A stretch of 64,000 nt of DNA from Telopea speciosissima (taxonomy: Eukaryota; Streptophyta; Magnoliopsida; Proteales; Proteaceae): contig NC_057916.1 in NCBI RefSeq assembly GCF_018873765.1, positions 26,821,501 to 26,885,500 of the forward strand, read 5' to 3'. The notes under the pieces were generated by a model. The model saw only the letters and a list, made by a program, of their open reading frames with translations, had not been told where the DNA came from and ran no database searches. Positions 1-64,000 of this stretch are shown piece after piece (the first letter of the stretch is position 1; every line of letters starts with the position of its first letter). Made by a program: the position numbers and the translations under genes.

Positions 1-757
1 GCGAAATGATTGTCACGTCTTCGAAACATTTCGGCTTCCCATGGGGGCACAATGATCATTTTTTTGCACCCCTGTGTCTAGGCGTAAGAGCAGCACACTG
101 CTCACACCTAGATAGCAATCTTACTCTCTCAAAATTTAATTAATAAGATATACATGTGGGGTCCTCTATCATATGGATTAATCCATGTAATCTCAAGTAG
201 TATATAGTGAAATGTCATACTTCACTAGGCATTGATGTATAGAAAAATCCATTATATAATTAAATTTTATTTAAATAAATTTTTTTCTTGTTTTTACCTT
301 AGAAGGATTTTTCAGCGTTTGATTTAATTTATCTTCATTAATAATTTTGTACATACTTAATTGTTTTTTCCTTTTTCCGTTTTTTGTATGAAGTCTTCTC
401 GAATTGGTTACTATGTCCATATGTATTTATTGACCCCTCTAACCCCCGAGTCCTGAGTCTGATACTCATGAACCGTGCTTGTTGGAATTGAAATGGGTAA
501 TGCGAATAAGAATGGCCGAATTCCCTTCATACGAGAGGGCCCACCAAGACAAAACATAATCAACCCATCAGGGCCCACCAAGGCACTGACCATATTTAAT
601 AAATTATAATGGATTAATTTTATGTATGTTACAGGGCACCCATAGGTATTTTTAAAAGGCCACAAAAGTCAGAATACAAAGCATGGGAAAGAAAAGGGGA
701 AGGGAAAGGCGAATTGTCCCAAATTACAAAATGTGTGAGTGGAATCAAAGGAAGCGT

Positions 758-882
758 CGATCCAGGGCTTGTCCTAGTGGTTCGCAACTTTCATGGGTGG
801 TTCAAGTTTTATTAACGACACTTAGTTCACATTTAATTACTTTCCAAGAAGTGAAGCCTATGGGTACCATATTTGACTCCAT
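758..882 (+). repeat. SINE-like copy, forward orientation
   Basis: About 120 bases match, in inverted orientation, the stretch at 2683-2840. The start carries a tRNA-like A-box region (CCTAGTGGTTCGC) and a B-box-like GGTTCAAGTT about 30 bases on, the layout of a tRNA-derived SINE. This copy lacks about 30 bases between the two boxes that the other copy has. No target-site duplication was found, so the identity as a SINE is inferred. Confidence 0.45.
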
Positions 883-2611
883 ATGAGCCCTCTCCTTGAA
901 GCAAGCTTCATTACCAAAACAAAAAAAAAAATTCATAAGAAGCAATCTTATTGATCACTAAATTTCCTTATAGAAAGATGGACAGACATAAGTTCACCAT
1001 CCCCATGGGACATTTGGGAGTATAAGCATAATTAGTAAAAATGGGGAAGAGTTCTCAATGGAGAGTGTAGCCCTTGCATGTGCATAAGGGCAATAAGAGC
1101 GTATGGGAAAACATTAACAGGGCATGCATTTCCACCTTTCATGGGGATGAGACAATCATTTTGCCCCTTATGTCTAACACAGGTGCCATGCTCCCCCACA
1201 AAAACCATTTCCCCATATATCCATATGGTAATCCCCCATCCCCCCCCCCCCCAATTCTCGATTTATGGCTTGGTACCGAAGTAACCCTTGTTCTTCTCAA
1301 GTTTCTAGTTTGGACCCATAAATCCCTCTCCGCAATGGTTGCAGCGGTGAGTCTCCAATGAAGAGTATTGAGCTTCCTTCCTCTTCTCCATTTCCGTCCC
1401 TAGTGGATTGCAGCGACGATTTCTCTTCTACTCCTAGTGAATTACTGTGAAATCTCCAGTCTCCCGTCAAGTAGAAGCCATCCCAATTTTAAAAGAGGTG
1501 TTGATGATTGGATCTCCACAAAACCGAGAGAATGTTGCCATTGTTTTATGGTATGTGTGCAAGTGACGTACATCATCTCAAGCCTACAAGGGAAGAAGTA
1601 CTTAAGTAACTTTGAGAGGATGGTTTCTATCAAAAAAGAAAAACAAAAAAAAATCTTTGAGAGAATGGTCCTGACACATACCTGTTTTTTATTTTTCAAG
1701 CAATGTATAATAAATGGGATTGAGTTTTCTTCCGATCACGATGAATGGGATCTCATTCACCATGTGACAGGAGAGGGCATCAGAAATGTATTTTGGAAAG
1801 ATACTAAAACCTTAGGAGGGGTTTGTGAACCTTCTGATTGTTGTTGTTCTACATGCAAGGAATTCTTATTTAAAAAGGCCTCTGTTTTCTGTTCTTTGGT
1901 GAAAAAATCCTATTAGGCATGGTTCTAAGTATCGGTATTGTATTGGCTTAATTAATCGATATCTATTGATATTAATATTGCTACTTAATACCAATATAAT
2001 CTCGATATTTAAATTTACTAAGTGATTCAAACCCAATACGGACCGATATGATTTGATCGGTATCATGTTAATATCGTTATTGATTGTGATCGTTACAGTC
2101 ACCGATACCGGTATGAATGTGAAAGTTTTGAGCCTTGCAAACGAAAGATGTGTCAACTGTTAAATGCATCTTAAACCACAGATTTAGCTATGAAATGGAA
2201 GATGACAAAAGAGGATAGGTCGGTAAACTGTGATAGGTAGTCATTGATTACAAATAGACAATGGAATGGAATTATCGGTTTGTAGTCAGCCGCCATGGAA
2301 AGTGTCAAAAGTGTTCATGAGTGATTAGCGGAAGATAGATATAATAATTCCTATTTTGGGTAGGGGATTGGTTTGCTTCAAGGTTTCTAGTTTTGATTAA
2401 TTCTTCTGTGGAAATCAACAAAATAGATTCATAATTTAGTGTATGACAAAGTTTTTCTCCACTAATAGGCACCATAGTTCACCCACAATCTTAGGGTTTT
2501 AGTATGCTTCAAAATATTCTCCCGATGTCAATTCCTGTTCTCTCTCACCTTTTTTTTTTTTTGTTTTTGGTGCAATTCAAAGGTCCACCGCCCATCAACC
2601 TCAACAGGACC

Positions 2612-2695
2612 CCACAAGGAGGCAATGAGGAGACCCACAAGGGGTCAAATATGCCACAAGGAGGCAATGAGGAGACCCACAAGGGGTCAAATATG
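2612..2695. repeat. 42-bp perfect tandem duplication
   Basis: Two adjacent copies, 2612-2653 and 2654-2695, of a 42-base unit beginning CCACAAGGAGGCAATGAGG. The copies are identical, so the duplication is recent. It lies at the distal end of the SINE-like copy on the minus strand. Confidence 0.9.
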
Positions 2696-2840
2696 ATACC
2701 CAAATGCTCCACTTCTTGGAAAGCAATTAAATGTGGACTAGGTGTCGCTAAGGAGACTTGAACCACCGATCAAGCGCCTGATGCAGTTCTTCCAAGGGAG
2801 TAGCGAACCAATAGGGCAAGCCCTGAATCGACTCCCACCT
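2683..2840 (-). repeat. SINE-like copy, reverse orientation
   Basis: Read on the minus strand it starts TCAGGGCTTGCCCTATTGG and has a B-box-like GGTTCAAGTC about 70 bases in, followed by the same tail as the copy at 758-882. This is the longer copy and probably closer to the intact element. No clear flanking duplication was seen. Confidence 0.45.
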
Positions 2841-5325
2841 CTTAGTGAATGATATCTTATTCACTGTGGATAAAGGGAAACTCCATGCTTTGATATATTT
2901 CATTGGTCAACTTAAAATAATCATTTCGAGGCAAATGATGGTATTTTCCTTTAAAATTATTTGTAGCATTTATTTAAGTAAGTATGCTTACACATATCTG
3001 GAGAATTAGATTATAAGGATAAAAAATCCAAAATGATAGTTTGACTTTAGACTCTAGATTGCTAGTTGACGTCATAACCTATCCTATCGTTTCTCTTATA
3101 TAGTTTATTTTATGGATAATTTAGTCATATGATATATAACATTCAATCAAAAGGCTGTTATGAGTTTACTCGCTTCTCCCTTGTTGCTTGCTTTCCTTCT
3201 TTTATCTCTTTCTTCATTTTTTGCTTAACTTTGTGTATTAATGAATATTTATCTTACCAATTAAAAAATTAAAATTAGAAAACAATACATAATTTTGAAA
3301 TTTTCAAACAAAATTTTGATCAAAACCTTATAAACCTATCAAGTCGTTAGTGATTTCATTTCAACTAAAGTCGAAACCGAGCTAACCCATCGAAATTTAG
3401 AAATTCCAAACTATGCCTACACCAAACCAAAGGGAGCACGGGAGAGGGCATCTATCAGATGGTTAATATACAAGGGGCTTATATCCTCTATTAACAAATT
3501 ACTTCACATGATAAACCGACCATAATCCACAATTAATAATCGAGATTAACCCCATACTTCAATATAAAAATCCCCTTTTGCTAGTGCTAATGATGTACAC
3601 GAGATTCCCTTTGACGAGGAAAGAATGTTTCCAACTTAACATTGCAATAGAAATGATCATCCATCAATTCATTCTCAAGTATTGACACGTGGCTGAGGTG
3701 CCATTTCAACGTCAAAGATGGATGCACACTCGAGGAAAAAAAGAATTTTCAACTGGATGGTGTACATTCATCTCCGTTGTTGGAACAACACTTCGATCAC
3801 GTGTCGAGCTCTTAAAAACCGTGCTAGACATGTTGGAGCGAATCCCTGCGCTGGAGAGGAACCGGATCCCATTCCCACCTTGGAAGGTGGAAACCCCTTT
3901 ATTGTCTTGTTTTGTTCGTTGCTGTATTCGGATTTTTCTAATGAAGCAGAGAAGGTGGGAAGCAACTATTACTGTCTTGTCCTCTGTGTAGCTGTTGAGC
4001 GGAAGTTTTGCTGATGAGTTGAAGATGGAATGGGAATCACATGCTGACCTGTTTCCATGGAAATGTATGGGAAACAACGTACGTTGTTCCAATAATTCTG
4101 CAAAATATTTAATAGAATTAGCTGTTATTATATATATAGGGAAGAGATTTTGTGCATGATGCATGATTATGCACATAACCGTCGGATGGGATGAAGGGGT
4201 GCACCATGGATCATCATCTTCCAATCAATGGTTGTATTACCAAAAAAAAATCAATGGTTGTGTGTATTGTTGTATGGAATAAGAATAGATTGATCAATAC
4301 TGATCTTAATACCTGATCGATCTTATATCAATGAAATGGTATGGACTAAAGGTAAAACAGTAAAAATAAAAAAAAACTCAATTTTTATCCAAAATGAGGG
4401 GTAAAACTGTTCGATATGGATGATCCATGTCGTCTGTATCAATATTCTATTGGTTTCTAGAATAGCTGATATCCAATCCAATATTGTGCACTAAATCCAT
4501 AATTGTATGCATTATCATACACAAACTTCTTCTTATCATGTTGATTATTGAATGTTTGAAACAATCTTTTTATTTGGGACCAGTGCGCTTTGGGTGGGGG
4601 TGGGCCTCAAAAGGCAAAGGAGTTACTCCCTAGTCCACACAAAGAACAAAATAGAGTTGTGGAATCTAGTTTATCCAAAAAAAGAGAGTTGTGGACTCTT
4701 ATCCAATTTAACCCATTCTTGTGGTGCTTTGTTATATATATATGAAAGAAAAAAACATCACATTAGTGTTTGTTGAATTATGGTTAATTGGGTTTTCAAT
4801 TTGTGGTGTTTTATTGAAGGACAAAAATTTTCTCCATCCATCATCTTAGGGTTCACAAACCCCTTTTAGGGTTTTAGTATGTTCTAAAATACCCTCCTGG
4901 TACCATTCCCACCCTCTCCTGCCCCTCAACGAATGGGATCCCATTCACCGTGGATGGAGGGAAACTTGATCCTTTTTTGGATATGATGTAAAATAGTGGC
5001 ATTTATGAGGAATATTTTTTTCACCTCTAGAATATGAGAAATATATATGGTTTACTACTTTAGTATAAGAATTTATTACACATAGTAGGACTGTTTTTCC
5101 TGAGCTACACATCCACTATGAAATTCAAGGATAGCACAATTATTTACCATATGGAAGGTTGGATGGTGATGACATTTCACAGACATGTAGACCCCATGGT
5201 TTCTTATTCATATGTTAAGTTTCAGTCTAACAGAGTTTATCACATGACAAAATAAAACTTCGAAAAATCAATGAAACAAATGAGACCTAATAGAAAAAAG
5301 AGAGAGGGATACACATGCAACTTTT

Positions 5326-5640
5326 ATTTTTTTGGTGCAAAAGCCCCTCAAAGAGGGAGAAGGGGGGAATATATAGAAGTCACAAAAGGCAGAAACTACT
5401 GTACAGTTCTCAAAAGGTCCTTTGAAAATGAGGAAAATAAAAAACCCTATCTAGGGAAGCTAATAGTCCACTTAGAAATAGAATGGGCAATCACATTTTC
5501 AGACCTAATTACATGACGGAAACTGTAATAAGCAAAATCATTCTTACCAATAGAATATCTTTAACCACGGAAGATATTCCATGGGGAGGCACCATAGAAG
5601 CAGACGATAGATACCTAACCAACACTTAGCAATCCTTGAG
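5326..5640 (-). mobile_element. Probable L1-type LINE 3' fragment
   Basis: The minus-strand reading gives a frame with FRHVIRSENVIAHSISKW, which resembles the C-terminal RNase H-like end of plant L1 elements (FxHVxRxxNxxAHxLAKxA). A stop follows, then untranslated sequence ending in an A-rich tail, seen as the T run at 5327-5333 on plus. Only the extreme 3' end is present, as usual for 5'-truncated LINEs. It lies beside or inside the Copia 3' LTR, so it may be nested there. Confidence 0.45.
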
Positions 5641-5779
5641 TCAAACCTACTCTTTTTGCTGAACAAAGGGTCAGCTTGACAATAGGTGCTTCACCCACCG
5701 ATGTAGGCATCACAACTAGATGGTCAGATGCAATCACATGGAGATCTCCCAACTGGCTCAAAATAATGCAAGCAACCCT

Positions 5780-6110
5780 AAGGCTTTAGGGTTGGAGGAG
5801 ACTACAACCGTATATAGGAGGCCCACGCATTAAATGAGGAGAGAGGGTTGTGTGGGGGCATGTATCAGGCAGTTGTGTGCTTGTCTTTATAAGAGTTACG
5901 AGAGAGATTTGTTTTGAGTTCTTGCTTACCCTTTGTAATGAGTAGCAATTTGTATTTATAAAACTCTGTTTACAAATGGATTCCCACACGTGGTTTTTGA
6001 AAATTTGTTACAAAATTTTTTTTGATAAGGTTGTTACAAACATCTTGATAAGGTATGATCAGGTCATGCGGAAGCTTTCAAATTTGAATTTGAACGAGAT
6101 TCCTTAACAA
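5780..6110 (-). repeat. 3' LTR of the Copia element (left edge open)
   Basis: The 5' end of the LTR is fixed at 6110 by the polypurine tract and by the copy ending at 9375. A TATA-like TATAAATA on the minus strand (about 5957-5964) marks the likely U3/R region. The repeat shared with the right-hand LTR covers 6018-6109 with almost complete identity, differing at T/C near 6059. The low-coordinate boundary could lie anywhere between about 5780 and 5213. Confidence 0.65.
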
Positions 6111-6116
6111 CCCCCC

Positions 6117-6376
6117 TCAAGTTGTAGAGGGGCGTTCGCAAATCTTCAACTTGGACTTTAGATATTCAAATCGTTGTCGAGAGAGTGGTTTGGTGAAAAT
6201 ATCAGCTAGTTGATCTATGGTTGAGATAAAGCGCACATCCAGTTTTCGTTGTGCTACCAATTGACGAACGAAGTGAAAATCCACCTCGATGTGTTTGGTT
6301 CGAACATGAAAGAGAGGGTTGGCAGTCAAATAGGTGGCACCCAAGTTGTCACACCATAATACTGGCGGTTGTGATT
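6117..6376 (-). pseudogene. Copia RNase H, C-terminal part
   Basis: The minus-strand frame carries [12 protein letters not shown] and [16 protein letters not shown], the hallmark end of plant Copia polyproteins. Upstream it should continue into PPVLWCDN, and it does, up to the insertion at 6377-6867. A stop and the polypurine tract follow at the low-coordinate side. It is part of the degenerate pol reading frame and is not expected to be expressed. Confidence 0.88.
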
Positions 6377-6867
6377 AGACTTGTAAAACAGTACGGTTTC
6401 GGTAATACGGTACGATTTCGGTACGGTACCAAAAATAGGTATCCAATACCGATACCGTTTAAGAACCCTATTTTCAATACCGCAACCGTACCGCTAAGGT
6501 ACGATTTTGGTACGGTATGAAAACGGTATATATATGGTACGGTTTTGGTACGGTATAAAAATGGTATATGTACGGTACAAAAAATGGTATAAATTTGATT
6601 CTTATAAACGGTATGAATATGAAAACGGTATATATACGATGCAAAAAATGGTATGCATACGGTACGAAAATGGTACGGTTTAAAAAACGGTACGGTTTCT
6701 GTACATATCGACGGTATGACCGTAAAAACTGTTACCGTACCGTACCGTGGTCAATACCATTTGACCATACCGTACCGTACCATTTTTGCAACGGTGCGGT
6801 TTGGTACGGTTTTACACGGGCGGTTTCGGTTTCGGTATACGGTTACGGTTTCAGATTGACACCCTTA
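6377..6867. mobile_element. GGTACGG-rich insertion in Copia RNase H
   Basis: A 491-bp block splits the RNase H frame and is flanked by the identical 9-bp sequence GTTGTGATT at 6368-6376 and 6868-6876. Removing the block and one flank restores a continuous RNase H reading. The inside is built of irregular repeats of words such as ACGGTACGG, TTCGGTACGG and GGTATATATACGG. A 9-bp target duplication is typical of Mutator-like elements. The ends (AGACTTGTAAAAC and GATTGACACCCTTA) are only weakly inverted, so the class is inferred. Confidence 0.75.
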
Positions 6868-7864
6868 GTTGTGATTGTGCTATATCAAGTTCTTGAAGAA
6901 GAGATGTAAGCCAAATTATTTCTACAGTGGCATTGGCTAAGGCACGATACTCTAACTCCGTCGATGAACGAGCCACGGTTTGTTGTTTTCGAGCAATCCA
7001 AGAAATCAAGTTGTCACCCAAGAATATTGCGTAACCACCAGTGGATTTTCTGTCATCGGGACAACTGGCCCAATCAGCATCACTGTAAGCCTGGAGACAT
7101 TCTGAGGATCCCCTAGTGAAGAGAAGACCATGTCCGACGGTTTCTTTTAGATATCTTCATATCCTTTTAACTGCTTGCCAATGATCATCTGTGGGAGTTT
7201 GTAAGAATTGACATACTTTGTTGACAGAGTAGGAAATACCTGGCCTTGTCAATGTCGCATATTGTAGAGCTCCAACTGTACTTCAATACGATGTGGCATC
7301 ATCCATTGGTTTTCCTTGCTCTTGAGATAGTCGGCTATTTGTGGCCATAGGGGTATGCATTGGTTTCACCCCTTCCATTCCTATTCGCTTTAATAGATTG
7401 ATGATGTATTTTTGTTGCGAAAGGATTAAACCATTTGTATGAGGAAGGACCTCTACACCTAGAAAGTAGTGTAGTTTGCCCAAATCTCTAATGGCAAATT
7501 CCTTTTGCAATAATGAAATGGTCTGATCCAACAGTCTCGTACTTGAGCCTGAAATCACAATATTGTCAACATACACTAGGACATACAGGCAATGAGATCC
7601 TTGACGGAAAATAAATAACGACGTGTCAATTTTGGATGCCTCAAATCCCAAACTAAGTAGGAAAGAACTGAGTCGTTGGAATCACGCCCGTGGTGCTTGC
7701 TTTAACCCATACAATGACTTATGAAGCTTGCAGACAAAGTCGGGTTTGGTTGGATCAGTAAAACCAGCCGGTTGACACATATAGACGATTTCATTGAGGA
7801 CACCATGTAGAAAAGCATTGCTCACATCAAGTTGTCTCAATTCCCAATTGTTGGCCATGGCAAT
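6868..7864 (-). pseudogene. Copia reverse transcriptase / RNase H N-terminal part
   Basis: Minus-strand translation shows [39 protein letters not shown] and [18 protein letters not shown] in the standard Copia order. The active-site box reads YVDN, so the second catalytic Asp of YVDD is replaced by Asn. In-frame stops occur near 7867 (before the [11 protein letters not shown] region) and near 7681 (where the family has APRAWF). The frame is otherwise collinear, so decay is mainly by point mutation. Confidence 0.88.
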
Positions 7865-8458
7865 TCAAAGAACGGTATGAATTGTGGTGGGTTTCACCAC
7901 AGGACTAAATGTCTCTGTATAGTCGATGCCTTCTTGTTGGTTATAGCCTTTGGCAACTAACCGTGCTTTATACAGTTTGATCGTTCCATCAGCCCTTCTT
8001 TTTATTTGGAACACCCACTTTGAACCTACCACATTGTAGTCTGGTGATGGAGAAACCAAAGACCATGTCCCATTTTTCAGAAGAGCATTAAATTTCTCTT
8101 GCATTGCCTCTCTCCATTTTGCATTTTTGTTTGCATCTGTGAAGCATGTGGGCTCTCTCTCTATTGTATACTCGGTAAAGTGTGCCGAAGGTAATGGGTA
8201 CTTGGTGGACGGCCTTGGATTTTGCCTAAGCTGCATTGGATGAGTGTGCATATTGTCCATAGGAGGCGGCCTGTTGGCTGGAGACACCACTAATGCGGGG
8301 GCTGGTACATCACCTGCAGCACTTTCCATAGTGATAGAGTCACACACGTTATGTAATTGGGGTGGGGTGCAAGCATTATCACCATGAGGCAAATGGGGTG
8401 AATTTATATGAGAGTTTGGTGGTGAGAGGTGATGAGTTATTGGGAATCGTGTGTCCAT
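7865..8458 (-). pseudogene. Copia pol segment: linker and RT N-terminus
   Basis: The open minus-strand frame contains WREAMQEKFNALLKNGTW, GSKWVFQIKRRADG and YNQQEGIDYTETFSPVVK, the conserved start of plant Copia reverse transcriptase. It is in the same frame as the integrase segment, separated from it by one TAA at 8462-8464. A TGA at 7865 ends it, where the intact family reads on. Confidence 0.88.
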
Positions 8459-8461
8459 ACC

Positions 8462-9283
8462 TTATGTGTCAAGGGCCCTTGGAGATTGTAAACTAGATGT
8501 TGAGACTGTGAGCCAAGGAGTAGGGGGTGGTGTTGAATTTATAGTGGGAGGTGAGAAGGTGGCATAACGAAACATATCTTCAATGAAGCGTGCATGCCTA
8601 GCAATGTACATGCGGTCTTGAATTAAATCTAGGCATCGGTACCCATGATGTTTAGGAGAATACCCAAGGAATAGGCAAAGGGTAGAACGGTTGGAAAATT
8701 TGTTGGAGTTGTAGGGTCGTAATAGTGGGAATACGACACATCCAAATACTTTTGAAAAAGTATAATCAGGTGTTATTTTATAAAGTACTTGGATAGGAGA
8801 TTTCTGCTTGAGAACCACTGTTGATAATCTATTAATGGAGTAAATTGCCGTTTCAAACGCATAGGACCAAAATTTGAGAGGTAGGGATGCATGGGCCAAT
8901 AGTGTCAAACCAATATCAACAATATGTCGAATTTTTTTTTCAACGGCGCCATTTTGTTCATGGGTGTGAGGGCATGCAACTTGATGCATAATTCCATATT
9001 GAACAAGGGATTTATTCAATTTTTGAAATTCCCCTCCCCAGGCTGATTGGAAGGCTTTAATTGGAAGTGAAAACTGTTTTTCCACTATGACCTTGAATTG
9101 TTAAAAAATAGTAGGCACCAAAGAACGAGCAGAAAATGAATAATACCAAATGATTTTGGAATAATCATCAACAAAAATAATAAAGTAGCGCTAGCCTGTA
9201 CTCGATAGAAGAGGAGCTGGACCCCATATATTGCTGAATATTAAATCTAGGGGAGCATTACTAATGCTTCCTGTACAAAAGGT
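8462..9283 (-). pseudogene. Copia integrase, core and C-terminal part
   Basis: The minus strand reads LIFSNIWGPAP and FIIFVDDYSKIIWYYSF near 9150-9260, then CPHTHEQNGAVEKKIRHIV and FGCVVFPLLRPYN. The box usually written SDWGGEF reads SAWGGEF, so a catalytic Asp is lost. The N-terminal zinc-binding region is missing because the deletion junction at about 9284 falls just upstream. A stop interrupts the frame near 9100 and a TAA ends it at 8462. Confidence 0.87.
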
Positions 9284-9375
9284 TTTTTGATAAGGTTGTT
9301 ACAAACATCTTGATAAGGTATGACCAGGTCATGCGGAAGCTTTCAAATTTGAATTTGAACGAGATTCCTTAACAG
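9284..9375 (-). repeat. Truncated 5' LTR of the Copia element
   Basis: This 92-base stretch matches 6018-6109 almost perfectly and starts, on the minus strand, with TGTTAAGGAATC. It ends abruptly in the integrase region. Both sides of the junction share A-rich and TTTTGTA sequence, suggesting a deletion through very short homology. Confidence 0.85.
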
Positions 9376-10005
9376 TCTTTATCCTTAAAAAAATGAGCTA
9401 TTAAAAATAAGAAAGGAAAATTATAATACATGTGAATATATGATATAATTTTAAAGTAAAATTAACACATGATCAATTTGTATGATTTCCTTAGGTACAA
9501 TGATTGGAATTATCACATCACCATTTCACATGACACAACTAAATGTATAATCCAAAGTTTAGAGAGGAAAATGTAGCTAACTAGTCAAATGAATTGGGGG
9601 GGGGGGGGTTGAAGTTTAGCTTGGTTTAAAATCTTGCAATCTAAACTATTTAAAAATATTATAATTATTTGGTTTCAATCTATCAAATTAAAATTTGTTC
9701 GAATTTAAAACCATGTCAAGCCCTTATAAGTAGGACTGCAACTTAGGTCTAAAAAAACCCAAGCCCACTGAATCTTGCCCTAAAATCTCGGGCTTAGAGC
9801 CCGAGATCGAGATGGGCCGGGATTTGGGCTGGATCCAGGGTCTATAAAGCCCAAGTCCAGCCTGGACGAGTTGCAGATCTTGCAATCCCTTCCAGAGAAA
9901 AGAAGAAAGAGAGACACTTTGTCCTCGAATTACTGGGTTGTGCCTCTTTCAGTGTTGGTCAGATCTGTTGAAAGTTGAAACGGTATACTCACTGGAGGTC
10001 CTGAA
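9376..10005. promoter_or_regulatory. Upstream region of the DHHC gene
   Basis: No coding frame is seen. It holds a run of G at 9598-9608 and a GCCC/GGGC-rich tract at 9755-9860 of a type also found near 33900-35080. The transcription start of the downstream gene is likely in 9850-10100, but no TATA box could be assigned with confidence. Confidence 0.35.
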
Positions 10006-10098
10006 ATGGGGAGCAGCTTAGGCTGCTGTGGCCTGTGGAGAGATAGACTCAGAATAAGAGAAGAGGGACTAGGAGAGGGGTTTGCCGCAGAACACTAG
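10006..10098 (+). CDS. Possible upstream ORF, 30 aa
   Basis: An ATG at 10006 opens a 30-codon frame (starting MGSSLGCC, ending AAEH) that stops at 10096-10098, 41 bases before the predicted start of the S-acyltransferase. If the transcript begins upstream of 10006 this frame would be met first by ribosomes and could lower translation of the main frame. The peptide itself is not recognised, and transcript evidence is needed to know whether it is in the leader. Confidence 0.3.
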   Translation: MGSSLGCCGLWRDRLRIREEGLGEGFAAEH

Positions 10099-10139
10099 CA
10101 ACTTTGATTATTTGGCTGGCTACAAGTTTGGAGCTGAAA

Positions 10140-13100
10140 ATGGTGTTGTTAGGGCCTCACCATACCCCTTTGTCGAACTTCGTTCTACCATCTTTCATCT
10201 CCTTCACCTTTGTTCTCCTCTCCCAATTCGCCCTAGCCATGGTTCCTTGCTACTTCTCTTTCTTCCCTTTCCTCGCCAAGCTTGCACTTTCAGGTTCTCT
10301 TCCTCTCTCTATCTCTTTTACCAAAAGAAAAGAAAATTTTGAGCTTTGACGTTCTCCTCCTTCCTCCTGCAGCTCTTCTCCTCTTAGCTGTTACAGGTTT
10401 TGGCGGTTGTTGCAGGCGGCTTGTTCGTGTTCATGCGTCTGCTCCGGCTTTTGTCTTCTTCAATGTCCTGTTTATTTGGGGAGTTTATGTTGCAGTTATC
10501 CGAGAAGGTACGTCTTTTGCCGTTAATTATGCTTTGGATGGTTTGTTTATTTACTTCAATTTTCCCCTTTTTAAATCGGAATTTGTCTTAATTCCTGTGA
10601 AATACTTGCCATAAACGTTAAATCCACCGAGCGACTTTGAAATCGGTGTGGACGTGTTGTTCCTGTCATTGTAAATAACCATATGGTGTCTGCTTAATTG
10701 TAATGGAAATTTTTAGTTGTGTTAGCATTACTAGGCGATTCGTGAACTTGCAGTTTATGTAGGTTATTCTGGAAATAAGTAACCTCTTCCTCCCTCTCCC
10801 CGGGAGGGGCGATTCTTAAGTAGTTATATACAAGTATTCATAAACAATGAAGTATTGTGGTTCCGAATTCTGATTTACAGAAATAAAGGTGACATTTAGA
10901 GTTGCAATAACTATAGAGGCATAAAACTAATGAGATACTATGACATTATGGGAGAGGGTGGTTACTGAAACCCACCTAAGATGAGAATCTACTATTTCGG
11001 AGAACCAATTTGGTTTTATGTCAAATAGATCTACGACGGAAGCCATCAACTTAGGAGGCTCATGGAAAAATTTAGAGTTTGCAAGAAGGAGCTCCATATG
11101 GTCTTAATTGACGTAGAAAAAGCGTATGATAGAATCCTTAGAGAGTCAATCTGGCATGTACTAGAGAAGATAAGTGTTTTAAGTAAACATGTGAACATAA
11201 TTAGATATATGTATGATGGTGTGGTTTCTAGTGTGAGAACCGCGGGTAGTCTAGGTAGTGAATTCCCAATTACAATTGAGTTACATCAAGGATCAACTTC
11301 AAGCTCTTATTTGTTTGCGCTTATCATGAATGATTTAACTAGGGAATTTCGATATGAGGTTCCTTGGTGTATGTTTTTTGTTGATGATATTGTTTTGGTG
11401 GATGAGCAAAAAGCAATGATAACGCTAAGTTGGAGTTGTGGAAATCAACATTGGAATCAAAAGGTTTTAAGATAAGTAGAATGAAGACCGAGTACATGGT
11501 GTGTAACTTTAGTTACACTAACTAAGACAAAAAATGAGATGGTGAAAATTGATGAGATAGAGATTCTGCTAGTGATTATTAAAGGTATTTGGGCTCAATA
11601 ATAAATATAGAAGGTGATATAGAGGATGTTAAATCTCAAAGAATAAAAAAAAGAATGGATGAAGTGGAGAGGTACATCTTGAGTGTTGTGTGATCAACGT
11701 ATTTCTTTAAAGCTTAAAAGAAAATTTTATAGGACAGCCATTTGACTGGCTATGATGTATGATGTAGAATGTTGGGTAGTTAAGAAGTGTCATATAGATA
11801 AACTAAGTGTAGTGGAGATGAGGATGTTGAGATGGATGTGTGGTAAAACTAGGAAGGATACAGTAAGGATTGACCATATTAGAGCTGATTTGGGAGTAGC
11901 CCCGATACATGATAAGTTACGACAAAGTTGTCTAAGGTGGCATGGCCGTGTTCTTCAGAGGTCTTAGGATGCTCTAACATGAAGGAGTAATTTGATTCAG
12001 ATTGAAGGAACTAAAAGAGCTAGGGGCATGCCTAAAATGACCCTAGTAGTGGTGAGGAAAGACATGTATAGCTTTGGCCTTGTATCAAGTATGACCTCAA
12101 ATAGAGCTGATTGGAGGGCAAGGATCCATGTAGCGGACCTCATTTAGTTGGGATAAGGCTAAGTTTTTGTTGTACACGTATTCATAAACAATCCAACAGG
12201 ATTGTCTTCTTCATCACATCTTTCGGTCTATTAATGGATCTTTTGGAGGAAAATGTCCGAGAAATAGTGTATTTGAGTAGTTATCAGTTATCACCATTCA
12301 ATGGGTTGAATTTTCAATACACAACTTGCCCTAGGTTATGCCCATCTGTTTGGTTCCTAGTTTGTGCCTGTATTGCATGTGCCATGTTGTCCTCTGCTAT
12401 GTCAATCAACTATGTTGACTGTATTTAATTCCAAAATGAATGTCTAGCCTTAACACACATTCTGTACTATGTATCTGAACATATAATGTGCATCCGGATG
12501 TGTGATCATCTGTATGGAACCTCTTAATTCCTCACATACATGTTAATTGAAGCGCACTAGTTAGTGCCATGCATATTATTCATAACATTCAGAAAATGTG
12601 CTGGATTGATGGAAACTTGGTGTGACAAATAAAATAGATGTGTTAGGTACAGATCTGGGTCATCAACATTACATCTAGTTAGTTCCATGCATATTATTCA
12701 TAACATTCAGAAAATGTGCTGAATTGATTGAGACTTGGTGTGACAAATAAAATAGATGTGTTTGGTACAGATCTGGGTCATCAAAATTACATTTCATGAA
12801 GTCCTTAATGTAGTATTTTAAGAAGTTGTTATTTCTTTTTGAGCATGAGTCATAATTGTTAGAGTTATTAGACTTTATGTCCTAAGGATACTTTAGGAAC
12901 TGGACCTTATCTAGTTCCCTTATTATGTAATTTCTTCTTTTTCTTATTTTTACCTTTTACCTCCCTAGGGAGGTTGGATGTAATATGTTAAGAGTTGTCA
13001 TTTGAGTAATATAGGTGTGGAGAGAATAATCTCTAACACAACTATTACAACCGAAATATTCTCTTCTCATCTCTCTTGTCTCCTTCTTCTTCTTCCTCCT

Positions 13101-16100
13101 TCAACTTCTTCCCTCTCTTCTACTTGCTTTCCTAACCTAAATCTCAACTATAATATCCTTTAATGGATTAATAGGGCTATTATTAAAGAGAAAGGAGAAG
13201 GGAAACATTCAAATATACAAGCACCTATGAAAGGAAAAGACCGGCCTGAGATCATTTGGTGGAATAAGCATCACAGCATCATGCTTTTGCATCAATATAT
13301 TCTTCCCTTTACATCTTCGGAACTTTGCTGTGGGCAACACAGGCTCAATGATTTTTTTTTTAATGTCTGTGTCTGGATATATTTCGACTTAATTATGTTT
13401 ATAAGCGAAGAAAATTTTTATTTATTTATGTATATATGCAGTTGAAACAATATACATTTGTCTCATGCATCTCAAATCTTTTTCTGCAACCAGGAAAAAA
13501 AAATTATCTGTTGGACAGCACTATTGTTTTTGGATCTCTTTAGTAGGTCACAGTTGCTGTAGTTCCTCCAAACTTCAGTGATGTCCACCAGCAATGATGG
13601 CCAACGATCTATTATTTCCTTAGAAGGAATGGAAAGAAAAACCTCAGCAATGGTGCCCAACAATCTATTATTTCCTTAGAAGGAATGTGAAGAAAAACCT
13701 TTTGAGAGAGAGAGAGAGAGACAGAGAACTTCTGGAAAGCAACAGTTCTTATGTTTTCATGTCCAGAAGTGTATTTGTCTCCCCCCCACCTCCCCAACAA
13801 AAGAAAGCCAACTATGTGTCCTCTGGATCATCCTCTGACTTATTGAGTTGCTATATAACAGTTTTATAATCTGAAGATAAGTTCCTTTAATAATAATATA
13901 TGACTTTCTGTGGTAAAGTAATGTAAAACTAGACCAGAATAGGTCTAATCCCAGGCAGGATCAAAAAGAAAATCTCTAAAGAACAAGAAAGAGAGCAATG
14001 GAAACAAAAATCATATGAGGGAACCAAGAGAACAATGGGAAGTAAGAATAAGGGAAACAAGAGAACAATGGGAAGTAAGAATAACGAAAACAAGAGAACA
14101 ATAGGAAGTAAGAATAAAGGAAACAAGAGAACAATGGGAAGTAAGAATAAAGGAAACAAGAGAACAACGGAAACTCAAATGAGGGAACAATTTCCTTGGT
14201 TAAAGTAACAAATAAAAAAACCACAAATTTGTAACCTGTTGAAGTAGCAATAATCTTGATGTAATAATCTTCAATAAATTAATGTGACAATCAGTTGAAA
14301 GAAATCCCAGCAGCTTGTAGCACTCTTGAACTCGATTTGAACAAAATTAGGGTTTGGATTCAATAACCGATGGAAGGGGATGGGGAAGGGAATGGGTATC
14401 TCACCCAACCTATCTCAGGATTTTAACAAAGGCTAAAGCCAATATTTCATTAATCAAATTCGTGTTCAATGCTGGTCTCTCTTACAAACTTATATAGAAG
14501 ACTCAAAAATAGACTTAGACACTAAAAAGGAAAGGCCTAACCCTATCCTTAACTAACAAGGTAACTTAAATTGACTAAGAAAGTGAAAAAATAAAGAAAA
14601 TAGACTCAAAATAGGACTCTAACTAAACTAAGGAAGTAAATCCCATATTCCTACTTTCTACCCATATTTTAGGCCCATTAAATTGGCCAATTACAAAATA
14701 AACCCATGGGATCAAAAGCCCAACACATATATCCCAACCCAAAGCTTATTTTCAATAAAATAAGCCCTCTAACTGACTTATTTACATCATAAAGATTTCT
14801 GACCTCATCATGTCTTGCAGCCATACCATCACTTTCAGATGTTGTATTCAATTTAGAGCTTTCCCTGCTAATGATTGGTTACTACAGGTAAGTTTCTCCT
14901 TTTTTGCAACTAGACATTTCTTTTGGGATCTCTTTCTCTCTCTCTCTCTTTTTCTCACTCACATAAGAACAACAAAATTCTTCATGGTTCACACAAGAAA
15001 GAATTAATGTTTGGTATAATAAGATGCTTTAACCAGATGTGATGATCACTGATGAGCATGGTCTTATTGGCAGAATTCTATGCAGTGATCCTGGTCTGGT
15101 TACCCATCAATCTTCTGGTTTAGACAAGATCATTGGGAATAGAGATTCTGAAGTAAGCTTGATTCTGAGGTGTAAAATGTATTACTTAAGATTTCATTGG
15201 TACAACTGTTAAAGCACATTACTTAATTATTCATTTGTGCAGGAAGAGGAACTTTCACCAAGTCATGTAATTCATGAGCAACACAGTAAAGAGGCAGAAG
15301 AGACAGTACAGCTCGAGTCTGATGTCTCTTTCTCTCCTCTCTCTTCTACTTCGCAGGTACTGCTTTCAGGTCTTGGTTACGCTACATCGATTTTATAAAA
15401 TACAACAGCTTCCCTCTCGTTACTCATTGAGGTTCAAATTGCCTTTATGGATTCATAGATTTGAAAATTGACTCTGCCTGATCTCTTTGAAAATACTCTG
15501 GATAGGATTATTCATACTATGTAGCTGGCTGTTATTTCTTTATTGCTTCTTGCAGAACATGTGTGTGCTTTGAATGTTCTGGAATTAGGTTCATGTAATT
15601 GGTTCTCGTAAACTGTGGTTTCTTCATTATATGTATCTAATACTATTAAGTGGCAGTGATGAGTTGGTTCATTTATCAAACTGTTGTAAATAATGTTTTC
15701 AATGTATTCAAAGGCATCTGACTCTTAGCTCTAAATGAAATTAAAGGCTTAACCTTAAAGATATTGTTCTAAACAGTGTTTAAACTTTAAAGGGGATCCG
15801 AGTCTCACCTCCAAGTGAAACTTAGGCTCCATCTGTTTGCAAGTAAACGGAAGGGAAGGGAAGGGAAGTGAGATCAATTTAAAAAGAAAATGGAAGCTTT
15901 TGTAATTATGAGTGTGTAACTACCTCAAACTCTTGCTAAATAGGATAATCAAACTTTTTAAATGGGATCTTTATTTCCCTTCTTTAGTCCAAGGAATTTC
16001 ATAGCAAAATGTAGTAAAATCTAATTAGAGGGCGCGCCTTGGTGCAACGATAAGGTTGCTCTATTGCAACCTGGTGGTCACGGGTTCGAATCAAGGAAAC

Positions 16101-19100
16101 AGACTCTCCGCGAAGCGAGGGTAAGGTTGCGTACATCTGCCCCTCCTCAGACCCTGTAGTTACTGAGCCTCATGCATTGGGACGCCCTTTTGTTTTTAGT
16201 AAAATCCAATAGCCAAACTTGGAATATTTTGAGTTAATTACACAGTCATTTAACTAATCAATTCAACATTTTAGTTTTAATTTCATTTCACTTCCCTTTA
16301 TTTCCCTTCCAACCAGACTAAGCCTTAAGGAGGACACCTCAAGGCTTAACCTTAAATGTTCCCACACGATAATGTAGTCCTAGATAGGTAGGAGACCTAC
16401 TAGGAGCCAGATAACAGGATCAATAGCAAAAGGGGTTGCTGGTTCGAATGGACAGCACTAGGGTTTAGGATGGGAATTTGGGAATGGGTCTTATATAGGT
16501 TTAATATGCAGGTCTAGGGGGTTATTATGGGATAAAAATAATAGGATTTGGGAAGGCTTTAAAATTTTGCAATTCTGGACAGAATTGAGTTGCAGGTTTT
16601 GGGTTTTAATGGAGTGGAGGAATGGAGGGGATAGAGTGGGAATTATGAGCTGGGTTTATGGTCGAGTGTAGGGAGAAGTGTGGGGGTTGTGTGCTGGGAA
16701 GTGTGGTTCGAAATTGATGGTCAGATCTGTAGTTATGAGGGAGTCCTAGTTAAAGTAGGAGTTGCAGGTTTAATAGAGATTAGGGTTTGATGGATGGAGG
16801 GGGTGTGTGGATTACGTCTAATGAAAGGGGAATGGCTAGGCAGAAGAAGGTTTTAAAACAAAGTGCAGGTTCAAACTTACTGAATTGCAGAAACAATGGC
16901 AGCAGCTTGATAACTTGAAGAAACCTCCCGATCTTCACGATACAAGGAGTCGCAGGAGTCCACCCACCCTATCCACCTTGAGATCCACAAGGATATACAC
17001 TCACAAAGAGCAGCAGCAATGGCAGCAAGCATAAAGCTAAATTTTATTGATCAAATTCGTATTTAATGCTGACCTCCCTTACAAACTTATATAGAAGACT
17101 CAAAAATAGACTTAGACACTAAAAAGGAATGGCCTAACCCTATCCCTAACCTATTAGGTAACTTAAACTGATTAGGAAACTAGAATACTAAAGGAAATAG
17201 ACTCAAAACATGGCTGGACTTATAGAGTCCTAATCCAGCCCAACTTACATCACATGACCACTTAAGTTGTCACATGACCACTTAAATTGAACCAATTGGA
17301 TGCAACCAATTTGAACCGGTTCAATTAAAAAAACATAAAAATAAACTAAGTATTGGGCTAATCCCGTATGCAACCTATGTACCCCTAGTTTAGGCTCATT
17401 AAAGTGGCCTAATACATAGAAAACCCTTGGGAACAAAGGCCCAACATGTATATAACCCAACCCTAGGCCTATTTCTAAAGAAATAAGCCAATTTCTATGA
17501 TGAACCTGCATCACACGAAGGTGTAAAGAGTATGTGATGCAAATTTCCCTAACCGTAAAACTCCCCTGGTTTTGTGGCTTGTGTGCATTGTACATCAATC
17601 GAAATAGTTTCTGCTAAAGTGTGTAATCGTGGGGTTGTGTTTTTGGAACAATGTACCATGGGATTATAATGTAAGACTAGAACCAGAATAGGTCTAATCT
17701 TAGTCAGGATCAAATAGAAAATCCTCCAATAAACAAGAAATAATATGAGGGAACCAAGAGAACAATGAGAAGTCAAATGAGGGAATAATTTCCTTGGTTG
17801 AAGTAACAAATAAAAACCGACAAATTTGTAACATGTTGAAGCAGCAGTGATCTTGATGTAGTAATCTTCAAGAAATCAATGTGACAATCAGTTGAAAGAA
17901 ATCCCAGTAGCTTGTAGCACTCTTGAGATCGATTTGAACAAAATTAGGGTTTGAATTTAAGAATCGATGGAAGGGGATGGGGGAATGGAATGGGCCTCTC
18001 ACCTATCCTATCTTAGAATTTCAACATTGCATAAGCAACTTTTCTATTCATTCAAATTCGTGTACAATGCTGGCCTCCATTACAAACTTGTGCAGAAGAC
18101 TAAAAAATAGACTTAGACACTAAAAAGGAAAGGCCTAACCCTATCCTTAACTAATAAGGTAACTTAAATTGATTAGGAAAGTGAAATAATAAAGGAAATA
18201 GACTCAAAACAGGACTCTAACTAAACTAATGAAATAAATTCCGTTTTCCTACTTTCTACCCATATTTTAGGCTCATTAAATTGGCCAATTGCAAAGTAAA
18301 CCCATGGGATCAAAAGCCCAACACCTACATAACCCAACCCAAAGCTTATTTTTAATAAAATAACCCCTCTAAGTGGCTCATCTACATCAGATCATGTCTA
18401 ATAGCTTAGTTGTAGTTAGTTGTTATGCCTCTTTAGTATTTTCCTTTTGTAATTAGACCTAGGTAGTTATTTGTTTCTATTGTAATTAGTCTTCCACTCT
18501 TAGTAGGATCCCTACTAAGAGTTGGTTATTGGATAATATAAAGGAATAGGTAGTCACGGACTCACGATAGAGCATTCAATCCATCGTGTTCTAGCTCTCT
18601 CTCCCTCTTCTCCATCTTCATCTCCATCTCTCTCTCTCTGTTCTCTTCTTCTTCTTCACAGGTTCTAGTTGTTGAGGTTTTGTCACATGGTATCAGAGTG
18701 ACGAAGAAGAAGGAAAAAAAAAAAATCTGAAACCCCTAGTTGTTGAAACATGAAAACTAGGGTTGTCGAACCTGTTGCAGAAAACTATTGTTGTCCTTGG
18801 TTGATATTATTGAATTTATTGCTTTTGTTTCAGAGTTTAATATCGTCCGTCTGTGTGTTGGTGTGTGCTTCATGGCCATGGATTTCACAATTCTTGGATC
18901 TGCAGTATCTATTCTGTCAGTTATAGCTGTTATTGTACCTTTCGCGGCAATTTGGGCCATTGAGGCTCTGATCCATGTCTGCAAAGCTGAAATCTTCAAG
19001 GAGGTCGGAAACGCTTATTTGCTCTCTGGTGGTAGTGAAGGAATTGTAGCTTCTCATGTTGCTCCTCCTACTTCTGCATTTCAGATTGGGGACCCACGAT

Positions 19101-22100
19101 GGCCTTTCTTATATCCGGTTTGAGAACATCACCTTTTGGAGGAGTAAGGAAGTTGCTGACAAGTATTCAACTATGGAACATAGCACAGGCCTGGTTCAGG
19201 CTATTATTTTCGAGTCAGCTGATCGGGAGAATATTGTTGCAAACCAGGAATGCAACAGTGTAGTGGCTCGTCCATCACGTATTCCTCCTGAATATAGATA
19301 AACTCTAGCTGGCGCTGCAAAGATTTGAGGCGGCAACCTGGTTTCCCCACCTTCTCCTTTCAATCGAGAGGCAGTGTTGCTGCTACTTCGCCTGATGTTG
19401 TGATGTCCGCTGGCTGCTTGTTTCGTAGGTTGAAGACAGTTGTAGTCGCCTGGTTTAACCTCTTAACTCTGTTTTCTTTATTTGTTTTTTTTCATTACCT
19501 AAAATACCCTCCAGTTCTACAGTTATTCTTTCATATCCCTTCTCTTAACTTTGCTTCCAAGTTTACCCCTAAGCTATAATTTTTAATACCACATCAATTC
19601 CTCTCTCTTTTACCAAAATATGACTTGGAAAATCTAATTTATTACAAGTTTGCCATTCCTTTTTACCTGCCAAGTACCTCCTTGGACATTCTGGTTAATT
19701 ACAGGTCTGCCACTCCTCTTGGTAAGCTTGCAATCAATTACAGATTTGCCATTGGTCTTGTATATTTGCCATTTTATTGCTTTAGTGGGCCTTAGATCAC
19801 ATCAGTTTGGGGTTGCAATTTTTGAGATTGGTACTTGCATGGAGTAATGTTGTTGCTACTCATAAGTGGATGCTGCGTATTGTTTATATTATATTGGATG
19901 TTGGTTCTTTCCTTGGGAAGCCACCGTTTTGCTGTTGTTATTATTGGAGATTATTTGCTCAGATTGTTTGAATCTGGCCTATCTGGGATTTTATTTGCTG
20001 ATCTTTCGTGATGTTGATTCTTGCTTCCCTATGATGATGGATTGTCATTTATTACATTCTCAGCATTATTTGTCCACGTGTAGTGCTACACATGAGGGGG
20101 AAATTGGAGTTATCATCTGGTATTTGAAGATTATTATTGTCATATGCTCTAGTAAAATCAGCTGAAGATTATTATTATTTGCTTGTTCGTGTCATCTGCT
20201 GGTGTCCTCAGCAGATAATTACTTTTTAGCAGCAACTTTATCCTGTTACTTGAGGTTCCCAACAACCTTATGTTGTGTTTTGTGGTTCCCAACAACCTTA
20301 TATTGCTAGCAGTGGTCTGCAGTAACCTATTCTGCACTTTTATCAATGGTCTGCAATAACCTATGCTGCACTTCTATCAGTGGTCTGTAGTAACCTATAC
20401 TGCTTTTTTATCATTGGTCTGCAGCAACCTATTTTATCAGTGGTCCACAGTAACCTATACTGAACTTTCACCAGTGTCACAACGACCTCTGTTGCGCTTT
20501 CATCTGTCTTCTTTATGAAAATTCCTACTTGCCTTCCTTGAGAAGGGCTTATGATGTTGCTGTTGCTGTTTGGGTTTTTATTCAACACAAAGATTTTTCT
20601 CTACTATTGCTGCTGATGATTGGTGTGCTTGAGTTGGTATTGGTACCAGAATGAATATCTCTCTGTGCTCACTGGCTTCTTTGACCGCTATATATGTTCA
20701 AGACTGGTTCTGCTGTTGATATCTATTCTTGTTGTTCCAAGCTGGAGCCTTTGAGAGGGGGGGGGGATGTTGAAGTGTGTAATCGTGGGGTTGTGTTCCA
20801 TGGATGTTCCATGGAACCGTGTACCTTGGGATCATGTCTAATAGCTTACTTGTAGTTAGTTGTTCTGTCCCTTTAGTAGTTACCTTTTGTAATTAGACTT
20901 GAGTAGTTATTTGCTTCTATTGTAATTGTTCTTACACTCTTAGTAGGATCCCTACTGAAAGTTGGTTATTGGATAATATAAAGGAATAGCTAGTCACGAT
21001 AGAGCATTCACTCCATCATGTTCTAGCTCTCTTTCCCTCTTCTCCATCTCCATTGTCTCTCTCTCTCTCGATTCTCTTTTTCTTAGTTCTTCCTCACATG
21101 TTCTGGTTGTTGAGATTTTGTCACAATTTCATTGTCACAAAAGTTGGGGGGGGGGGGAGATTCTTCCAGAGCTGAGCTGGTTGTCTCTTGCTTTCAGTCA
21201 TAGTTTGGCTTCAATGAGGGTTATAGAAGCATAATTGTGAGGCAACATTCAGTCATAGTCATTAGTTGGATGCAGCCAAATAATAACGTATCATGGACTC
21301 AGCTGTATTAGTCTTTGCTTCTTCTATGACATCTTGTTCCATTGGAAGCACATACGAGCACTAACATCTTAATGTGTGTGAACAGGTAACCAGTGTTGGA
21401 GGGTTCCGTTCTGTTGTATTTTCCTATCTTTATGTGATCTCTGGCTGCGAGGTAGCCCTTGATATTTATATGTCTCTCTTTTATATTAATAGAATCATTA
21501 ATAATTAAATAAAAAAAAAGCTTCAAAATCAGTTATATCTCTTTTGATATGACTTATGAGTTTGTATATCTTTTTATATGCGTTGATGTGCAAAGATAAC
21601 TTTTGAGGGTTACAAATTCTGCCTCAGAAGGTCGTTATGACTTTCTGCAAATTGAACTTCAGGAAGTCAAAAGATGACCTAGGTTGAAGCATGAGATATA
21701 TGATTGTTCATGAGCTAACAGCTTGTATGGCTTTAAGCAGGATTCTTGTAGTTGACCACAATTAGATTTGTGTGTCATTTTGAGATGGATCTATTTATCA
21801 CCTTGGGAAGAAAAATGCTATTATTCTCGATATAAAAACACATCATCTTTACCCGTTAAGACAGCTATCGGTTGTTTTAAAATAACAATTTTGTTGGATT
21901 TTGTGAATTAGTATGATATTTTGGAGCTTCTAGGGGTCCTCTAATCTGAAATATTTTGAAGCTCTTACTAGAAGTCCACTATCTCATTTCAAAGCTTGTT
22001 GCCTTTTCCTTCTAGGGGTCCTCTAATTTATGTCACTGCTTTTTTCCTTCTGGGTTTTTTTTTTGGTGTGTGTGTGTGTGTGCATGTCCTGTGTGCTAGA

Positions 22101-25100
22101 AGCCAATAGGGTGAAAATGCCAAAAACCTTTTACAACCTGTTTTCTAGAACTTTTCAAGTTACCATGTTGTTTTACACTGACAAGAATATATTCCTGGCA
22201 CAGTGCATGCTCCTCCCTTTTACTTGAATCATTCCGTGCCCACATCTTGATAAACCTCACATGGTTGTGATCAGATTATTATTGGTCCAGTCATCAAATG
22301 CAGCAAGACATAAAAGGCATGAAAATTCATCTGAGATTGCTTAAAGTTCTGTTATTCCTCTCTTCTACAGGGATATCCTCTAACCAGGAGGGTAAGATAT
22401 TGCAAGCATTGTAAGGCATACATATGGGGATTTGATCACCACTGTCCTGCATTTGGGAACTGTATAGGTGGTTATCCTTCATTTAATTATATTTGTACAT
22501 TTTTTTATTTGTAACACAACCAAGTTATTTATTACATTATTACATGGTATTTACCCATGCGATTCTATGAATCATGAAGTTGACATTCTTTTATGCAGGT
22601 CAAAAAAATCATGCACTGTTTATGGCTCTTCTAGTTGGATTTATTATTGCTGAGGCATCTTATGTAATGTTGTCAACTCAATGTAAGTAATAAATTGGGT
22701 GGATCATCTGAAATATATCTAATTCTATTTCATACCTTTTGGTTATTTAAATTGAATTAAATGTATCCATCCATAAAGTGTCATTACTTAGAACTGTCTC
22801 TAGCCATGGACCCCAGGCAGAGTTAGACCCACTCTTTGTATCAGGTCCGATCTGAGAAATTGTTTAGGCTTAAATTTAAACCCATCTTGTGATTCTCACA
22901 ATCTGATGTCACTTTTGGATGGTGAGCATCTAAACTTACCTTGGATGCTTAGGATCATCCAGTCATGTGGCTGTTGTTAAACCAGATGAAATGTTTAATA
23001 TTTTATTGGAGGCAAGGAATCGTCAAATGATCGTATAGGTTTTATTTGAGCTAAATGCAGAGCATCCTTGTGCTACTCTTGATCTATGAAGCATTGCGAA
23101 TATACTTTTATTAGGTTTTCTTTCCTTCTTTCTTTGGGGAGGGGTGGGGATGACCTCCCTTAGTAGTTATGATGTTTGTACATCATGTGCTTATATCATT
23201 TATTATAGCTCTAAAACGATGACAGACAATATCATGGCATTGTCTAGTTGATCTCCATAGTGGCAGTGCTTAATAGAATAGTGCTGTGTCCTGGATTCTA
23301 GATGATTAGTATGGGTTAGAGTATTCAGTTCATTAGATTAGTGCATCCTTGGGATGCTTGCTATTGTTTCATTTGTTTTGAGTTTAATAGTTAGGCATTT
23401 TTTTTTAAGACTAGAAAAGAAGGGGGAAAAGACTTGTTTTCTGCCAAATGAAGGACAGAAGGAAATTGCATTGGGAAATTTTGAGACTAATATTCATATT
23501 TTCATGAAATTGATTGAATGCCGCATCTCCTCTTTTGTTTTTTGTGGTTGGAAGTGGAACAAGCATGAGAAATGGGAAAACAAAACCAAGCATGAATTCA
23601 TGGATTTAGTACAGCTAGTCAAGTGGGTTCTCTAATCTGTGACACATCCAATACAGGAATGATGTATATTATTCTTGGGTACTTTATCCTAAGGTTTTGA
23701 ATCTCAGTTTGGGCTTGGTTAGTTGTTTTGTCATGGCTCAACCAAAATCTTTTCTGAAGTGGTTTAAGTCAAAGCCAAAGAGAAACCCAAAATAGAAACA
23801 ACGAATTTATTCTTAACCTCTTATGTTATTTCCCTGATGTTTCTTACCTTCTTCAATATCTTATCATCCTTGTCCTGCATCTTCTGTATTCATTCTCTTT
23901 CTTTCCTCGTTATTCTTTATTTCTTTCCCATACACGGAACTCTTTTTGAAATAATAAACTGCTTCTGTATCACTTTCCTCTTCCAATCTCTTTGACCTTT
24001 TCCTACTTCTTTGATTGGTCTTTTTCTTTCATATCTATTATTCATTTCTTTTCCATCCACAAAAGTCATGTATTTATTCCCTTTGTAAGGCATGAATTTA
24101 TTATGCACTTCGTTTGGATTCCATTACCTCGTAAACAGAACAAAATCCAACATTTTGGGATTTTGATCAGATTACTATAACCCCATTCTTTTTTTTTGGT
24201 TTGGGGGGGGGGGGTGGAATATGGGTGGGCAAGAGAGGAATGCTTTACACGTGGGCTAGCAGTCTGAATGCCAATTCATGAGTCAACTGAAGGCATGGTC
24301 CGAGGGAACTGATACGTGATGAGAGATGGTATAGCTCTCTAAAGTATGCATAAGGACATAATATACAGCAAGCATATTGGATTGGTTTAAGGTTTCCTTA
24401 GTAAGCGGCAAGGGATTTATTTAAATTAGATAATATATTCTGTAACAATGTTTTGGTATGATTCTTGGTGTGGTATTCCTTGTTTACCTGGTGCTATTTG
24501 AGTTAAGTTTGACTTTTGAAGGCCAAGGCAAAGTTAGTTCATTTTAATGGTTTGTGTTTTCTTTTTTCTTTGTCCTTATATTCTGATGCAGTGTTACCTT
24601 CTTACTCTGGATTGTAGTTATCACGGTTTCCCGGTCCATTGGCGAAACTGTATTGGAGGTATATAATTGCAGTTTATTCCTTGACCCCTGATTTTACAGA
24701 TGAATCATTTTCCATAATAACTGATTAGGGAGTGGTATTTCTAGTTGGGCCGATTTGGAGGATTCTCCAAGCCAGCCTTAGTTCTGTGACGTGGCAGGTT
24801 GACAGCTGTAATTTTATGGACAAGTGGACCCTAGGGGCCCCTACTAACAGTCAAGTCATTGCAGTTAGAGTTGGACAAGTGGCAAAATCAAGTATTGATG
24901 TGCACACCAAAAAATGGACTGCTGAGAACTGACAAATATAGAAATACATGAACATACATAGGGGCATTTTGATTTGGTGGGAAAATTGACACATGGCAAA
25001 TCCAGGCCATTCCCTCGATATCCAACTGTCAGAATAGCTAGATCAGCCCTTCATGTGGCAGAAATAGGTGGCCCGCTTAGAGAACTTCACCAAGTGGGGC

Positions 25101-25942
25101 AGTGTAGAAAAACGTTTGCCAAATTATCATACAACTAATCATAAGAAACTTCACAGCACCTGATTATATTTTTACAATTTTGATTTTGTGTCAGTCTAAT
25201 CCAGCTAGCAACTTGGCTACCAGTACAATGCTATTCTGCCTTATTCAAGTTCTATGGCAGGTGTGTGGGAAAAAAACAACTAAGTTCTATAGAAGGTGTT
25301 CCTTTCTTTATTGTTTATTTATTTCTGTTGTCTGCAGAAAAGTTTGCTCTTATCAACATGTGCCAGTAATGGATTCATGATGGCAATTAGGTCTGATGAC
25401 TATCTAAGAAGTTTGATTTGGTGAATGGACAGGTGGTATTCCTCACATGGCATATTTATTGTATATGTTTCAACATCAAAACTGATGAGTGGGTAAGTTC
25501 ACATGAACCAATTTTTTCATTGAATTCTTTAGAGGCAATTGTGAGGGTCCTGAGGATCAGATCACAGCCAGTTTATGTGATCCTCAGATTCAGCATGTTA
25601 TGGGTATTCAAGAGGCAGAACATCAAAATTACATCTGGTGCTCTGCACCCTTAGTTTGTGAGTATGACTTCAGAATTGTCTGCAGATAAATTGGAGGAAG
25701 TATCCAGAGTTCCAACTCACTGTACAGTGTCAACCAGGTAAATTCATGGTGGGGGGAACTGTGTGGATTCAACTTCACAATAATTTTTTGGGGTTGGGCT
25801 TACAAACTAAATATGTTATCTTGTTTCTTCAGGGCATACCCTGGTTGAAACAAAGTTTAGGAATCCATATGACACAGGTATATTAAGCAATGTGAAGGAG
25901 TTTTTGGCAGCAAGTAAGAGCCAATTTTGGTGCACGTGTTAA
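10140..25942 (+). CDS. DHHC-type protein S-acyltransferase, 12 exons
   Basis: Exons: 10140-10293, 10373-10507, 14821-14887, 15074-15152, 15243-15356, 22371-22467, 22599-22682, 24618-24658, 25195-25260, 25433-25492, 25686-25737, 25833-25942. All introns are GT..AG, the phases agree, and 1059 bases give 352 aa. It should transfer palmitate to cysteines of membrane-associated proteins. [14 protein letters not shown] places DHHC at residues 205-208 with catalytic Cys208. A TTxE-like KTDE lies at 295-298 and a PaCCT-like NPYDTG at 327-332. Hydrophobic segments lie near 15-60, 75-95, 101-118, 221-240 and 264-290, fitting a multi-pass membrane enzyme. The cysteine-rich domain is reduced: the usual first CxxC and HC pair are missing and only CKHC precedes DHHC. 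The start at 10140 is the first Met in the frame after an upstream stop. Introns 2 (4.3 kb) and 5 (7 kb) are swollen by retroelements. A donor AGTAAG inside the last exon (near 25912) could give another C-terminus. Confidence 0.88.
11062..11475 (+). pseudogene. RTE LINE reverse-transcriptase fragment
   Basis: The open frame includes [12 protein letters not shown] (RT block A, catalytic Asp present) and FFVDDIVLV (RT block C; plant RTE copies normally read FADD). It is 137 codons, far short of a full LINE ORF. Surrounding sequence continues the homology in other frames. Confidence 0.85.
11752..11967 (+). pseudogene. RTE LINE C-terminal fragment
   Basis: The frame reads [27 protein letters not shown] and [16 protein letters not shown], the conserved region downstream of the RT domain in plant RTE elements. 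A stop at 11965 interrupts it; homology continues to about 12140 ([11 protein letters not shown] and [10 protein letters not shown]-like). Confidence 0.85.
12557..12792. repeat. 118-bp tandem duplication in intron 2
   Basis: Copies 12557-12674 and 12675-12792 both begin CTAGTTAGT and run through GTGTGACAAATAAAATAGAT to ATCTGGGTCATCAA. They differ at only a few bases. The unit is not repeated elsewhere in the window and does not look coding. Confidence 0.9.
13589..13700. repeat. 56-bp tandem duplication in intron 2
   Basis: Two copies (13589-13644 and 13645-13700) share CAGCAATGrTGsCCAACrAT and TATTTCCTTAGAAGGAATG, followed by AGAAAAACCT. A GA microsatellite follows directly at about 13703. 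Confidence 0.85.
13914..14794 (-). mobile_element. Solo LTR A, flanked by TAAAG
   Basis: The LTR spans 13919-14789 (871 bp). It is bounded by TAAAG at 13914-13918 and TAAAG at 14790-14794. On the minus strand it starts TGATGTAAATAAGTC and ends TTTTACATTA, so the expected final CA has become TA. A TATA-like CTATATAAG lies on the minus strand near 14490. It is the same family as 16370-17513 and 17666-18389. It ends 31 bases before exon 3 of the S-acyltransferase, so it lies next to that splice acceptor. No internal region or partner LTR is present, so it is a recombination remnant. Confidence 0.9.
14030..14161. repeat. 33-bp tandem array inside solo LTR A
   Basis: Four units of 33 bases, beginning at 14030, 14063, 14096 and 14129, each starting GAACAATrGGAAGTAAGAAT, plus a partial fifth. 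The related LTR at 17666-18389 has only a single partial unit, so the expansion is specific to this copy. Because 33 is a multiple of three, the minus strand shows an 11-residue hydrophobic repeat that has no coding meaning. Confidence 0.92.
16012..16210 (+). mobile_element. Au SINE with target-site duplication
   Basis: The body is 16026-16196. It has the 5' GGGCGCGCCTTGGTGCAACG, an A box (TTGGTGCAACGATAAGG, 16039-16055), a B box (GGGTTCGAATC, 16082-16092) and the GTAAGGTTGCGTACA core of the plant Au SINE family, ending in a T-rich tail after GACGCCC. The flanks are TAGTAAAATCyAAT (16012-16025 and 16197-16210, one mismatch). It lies sense-oriented in intron 5 of the S-acyltransferase. Confidence 0.92.
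16365..17518 (-). mobile_element. Solo LTR B, flanked by CACGA
   Basis: The LTR spans 16370-17513 (1144 bp) between exact 5-bp repeats CACGA (16365-16369 and 17514-17518). On the minus strand it starts TGATGCAGGTTCATC and ends GACTACATTA, the same terminal pattern as solo LTR A. Its proximal half (about 17035-17513) is clearly similar to LTRs A and C, including AGTCTTCTATATAAG and the GGGCCT/GGGCTTTTG-rich leader. The distal half diverges and has its own 200-300 bp of T/G-rich sequence. It is probably a subfamily. Confidence 0.88.
17612..18687 (+). repeat. 5' LTR, split by a nested solo LTR
   Basis: It starts TGCTAAAGTGTGTAATCG and ends GTTTTGTCACA. Without the nested LTR C and one target copy it is about 347 bases, close to the 358 bases of the 3' LTR. 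The 3' LTR shows the uninterrupted site GGGATCATGTCTAATAGC, which proves the nesting order. TATA-like GATAATATAAAGG lies near 18531. Confidence 0.9.
17661..18394 (-). mobile_element. Solo LTR C nested in the 5' LTR
   Basis: The LTR spans 17666-18389 (724 bp), with flanks GATTA (17661-17665) and GATCA (18390-18394). The empty site in the 3' LTR reads GATCA, so the left copy has one mutation. On the minus strand it starts TGATGTAGATGAGCC and ends CTTACATTA. It is closely related to solo LTR A over its whole length apart from the 33-bp array. Confidence 0.92.
18980..19240 (+). pseudogene. Captured host gene piece, seven-TM-receptor-like
   Basis: Within the Copia-type element, one frame reads [20 protein letters not shown] followed by FQIGD. 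A second frame (+1 shift near 19091-19101) reads [16 protein letters not shown] and [17 protein letters not shown]. From memory of the family, this resembles the N-terminal extracellular/lumenal region of plant lung-seven-transmembrane (GPR107/108-like) receptors. The coding signal is clear because two adjacent frames give protein-like text that fits one family, but the family name needs a search. The shift and the lack of downstream TM domains make it a gene fragment. No intron is evident in the segment. Confidence 0.6.
20254..20510. repeat. ~34-bp degenerate minisatellite
   Basis: About eight imperfect units of 26-34 bases with the core GGTCTGCAGTAACCTATrCTG are joined head to tail. The first two units use GGTTCCCAACAACCTTAT. 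The array lies in the 3' half of the Copia-type element's interior, upstream of the polypurine tract. Confidence 0.85.
20768..21125 (+). repeat. 3' LTR of the Copia-type element
   Basis: It is 358 bases, beginning TGTTGAAGTGTGTAATCG directly after the polypurine tract and ending GATTTTGTCACA. It contains TATA-like GATAATATAAAGG near 20975 and a CT-rich leader. Its alignment with the 5' LTR is collinear on both sides of the nested LTR. Confidence 0.9.
21131..22370. other. Distal part of S-acyltransferase intron 5
   Basis: No exon is seen; frames are short. It contains a G9 run near 21147, a GT microsatellite near 22066-22082 and the polypyrimidine tract with the acceptor CTTCTACAG before the DHHC-motif exon at 22371. 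Confidence 0.5.
22683..24617. other. S-acyltransferase intron 7
   Basis: A 1.9-kb intron. An earlier acceptor at 24591 (ATGCAG) would add 26 bases and bring an in-frame stop, so the acceptor GATTGTAG at 24617 is required for a continuous protein. The remaining sequence has no recognisable exon. A poly-G run lies near 24206-24216. Confidence 0.55.
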
Positions 25943-26506
25943 AGATCCAAATGCTTGGGTAAGATGAGGCATTTTATTGGGTTTTTGGGGTGGGGTGGGG
26001 TGGGGGGGGGGGAGCAGAGCCTTTGGCCCATTGCTGGTTTTCTGTACCAGGATCATGAGGGTGTACATGATCCAGATTATCTACCTAGACAGAAGAAATG
26101 GAATAATAGGAAACAAGCTTTTAAAAGATTGGAATAGAGGAGGTTTTTTGCTTTGGAGGATTTCAAATGAGCTTAGCTGAAGGAGATTGCTTATTATGGA
26201 GTGTTAAGGCACATGAAAGAAGGCTTTCTGATACAATGGAGAACATTGACGAGGCTTTGATCAAGTTTTGCCACTGGGGAGAGAATACGAGACCTGGACG
26301 TATAGGAATCATTGGTGAACTTCCAGCCAGAAAAGGGAAACAATGACCGTATCTTCAATTGCCCAAGTATCCATCCAATTCGTGCCATGTAAACCATTGT
26401 ACATAAACCCCATTGTTTTTAGGTGAATATACCAAATAAGATGTAGATCTTCCCCCTTCAAAAAGAAAACTAGTGGTATTAACGTGGTAGCAGTCTATTT
26501 TTTACG

Positions 26507-26795
26507 CAACACATTGATCACCATATTGCAAATATGAACTTTAATGGAGGTGGCAGGGTAGTGCTATTTTCCAGGTTGTTTGACACCTTTCCAGACGTGA
26601 GGTGAACTGCATAATCAAATCACCCACTTTTGACTTCCAGTCAAAACCAACACATTGATCACCATATTGCAAATATGAACTTTAATGGAGGTGGCAGGGT
26701 AGTGCTATTTTCCAGGTTGTTTGACACCTTTCCAGACTTGAAAGTTGAACTGCATAATCAAATCACCCACTTTTGACTTCCAGTCAAAACCAACA
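26507..26795. repeat. 141-bp tandem duplication
   Basis: Unit one starts at 26507 and unit two at 26648; both begin CAACACATTGATCACCATAT and end with CTTCCAGTCAAAACC. They are nearly identical, with a small change at CCAGACGTGAGGTG versus CCAGACTTGAAAGTTG. A few bases of a third unit follow. Confidence 0.92.
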
Positions 26796-28898
26796 AGATC
26801 AAGCATTCAAGCATTCACCTCTATAAGAGTTAAGTTCTTTTTTGAAGCACGACAAATACAGTCATTGGTTCAGCTATATAACAGCCATTCTTCTATACTA
26901 ACCACGTCTCTGATCATTAAAAAAAAATGAAAGAAAAAAGGGGCGTATTCAAAAAATTGTATAATTCGAAATCGATCCATGTATCCCGGAAGACAAAGCT
27001 GAATCAGTGTACTGGGCCCTAGGAACTCATTTTGACTGAATCAAGGGGGCAGATGGGACTTGGGAGGAGAAGGAGGAAGCAATTTGGGAACACCCTTTTT
27101 TTTTTATTTAAGCAATTTGGCTCTTCTTAGCCGTGGTGGGAGCCGTAGGGTCCTGCCCAGCAAAACAAGATGGGTTTTGATCATTTCACAGATAGGATCC
27201 AAGTCTTCCCCCCAAACCCCCCCTGTTTTTGTTGGGCTGAACCCTCCAGCTCCCGCCTAGGCTGGAGGAGAGCTATATCCAGGAGGAAGAAGGTCTGTAG
27301 GAATGTCTTGAATTTCTGAAGTAGTTAAATCGAGATTGACTCAATCTTGTATCAGAACAATCTGACGAGATATCAGAACGACAAGAGGCTTGATCCAAGG
27401 ATTAATAGCTTCCACAAGGAAAGGTGGTTTCTAGGTTGCGAGCTTAGCCACTGAACATTTCTGTTGCAGGTTCCCATGGTGACCACCTGAGAGGCTGAGA
27501 GGCCCAGATCTTCAATCTTTCTTTAAGATGTTTTACTGAATGAAACTAACTATTATGTTTCATAAGATATGACAACACGTTTCGTAATCTCGGGTCAGTA
27601 CCAGCCATGAAAAATGCCAAGATTTGACCGATCCGTCAAGGTATTCCTGGATCGGTTAACTGACTCAACTCTGTTGGATCGGCCGATCCGATACTTGCCA
27701 TATTTTTTGGGCTTTTTGACCTTTGTTTTTTGAAAATTTTACCGATCCAGACCCATTTTTAATTTAATATTTTTGATCGAACCAAGTCTGATCCAGTGAA
27801 ACCTGGATTTTGGTCATTATTTACCGATCCAAGCTGAGTTTGACCGATCCAGAGTCTGATACCTGGATTTTGAACCTTGTATGACAAACCTAGATCTAAT
27901 ATTGAAAAGAATTAGATTGGAAATCACTTCAACCCAAAATGAAACCATTCGCTCTTGTTTCTTTCTTCTGGAGTTGCAGACAACCATGGACATAAGGAAG
28001 TTGAAAGGATCAATTACAATTCCAGCCAAACCTAGAATATAAATATCCTAACCAATGCTTATAATATAAAAACGAAAAAGCAACAGATCTATCAGAACTA
28101 TTTAAAATGATCAATTTCAATTTCACATAATGAGCTGCTAAATATATTTACTTCATACAGTCAGGCTAATTGACCGCACACAGTTCACAAATTTCCAAAG
28201 GAAAATTAAATAAACAACCTTAACTTGCAACAACTGTAAATACATATAGGAGAAGGTATTCATACACAGGAGATTCTCCCATCAACTCCATCAAATAGCT
28301 GAGGTAGGAGTTTTTATAACATTTTAGACTGCATTTTAATGCAGGTGATGTACATACCCGGCCATGCATGAAAATTTTTGTCATACATACATAAGGCCAT
28401 TTTTTTTTAACTGTAGCACCTTGGTGATCTCCCAAGCCATAAACCCATCAATTGTTTAAACTTCATTCCATCCATACCCTTTCTGGTACAGCAGAAAAAT
28501 GTCACTAGACTTTGATGCTGCCTGGAAAAGACAATTCAAAATCTTTCTACAATTATATATATTTTTTTTGGGTGGGGGGGGGGGGGGAGGTGGTGGTTAC
28601 CAGTGTACCACTGTGTAGAGGTGTTTCTAGTCTACTACATTTTTTGAAGGGAAGCTTCACCTCTGCAACCTATTTGAAGGGAGGATGATGGGGTTAGGTA
28701 GGATGTGAAACCCAGGGTTTCAGACTAAACACCCCTCTTACAAGATCCCCAAGTCATCCAAAACAGAAAAGTCAACCTTCTCAGATGAAGGTGAAATTCT
28801 AGCAATCGGCTCAAAACAAATAGAATAGGTTATCTTCAGAATATAAATATGATTAAATGGTCAAGGTTGAACATCCAACAAGATGAATCAGATCTAAT

Positions 28899-29517
28899 TA
28901 GTTTAGAAGGAAGGACAATTAAGTTAATAGACCATACATTCTAACGTTTTTGGTCCCACCGACTTGATTACTCTAAGATCCTTGATGACTGTCTCAGCAG
29001 CATCTATTACTATTTTGCCTGAAGTTCGCCATCTTTTGGTTCCATGGGATAATAGGGTTCCACTGTTACTCCCAGTTGATCTTTTGGTTGGACTCTAAAA
29101 CAAACATGGCTGGTGATGGCAACAGAAGAGATATCTTTAAGTTTTGGATGAAAACCTTTCTTGCTGAAATGTGTTAGGGTCACGGGTGCTATGGTTTCTA
29201 CAAAGGGAAGTAATATTGGGTGGGGCATGTTCTGGTTGCAAATGAAGGAGCTCGCCATGGACTGTGAAGAAGGGAGGAGGAGGAGGAGGACCAGTTTTTC
29301 TATATACATATATATATATATATGCGTGTGTGTGTGTGTGTGTGTGTGTGTACCCTTGAGCTTTCAACTATTTACAAAAACACCCGTGAGTTTTGATATT
29401 TACGCATGCCACTCCTACTTTCCAAAATATTCAATAAGTAAACCCAGTCCATTAACCTGGGACCAAAAACGTTAGAATATATCCTCTATTGACTTAATTG
29501 TCCTTCCTTCTAAACTA
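28899..29517. mobile_element. Inverted-repeat element with ~59-bp arms
   Basis: The arm 28899-28957 (TAGTTTAGAAGGAAGGACAA to CGTTTTTGGTCCCA) is the reverse complement of 29458-29517 with a few mismatches. The 500-bp interior holds a TA then TG microsatellite (29304-29352) and an open minus-strand frame of 99 codons (29010-29309) that is not recognised. It could be a small DNA transposon or two copies of a repeat in opposite orientation. No flanking duplication was confirmed. Confidence 0.6.
29304..29352. repeat. Compound TA/TG microsatellite
   Basis: A run of alternating TA (about 29304-29324) passes through GCG into about 12 TG units ending at 29351. Confidence 0.95.
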
Positions 29518-29899
29518 AAAAGAGCCATTACTCAAATCTAAAACTGAAAATCCAACAAATAAGAGATTTCTAGTTAATCAAAATCAGAGAGTCAGATCAG
29601 CCAAGAAAGCTGATCTAGTTCCCTTCATAAATAATTACTTCAAACCCCAAAAGATGATTCAGATCTAAAGTTGGATTAAAAGTATTTTGAAAACTTCAGG
29701 TCAGGAATATGAACTAGGACAGATTTGCGGAGAAAATTAATAGCAACAAATAAAGGGATCTGATTCTAACCAAATCCTGGTCGAAGGACTGCATTGGAAG
29801 GCCTTGAATGGCCCCAAGTCTTACATTGATCTGATGGACAGCTCAGTCTAAGGTTATTAAACAAATCAGACTGAAAATAAGGCTAAAACAGGGTAATCG

Positions 29900-30489
29900 C
29901 AGGTTAGGAAATCAGATAATCTATGTTTAAATCCAATTCGAACAGAATACTTAGGAATAGCAATTGAAGATCCAGATTAGAACCACTTGAATTAGAGAAT
30001 CAAACAAGACACAGCAAAATCAATCGATAGAAGATTCAAATCAGTAACTTGTTTGTAGTATAACAGAGTATATAAAAGAGAAGAAGGATAACTAAGGCTT
30101 CCAACCAACTGGATCAGAATCTCACTATCCAAGGCTTCACAACATGACTGAATCACACAGCTCTAATGAATAAACTTCAAACATTATTTCTTCAAATCGT
30201 ATGGAGCCCTTGGCTCTTACAAGCTTTATATTGAAAACTAAAACAGAATCCTAATCAGACTATGAAATCAAATCCTATTGCTAATAACAAAACATAGTTG
30301 AAAAAGGAAACATAATCCTAATAGGGAAAAACCTCCCATGCAACTGAGGGAGTTATAATCTATTTAAACTTCTTAAATTAAAATCTAAATAGCTCACTAA
30401 GCCCACAGGTGGGCTGGACTCGGCCCCTATAGAGCTGGGCCTGGCTCTTCTTCTTGAAGGAGTATGTGATGTACTCCTGACCTGCATCA
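29900..30489 (-). mobile_element. LTR-like stretch of the solo-LTR superfamily
   Basis: On the minus strand it starts TGATGCAGGTCAGGAG at 30489, like solo LTR B. It continues through a GGGCC-rich leader to a TATA-like AATATAAAGCTTGTAAG, the same order of landmarks as LTRs A-C. The low-coordinate end was not found, so neither length nor flanking duplication can be given. Confidence 0.4.
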
Positions 30490-31464
30490 GAAACCGTTCT
30501 GTTCACGATCTGCTTCTCAACCCTCCACAAAAAGATTTGAATAATTGATGGTTCCCTCCCTAAATTCCACCAGAAAAAAGAGCTTTGAATCCACAGCAGC
30601 TAAGCAGTATACTCCATCTCCATGAGGGATCTAATCAATGTAAAGTCAAGCACTGCGAGTATTGTAAATTGTAAATACATTTTGGATGGGATATGATTTT
30701 AGGAAGTGTATTGTGATAACGGCGCCTATGATCATTTTAAGAACATATCAAGAGCATTTGCGGCAAAAACCTAATGCATTATACCAAATATCATCCTCCA
30801 CAGTGGATGAAGAGATGAATGTCCCCTCTGAGTGCAGAGCATCAATCCCTTATTATGCACATCAACAGCCAAAATAAGGAAAGGCTTCTATTATCAGTTC
30901 TGCACTAAAATATTTGAATGAAAAGAGAAGAAATACATAAAACACACTTCAAAATGTAGAGAAAGAAAGATGATTCTGTTATTTGAATCACATTACAACA
31001 GAGGGGACCTTGATTCTATACCAACAACAAAAAAGAAAAAAGAAAAAAGAAATTACAAGTATACAGCAGCAACCCCGAGACTAATCAATTTTGCAGTAGT
31101 AAATGTTCTTTCCATTATCATAATCAGAAAGAGGTTCAACACCAATGATAGATAGAAATTAACAGTTGTACATGATGTTAAAGACCACGATAAGTAATCT
31201 AGATATTTCCTAGTAACGGATAAATTTCATGCCAGAAGGAAATAGCAAAAAGCATTGGAAACAAGACCGGCAAATTTGAAATATTTAAGCTGAAGAAACC
31301 TATCCATTATGAAAAGCTTGAAAAAACAAAACACAATTCTGCAAAACATACTAAGGATTACAAAAGTTGCTTAATACCGCATAAGAATGAGTTGAGATGT
31401 TAGAAAACATACACACAGAGTGTCTTCCTAATCAAAGAGGAAGTCTCAGACCCACAAAGCATTT

Positions 31465-33213
31465 CTATTCATCCGCATCTCTATCCTTCTTTTTCTTCTT
31501 CTTCTTCTTCTTCTCACTTCCATCTTCATCACTCCCAACAGCACTCGCAGGTCCTCCTGAGGCACCATCATCGTCATTCTCTTTACTCTTCTTCTTCTTT
31601 TTCTTCTTCTCAGACTTCTCCTCGTCTGAGAATCCAGCTCCACCATTCTCTTTAGACTTCTTCTTCTTTTTCTTCTCCTTCTTATCAACTTCAAGAGACT
31701 CCAACTCTTCCTCCTCTGCCTCTTTTTTTTTCTTCAACTTCACCTTCTTCTCTTCCTTTTCGACAACTTCAACATCTTCAACCTTTACTTTCTTAGTAGG
31801 AATAGGAGCAGGGCTGCCATTATCCTCTAGTTTACGCTTATGCCCTTCCTCATCTTCCACATTCTTATGTTTCTTCTTCTTCTTTTTCTCCTCCACAACC
31901 ATTTCTGTCTCCACTTTCACCGGAACCAGTTCACCAGCAGCAGCAAGACCTGCAACCATAGCATCTCCTCCTGCTGGGAGAACCACGTTCCTCAACCACT
32001 CTGAGGGGGTGTTCTCATTAGGTTTTCCATGCTTATCCAACTTGCCCGCTGCAACCAACTTCTTCTTCATCGAAGCCCTAGGACCAAGACCCCATTTCCT
32101 TGGATAAGTGTCCCTATCCATCACCACCCTCTTAATCTTTGCAACCACACCATGATCACAAGTTGCCATCACTGCAGTGGTCATTTCTGCAATACCCAAA
32201 GCAATTGCCTCTCCCTTGGTGGTCATCAACACAACCTCCTCTCCTACCTCAATATCATTCTCAAATCTTAGCAACCCAGGTATCATAAACTTGGCACCAT
32301 AACAAATAGCATTCACTGCAGAATCCTTAACAACCAACCTCTTATAACTCGTTAACACTACTTCAAGGGGCATTATAACCCTCCTCAGATAAGTCTCATC
32401 TCTGTAATTTTCATAAACCCACTGAGCATCCATTACGTCATGCATTGTAACCATGTTATCCTTCTCACCTAAAATCCCAGACCGAACGCGGCGGAGCTCC
32501 TGCATATGCCCTCCAACACCCAAAAGCAGACCCAAATGGACACATAGCGTCCTAACATAGGTACCTGCCTCGCAAGAAATCCAAAAAACTACTAAATGCT
32601 TATCAGCGTCATACTCAAGAAGCTTACTTTCATAAATGGTTCGAATCCTGAGTTGCCGTTTGACCGCAGAAATGAGCGGAGGCCGCTGAAATACAGCTCC
32701 AGTAAGTGTTTCAAGAGCTCTGGCGACCTTAGCGACATCGGGTACCGCCGAATGAAGCCTTGCAATGCAAACGTACTCTTTCCCAGCTCCCTGCTGCGAT
32801 TTTACGAGGCGGGTCGCTCGATCGATGCAGACGATGAGATTCCCAGTCACTTTGGGATCGAGGGTTCCACTGTGACCGGTCTTCTCGACATGAAGGATAC
32901 GTTTGATCCACGCAACGACTTCGTGAGAAGAAGGGTTTGCAGGTTTGTCGAGATTGAGGACTCCGTACTTGATGTACTCATGGAGGGGACGCTTCAGAGG
33001 AGAGTAACCAGAAGGGAGTGGAGTGTAGTGGCCGGTACGGACGTTGAGGCGATCGTAGTTCTTGAGGAGGATAGGCCATTGGGAGGTGTCTAAGGAAGGG
33101 GTGAAGCTCTGGGGTTTGATCAGGAAATCGACTTGGTCATTTGGGTTACTTTCATTGTTGGAATCCTTCTTTTTCTTCTTCTTCTCTGAACGTGAGTGTT
33201 CAATCTCAGACAT
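31465..33213 (-). CDS. CBF5: Dyskerin / CBF5 pseudouridine synthase (NAP57)
   Basis: A single uninterrupted 582-codon frame. The product is the catalytic subunit of H/ACA small nucleolar RNPs, which converts uridine to pseudouridine in rRNA and snRNA in nucleoli and Cajal bodies and supports telomerase RNA. Residues 48-105 fit the DKCLD/dyskerin-like domain. The TruB core follows, with [11 protein letters not shown] at 114-124 and catalytic Asp119, then [13 protein letters not shown] at 216-228. A PUA domain fits about 297-371. The C-terminus from about 440 is a lysine-rich KKE/KKK tail typical of nucleolar targeting; the N-terminus also has a lysine run at 11-16. Length matches plant homologues (about 560-590 aa), and the Arabidopsis gene is also intronless. 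The Met at 33213 precedes the conserved N-terminus and no better upstream start exists. The large frame on the opposite strand (31397-32107) is a shadow of the KKE codons. Confidence 0.97.
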
Positions 33214-33255
33214 GGCGACTATCTTGTTTCAGGGTTTTTCTCAAGCCTCAACTTT

Positions 33256-33505
33256 TTAGGGTTTATGGTGAAGGCTGCTGCTGTTCATGGCACCAGAAAA
33301 ACCTTTGACTGTCCTGTTTACATCCTTTTTATACCTGACAGGGAGAAAGAGAGACTTTAGAAGAGGGAATAGTGAATTGTCATTTGTCACAGGGGAGGCG
33401 AAAACTGTAGAGTTGAGAAGTTTGGGGACAGTAAAACAAAATTTTCTTCCTTGCTAGGGTTTAGGGTTATTGGTTACCCCCAAAAAAAATTAGGGTTTAG
33501 GGTTT
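33256..33505 (-). promoter_or_regulatory. Telo-box cluster upstream of dyskerin
   Basis: Telo-box cores (AAACCCTAA on the minus strand, TTAGGGTTT on plus) occur at 33256-33264, 33490-33498 and 33497-33505. Related TAGGGTTT and TTAGGGTTA are at 33455-33462 and 33461-33469. They lie 40-300 bases upstream of the dyskerin ATG. Telo boxes are known in promoters of plant ribosome-biogenesis and translation genes, so co-regulation with that set is likely. A site II (TGGGCY) partner was not seen here. Confidence 0.7.
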
Positions 33506-34040
33506 AGTTCGGGCATAAAATGGAAAGGGTCAACCCGAAATCTGCTCCAATTACCCGATTTTTTTTCCCTCTGTTTTTTGGGGTGGGGGTGTGGCCGTGT
33601 GGGGCTGTAGTGGTGTGTTTGTTCTGTTTTATAAACAACAGGATTTGGATCTTAATCGATCTCAAGTGTTAATCAAATGGACTTATATATAGAGGAAAAG
33701 TGTCAACATACAGATACCATTGTACGGCAAGACACAAAAATGTTGGGTCCCACTTTATCTCACTCTTCGTCGATGTAGTATTCGGGCATCGGAGGAAACC
33801 CGCTACCTTAAAACCTAAACATAGAGGTGGACTATAGTATTAATGACATTTCTGTAAGCATTAATGACGAGTCTATTTGATTATATTGGTCTTCACTCGA
33901 TTTGGTCCTTATAGGGATGTAAGTTTGGCCTTGTGAACCTAAGCCTTGCCTGTGCCCGGGTAGGGCTTTGGTTTAAAGGCTTGGGATGAGCCTGGAATAG
34001 TCAACCCTGATTTTATATAACTATATGTTAATTTTTATAT

Positions 34041-34135
34041 GGGAAAAAGATCTCTACTTGGTGGTGTTTCCTATGCCCTCTCACAGGGCATCGTGAAATG
34101 ATACTTCTGCCCCCTGGGTAGATACCCAGGCATGC
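34041..34135 (+). repeat. Dispersed repeat, copy 1
   Basis: The stretch beginning GGGAAAAAGATCTCTACTTG and running through CCCTCTCACAGGGCATCGTG to GGGTAGATACCCAGGC is matched, inverted, at 53124-53218. The two copies look about 80 percent identical by eye. No terminal inverted repeat was defined. Confidence 0.7.
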
Positions 34136-35947
34136 TCAACTCGATCTTAGAGTTGAAATATCTCAACTCGATCTCAGGGTTGGGTTGGGTTGGGCTTGGG
34201 TTGAACTAAGATGTCTTAAGGTTGGGTTGGGGTATTTAAAAACCTGGCCCAACTGGCTCTGTTTCACCCATTGGACTTAACACGTTAACACCTTTAACTA
34301 AGATGGCTTAATAGAGGATATTTGAGCATTATAATTCCTTTGTTGCTAGATGTCATTAGGCTAAGTACTTGATAAAATATAAACTTACATTACACCATCT
34401 AATAAAGTTATGTGTAGTTAACTCATTTCATAGAGTAATTCCTTTTAATACTTTAACAATAAGATTTATGAAATCACATAAGAAAAAACAAAAAATCTGT
34501 AAGATTGTAGAGATTGTTGAGAAAGAAATTAAAAAAGAATTGCTAAACAAGAATAAAATTAGGAGTTGCAAGAGAAACTCCTAGTTAGGCGTGCAATCGT
34601 GCTCGGCTGGATTGGGACATTGGGTTTTTAAAAATTCGAATCCAAACCTGTGTCCCTTAACTCAGCCCAGGCCCAGGCCCAGGTGGGCCTGAGATATCTA
34701 AGCCCAGGCCTAACTCTGTTGAGCTCAACCGCCCGGCCAGGTTGACCAAGATTGGGATGGGCTAAGTCAATGCCCTGATTGAACCTCACAGAACTTGTTT
34801 TTGCCATCCATGTTGATGCCCCTGTGCATGCTCCCATTGGTCTCGCATTGGTGCCAGGGCCACGCATGCAATGTTCCTTTGCTCATAATATAATTATGTC
34901 TAATTGTATATTATCTATATACATGGTTGGGCCGGGCTCAAACCGAGGATATAACCTAGGTCGTCCCCATGTGACCCCAGGCCTAGAGAGCCTACGGGCT
35001 GAAAAGTCCAACCCAAAACCCTATCGAGCTCAGGTTGGGACTTGGGATGGACCAAACTTGCATCCCTACCCCTAGCTTTTATGCATCCCCCCCTACTTGG
35101 ATCCAAATTAGGTTATATCATTAATCTGTTTTTTTTCTCGTAATTACTTGTACTATCGATCAATGACAACCGTTAATCAACTAAACTTTTGAAGATCTTT
35201 TTTTCTTTTAATCTTGAAAAAACAAATAATCGGACCAATTTTTCTTCATTCATTCATGTGCAAGCAGATATAATCTTCTCACCATGGAGATCTGACCCTT
35301 TGATTTGGACGAGGAACAATATTTTTGAAATAATACAAAACGAGTGTTAATGAAAACACAAGATGACATCACCAATTGTGAAATTCTTCCTTCTCTCTTT
35401 TTGGTAAGCAAAACTTAACCTTAAAAAAATTTCCCTTGGAGTTGCGCCTTTTCTTCAGGTAAATCAATCTATAATTAATCATTAATAATGATCCGTCAAA
35501 TTTAGTGTTAGAAGTTAGAACTGTTCTAGTTGACTACTCTGTATGGTAAACATTCTTGGATATTTCTTGTTGACAATTAACCTTAAAGGATAGTGATTAG
35601 GTCATTAGAAAAACTGTTCTTAATCCTAGGTGATGATACCATATACTCTTTAGATCTGTCACTTGCACATTTTATAATATGACTTAGCAAAACTAAAAAT
35701 CATAGTGGCTAAGATTTGTCATCGTTGACCTTTTTAAACTATTTACCCAAAAAAAAAAATCTTTTCAACTTATTTTCTTCAAATCTGGAAAAGAACTTTT
35801 TTTTTTTTTTTTTAATTATAATGTTCAAAAATTGATCATCAAATTAGATATCTTTGCAAATTTAAGATTAAGGTATCCCAATTCTATGATTCATTTGGTT
35901 ATTAGTCAGATGGTCGTGAAAACACATTAATATATGACATGCATTTT

Positions 35948-36100
35948 TTGTTTTTTTTTTGGCTAGAAGATTAGATTTTATTAAAAGAATAAAAGGTTAC
36001 AAAAGAGGAAAGGAGGACAGTACCTACCTCATACAAAAATATTGGTTAAAAGAGTATTCACCTACGGCAATGCCAGTTTGTCCATTTGCGTAACAAAACC
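35948..36100 (-). mobile_element. Possible LINE 3' tail
   Basis: On the minus strand the sequence ends in an A run after TTTAATAAAATCTAATCTTC. The layout resembles the 3' ends of plant L1 elements, like the fragment at 5326-5640. No coding homology is clear enough to confirm it. Confidence 0.3.
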
Positions 36101-36654
36101 AAAGAGGTGCTCCTTGGTTATTAAATAAGTGAATGTTTGAATGTCATCTCTATAAGTGTATTTAGAACTTGACGCATTCTTTTAATTGTCCCTTGTCTTA
36201 TTCCTAAATGTTTTTTAAGATAGGGGTATAAAAGGATTTTAAAAAATAATTTGATAGAGACATATGGTTACGTGCACATTTTTTAGTATACATGTGAAAT
36301 GACAATATTACCCTTATTAGAAAAAAAAATTGTGTAAATAAAAAAAAAGTAAGGTTAGAAATTATTTAACACCTTGAGATCAAGTTGTCAATAAGAAAAT
36401 CAACCCGTGTATGTACGATGTATGTATAATTAGGTGATGACATCTATTTGGATTCGCCATACTCGAGTGGTCACAATAGAATTCCATGACTACGATTGAA
36501 AATTATCGGATTTGTTCTTTGATAATTTTTCGATGATCAGTTTAACAATGGGGTTGTTAATACTTGTGGTATAGATTTAATAGTTAAAAGGTGTAAGCTA
36601 GAGATTTCATGGAGCTTTAATGGATATTGCTGAGAATAATCCCACACTAGAAAA

Positions 36655-36869
36655 CTTTGAGACATAGTTTTAGGTATCGAATCAGCTGATCTGTATCGGC
36701 AGTGATTGATATCAATACATACCGATACTTTTTTGTCGGTAAAAAGCAAAACATGTTGTTTTTGAACTTGCAGCTGATTTGGACTGATACGCATCAATAT
36801 CGTATCGTATTGATATCGACAATAATCAATAACAGATCTGACACCGTGAACTAAAACCATGCTCTCAGA
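36655..36869. mobile_element. hAT-like MITE, copy 1
   Basis: Element 36663-36861 begins CATAGTTTTAGGTATCG and ends CACCGTGAACTAAAACCATG, the inverted termini of the family better seen at 41513-41772 and 43381-43621. The 8-bp flanks CTTTGAGA and CTCTCAGA match at 6 of 8 positions. The interior is rich in GATATCGATACG words. Confidence 0.65.
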
Positions 36870-36922
36870 TTTTAATGTCTTCATTTACCAGTTGGACTTT
36901 GGATCATCTTCACCTAATAGCT

Positions 36923-37125
36923 TATGTTTTTGAATCTAACTCCTCTCAGGTTCTTGACCGGTCAAGTTCGTAGGTTCCTCTCATTGGGGCTAGAAATGAT
37001 GACCTCACCCTTGCCCGAACACACTGCCAGGGTGGGGTGAGGTCGTCATTTCCGCCCTCCCTATGAGAAGAACCTACAAACCTGACCGGGCAGGGGACTT
37101 GAGAGGAGAAAAACTCTATGTTTTT
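36923..37125. mobile_element. Mutator-like foldback MITE, TSD TATGTTTTT
   Basis: Element 36932-37116 (185 bp) is flanked by exact 9-bp repeats TATGTTTTT (36923-36931 and 37117-37125). Its ends, GAATCTAACTCCTCTCAGG and the complement of GAGTTTTTCTCCTCTCAAG, are inverted. The arms pair over most of their length, including GTAGGTTCCTCTCAT and the GACCTCAC/GTGAGGTC core. A half copy lies at 51378-51470. Confidence 0.88.
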
Positions 37126-37350
37126 AGGTTGGATAATTCAATATGGTATTAGCTTAACACTACATCAATAGTATAATTGTGTGTGATTACCTGAAACAAG
37201 GACCACATGCCATGTGTATGATCACTTAAAAGAAAGGCAATATTTGAGGAATTCCAGAATCAATCCCACCTTGAATGCCTTCGTATACTAATTGGATTTC
37301 TCCATCTAATACATTGTATTATTTTCCAAAAAAAATAAAGACAAAAAGAA

Positions 37351-37535
37351 TTAGGAGTGGACAATAATCCAGGGTCCTCTACAGTACTGGTGGGGCGGCG
37401 GTGCACATCCGACAGCACAGCAGAGACCTGATGGCACACATGGCACAAATGACCTTTACTGTACTGCTGGATGTGCACAGTGACCCCACCAGTACTGCAG
37501 AGGATTTTAATACATTAAGAGTGGACCATAATCCC
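37351..37535. mobile_element. Foldback element with CAGTACTGGTGGGG arms
   Basis: The arms at about 37374-37420 and 37458-37504 are inverted copies sharing TCCTCTrCAGTACTGGTGGG and GTGCACATCC. Imperfect 20-base direct repeats TTArGAGTGGACmATAATCC flank it at 37351-37370 and 37515-37534. These may be an unusually long target duplication or pre-existing sequence. Confidence 0.7.
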
Positions 37536-40455
37536 ATCATAAAAACTTATTTTAGGTCTCCTACATGGCCTGGATTCAAGGCGTTGATCAATGCTACCAA
37601 CAAAGAAAATTAAAAGTAAGCAAGGGCAACTGTGTTTGGTGATAAAAGTAATTGTGGAATGCAGAGGTCCCTAAGCATATACAAGGAGAATGAGGCATTT
37701 AACACTTTATGTTGTATCCCACTACACCACCTATGACCTCTAACTCCTCTTTAAAGACACCTCCATCGAGACATTAACAACTCTATCTATCCTGGTCACA
37801 AATATTAATACAAAAATTCAATAAAAAAAATTAAATTTTATTTATATATTTTGGTAGTAGATGCCTTTTTCTTGTTTTGTATTTGTCATCTTTTTTTTCC
37901 TTTTTCCATTTTCTATATTTTAAATTTCTTTGGCTATTTGTGATCACAAAGGGAGAGAACTTTATGGGTTAGCATTTTATTCACTAGCTGTTAAGATAAG
38001 GCCTACTTACTCTAGATGGTGCCAATCCAGAAACTAAGTTTCAATCTAGATGCATTTCCTATATTAAAAGAGAGTGAGGGGGGGCTTCCCACGCCTCTAT
38101 TGTACGTGAAGGGAATCTCTCACACCATACCAATGGCGGTAGAGAATAGATATGTAAATGGATTAAATACAATTTTGGATATGCATTTGATGATCTTCTA
38201 AACGGTTATGGATAATTTCTGGATTTTAATTTTTTGAATACAGATTATTCTAAACGGATATGAATATGGACCAGATGTAGATTTTTGACTATGCATTTAT
38301 ACCCTTAGCTGTTTACTTTGAGCAGAGGAATAGTAGAGAAGACGAAAACTCGACTAGGTTTGATGTTGAACGACTGAAGCCACTATCCACTAGGGTTGAT
38401 GTTCAAGGGTCCTATTTGAAATTACATAGATGTCTTCATGAATCTTCTTCTTTCAATATTTAGTTTCTTGTTTAATTATATGAAATATGTTGTGAACTAA
38501 TAATGGTCTTTTAGTATTATAAAAAATTAATTATAAAATTATTATTTCATCATAATTTTATAATCGGATCAGATAATATAACTTTTGAATGGATTTAAAT
38601 AGTTTTTAGATACAGATTTTTTGAATAAGACTCCTTTAAACGGTTACAAACACGAATCAGATTAGATTTTTGACTATCCATTTACATCTTTAAATGATGG
38701 TGTGGGATATGATCCACATGGGGCCCACATCATAAGAAGAAGAGAAAGAAAATAAAAGATTAAACCCATGTGAGAAGGCATATGATACATTGGCTGTGTG
38801 AGATTCCCATTATAATATAATGTTTTGAAAAATGGTTTGAGAAGTCGACTATAAGGAATTTGATTTGGTAATTGTATTTATTGCAAGGTGGAAAGTTATT
38901 TTCAAATGGAGAGGAGAGAGATAGACACATGTGAGTGCTAGTGCAGGCCACACTCCCCGGCAGAATACTATTTAAATTCCCTTATTGCTAATGAAGTTTC
39001 AAAATACCTTTATGTCATTTTTTTTTTTCAAAATGATTTTTGTTGGGTATCCCATAAGGTTTGAACCCATGACATCTCGATGTTTCTTCTAATAAAGCAA
39101 AGGAGTAGAAATTCTTTAGTCTCACATTGCTTATGGAAGAGAATAAAATATATATTGCATGAGGAAGTGTTCTGTGTTCGGGAGTGTGGCTCCTATGCCA
39201 GCATGAGACCCAATCAATGCCCCCCTTTTGGTTCAATCTATAGGAGGTAAGGAGGTCATTTTAGAGGGATAAGGAAAGAGAGTTACACAAGGTGCATGTT
39301 TTAATGTTTTCTGTCTTCTCTCATAGAGAGACACATCCTTTGACCTTCTTTAGACATGTGTTTCCAAGGGGCATCTCTCATCTATGAATAGAGGACGTTC
39401 ATAACACTTAAAGAGGATTATTCTAAGTTTTCTAAACTCTCTCTCATTCTCACATACCTCTCAAACTCCTCTAGGTTTTGCCTCTAGTTTTCATTGTTTT
39501 AAGAAGTGTCCTTATTCTTTTGTCCTGGTTGATTGAGTACAACCTGAATGACTACTTGGAGTGTTTCATCTTGGAGGCTGATTCGCATTACTCTGATTGG
39601 ATCGTAAGAAAATTTATAATCTTAAAGAAAGTGATCAATGGCACAACTCAGCCCTATCATTTTTTTCCCAACATCGTCAAGTTTGATTATTGTAGTAGAT
39701 AAGTTTGTGATTGTTCGTGAAGCAATACAACATTACAATATCATTGTTATATTTACTACAGTAATTGAAGATACAAGGGTAAAAGTTCATTACAAGTTCC
39801 ATATGTAGTTTAATCAATTAATATGAATTGTCAAATATTAAGATGCAATAATACCCATCACAACCATCATTCAACAAACCGCGTAAAATAAACAAAACTT
39901 AGTGTATCTATAATTAGTTTCACTTTCACTTAACAAAGCCATAAAAATAATTAGTTTAATTAAATACATAAAATGTTATCACCGACTTGTTGTCCCTTTT
40001 TTCAAAATTAAAAAAACGATTATTTTATGCACTTTTGTTATTCATTTTAAGAGTTGAGAGCTGGAGACATAGAACCAGTCAAATAAGGTAGAAAGCAACA
40101 CAAGCTACTTCAATTTTCTTCATCTTATAATCTTAAGAAAAGAAGATAATCCAAAAGGTCTCTAAAGGAACTAAATCAAACCCATGTTCCAATGTCACCA
40201 ACACCAATAATAATAATCTTCCCAAAGAAAAGAATCAATTTTAGAGAATCATGGTGGGGGGCCACTCATGATGGCTAACCTGCCCTAAAAATCAACTTCA
40301 ATTTATAATTTCCTTTATTTCTTTACTTCTGTTTTCTTTTTTGTTTGTCGAAGTTTGACACAAGGAACAATTAAGTATGAAATCTTTCACAAGTAAATGC
40401 AGGAGAGATGATCTTAAAATTTTTAATAATCATAGTAACTATAACGTGATTATTT
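37536..40455. other. Gene-free intergenic stretch
   Basis: No gene is supported. It contains AT-rich DNA and two partial copies of the foldback family whose complete member is at 40465-40631: one near 38895-38960 (GGCCACACTCCCC end) and one near 39165-39200 (TTCGGGAGTGTGGC end). Confidence 0.5.
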
Positions 40456-40640
40456 TTAAAATACAGGAAGTAGTTTTTTGCTCGGGAGTGTGGCCTACGT
40501 CAATACTCTCATGTGTCTATCTCTCTCCTCCTCAAAACAAGGGGGCAGAGGTGTTTTCATATAGGGAGGAGAGAAATAGACTCATGGGAGTACTGGTGTA
40601 GGCCACACTCCCGAACAGAGAACTTTCTCCCTTAAAATAC
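40456..40640. mobile_element. Mutator-like foldback MITE, TSD TTAAAATAC
   Basis: Element 40465-40631 (167 bp) lies between exact 9-bp repeats TTAAAATAC (40456-40464 and 40632-40640). The ends AGGAAGTAGTTTTTTGCTCG and the complement of GGGAGAAAGTTCTCTGTTCG are inverted. The arms pair through GGGAGTGTGGCCTAC and TCTATCTCTCTCCTCC around a short loop with AAAACAAGGGGGC. Confidence 0.9.
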
Positions 40641-41504
40641 ATATGAATACTATTTAAATAGACCCAAACACTATGACAAACCAAATTCAAATTAAATTAA
40701 ATAATGTGTTCATGTAGTTGTGGTGTATTACCATTTCAAAAAAGAGAGACCAGACAGAAAACCTAGGATGGAGATAAAAGACTATGAACCGAAAGAAGAA
40801 ACATGAGGTGGGGAAAGTCAAAAAAAAGTTAGCCCTAGGTCCTAGGATGAAATCCCAAGAAAGAAAATATTTGAAAAGAGAGCATTTGCAAATTTGCAAT
40901 GAAGCATATCATAGCATTCAATTTTATGAAGAACACTCAAATCCATCAGTGTAACAGTTTTTTTTCATGATTGCAGTTGATATGGAAGTGTCGTCAATCA
41001 CGGTTTTAATATCCGGATCGGATTTAGATTTTGGCCGATCCACTTCACGGATTTTCTTCAGAAACTAGGATTAGGGCATATTTGGGTAGATTCTTATCGA
41101 TTCATATCCCAATTTTGGTTTTGTAAACCCTAGTGTCAATGAGGGATTGCACCAATACAATTGATATTATCATAGTTTTAGTATATGGTGTTGGATCTGA
41201 AATCATATTAGGCTATATCAGTTTTTTTCCTTCAAAGATATCAATACCATATTGTATTTTAATCATTTTACGCTATATTTGTACGTATCATCGATCTAGT
41301 ATCGACCTTGCATCTATATTAATGTCAGCCAATTCCAATACAGATCAACTATATATCCCATTCCTAAAACCCTATCTATTATCTCATGGTAGATGGAAGA
41401 AGAGCAAGTGAACATTCATGCTTCTCAAAAATGTGCTTAACAACCCATGGTTTAAGTTCACAGTATTGGTCTCTATCAATATCGATTTAGATCAATCCGT
41501 ATTA

Positions 41505-41780
41505 GTTGGGATCATGATTCTAAGTATTGGTATCATATCGCCCATATCGGGCGATATATATCGGTTTTGCCAGTCACCGATATCGATACCGTGCTGATAT
41601 CATATCGGTAGTACGGTACGGACAAGGGATAAAATGGTGAGAAAATTTATTTTTTAAGGAATTTTAAGAATAATTTTGTTCGCTACAGTCGATCCAGACC
41701 GATAGCGTATCAATATCGTATCGATTTTGTATGTTACCGATACCCGTTCCAATACCGTGCACTAAAACCATGGTTAGGAT
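41505..41780. mobile_element. hAT-like MITE, copy 2
   Basis: Element 41513-41772 (260 bp) has inverted ends CATGATTCTAAGTATTGGTA and the complement CATGGTTTTAGTGCACGGTA. The 8-bp flanks are GTTGGGAT (41505-41512) and GTTAGGAT (41773-41780), one mismatch. It has no coding capacity; inside are ATATCGG/CCGATAT words and a run of AT-rich DNA. Eight-base target duplications point to the hAT superfamily. Confidence 0.88.
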
Positions 41781-41958
41781 CGAAAGACTTTGCTCCTATT
41801 TTTCTTTAAAAATTGGTTATTTTGATGTTTTTACCCGTAATCTGCATTGTTAGATCGTTACAAATTCAATTAGAATCTATTAAGTCGATCTGAGACCGAT
41901 ACCTCAAACCATGAACAACCCTCTCATTCCAAGGCATTCCAATTTTATTTTTTTAGGT

Positions 41959-41974
41959 GGGGGGGGGGGGGGGG
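41959..41974 (+). repeat. Poly-G tract
   Basis: An uninterrupted run of about 16 G follows TTTTTTTAGGTG. It is one of the longest of about ten G or C runs of ten or more in the window. Confidence 0.95.
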
Positions 41975-42636
41975 TAGAAGTACGACATTCCATTTTGTAT
42001 TTTTGTACCATATACGTAGTATGCTTAATTTAATTCTCTTCCTCCATAGGGAAAAGTGAACGTTGCAGTAGTGAACTATACAGTGAACCCATATTCTTGG
42101 TGGTTGTATACTTGTACTATTTATATGATATTTCAATTTAGTGGTTCAATTTGGTTGCAGATATATTTAATAAATGGATACATTAAACAAGGTACGGAAT
42201 CTCACAACCCCATGAGCACACAAGCACATGCCATTGGCCAACCCTAAATAATTAGAATATGTTTTTTTGGGGTTAAATAATAATTAGAATCTTAGGAGCC
42301 GTGTTTAATTAGAGAAGGGATATTCTTTTATGTCTTAACCAAAGAGTAGGGTCAATCCAAATTCCAAAAAGCATTGATTCCAGGGAGGTGTCTATCTAAA
42401 GTAACTTGCGACTCATCACCTCCCAAGTGTTTCAAACTTTCAACACGCTTCCTTTTCTTAAGTCACAATTGAATGAGTCAAATTTAAGTTGCTTTGGATT
42501 GTTGAACACCATTAAAAACAAAAAGAAAACAGAAAGAGTGAGAGAGAGCAAAATATCCCTACATGTGGGCCTATGCTACAAATGAAAGAGGCAAAGAGGC
42601 AGGCAGGTATACAAATAGGGATCCTTTCACAATTGT

Positions 42637-42811
42637 TATTGGTCCCGGATTTGGGGCCTTTGTAGCGCGATAGAGTTTGTAACGCACCATCTGGTGGCCC
42701 ACACTGTTCGGACACACAATCTAACACACAGGCGGGATGTTGGACTGCAGGCCATTGAATGTGCGCTACACTCCTTGTTACGCTACAGAGGACCCCAACA
42801 CTATTGGTCCC
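42637..42811. mobile_element. Mutator-like MITE, TSD TATTGGTCCC
   Basis: Element 42647-42801 (155 bp) is flanked by TATTGGTCCC (42637-42646 and 42802-42811). Its ends, GGATTTGGGGCCTTTGTAGC and the complement GTGTTGGGGTCCTCTGTAGC, are inverted and continue as CGyrAyArrGwkTGTArCGC. No open frame of its own makes sense. Confidence 0.88.
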
Positions 42812-43372
42812 ATCTATTTGAATTAGAAGGATATTTTCGATCATGTACAATAGATGGTGGGAGTTTATGATAACAAGAATCTAATTACAAGATTAATTAA
42901 TCAGTGATGAGGGGACTATTCCTTCTAACAGGTGAAGGAAGAGTTTTTGTCATACAAGTAAGAAGGATATAAAAAATAGATATGAGTTTCTCACACCGTA
43001 ATGGGAGGCGTGGAAAACTCTCCCATTCCACAAAAATCACAATACATGAAATAATTTCATTAAGTGAAGGACCCACATGAAATCTAAGGAGTTAGATAGT
43101 AAGAGGTGTGGAAGAATCCCTCATGCCACAACAATCACAATGCGAAAAATAATTTCATTATTCTCCCACGCCACATCAATCACATTATAAAAAATAATTC
43201 CATTTAGTAAGAGGGTATGGGAAGGAATTCCTATATTGCGTGGGGATCTTTTTCCCAAAATAGAAATGACAAGCAAGAGAGAATGAGTTAATGAGTTCTT
43301 GTTGTCCATAAGGCTTGACATGATAAAGTATCTTTAATTCCTAGATAGGTATCTTCTTTAATATGGCAAGCA

Positions 43373-43629
43373 ATCTTAAGCATGGTTTGAGGTATTGGTA
43401 TGGTATCGTTCAGATCGAGTTATGTGTACCAATTTGTAGGTGATCGATCTCGATACCGTGTCGATATGACACGGTATAAATAAAGGGTAAAATGATAAAA
43501 TAAAAATCATTTTTAAAGGAGAATTAGAGATAAATTTATCCAATACGATCAATCCATATCAATACCGTATTGATTTTCGAGTTGACCAATACCAAATTCG
43601 ATACCGTACACTAAAACCATGATCTTAAG
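43373..43629. mobile_element. hAT-like MITE, copy 3
   Basis: Element 43381-43621 (241 bp) has 21-base inverted ends: CATGGTTTGAGGTATTGGTA and the complement CATGGTTTTAGTGTACGGTA. It lies between exact 8-bp repeats ATCTTAAG (43373-43380 and 43622-43629). It is the best-preserved member of its family in the window. Confidence 0.92.
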
Positions 43630-44009
43630 ATCTTAAATATTTTGATCTCCCTTTCCATTTATTTGAACAAATTTAGGATTGAGTTCCCCTACTCCCCCAT
43701 CTTATTGTCACATCACTAGTGGATAAAGAATTCTTCCAACCCGGCTGATGATGAAGGAAGATATTTGTCCAAAATAGAAATCCATTTGTCATTTTTTCCT
43801 CTAGTCTTTTCTCCCTTTGGACTTGTCATGTGCGGTCCTTTTTCTAGTCTGTTCTCCCTTTGGACTTATCATATGTGGCCTGTCCTATTCTTGTTTCTTT
43901 CTTTCTTTCTTTCCCTCGCCCTTCCACTCCTATAAACCCTAGGTGGGAGGATGGTCCTTTTTTCTCTCTTCCCTTTTTAGCTTTTGTGAAACTGAAAGAG
44001 AGATAGATT

Positions 44010-44182
44010 GAGCTCCTCTCCCGCATGGGATGATACCTAGCACACATTGTCTGATTGGGGAGGTCTCGATCCACACGCCATTGCACCGGAATATGTGCAA
44101 TGGTGTGGATCGGAGCTCCCTAACCACACAATGTGTGTTGAACACCGTCCGGTGCACTTGTGCGCTGGAGAGGAGCCGTATC
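44010..44182. mobile_element. Foldback element with ACACATTGT arms
   Basis: The arms 44037-44085 and 44096-44142 are inverted copies (ACACATTGT, GGGGAGGTCTCGATCCACAC and their complements), close to a hairpin with a short loop. Outer GCTCCTCTCC and GGAGAGGAGC extend the symmetry. No flanking duplication was found. Confidence 0.7.
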
Positions 44183-45275
44183 CAAGAAAGACCCTATCTT
44201 ACCAAAAAAAAGAAAAGAAACTGAAAGAAAGACTTTATACCTCTACGCTAATGGTTTTCAAAAATCTGATCTCAGGGTTGTGTTTGGAATTGGTTATTGA
44301 ATTGCTAAAGTACTTATTTGTGCTGTTAAACAAGGAAATAGCAATGGACAATGATTTTAGAAAGGACATGGGCATGTGCTAGCAAACATTACATGGGTTC
44401 CGGGTTAGGTTGGTATCAAGCATTATATGGATTTAGATTGGGAACATTAAAGTATTTACATCAAATAGGTAGGAAGGTGGAATTATATTTGAGTTTTTTT
44501 TGGTAAGAGAATTAAATTTGAGTTTGTTCAGACCTAAAGAGCAGCTGTTTGGGCATAGTTATTGCTTTTAACAACCTGACCCATTTAAGGCATAGTTAGT
44601 GTTTATATCATGTGAATAAATATTCACAATAATAGTCAACCATAAGCACACTTCATGGGGTATAATGGTGGTATGTCATGCAGTGAATGTTGGCAATATC
44701 AAGATTCAAATCACATATGATAAAATGGTTCAACCGGTTCGACCATCCGAGTCATTGGGTTGGAAAATGATCAGTCTTAGGGGTTGATCCATTCATGTAG
44801 ATAAGGGTGCATTTTATTGTCACCAAAATGGTGAGTGAGAAGTTGTAACTTTTTTCATTGTCTGTTGTTTTATTTTTAAAAATAATTTAATATGAGAATA
44901 AATTAAATGATTTGGAATTGATTTGTCATTTGGGGAAAGAATGCTATCTGGTTGCGTGGCTCACGCAGTTCCTACGCCTAGACACAAAAGTATGCAAAAG
45001 AATTGCGCTACCTCCATGGAAAGGTGGAAATTCTACACAGAGCGATGCTTCCTTGTGTGCTCCCATTGGCTAGCACCAACGTTCAAGCTCTAGACGCCTA
45101 TGCAACAATCTCTTTCCCTTAAAAATTACTTATCTTTCAGATAGGCATACGGAATGATAAAATTTACCCTCATTAAAAAAAATAAAATGTGTTATATTAA
45201 ATGGGCAAAAGAGTAAGGTTTCTTGATTTTCTTAATTTCCACCAACCTTGGCTATAATAAGATTTTCAACAGGAT

Positions 45276-45491
45276 CATGATTCTAGTTCATGATATTGGA
45301 TTAAAATCGATATCAATAAGTATCAGTCATGTTAGGCTAGATCAGATGGTTTTGCCCCTAAGATTCTAATACCTTATTTATACTATTTTACCCCCCCCCC
45401 CCCAAACATGGTAATACCAATCCAATTGGACAAAATATCAGTATCAGTGTCGACTGACACGACCAATCTAATACTGATTCTTAAAACCATG
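45276..45491. repeat. Degenerate hAT-like MITE copy
   Basis: It starts CATGATTCTAGTTCATGATA and ends CTGATTCTTAAAACCATG, similar to the family termini, with a C14 run in the middle (about 45390). The flanks do not match, so it is either old or rearranged. Confidence 0.5.
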
Positions 45492-45868
45492 TCCACGGCA
45501 CCCCACAAAAAGGGGACAGGGGGGGGGGTTCAACTAGGTGTTAATATCCATGGCATTGTATATTTGAAGGTACTTTTTTACTAGTTATGTTGATGAAGAA
45601 AATTAAAAATACTAGTTACACTAACAGTGATCATCCGAGTTAAAAATTAGGTCGGATGGGGAAAGAAGATTCCAAGAGTGCTGCTATAAATGTAATTTAA
45701 TGGTACTAAATAGAATAAGTAATCCCAAAGCATTTAAGCATAGACAATCTTTCAAATGTCTTTTGGGGTTGGGAAGAGCTATCTGTTATCATCATTATCT
45801 TCATAATGCTAGTATCCTTTTTAACAATCACATAATGAAGAGAATTGTAATATTACTTAATGCAAGAG

Positions 45869-45899
45869 AAGTATCATATATATATATATATATATATAT
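45869..45899. repeat. TA microsatellite
   Basis: About 15 uninterrupted AT/TA units follow AAGTATC and precede TTATTTATAATATG. Confidence 0.95.
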
Positions 45900-46696
45900 T
45901 ATTTATAATATGGATGCAATATTTGCTCTTTTTCAGGTTTAACATTTGCGTCGTCTGTGGGAACCCAGGGTTGTACACAACAAGTTCCATCGACTAGGAA
46001 CCCTTTGTTGTGGTAGAAATAAGAAGGGGACGATCAGATTTTAACAATATGAGTGAAATAACCACCGTACCCTTGGAAAATTAAAAAACTATAGAAATTA
46101 GAAACCATCTATATTTAGGTGTGATCGCCTTGTTTCAATTCAAGAAATCAGAATTAAATTGTGATAAATCGATCGATACCAAGAGCCGACTCCCGACACT
46201 CCCTTTTTTTTTTTTAATTGCCTATGATTCATGTCTAACTCTTATTTTTATCATTGTTTTTTTATTTTAGTCCATTAAAATACTACAAAAATGAATTAAA
46301 CTTATTTCTTGTATCAAAATATCCATCCAAATTTATTGAATAAAAAACTTTAAAAATCTATAATTTTAAAATATATTTTTTTATTATAAATTTTTAGAAA
46401 AAAATCTTTACTATTACTTTTTTTATTTCAATTTTATAGTTTGGACTTTGGACTGATTCTAATCCATATCGTAATCGGATTCTTAAACCTTGGGTGTCGG
46501 TGGTGGAGACTAGATCCATTTCCATTTCCAGTTTCAGCAAACAATAAAGAGAAACAAGAAAATTACCGTAGGTCAAACTGATTTCCGTTCGACGATTTAA
46601 TGTGGTTCAGTGTCTTCGTAAAGTCAATCGAATTTGTCTAAGAACAACAACGGGAAGCAAATGGTGAAAAGGGCCGAGATATCCGGTTTTAAGACT

Positions 46697-47348
46697 GTGT
46701 GTGTGTGTGTGTGTGTGGAGTGGACTGTGGAGAGAGAGAGGGAGAACCTTCAACAGTTCAACTGCACGGTGGTTGTGGATGTGGCCGTGTGGGTCACGGT
46801 TTGGCTTTGCCGTGTGGTGGTATGGCCTGGCCTGGCCGTATGGTGTGGTGTGTGGTGTGAGGTGTGAGGTGTGGAACGAAACTTGGATTTGGTTTGGACA
46901 AAGACTCGAAACAGTGTAGCACCCGATTTCCCATATTATCATTATTTTTGTCTATATATGTATAAGAATCTAAATGGTACAGAAATATCTGTGATGACTT
47001 TTTCTCTCTTTTAGCTTTTAAACTATTGGCAGCTGCGGCTTGGAGCCTTGGACGGACCCCCTCCTCTCCTCTCCTCTCCACTGTCAGCTGCCCATCCTAC
47101 TAATTACTCATTCCCCGTTTTCATATCCAGAGTTCCACACTCTCTTTCTCTTTCTTTCTGATTCTAAATACTGAAGTAGTTTGGGTGTGATCACTCCTTC
47201 TTTTGAGGGATCACAGGCATCATTTGTTGCCTTCTGAGGAAAGAGGCGCAGGATTCGGTGGTACCCGGTGCTGGTCTTTGTCCCCTTCTGTTGGATGTGA
47301 AACGACTAGAGGCCGGGGAGAGAGAAGAGAAAGAGTGGGGGGAAGGAG
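46697..47348 (+). promoter_or_regulatory. Upstream region of the RING ligase gene
   Basis: It contains a GT microsatellite (about 46697-46717), GGCCTGGCC and GTGTGAGGTGTGAGG runs, CT-rich leader sequence (47060-47090 and 47145-47160) and no long frame. The CT-rich tract suggests the 5' UTR begins in about 47050-47200. No TATA box was assigned. Confidence 0.4.
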
Positions 47349-50178
47349 ATGGGTCAGGGACTGAGTTGCAGAGTCGGGGAGGAACATGGCCGCTTCAGTA
47401 GTGCTGTTCAAATTGGGGACCTAGACGCGGTTGTTGCCCTTTTGGAGAGAGACCCGACTCTTCTGCATCAGTCGTCTGTCTATGATAAGCTTTCTCCCCT
47501 TCATATCGCTGCTGCTTATGGTCAGATCGAGGTTGGTTCTCTTTCCGCTCTCTTGTCTCACTCTTTGTTTGATGCCCTTTTGTGGGTTTTCTTTTTCTTC
47601 CCTTGATATTAATTATTTTTGGTGTTTGATGATGAACAGGTTATGTCCTTCCTTTTAGATCGATCTGTTCAACCCGATATCTTAAATCGTCACAAGCAGG
47701 TGAGCTCCTGTATTAATCAGATGAAGACATCGCTTCTCTCTTCCTGGAAATGCTTGATCTCGGCCCTTTCCCTATCATATGCTTATTGTGTCTTTTCTTT
47801 TATCTCCGGTTAAATCAGACTCCACTTATGATGGCTGCAATGCACGGCAAGAGCTCCTGCGTGCGGAAGCTCCTTCAAGCCGGGGCGAATGTATGTAAAA
47901 AAAATCCTAGCTTTCTCCTTCTTTCTGTTGATTTCCCCCCACCCGCGTTCCAATTTTTTCGTAAATTTTAAACCGCAATGGTGGATGATTGATATGGGTC
48001 TTGTGTAAACTCCATTACCAGATTTTGATGTTTGATTCTGCCAACGGAAGGACTTGCTTACACTATGCTGCTTATTACGGACATTCCGATTGCCTTCAAG
48101 CCATTCTCTCAAGTGCCCATTCGAGCCCTGTTGCCGAATCTTGGTGGGTGCTTCCTTCTTTATCTATTCCTAATCCACTTGGTTACATCTTCTGGATGAA
48201 AATGTTTCAAGGGCATCTTTGTAACTGGGATTACTTTGCAGGGGATTCGCACGCTTTGTGAATGTTAGAGATGACGGCGGAGCTACTCCTTTACACTTAG
48301 CGGCCCGACAAAGACGGGCTGATTGTGTTCATATCTTGTTAGATAGTGGTGCTCTTGTATGTGCCTCTTCGGGCGGATTTGGGTAATGATCCATTACATC
48401 AGGCCCCTCTTTGTCTATTGTTTCAGTAATAATAGCAGTCTCTGAAATTGATAGGTTCCTAATTGCAGCTGCCCAGGGAGCACTCCACTTCATTTGGCAG
48501 CACGAGGAGGTTCATTGGATTGTGTACGGGAACTGCTTGCGTGGGGCGCAGATCGCCTTCAAAGAGACTCATCTGGGTAAATTTTGTTTGTTCTTGTTGA
48601 TGCTGAAATTAGGAAATAACTGTATTATCAAGGCTGATTGTCTGAAGTAGACACTCAGTGCTAGAAACTGGTGAACTCATTAACTTGTCCATTTTTTAGT
48701 AGTGTTTTTAGCCGGTGATGAATCTGGAACTAGATTTTGTTGGTGGGAGAATTATTTTAGAAGCTTTTTGCAATTTGTTGATGACTGAGTCCTAAAGTTT
48801 GAATATATGATCTGTAATGACTAAAATTGGTCCCTGCAGGAGAATACCACACGGGGTTGCTTTGAAATACAAGCACAGAGCATGTGCAGCCCTGCTGAAC
48901 CCATCCTCAGCAGAGCCTCTTGTGTGGCCATCGCCTTTGAAATTCATTAGTGAACTTAATCCAGAGGCAAAAGTCTTGCTGGAGAGGGCCCTTATGGAAG
49001 CAAACAAGGAAAGGGAGAAGTGCATCTTGAAGGGGATGGCATGTTCACTTCCGTCGCCTTCACATTCTGATGGAGACTCCAGTCTCGATGACAATATCTC
49101 TGAGGTGATTTTCCTTATTCCACTTCTACTCTAAGGTCCATCTCTTCCGTTTAATATTGACCCTGAAAAGTTATGATGAAAAAGTAAGGTTTATTTCTTG
49201 AGATGTGCTTGAAAGTTAAATCATTCTCATTATCAACCCCATGTAAAGGTGTTATTAGTGAGTATGGTAGTCTGGAAATGCACGAGATTTCTCTTGCAGG
49301 ATTTCCCCAATAAAATGAGATAGATGTTAGAAATAGAGTGTTTGAGATTTCTCAATTCAGGAAATCATCAGGAATAACTTGTTTTATACTTGTACTTAAA
49401 GATTTCTCAATTCAGCTGGAATATCTTGTTGTAAACTTCTGTATTTATAACCATCCATATGGTGATCGAAAAGAGTGCTCATAGAGCTAGAGGCTTCCTC
49501 ATTTATATCATTGAAAGAAACTAGACATTTAGTAGTCTGATGAAGTTGATAGGCATCGTGCTATAGACAGATATCATCCTCGGTGGCTTATTTTTAGGTT
49601 CTTGTTTCCAATTAGTGATTTATTTGATCGAAATATGGCACTGAGCAGGAAGATAATATGTTAATTCTTTGAGTTGGAGAAAGATGAATACATTTTCTTG
49701 TATTTTTCATGTTTATAGAAATTTTCACAACTGAGTTATCAAATATGATTCCCTTCCAATAGCTCACTGGAAGAATAATCTTGTACAGGAGAGCGACAAC
49801 GAGATGTGCTGCATCTGCTTTGACCAGATCTGCACAATTGAGGTCAGAGACTGTGGCCACCAGATGTGTGCTCAATGCACTCTAGCTTTGTGCTGCCACA
49901 ACAAGCCAAACCCGAATACAGCATGCATGAGTGCCCCTGTCTGCCCATTTTGCCGTAGCAGCATCGTCCAACTGGTGGTTGTCAAGAGCAAGACCAAGGA
50001 TGAAATGGACTGGGACACCAATTGCTCGAAGATAAGGAAGTCAAGGAAGTCCCGAAACTTTAGCGAGGGCAGCAGCAGCTTCAAGGGCTTGTCAGCCGTG
50101 GGTTCATTTGGGAAGATGGGTGCCCGCGGTTCAGGAAGGATTGCTGCTGACAGCAGTGATTGGGTTGATAAACCATGA
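47349..50178 (+). CDS. XBAT31: XBAT31-like ankyrin-repeat RING E3 ubiquitin ligase
   Basis: Eight exons: 47349-47531, 47640-47699, 47819-47890, 48022-48143, 48242-48382, 48469-48576, 48840-49104 and 49789-50178. All introns are GT..AG, phases close, and 1341 bases give 446 aa. The protein starts MGQGLSC, a context for N-myristoylation. Ankyrin repeats cover about 15-225 (SPLHIAAAYGQIE, TPLMMAAMHGK, TCLHYAAYYGHSDC, TPLHLAARQRRADC, TPLHLAARGGSLDC). The linker LLNPSSAEPLVWPSPLKFIS follows. A C3HC4-type RING has C324-x2-C327, C339-x-H341-x2-C344-x2-C347 and C369-x2-C372. The tail ends GSFGKMGARGSGRIAA. This architecture defines the plant XBAT/XBOS family; order and end match Arabidopsis XBAT31, which ubiquitinates regulators in hormone and temperature responses. 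All zinc ligands are present and no frame damage is seen, so it is probably functional. Confidence 0.95.
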
Positions 50179-51377
50179 CCAGGGAAGATGGTTTATCTCT
50201 CTCTCAATCTCTCTTGCTATATATATAGATGGACTCCATAGCTATGTAGATTTCGGTATTGAAGGCATAGGAGGATGGGATCAAAATAAGCAAGAAGCCT
50301 TTGCAGGTTTGGGTTGGTTGATTTTGCATTTGAGTCTTAATTGTTGTAGCTTTGTTTAGTTATTAAGATTGTTGAAGCAGCAGTGGTGCTTTCGAGAGTC
50401 TGTCGACTAAGTAGGAGAAAATTCTTGTTTTGTAAGGAAAAGAAAAAACACCATTCTTCAATTTGGTGCTACAAAGGTAACAAATTTACCTATCAACTCC
50501 AGTTTAAGCTCTGGATCTACCAACCTCTTCTTTCCTTTTTCAGTTTTCCATTATCATTTCTCTGAGAAGGGTGTAATGTTATATCCATTTATTTTGTTTT
50601 TTCTTGTTATTTATGTCCCTGTATAGGGTTTTCATGATCTGAAAGTTATTTATTCAAGAGAAACAGAAAGAAAAAAAAAAAAAAAAAGTTGAAGTTTAAA
50701 AAGATGTGGAGTATGGTGAATTATTGAATTGTCTTTAATGTTAAATTGCAATGTATGTAACCAATATGATATCAACACGTGGATTTGGAAGGAACTAGAG
50801 ATACTTTGAGTTGGCAAAGTGGGTAAATATGGTTAGCCAATGACTTGGCCCTTCAACCAATCTTGAAAGCGTTTGAAGAAGAACTCAATGATTGAGAGGA
50901 TACAACCAACCAGAAGGACAAAAAAGCTTACCCAACTGGGGAGTGTGGGCCCCCATTTCAGATGGGCTTTTGTTTTCTTGTTACATGACTTTTATGAGAT
51001 AAGCCCAGAGTAGTATGAGGTTTCCTGGCAGCAGAGGATGGGACAGGTCACGTCCGTATGGGAGTTACCTTGCACCCAACCCAACCCAACCCAAACAACC
51101 CCAATCCTTCAAAACGGACCCACATTATTATACTCGTCTGAGTATGATTGGATCCAATCTTGCCACGTATGGTGGATAGTACATGTCATCCTTCCATTGT
51201 GGGACCAATAGAAGACAGAAATGCAAGCATTCGTCTATGTCTGGTCTGGTCTGTCCATTTTTGGCCTTTACAACTATTGCTACTCTTAAGAAGGTGACAA
51301 TTTCTAAGTTCACCACTTGAGTGACAACAACAAGAAGCATCTTTTTATAAGAGTCTAGATTCCTGATATAATGTATG

Positions 51378-51470
51378 AAGGTCCAAGGGGGTGAGATCGT
51401 CATTTCCGATCTCCTATGAGAGGAACCTACAAATCTGACCGGGCAGGGAACCTGAGAGGAGAAAAATTCA
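51378..51470. repeat. Half copy of a Mutator-like MITE
   Basis: GGTGAGATCGTCATTTCC through ATGAGAGGAACCTACAAAT to CCTGAGAGGAGAAAAA matches the right arm of the element at 36932-37116. The left arm is absent. Confidence 0.8.
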
Positions 51471-53123
51471 TCATCATCATCATCATCCTCATAAAATAAA
51501 GAGTGTTCTTAGCAGAGAATTTTATTATGGATGAGGAATGGAAGAGGAAGAAGGAAGGAACCTAATTAATCTAATTCCTAGTAAAACTGAGAGAATATGT
51601 CCAAAGTTAGGTAGAGAAGAGTCAGCTTCCAAAGCCCTTATTAGTTTATAAGTAGATGATCCTCACAAATATCTCTTCCTATCTAACATATCAAGAAAGA
51701 AAAAGTGATAGAGAAAGAGAAATTGCAACTAATTAATAGTTAAATATTTAATTTTGATTGTTTATTTTGTTTTATCATAGGGTTCAAAGGTCCACGCGTT
51801 AAGCTCAAAGACCGTAATATATACAAAAGATCATTAACAATCGCTAAATAAGCAAGAAAGTCAAATTAATACGTCTCTAATCTGAAATCTTGGAACCACC
51901 ACTGGGCACTGGGTGTGTTCTCATTCGTTACTCTTTCACTAATTAATGTTAAATAGTGCAAGACCCATAAAACATTTTCTAAATTATAATTTTGTGTTAT
52001 GCTGAGCTATGGTTTGACTTGCTTGAAGCTGCTAATATGACTGAATCTTATTCAACTTATTAAGAGCATGAATCAGGTGCAGATATTTCTCAATGACTGA
52101 AAAAAAAAAAAAAAAAAAAAAATTTGGTTCCTAAGAGGGCTGTGTTTGGTATGTATTCTTAAAAATGCATTCCTAATATAGAATGAGAATGCTGTTTGTA
52201 ATGGGCTATTCTTGTTCTCAGCCAGAATGTAGAAAAGGCTAGGTAGCACATTTCAAAATGTATTCGGCTCTCTTCCAACCGTGGCAAGAGGTGGAGGATC
52301 CAACCCAGTAAAAACAAAGGGGTTTTGATCATTTCATAGGGGGCTTAATCTCAAAATGTGTTCTCAACTTAAAATGTATATCAAACACAACCAAAGATTA
52401 ACTACTCTCTTTTAGGCATAAAGGGCTGATGCACAGAAGAATATCTGAAGTTCACTATCGTCACCATTCACCAGAATTCCTCTTTTTATAGGGATAGTTA
52501 GTGAAGATGCTAGGGAATGTTTTTCTTCCTCCTCTTCTTAATTAGTGGTTTTATTTGACAGTTGATCTATAGAGAGAGAGAGATGAGATTTGAACAACAA
52601 CCATCACCCATAGTGGGAGAGAGAGATGCATAGTTTGAACAATAACCATCACCCATGGTGGGAGATCTATCAAACCAACAAAACTGAAACCCTAATTAGA
52701 TCTTCTTCTTCTTCTTCTTCTTTTTTTTTTTTTTTTTTTTTAATATTAAGATACAGGAAAGGTGCATATTTAAATATGAAGACTGACAACTGGGTATGGA
52801 TACATAAAAAAATACATTAGATGTTACTATTATAATATGTTACTTGCATCATACATAAAAATTATAATATTTTGCATTACCCAAAATAATCAAGCTAGCT
52901 GCTATGTTTGATCATCTAGTCTCTAAATGCTATTGTTATTGACATCCAATATACAGAAGAAAATATATATATTATTATGAAAATGAAACATTATATTAAT
53001 AGCTTTTAATGAATGCCAAAAAAAAAAAAAAAAAAAAGATCGGCCGACATTGTTGAAGAGTAATAGTTTTTAAACTTGAAAGTTCAGAAAAATAAATATT
53101 AGTGTGGAGAGAATGAGGGTTGT

Positions 53124-53218
53124 AAGCACGCCTAGGTATCTACCCATGGAGTAGAGGCGTCATCTAACGGTGTCCTGTGAGAGGGAATAGAAAACACCAC
53201 CAAGTAAAAATCTTTTTC
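53124..53218 (-). repeat. Dispersed repeat, copy 2
   Basis: This is the inverted match of 34041-34135; on the minus strand it starts GGGAAAAAGATTTTTACTTG and runs through CCCTCTCACAGGACACCG to GGGTAGATACCTAGGCG. Confidence 0.7.
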
Positions 53219-54831
53219 CCTTACCATCTCATCTGAAAAGTGATTACCAAAAGAAGTTTAATTAATCCATCTGGTTGCCATCCTAATCAGCTTTAAAGGT
53301 CTAAAAGTAGTAAATAAGTTTTTGGGGGAAGGTAGGGGTGATCACAAAGTCCATATCCCCACGCAACTGAACACTAATACCTATTACCTACCTAATGTGG
53401 AGGGAGGGCTGTGATGGGAGAGGCAGATGGACTTTTCCATGGGGAAGGAGAGAGGCAACACCATGTGGGCATAGCGCTAGCATGCCCAGCCTGCTTAAAG
53501 AATTCAGTTTCTCTGCACACCATGGATGGTGAAGAGAGAATCTTGTCACCACAGAGATCTGAACATACCCTTTATAGCATGAATATTGATATTTTTCAAC
53601 CCGTAAAATAAAGGATAGGAGTTTATGATGACATAGGAGTTCCAATCACAAGATCACATCACTAGGGAAAAGGAAATTATCTCTTCTCCTCAGGGTTGAA
53701 GGAAAACTTGATCCAATAAACACAGGTCGTCTAATAACAAAAGGTGTTACCACTTTACCTTAGAAGGATTTGATTTCGAAAAACATAGAGGCACAAGGAT
53801 CCGTTATATCTTTCAACTTTAAATTACCCCATGTCAAGTTTCATCTTTGACTACAATAGGGTTGATGTAGCCAATCCTAATCTTTGGAAGTATGAAAGAC
53901 TCTCTGAATTAACCACGTCAAATTTTAGGGCTTCAATATGTCATACGACCCATCTTTTATCATTTGTTTCTCTATATATTTCAACATTTCCAATTAGGGT
54001 TTTTAGTAATCGTTATTGGGATATCGGTATCAGTCTTGGCCAATACCAATATAATATCGATCTGGATCGACTTATATTAGTCCAGTTCGGACAGTTTTAC
54101 CCTTAAATTTCAATGAAAATTAATTTATTTATATTTTTATCCTTAATCAGATAGCTGTGGATAGGTATCGTATCGGTTAAGAATTGATATTAGTCTCTAC
54201 CGATCTGATACTAATCCCTTAAACCATGTTTCCATTGTATTTTATTTTTTTAAAAAAAATCTAATATCAAGAAGGGAAATGATTATCGGAGCTGGCAGGA
54301 GAAGATATTCTAGCATCTCTATATCGATCTCTCCTCTTCTCATATGAAATGACCTTATTGTCCTCCTATGTATGATACAATATTATTTTATCTCACCTCA
54401 TTGGTACTCTCCCACTATGCCGCTTGTAGCCTTGTACAGCGAACCCTCTCCCTCACTGAGAACTCCATTTCAAATAAAACTTGATACCTGAGTTTCGAAG
54501 TTTGGGCTGGGCCTATTTGTGGGTTAAAAATTTTGGTATTACCACCCTTGCCAAGTCTCAGTTACAAAAATTGTCATAAAAAAAAAAAGTCTCATTAAAA
54601 AGCCTGATACAAGCTGATAAAGGGTTAGGGTAAGAAAAGGGGGTGATTTAGAAAATATGGAAGGAATTGAAATTTTATTGAGATTGTAGAACGTGAAATC
54701 ATATTCCAAACTGCAAAACAAAGAGAACAAAGGAATCCTATTCTAAAATTCCAATAGTGAGACAGAAGCATAACTCCATATAAGAAAAAAGGGGGTTCTG
54801 GCGACTGATGTGTAAATGATGCTTCAATTGC

Positions 54832-56519
54832 TTAGGGTTGTCCACACACACATGAAAACAGTACTGGAACAGGGAACCCATTTCCATGGTCCAAGCTCTT
54901 GTGGTTGTGGGATGACCCACCAACTTCTGAATCAAACCATGAGTTTGTTGACTGAGGAGGTGCTATGCGGCCATCAACGAATAGTGGATTTGGTTCAGAC
55001 CCATTCCTTGCTCGGCCATACTCGTCGGCTTCATAAATAGTTGGACTCTGATTTCTCCTGTAATCGTTAGCTGCTCTTCTCTCTGCTTCAAGAAAATGGC
55101 CCAGGGATGGAGGAGGGTTGTTCAGTCCATCAGGACTATCTTCACCTCTCGAGCATAGAGAGAAGAACCAAGTTTTGGACTTGTAACTCTTCCTGCTTCT
55201 CAAGGCTTCTGTTCTTCTTCCTCCACCTGATCTTCCTGAGAGCTCTAGAATGCTGGACACACCAATGAGGCTTCCAAGTGTCATGCTCTTGTCGTGGAAG
55301 AAGGATCCTGTGGACTGAAACAAAGATGTAGGAAGTCAAAAACTTTAACGGAAAAGTAAAAAATCACAGAAACAAAAAGAGGGTAGAAGGTATTTGTATG
55401 TATATCTCAATGAGAAACTCAATTAATTAAAGATGGAGACGACATTTGAAATTCAGTGAGCCTCAATAAATTTTTGAAAATTTGTTTCTAATGTGTGTGG
55501 GTTTAGTCCCAAATTGGGTTCTTTCAGAGAGTTTTCTCCATACCCAAACTAGATGCAGCTAATTTATTATAATCTTTTCATTTTTGCAGGAACAAAATTA
55601 AAATATGGATAATTAACATGTTTCAGTGAGTAACTTAAACATCAAGAAGGTGCCCAAATGTTTCAAATTTCTGTAATAATCATTTTTGTGTAAAGGAATG
55701 ATCTTTTTTCACTTGCACATTACCCTCGGATCCCTTCTAGTCCCACATCCCACAGAGGACAAACACTAAACATTATCAGTTCTTACTGCCGAATAATCTG
55801 ATGTTTTACAATGTGACTTCTCAAATGACTACAGTGGTGAATTTGAATGTGTGTGAGTGAAGCATCACATCACACAGTCCCCAATTGAGCCCATTAGGGA
55901 TTGGTTTCTGTACAGTGTATGAAATAGTAAGAAAGGACATCCAATGAAGCAAGGAGTCAAACATCATTGTAGACCACCACCATGTGGAAACACTGGAGTG
56001 AATGGCATTTCAAAAGAGACAGGGAAAAGAAAGCATACTATCAGAACCACCAAATAGTAGAAGGAAGGAAAGGGAGACAGAGAGAGGGGAAAAGGAACTA
56101 AGAATAATAGTAGAAAAAAGTAAAATGGGGCTTTCTAAATTAATTCTACTTTTTATAACCTACCTCTGTATCCAAATCTGATGAAGAATCCGTAGAGGAA
56201 CTTGGAGAACCAGTGATCAAAGTGTTGAATGAAATTGATCCAGAGTAATTACTATTCCTAACCAACCCAACTCTCACATTTAATGGTTGCAAACCCAGAG
56301 GCCATCCATCTTCCTGCCATCAAAATGATCATAAGAAAAGTGAAATTTTTTCCAACAAGAGAACAGAATAGCAAAAGACAAGACAAGTGAGTAGAATAAG
56401 AAGAAGATAAACAGGAGATGACGAAAAACTCAAAAGTGAAGAGACCCATCGAACTGTCGAAGTGAAAAATGAAAAATCCGAAAGGGAATAGCTAATAGGT
56501 AAATCACCTGTTGAGCCAT
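54832..56519 (-). CDS. Plant-specific At3g17950-like protein, unknown function
   Basis: Three exons in transcription order: 56519-56508 (MAQQ only), 56313-56164 and 55314-54832. Introns are GT..AG with phase 0 at both joins, giving 214 aa. Conserved blocks are DGWPLGLQPLNVRVGLVRN (residues 6-24), GSPSSSTDSSSDLDTESTGS (39-58), FFHDKSMTLGSLIGVSSILE (59-78) and KSKTWFFSLCSR, followed by PSLGHFLEAERRA. From memory these match an uncharacterised Arabidopsis family represented by At3g17950. No enzyme motif, signal peptide or membrane segment is visible; the serine-rich block suggests phosphorylation. The tiny first exon is supported by the family's shared start MAQQ and a good donor. The C-terminus after about residue 180 is less certain, because family members vary there. 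Confidence 0.88.
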
Positions 56520-56950
56520 AGCTCCTGAAGTACGCTGGGTCTGATTGATTTACCAAGACAAGTCCGATGTCACTTCACAAGAGTTTTCATCTTTGAGAAC
56601 ACTGCAGAAGAGAAAAGTCATTGTTTACACAGACAGTGACCATGAAAACTGTAACCATAGGTCATCCATGTAGCCCAAGAACGGCAAACACGGGAAGAGA
56701 AAGAAAGAATTACTAGAACAAGAAAGAAGGGAGGAAGAGTAAGAAAGAGAGAGAGACCAATGTGAGGCTGAGAGGTCCTACCATATATAAACGCTTTCTC
56801 CGCTATCTCTGTTTCCATGACAGACCACACCTCCTCAGATGGCAGATCAAAGAAAGAAACAAATAATTATTGTGCTTTAAAGAAGAAAAGGAAAGAGAGT
56901 CAGACCTGGGAGGTGGGAGAGGGAGAGGGATGCAGCAGCAGCGGCACCTT
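56520..56950 (-). promoter_or_regulatory. Leader and promoter of the At3g17950-like gene
   Basis: Purine-rich on plus (CT-rich on the transcribed-sense minus strand), with GAGAGAGAG runs near 56745-56757 and 56925, as is common in plant leaders. A possible TATA-like TATATATGG lies on the minus strand near 56780. No protein frame is supported. Confidence 0.4.
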
Positions 56951-59900
56951 TCAGCTAAATGACCAAAATTACCCCATCATCTGGATTTGACAATTTTTCT
57001 AGCTAATGTGCCAAACACTGCATAACAAAGTTCAAAATGCAAAAGATTCTGATAGGGGTATAATCATTGGATGAGTCTGAATCTATACTATAAACTCCTC
57101 ATTTTGTTGCAATGCACCATCAAATCCCATTTGGGATTGCAATTATTGTATTTTTTTTTTAAAATCCTCAATATCCAGTAGTCAAATGTAGTCAAAGAAT
57201 CCAGCGTCTTCCTGACCTACTGGTGTGACCGTGTGACCAGGGAGGGATGTTTTAGATTCAGCTGTAGCTTTGGTCCTTTCTGGGCCCAAAAACGACCTCA
57301 CATTTGTCAGGTACGTATCAACCTGACTACCCTACCACCCCATCACACTCCATCGCGGCCCTAGTGTCATCCTCTTCCTCTGTTAGAAAACATCAATGCC
57401 ATCATAAGCCGTGCATAGATCACATTTCTTGGCATGCCTATTCAATCCTAATTAAATAGATAGTGGAATAGTCCATAAATAGACTATTACTGTTAAATCT
57501 CAACTCACCTTCTCATGTGTAACTTTGGTATACTTGACCTTGCAAGTAGACAAATAACCGAAGGATGGCAACCATGTTAAATATAATGAGATAGTACCCC
57601 TACCCTTTGGGATTCCAAGACAAAAACTTAAACTATTAGGTGGAAATAACCCAACACTTTTCCCCTGATCTCCTCACGTAGTTTTAGCATATCTAGCTCT
57701 ACAAATGGAAAGATAATTAAGAAAGACAATAAACAAACCCAACTCTGATACCATGCTAAATATGGTGAGATAATCTATACAATTACACAAAAACTTAAGC
57801 TATTAGGTGGAAATAACCCAATACTTTTCCCCTGATCTCCTCACGTAGTTTTAGCATATCTAACTCTACAAATGGAAAGATAATTAAGAAAGACAATAAA
57901 CAAACCCAATTCTGATACCACGTCAAATATGGTGAGATAATCTATACAATATCACTAGGAGAGTACGCATGCAGAAGGCTCTGACTCATTATTCGATGTA
58001 TGAGGATTCTCCTTTCTCCTTTGCCATCTAGAATTGTTGAGAGTTGTAGCTGCATAACGGTTGGGTAGGACCTTGGACGTGTTCTCATATACTATTGAGC
58101 TATCTTCACCCGATAGTTTTTGTTTACTACTTTGGTAACAGATGAATTATGGCGTACAAATTAGAGAGGTAGAGGTGTATGAAGTCCAAACACACACACT
58201 TTCCCTTTTCTTTTCTGGTAGAAATCCAAACACAAATTTCATGATGTTACATGATGAGTGGTGGAACTAGAACTGTAGAGGAGCATCCAATAAAGAAAAA
58301 AAGAGAGGTGCTTTTGCTTTGTAATATGAGAGCTGGAAGAGGACCCAAATTCTTGAGTGCCACTTTTTCTTTTTGTGGTGGTCCATACACCACAGGCAAC
58401 ACGTTATCCGTGCTTCATCTAATGATCCAGCACAACCATACCTATACTGCTAGCATCAATCGAAATGGGTCCTCACTGCTCTTGCCCAAGAATAACCTAG
58501 TGGAGCCCATATCTAAAGGCTTAGATTAGAATCGTAACTTGACCTCCTTTCCAACATGTCACACCGAATCGAGAAGAATAGAAGAGAATAAAAATCAACT
58601 GTTGTTTCAGGGGACCATTCATGGAACTTTCTCCTCCAAAAGAGGGGGGAAAACCCCCCCGTCTTTTTTCCTTTGTTTGCATGGAATTTTAGAACTTCAT
58701 TGTCTGCGAAGGAAAACTTTCTCCCTGTGTGAGTATACAAAGTTTTCCACCAATGATGTTGACATCTCCAATTATCTCCGGATGAGAATGAATCAGAATC
58801 TTTCACCGAGTACACTGATTAGGCTATATTATTCATCGATGAGCATTGGTAGCACCAGATCGATACTCTCCAATTCCTAATAGGTCCTGCAAATGTCCAC
58901 ATAAGAAATAGGAGCTATGTCCCATGCCCTATCAAAAAAGTAAAAAAATAATTCATTCTTTTAACAGACAATATTATGAGTCACATAGACTACCTCCAAT
59001 GATACATGCCAACACAATTAAGCAAAACGTAGGCTTTACATAGAAATGATGGACAGAAGAATGGTAAGAAAAGCACCCGAGAAAAAGTCAAATTTGACTG
59101 TAAAATAGAATTATGCCAGCAAAGATGGGATCCAGCCTCTAACGCTCAACTGGGTTAAAACCCCAGGTTGACCGTGGTAAGAAAGATTAAAATGTAGATG
59201 TTATTGGGTAGCTACCCGTAAGATAAAAACTTATAAAGTCATGCAAGTATTTTATATCAACAGGCAACAGATGAAGCTTGTAGTTAAAATGTGTTACTCT
59301 TAAACACCTACAAGCACCTTGGGTATTGTAAACTATTACACTTTATATGATGGAAAGGTGATTCTAAAGTTGGTAAGGTAGCTGTTTGGGCTGTGATGCG
59401 ACTCCAGTACTAATTAGACTACATTGCTGCATCAAATCTCGATAACAATTTTGACACCTAACATACCTAGATCCTTTTCATTTCAAAGATAAATACACAG
59501 TTCAACAGGGTTAATGTAGTATTTCCAGTAGGCACCTATTTGGGCCATTTTAAGGTTTCTCCACATGAGCAAGTTCATGCAACACAATCTGTGGATTCAG
59601 AATATGAAATCCAAAATTCAACATTTCTTACATTTTCAACAGCAGAAATATCTTACCTGAAGTCTTATTAACTAGACAAATCTTAATGTTTCTCCAAAAC
59701 CTAAATTCAGGGCCATATTAAAGCTTTTGTGAACTTAGCTTTCCCAAGGGATTGCACAGTTGGGTGGCTTCAGTGGAGAAGCATCAGGGAGAGGATAACG
59801 ATAGCAGCTTCTAGTTTATCCGGACCACAAAGACATTTTAAGATTACATTCTGGGCAAAAGAGAATTTTTTGGATGGAGATCCAAATGCAAAACGAACCC

Positions 59901-60719
59901 CGTTGAAAAGTTTGTGCCTGCAACAAAGATGCAGGGACTCTGCTCTTCAAAGTCTTCACTGACAAGCTAGAAGACTCGGAGAATTTACACTTTACCTTTC
60001 ATACTACCCATCCTATGCAAATGAATTGCTTAACCTATCTGGCTGATTGGAAACATAATATTAATACCACAATACCATATTGACTGGGATGATGAAATAA
60101 AAAGCAAACAAACATGTATCTTTTGCCTTGAGGTTCATCTGGATTAGAATGTGTTCAAATTTTATGTGTTAACAGAAGAGATCAATGAAGGATATCATCT
60201 CAGGAGGCTTCCATTGCCTTCTTTCCATTTTCATCCATCACCTTCTTTATTCTCTTGATAAGGTAACATGTTAATTTCTGTTTCTAACTCTTTCATAGCT
60301 TGCACAAATTGTGTAATGCTTAGTTGTGTTTATTTCTTCTGGGCTTAATGATTGATACTTTTCTCTATATTTAATTGTAGTCTCTAACTTACCATGCCAT
60401 GATGAAAATTATTAACGTGTGACAACCTATAATTAAAATTGGCAATGCACATGAATGTTCTGAACGTCGAAACAACAAATCATTAAAAAAGATGATTGCA
60501 TGAGAGTCCAACTGTTAGCATATTGACAGTCGCAGCAGTTATGGTGCACAGTGCTTAGTGAGGTGATAGTTCTGTATTGCTCCTTGCACTTACATGTAAA
60601 AAGTTCTCAAACTTCGTATTTCTCTCAGGCCTTTGGATGATGGCCTGATTAGTCCAACCACTGTTCCTATGTTCGGATTTGATATTTATTGACTAGTCAA
60701 TGACCCAAGGACCAGGTCG
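56951..60719. other. Intergenic region; possible 3' UTR near right end
   Basis: No complete gene is supported. Frames at 58251-58529 and 58539-58880 (+) are open for 90-110 codons but are not recognised and have no splice support. A short minus-strand frame near 59720-59970 (with SPCIFVAGTNFSTGFVLHLD) might be coding or lie within the 3' region of the gene at 60720. A tandem duplication lies at 57627-57960. Confidence 0.45.
57627..57960 (-). repeat. 167-bp tandem duplication with PBS-like motif
   Basis: Unit one starts at 57627 and unit two at 57794; both run from CTTAArCTATTAGGTGG through CCCCTGATCTCCTCACGTAG to GAGATAATCTATACAAT. On the minus strand each contains TGGTATCAGAnTTGGG (57736-57757 and about 57903-57924), which looks like an initiator-tRNA primer site of a Copia element. 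A poorer third trace precedes at about 57570. Only LTR-proximal sequence seems present. Confidence 0.8.
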
Positions 60720-61463
60720 TCAAGAGTTAAGACCCAATTGTCGATTGCCAGGTTCCCATTCCAACCACCAGGTCCAACAGTCCATTAGAGCATTGCCATA
60801 AATCGTCGTATGAGTAAAACGAACTTCATTTTCATAAAAATAAAGAGATAAATAAACCGAACTACCAGAAAATTCAGGATCCAGCTGGAGGAAGAGAGTG
60901 AACCAACATTTGATATACCAGACAATCAAAATCAATAAACCGCGAACATTGGAAAATAGGAAAGTACATGGAAGGATGATTATACCTGGCATGCTTTATT
61001 CTTAGCTCTGGTTTCTGCTATGCTGGGAATATCATGGTTTGGTTTAAAAAACCATTTCTCACGACGTTCACATGACCCCCATCCATCTGAGAATCTACCA
61101 CCTCTAGTCACAGGACCATGTAACAAAAATGAAACAAAAATAAAATGACTAGTACACCAAAATTTCATGACAGAGTTAATTGCAAAAGATAAAGAACATA
61201 CTGCATGTATGCCCGAACCACAAATTCAGCTCGTTGTACATTTCTGTTCTCATCAAACTCAATAGTTTTGTCTCTAATTTCATAGGACAGATTGAAGTAA
61301 AATGATATCTTCCTCCAACCTGAAGAACAAATACATAATTCAACCCAAGAAAAATCAATTTCCAATGCCATTGCAGAAAGAACCCCAAGGATTTCAAAAT
61401 ATTACCTGATTTCTTTATAAATGGGATCCCAGAAATTACTGTGTAATCAGTTTTCTCCAGGAT
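60720..61463 (-). CDS. Unrecognised conserved plant protein, last four exons
   Basis: Exons in transcription order: 61463-61406, 61319-61202, 61103-60986 and 60884-60720 (stop). Introns are GT..AG and the phases (1, 0/2, 0) agree, giving a 3' coding part of about 152 aa. Visible text includes TDYTVISGIPFIKKSG, WRKISFYFNLSYEIRDKTIE, FDENRNVQRAEFVVRAYMQG, GRFSDGWGSCERRE, NHDIPSIAETRAKNKACQ and the ending EWEPGNRQLGLNS. The coding signal is strong because four exons join smoothly. I do not recognise the family and assign no function. The first listed exon starts after a polypyrimidine acceptor, so more 5' exons are expected at higher coordinates. None was found before 64000; the Gypsy-like element from 61.9 kb may sit in the next intron, or the gene may be truncated. 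Confidence 0.72.
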
Positions 61464-61899
61464 CTGTCCATTGAAGAGACAAAACACAAGCATATTACTC
61501 ATCCCCAAACAAGAACAACTATGTTATAAAATAGGAAAAATGAAAGCATCTGCCAGAAACTTCTTATTCATTTTCTTTTTCCTTATCAGTAACCAGCATC
61601 CTAAATAGACATGAAATAACAATGCATTTTACATGTAACATAAACAGTAGAGATTCTAATTAGATCAAGTTATGGGAAGCATCCATTAGTATCCTATGGA
61701 ACAGCCATGAGAAACTAAATTCGTTACAAAATGTGGAAAGCATCCACATTCCACAAGCAATTACAAATCCTATAATAAGTTCTCGTAAATCTCCATTTTC
61801 CATCCTATCTATAGAATACTAAACAATGAAACAAGAAGTTCTTTCTGTGCTGAATGCTATAAAAAATATCAGTTATAAAACAAGGATTAGAAACCCAGA

Positions 61900-64000
61900 A
61901 TCGGGATCCAGATCGGATCAGATTCTTTCAGCATTGGTGAAGAACCGGTCCCAATAAGCCCTAATGGTGGGGGCTAGATAGGATGAACCCTAGGTTTAGA
62001 TTACAAACCTCTTTTAATAGGATCTCAAGAAAACCTTGAGAGAAGAAAACAGTACATAGAGAAAGGGATATAACCTTTGATTTCCCACCGACAGACCTAC
62101 ATCAGAATCTCTCCAATCCCATGAGTCTCTCACTCTACGCTGAGTCTCACAGCAACAAAATGGCAACAACCATAGCTTCATTCATAAAAATCATTGGTGA
62201 TCAATAAGTCTTACAAGCTGTTTATTTAAAAGAAAAGAGTTCCTAGCTTTGTAAGAAACCTATCTCATCACACTCACATAGCCATTAGATAACTTAAAAG
62301 GGAAACCCTCTACACTAGGTAAGGAGTTAAACTTAAACAAAACAACTTAAACTAACCTAATAAAGTAAATCCTGTATTCCTACCTCCGACCATTATTTTG
62401 GCCCATTATAGTGGCCTATTACAAAGAAAACTCATTGGACTAAAGGCCCAACATGTATAGAACATAACTCAAGGCTTATTTCCACTAAAATAAGCCCACT
62501 TATGCCTGATTTATCTGCATCGATTCTCCTCATCTTGAAAAAATTCGACCTCAAGTTTTGTAGTGACAAAGGGGAAACAACATGTGAGTAGCAGCTTTGA
62601 CCATTCCCAAACAAAACTCTGGTGATTTAGGGATGTTAGAATGATGTCTTCAACCCTGTCAACTTTCTCTTCAAAATAGTGAAGTGCATCACAAACTCAA
62701 TAAATTCTCCAACGGTAAGAATAGCATCATGGGTGGTAACAACTTCATACGGAGTGTACTCGAAGTCTTCCTTAATCACGACTTCATCTGGTACTACAGC
62801 TTTAACCATGTCTTCATCAACCTCTGCCATGCAATCCTCCACATTAGAAGCCTTTGATTGTTAGAAGTCAGTCTTAAAGTCTTCAAGTATTGCCTCTTCA
62901 TTGTCATTACAGAATTCTTTGATTTCTTCATCTTTATCTTCAAATGTAGGCTCTAGTTTTTTGAGATGAAGGAAAATATTCTACACTGCAAGGAACATGA
63001 TTTTCACCTTGAATCATTGATGAAGTGCTAATCCCAAACCAGTAAAATCCAGTGAGAGATCAACTTGCAATACAATCACAGGAAAAAAGGACAAACCAGT
63101 TTTGAAAAGAAAACTAATAACAAAATAACAGTAGGTCTGATTTAGCCAATAATCAAGTCAAAGGGTCTGATTTTAGTATAGAAGATTTCTGGAAAGTATG
63201 ATCAAAATCTGATAATCAGATTAACACTTGTAGAGTAATCCTACTTGGGGAAGGACAACTCAACAACTGTAGAATCGATGGGTAGAATTGGAGCTCTAAA
63301 CAAAGATCAACTAAGGCTCTAATAATTGATTGAACAGTAATAGAATATAGAAACTGAATTACGAAACAGAACCAGAAATCTGAAAATTGTATGAATCCTA
63401 CTTGCACTAGGATTTCAGGTTTTAATTGGAAAGTTCAGATTTTGAAACCTTCACAAGATCCAGAACTAACAATATAATAGAAAACTGAAATCAAAATTCA
63501 AAGACCAATTTTAAAACAAGAGATTTGGAGAAATACAACTTAAAGTAAGAAACTAGAATTCCATAGGAAAGATATTTTTTTTGGTGGGGAGTTTTGAAAT
63601 TGAAATTAAAATTGAAGAAAAGATATGATCAGCAATCACCACCTGATTTGAAAGGCTGGAATAAAAACTAATACCCACCTTGGAATCACCACAGCAAAGA
63701 GCATTTTGAATCACCGTAGAACCAAAGGCAACAAGCCAAATTCATTACTCAAATTAGTGTACAAGGCTGTAGCCCATTACAAACATATATCGAAGACTTG
63801 AAAACTCAAACTCAAAAAAAGGAAAGGCATAAACTAATCCAAATCAAACTTGCTTAAGAAAATTGGATTCTCCCTTGCCGGCTCATCCAAACTGATAAGT
63901 CTCCTCTTTAACAATTTCCTTCATTTTTTCTTTTGATGGTCCAAAGTTTAGCTCAATCTCTATTTTAACATTATTGGTGTCAAATTAACAACACTCTCCA
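61900..64000 (-). mobile_element. Gypsy-like non-autonomous LTR element, incomplete
   Basis: At 62400-62527 the minus strand resembles the starts of solo LTRs A-C (GATGCAGATAAATCAG, TTATTTTAGTGGAAATAAGC, GGGCCTTTAGTCC). Just upstream on that strand, 62528-62570 reads NLRSNFFKMRRIDA after AAACTTGAGGTCGAATTTTT, like the end of a plant Gypsy polyprotein and its polypurine tract. LTR-like sequence appears again at 63700-63830 (CATTACAAACATATATCGAA), probably the 5' LTR. Between them only short acidic frames are seen, such as 62636-62842, with no RT or integrase. Neither outer boundary is determined and the element may continue past 64000. Confidence 0.45.

Follow-up and report, generated by a model that had tools for sequence, protein, structure and literature searches.

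Positions 17612–21125 of the window, the 64,000-nucleotide stretch of Telopea speciosissima DNA analysed here, are an old, decayed non-autonomous LTR retrotransposon, and positions 18820–19239 within it reproduce, in spliced form, the 5′ end of a GOST/TMEM87-type seven-TM host gene. Relatives with the same repetitive 3′ body carry other host genes at the corresponding position, a slot that lies between leader and body. This non-autonomous family was very probably mobilised in trans and repeatedly took up pieces of host mRNA through reverse-transcriptase template switching in virus-like particles.

The element has paired TG..CA LTRs and lies within a 5-bp target-site duplication, GTTTC at 17607–17611 and ATTTC at 21126–21130 (4/5 identical). 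The 3′ LTR spans 358 bp (20768–21125, forward strand, as are the 5′ LTR arms, primer site, leader, sense piece, body and polypurine tract). The 5′ LTR is divided into a left arm (17612–17669), whose 30-nt block at 17612–17641 is 93% identical to 20768–20797, and a right arm ending in GTCACA (18389–18687). Between them lies an inserted stretch of about 715 bp (17670–18388, borders approximate), in which blocks 18052–18216 and 18237–18366 repeat 17051–17215 and 17360–17489; no clear target duplication was found around it. The uninterrupted arm (18390–18687 against 20830–21125) is 89.6% identical over 289 sites, giving a K2P distance of 0.113, a value from a single clean arm that is preferred over the 0.13–0.15 of a joint alignment with the interrupted 5′ LTR. 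The 5′ LTR is followed by a primer-binding site, TGGTATCAGAGT (18688–18699), with one mismatch to the usual initiator-Met type site, and then by a purine-rich leader (GACGAAGAAGAAGGAAAA...) together with a stretch of unknown origin (18700–18819), both common to a second copy on C5. The non-coding 3′ interior, or family body (19410–20752), starts with a boundary motif (19410–19438), contains tandem repeats of ~30–34 bp at 20233–20458, and is widespread in the genome from about 19740 onward. A G-rich polypurine tract, GAGAGGGGGGGGGGA (20753–20767), adjoins the 3′ LTR. The paired LTRs, Met-tRNA primer site, polypurine tract and rTTTC flanks named in the first-pass annotation are therefore all present; its coordinates marked out an LTR element, but missed the insertion hidden within the 5′ LTR and an antisense RPT3 piece. 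TRIMs are very small elements with short LTRs, a class to which the window element, with an LTR of 358 bp and an interior of 2,080 bp, does not belong.

The window copy appears to encode nothing intact and recognisable. Its longest interior ORF is 111 aa, and a Pfam search of ten interior ORFs and two receptor-like frames returned no gag or pol family, in agreement with the earlier description of an interior without any pol motif; among the ten ORFs, Clathrin (E 0.01) and Holin_2-3 (E 0.071), neither of them a retroelement family, were matched weakly and did not reach their curated cut-offs. An Rfam search of the window returned nothing. The earlier statement that a host fragment had replaced gag-pol describes the end state correctly, but a single replacement event is unsupported. 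Since the element has no pol and no autonomous partner was identified, the Copia label once attached to it cannot be derived from the window copy. At L004, an LTR-like match (78%) lies ~1.1 kb from an ORF with an SH3_retrovirus domain (PF25597, E 8.3e-12); this pol-like ORF may belong to another element and is at most a candidate sign of an autonomous partner.

The donor of the main captured piece lies elsewhere in the genome, as had been predicted for a seven-TM receptor gene. Window positions 18860–19310 match host exons at C3:20716344–20716609 (exon 1, 86%) and C3:20718613–20718735 (exon 2, 93%), with E-values of 8.7e-86 and 6.1e-44. These exons are separated by 2.0 kb with GT/AG splice sites; the intron is absent from the element, and the exons are joined exactly at 19116|19117 in both element copies, in the window and on C5. 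The exon 2 ORF of the donor matches GOST_TM (PF06814, E 1.5e-56), and a PDB comparison gave TMEM87A chains at E 9e-28. The piece (18820–19239, sense) comprises 41 nt of 5′UTR, exon 1 and the 5′ part of exon 2. Its reading frame is broken in both copies, and the receptor-like text reported from two adjacent frames is real, as the host exon matches attest, but belongs to one host frame, which a small deletion has split in the element. The two broken frames gave no Pfam match, and one of them, compared with the PDB, gave none there either; the identity therefore comes from the donor gene. On the question of whether the captured piece is shared, one other element, the C5 copy, also holds it. The C5 LTR does not align with the window LTR beyond its 3′ end, so LTR lineage and capture are not strictly linked. 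A second host gene is represented by 69 nt at 19266–19334, antisense to the element, which match RPT3 (26S proteasome ATPase 6B) loci on C11 and C2 at 92.8% identity.

Among 16 slots read in the family, eight have named donor genes; six were read without a donor search, and L045 and L051 match loci of unassigned identity, the L051 slot having about a dozen matches (best C8:64225716–64225933, 84%) that may represent a repeat or a gene family. Eight host genes are thus recognised in one family of one genome, one of the eight labels being presumptive. The relative on C7 (L010) holds four joined exons of coatomer beta′, including one of 21 nt, from which the donor's three introns are gone, and a relative on C2 (L087) holds three joined eIF(iso)4G-like pieces that lie apart in the donor at C11:9705963–9707997, two introns being absent as judged by coordinates. 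L014 holds SKP1 exon 1 and continues beyond the donor's splice site, so that this piece too is presumably spliced. An RPL12 piece occurs in both L016 and L023, with 97% identity between them; its aligned donor is intronless there and thus uninformative on introns. L003 holds an F-box piece and an antisense A20 piece. Pfam, run on eight slot ORFs, matched RPL12 below the curated cut-off and A20 (L003) likewise (E 0.034), and did not recognise SKP1 or coatomer, so the SKP1, coatomer and A20 identities rest on donor DNA matches; ten ORFs of other slots matched nothing in Pfam. Three further candidates were discarded: a ~140-bp palindromic repeat in L010 (query 114–257), which is a high-copy insertion, positions 723–1046 of the L003 query, a high-copy repeat, and L084 as donor of L003, being another element of the same family. 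The gene-capturing non-autonomous family proposed from the window alone thus emerges more strongly from its relatives. As in Bs1-type capture, intronless host pieces are found (GOST, coatomer beta′ and, by coordinates, eIF(iso)4G-like), and pieces have multiplied with the element (GOST in two elements, RPL12 in L016 and L023).

How far the surroundings of the slot are conserved was scored by alignment in 17 sequences. A primer site with 0–2 mismatches that leads into a comparable purine-rich leader is present in ten, the window included; the purine-rich leader is missing after the primer-like site of L014 and of L019, L046 has unconvincing sites only, and no primer site was found in the other four. 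The boundary motif outscores every one of 170 mononucleotide shuffles in seven of the 17, one being the query copy itself, and does not in the remaining ten. Such shared leaders and bodies would allow swaps, and it is conceivable that the element formed a single time, GOST piece included, and that the other slots arose by recombination of co-packaged element RNAs and later insertions rather than by repeated host capture, as the C5 copy, with the same interior and another LTR, might also suggest. We consider this unlikely: six slots match different host genes at loci elsewhere in the genome, which requires at least one capture per gene.

Repeated capture by template switching is also favoured by the ends of the pieces. 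The donor ATG was located for four sense pieces, which start 41, 69, 69 and 154 nt 5′ of it, and the gene's 3′ end is missing from the GOST, coatomer beta′ and RPL12 pieces and, by reading only, from SKP1. Retrocopies that LINEs generate retain the 3′ end together with poly(A), lose the 5′ end, and have their own target duplication. Processed pseudogenes made by LINEs, landing in existing LTR elements and then amplified together with them, would likewise be intronless, but these sense pieces have the opposite polarity, the window sequence shows no poly(A) after the GOST piece, and six different contents occupy one slot between similar leaders and bodies; we regard this origin as very improbable. 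Kept 5′ ends and missing 3′ ends instead fit template switching by reverse transcriptase. Equally improbable as a general explanation is capture at the DNA level, by a Helitron, in the manner of a Pack-MULE, or as repair filler inside the element. Mosaics of several gene pieces, as in L003 and the window, would be expected from it, and the short pieces of RPT3, F-box and A20 may have arisen in this way; for GOST (one intron) and coatomer beta′ (three) it is refuted because the introns are precisely absent, and two are missing by coordinates from the eIF(iso)4G-like piece. Chance or a normal gag as the source of the receptor-like text, which the blank Pfam result for single broken frames could have suggested, is refuted by the strong nucleotide matches to exons of a GOST_TM gene and has next to no probability.

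Under template switching, the enzymes for movement would be supplied in trans, and spliced host mRNA would be packaged with element RNA in a virus-like particle. For the sense pieces, minus-strand synthesis would depart from its element template close to where the 3′ body begins, reverse transcriptase would enter the spliced host mRNA part-way and copy toward its 5′ end, and synthesis would return to the element template not far from the primer-site leader; the outcome would be a slot between leader and body filled by a host transcript's 5′ end. The antisense pieces (RPT3 in the window, A20 in L003) could reflect a switch to an mRNA template while the plus strand was being made. In this best explanation, the window copy itself was inserted some millions of years ago. 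LTR-mediated retroposition in animals involves RNA template switching between an LTR element and host mRNA, and the resemblance to it is one of description, not of sequence. More tentatively, and with a little less than even confidence, we suggest that the family traps the 5′ ends of mRNAs, with a fixed slot between a conserved leader and 3′ body repeatedly refilled from abundant housekeeping mRNAs as reverse transcriptase reaches their 5′ ends and switches back, so that each copy is a frozen record, with polarity, of one packaging-and-switching event.

Gene capture by LTR elements is already well known, from Bs1 and from at least 189 captures in maize; the family itself is new, with no mention in the literature searched, as far as its accessible parts extend. 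Bs1 of maize is an LTR element with pieces of three host genes (PMC13317346), exons only (PMC4717578), and is described in these accounts as having formed a transcribed and translated chimeric gene. The family resembles it in holding several host gene pieces inside an LTR element, but its GOST copies have broken frames, and six different slot contents were recognised in it. Surveys list 425 gene-carrying intact LTR elements with at least 189 captures in 81 families of maize (PMC2774510), and 672 genes in LTR elements of rice and 1,343 of sorghum (PMC3726574). Host gene fragments lie inside those elements too, but in the maize survey never more than one gene per element (PMC2774510), whereas pieces of at least two genes lie in the window element, in L003 and in L016/L023, and the accessible parts of these accounts do not treat a 5′ bias of captured pieces (PMC2774510, PMC3726574). 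Gene-carrying TRIMs such as GmaRetroS15 of soybean share exon-only pieces and 5-bp target duplications, one of them with three genes, but are 1,172–1,449 bp long (PMC4717578), in contrast to the 358-bp LTR, 2.1-kb interior and long repetitive 3′ body found here.

While LTR-element gene capture has so far been known mostly from event-counting surveys, this family offers donor loci that can be identified, boundaries that are shared in part and, in the few measured cases, a consistent polarity (5′ end kept, sense). Template switching between co-packaged RNAs becomes testable from fossils, with breakpoints, microhomology, orientation and donor expression scorable across one family. Such elements are also an annotation hazard, resembling truncated genes (TMEM87-like, SKP1, RPL12) in plant gene sets. 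Two relatives show target duplications of their own, perfect in L003 (ATAAC/ATAAC) and 4/5 in L010 (CTATC/GTATC), and their LTR divergences, K2P 0.341 with rough borders in L003 and 0.161 in L010, both exceed that of the window element.

An old LTR element occupies window 17612-21125, as judged from sequence reading and comparison of its LTRs. Some 715 bp of other repetitive DNA split the 5' LTR (17612-18687), which is followed by a primer site (18688-18699), while a polypurine tract (20753-20767) precedes the 3' LTR (20768-21125). The first-pass annotation had described the paired LTRs, primer site and polypurine tract together with rTTTC flanks; all are present, and the flanks (GTTTC/ATTTC) are identical at four of five bases. 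Over 289 sites, the uninterrupted LTR arm and its partner are 89.6% identical (K2P 0.113), which corresponds to an age of roughly 4-8 million years if plant sites change at a yearly rate between 7e-9 and 1.3e-8. No interior ORF exceeds 111 aa, the length of the longest, and none of ten interior ORFs gave a retroelement family in Pfam, in line with the earlier reading of an interior without a pol motif. The Copia-type label given in that annotation is a putative one. Window 17051-17489 and 18052-18366 form a related repeat pair ~0.9-1.0 kb apart, one of them within the 5' LTR; a relative at locus L087 is adjoined by a reading resembling the window's minus-strand ORF 17245-17598.

Between the primer-site leader and the 3' body lies a slot that holds pieces of host genes. 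A genome search matched window 18820-19239 to two parts of a gene on contig C3 (C3:20716344-20716609, 86%; C3:20718613-20718735, 93%), where a GT splice site closes the first match and AG precedes the second. These parts are joined at 19116|19117 in the window element and likewise in a copy on contig C5. In Pfam, the ORF of donor exon 2 hits the GOST seven-TM domain (PF06814, E 1.5e-56), and its structural matches are to TMEM87A (E 9e-28), bearing out the prediction of a host seven-TM-receptor donor elsewhere in the genome. A more distant paralogue of the donor lies at C5:55.79 Mb. The C3 lineage appears the likelier source, since both element copies have lower K2P distances to the C3 gene than to the paralogue (window, 0.103 against 0.180; C5 copy, 0.108 against 0.159). 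Among the nine genome candidates, all of them scored, only two are elements with the GOST piece, the window element and that at C5:11864949 (L038), so the captured segment is shared with one other element. Its reading frame is broken in both through different changes, and we thus see no sign of kept function. L038 is interrupted near its 3' end at ~3096-3900 (C5:11.867 Mb) by sequence resembling a LINE reverse transcriptase fragment. The LTR of this copy is alignable with the window LTR at the 3' end only, which suggests either LTR exchange or a separate subfamily.

The window slot also contains a piece of RPT3 (19266-19334), antisense to loci on C11 and C2 (69 nt, 92.8% each) and to a C1 locus (67 nt, 89.6%). 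The C11 locus encodes the N-terminal part of RPT3, 26S proteasome subunit 6B (PDB E 2e-61; PF16450 E 9.3e-12).

From ~19740 onward, the window interior is widespread in the genome, as seen with a whole-interior query for which the best 40 of 794 candidates were scored, a lower bound. The LTR query gave at least 43 matches, a figure in which the window's own copies are counted along with some matches split into pieces, again a lower bound from the best 40 of 152 candidates. Several relatives are alike in primer site, leader and body and differ in the contents between them. Slots were read in sixteen elements (the window, L038, thirteen others and L087), and donor genes were named for eight (the window, L038, L010, L014, L016, L023, L003 and L087); the sixteen also include six loci outside the genome search (L011, L019, L025, L046, L055 and L059). 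The proposed gene-capturing non-autonomous family is thereby upheld, as relatives carry other host genes. Some ORFs of the L025, L046, L055, L059, L045 and L051 slots had no Pfam match. The L045 slot is 77% and 75% identical to C9:4801244-4801429 and C9:4806474-4806617, 5 kb apart. The L051 slot has matches of 75-84% identity at about a dozen dispersed sites, including C8:64225716-64225933 and C8:21917756-21918000, and its content may be a gene family or a repeat.

L010 joins four coatomer beta' exons, one of 21 nt, whose donor at C2:72.036 Mb has three introns, each GT..AG, and encodes a peptide matching coatomer beta' chains (E 7e-30). Upstream of this piece in the slot, a ~140-bp near-palindromic repeat (L010 query 114-257, C7:49.668 Mb) occurs at many genome places and looks like a MITE. 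L087 joins pieces found apart at C11:9705963-9706009, 9707572-9707672 and 9707866-9707997; neither Pfam nor PDB gave this donor a name, and from its N-terminal sequence we presume it to be eIF(iso)4G-like. L014 holds 360 nt matching SKP1 exon 1 (82%; donor Skp1_POZ E 2.8e-30) and extends beyond the donor splice site, where its sequence resembles an exon 2. L016 and L023, 97% identical over the entire stretch, carry RPL12 (Ribosomal_L11_N E 6.8e-7 and 4e-7, under the curated cut-off), with a donor 80% identical to the element piece (Pfam E 2.5e-20). A second L016 piece after RPL12 (query 527-740) matches C6:62798716-62798929 and C1:76064471-76064692. L003 combines a sense F-box gene piece (87%; donor F-box-like E 1.7e-7) with an antisense A20 zinc-finger gene piece, 69% identical to the C4 locus that was read (zf-A20 has E 9.7e-11 there versus 0.034 in the element).

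The slot borders are recognisable but not uniform, since the leader was found in 10 of 17 sequences and the boundary motif exceeded shuffles in 7. In those ten, a primer site with 0-2 mismatches leads into a purine-rich stretch similar to GATGAAGAAGAAG; in L014 and L019 no such stretch follows the primer site, L046 has unconvincing primer sites only, and none was found in L055, L025, L011 or L015. The motif at the start of the 3' body (19410-19438 region), queried with the version from L014, scored higher than every one of 170 mononucleotide shuffles in the window, L014 itself, L003, L087, L055, L046 and L015, and no higher than the best shuffle in the other ten. Two other members have their own 5-bp duplications (L003, ATAAC/ATAAC; L010, CTATC/GTATC).

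Among the four sense pieces with a located donor ATG, admittedly few cases, homology starts upstream of the ATG by 41 nt in GOST, 69 nt in both RPL12 and SKP1, and 154 nt in coatomer beta'. The GOST, RPL12 and coatomer beta' pieces all lack the 3' part of their gene, as the SKP1 piece apparently does too. In LINE retrocopies the end bias is reversed. A kept 5' end with a missing 3' part would be expected if reverse transcriptase entered an mRNA internally, ran to its 5' end and returned to the element RNA. That LTR elements take up spliced fragments from the host is already established, as described for Bs1 (PMC13317346), maize (PMC2774510), TRIMs (PMC4717578), and rice and sorghum (PMC3726574). 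The Telopea family is a new family among such elements, distinctive in how many genes a single slot has held, in its several multi-gene copies and in its apparent 5' polarity.

L004, at C1:19.483 Mb, contains a retroviral-polymerase SH3-like ORF (L004:3-395; PF25597, E 8.3e-12). An LTR match of 78% identity lies ~1.1 kb downstream of this ORF, and the locus may point to an autonomous partner. Elsewhere in the window, both on the minus strand, lie an adjacent ORF pair at 7865-9100, resembling Copia-type integrase and reverse transcriptase, and a 587-aa open frame with a lysine-rich tail at 31465-33228, resembling dyskerin/Cbf5.
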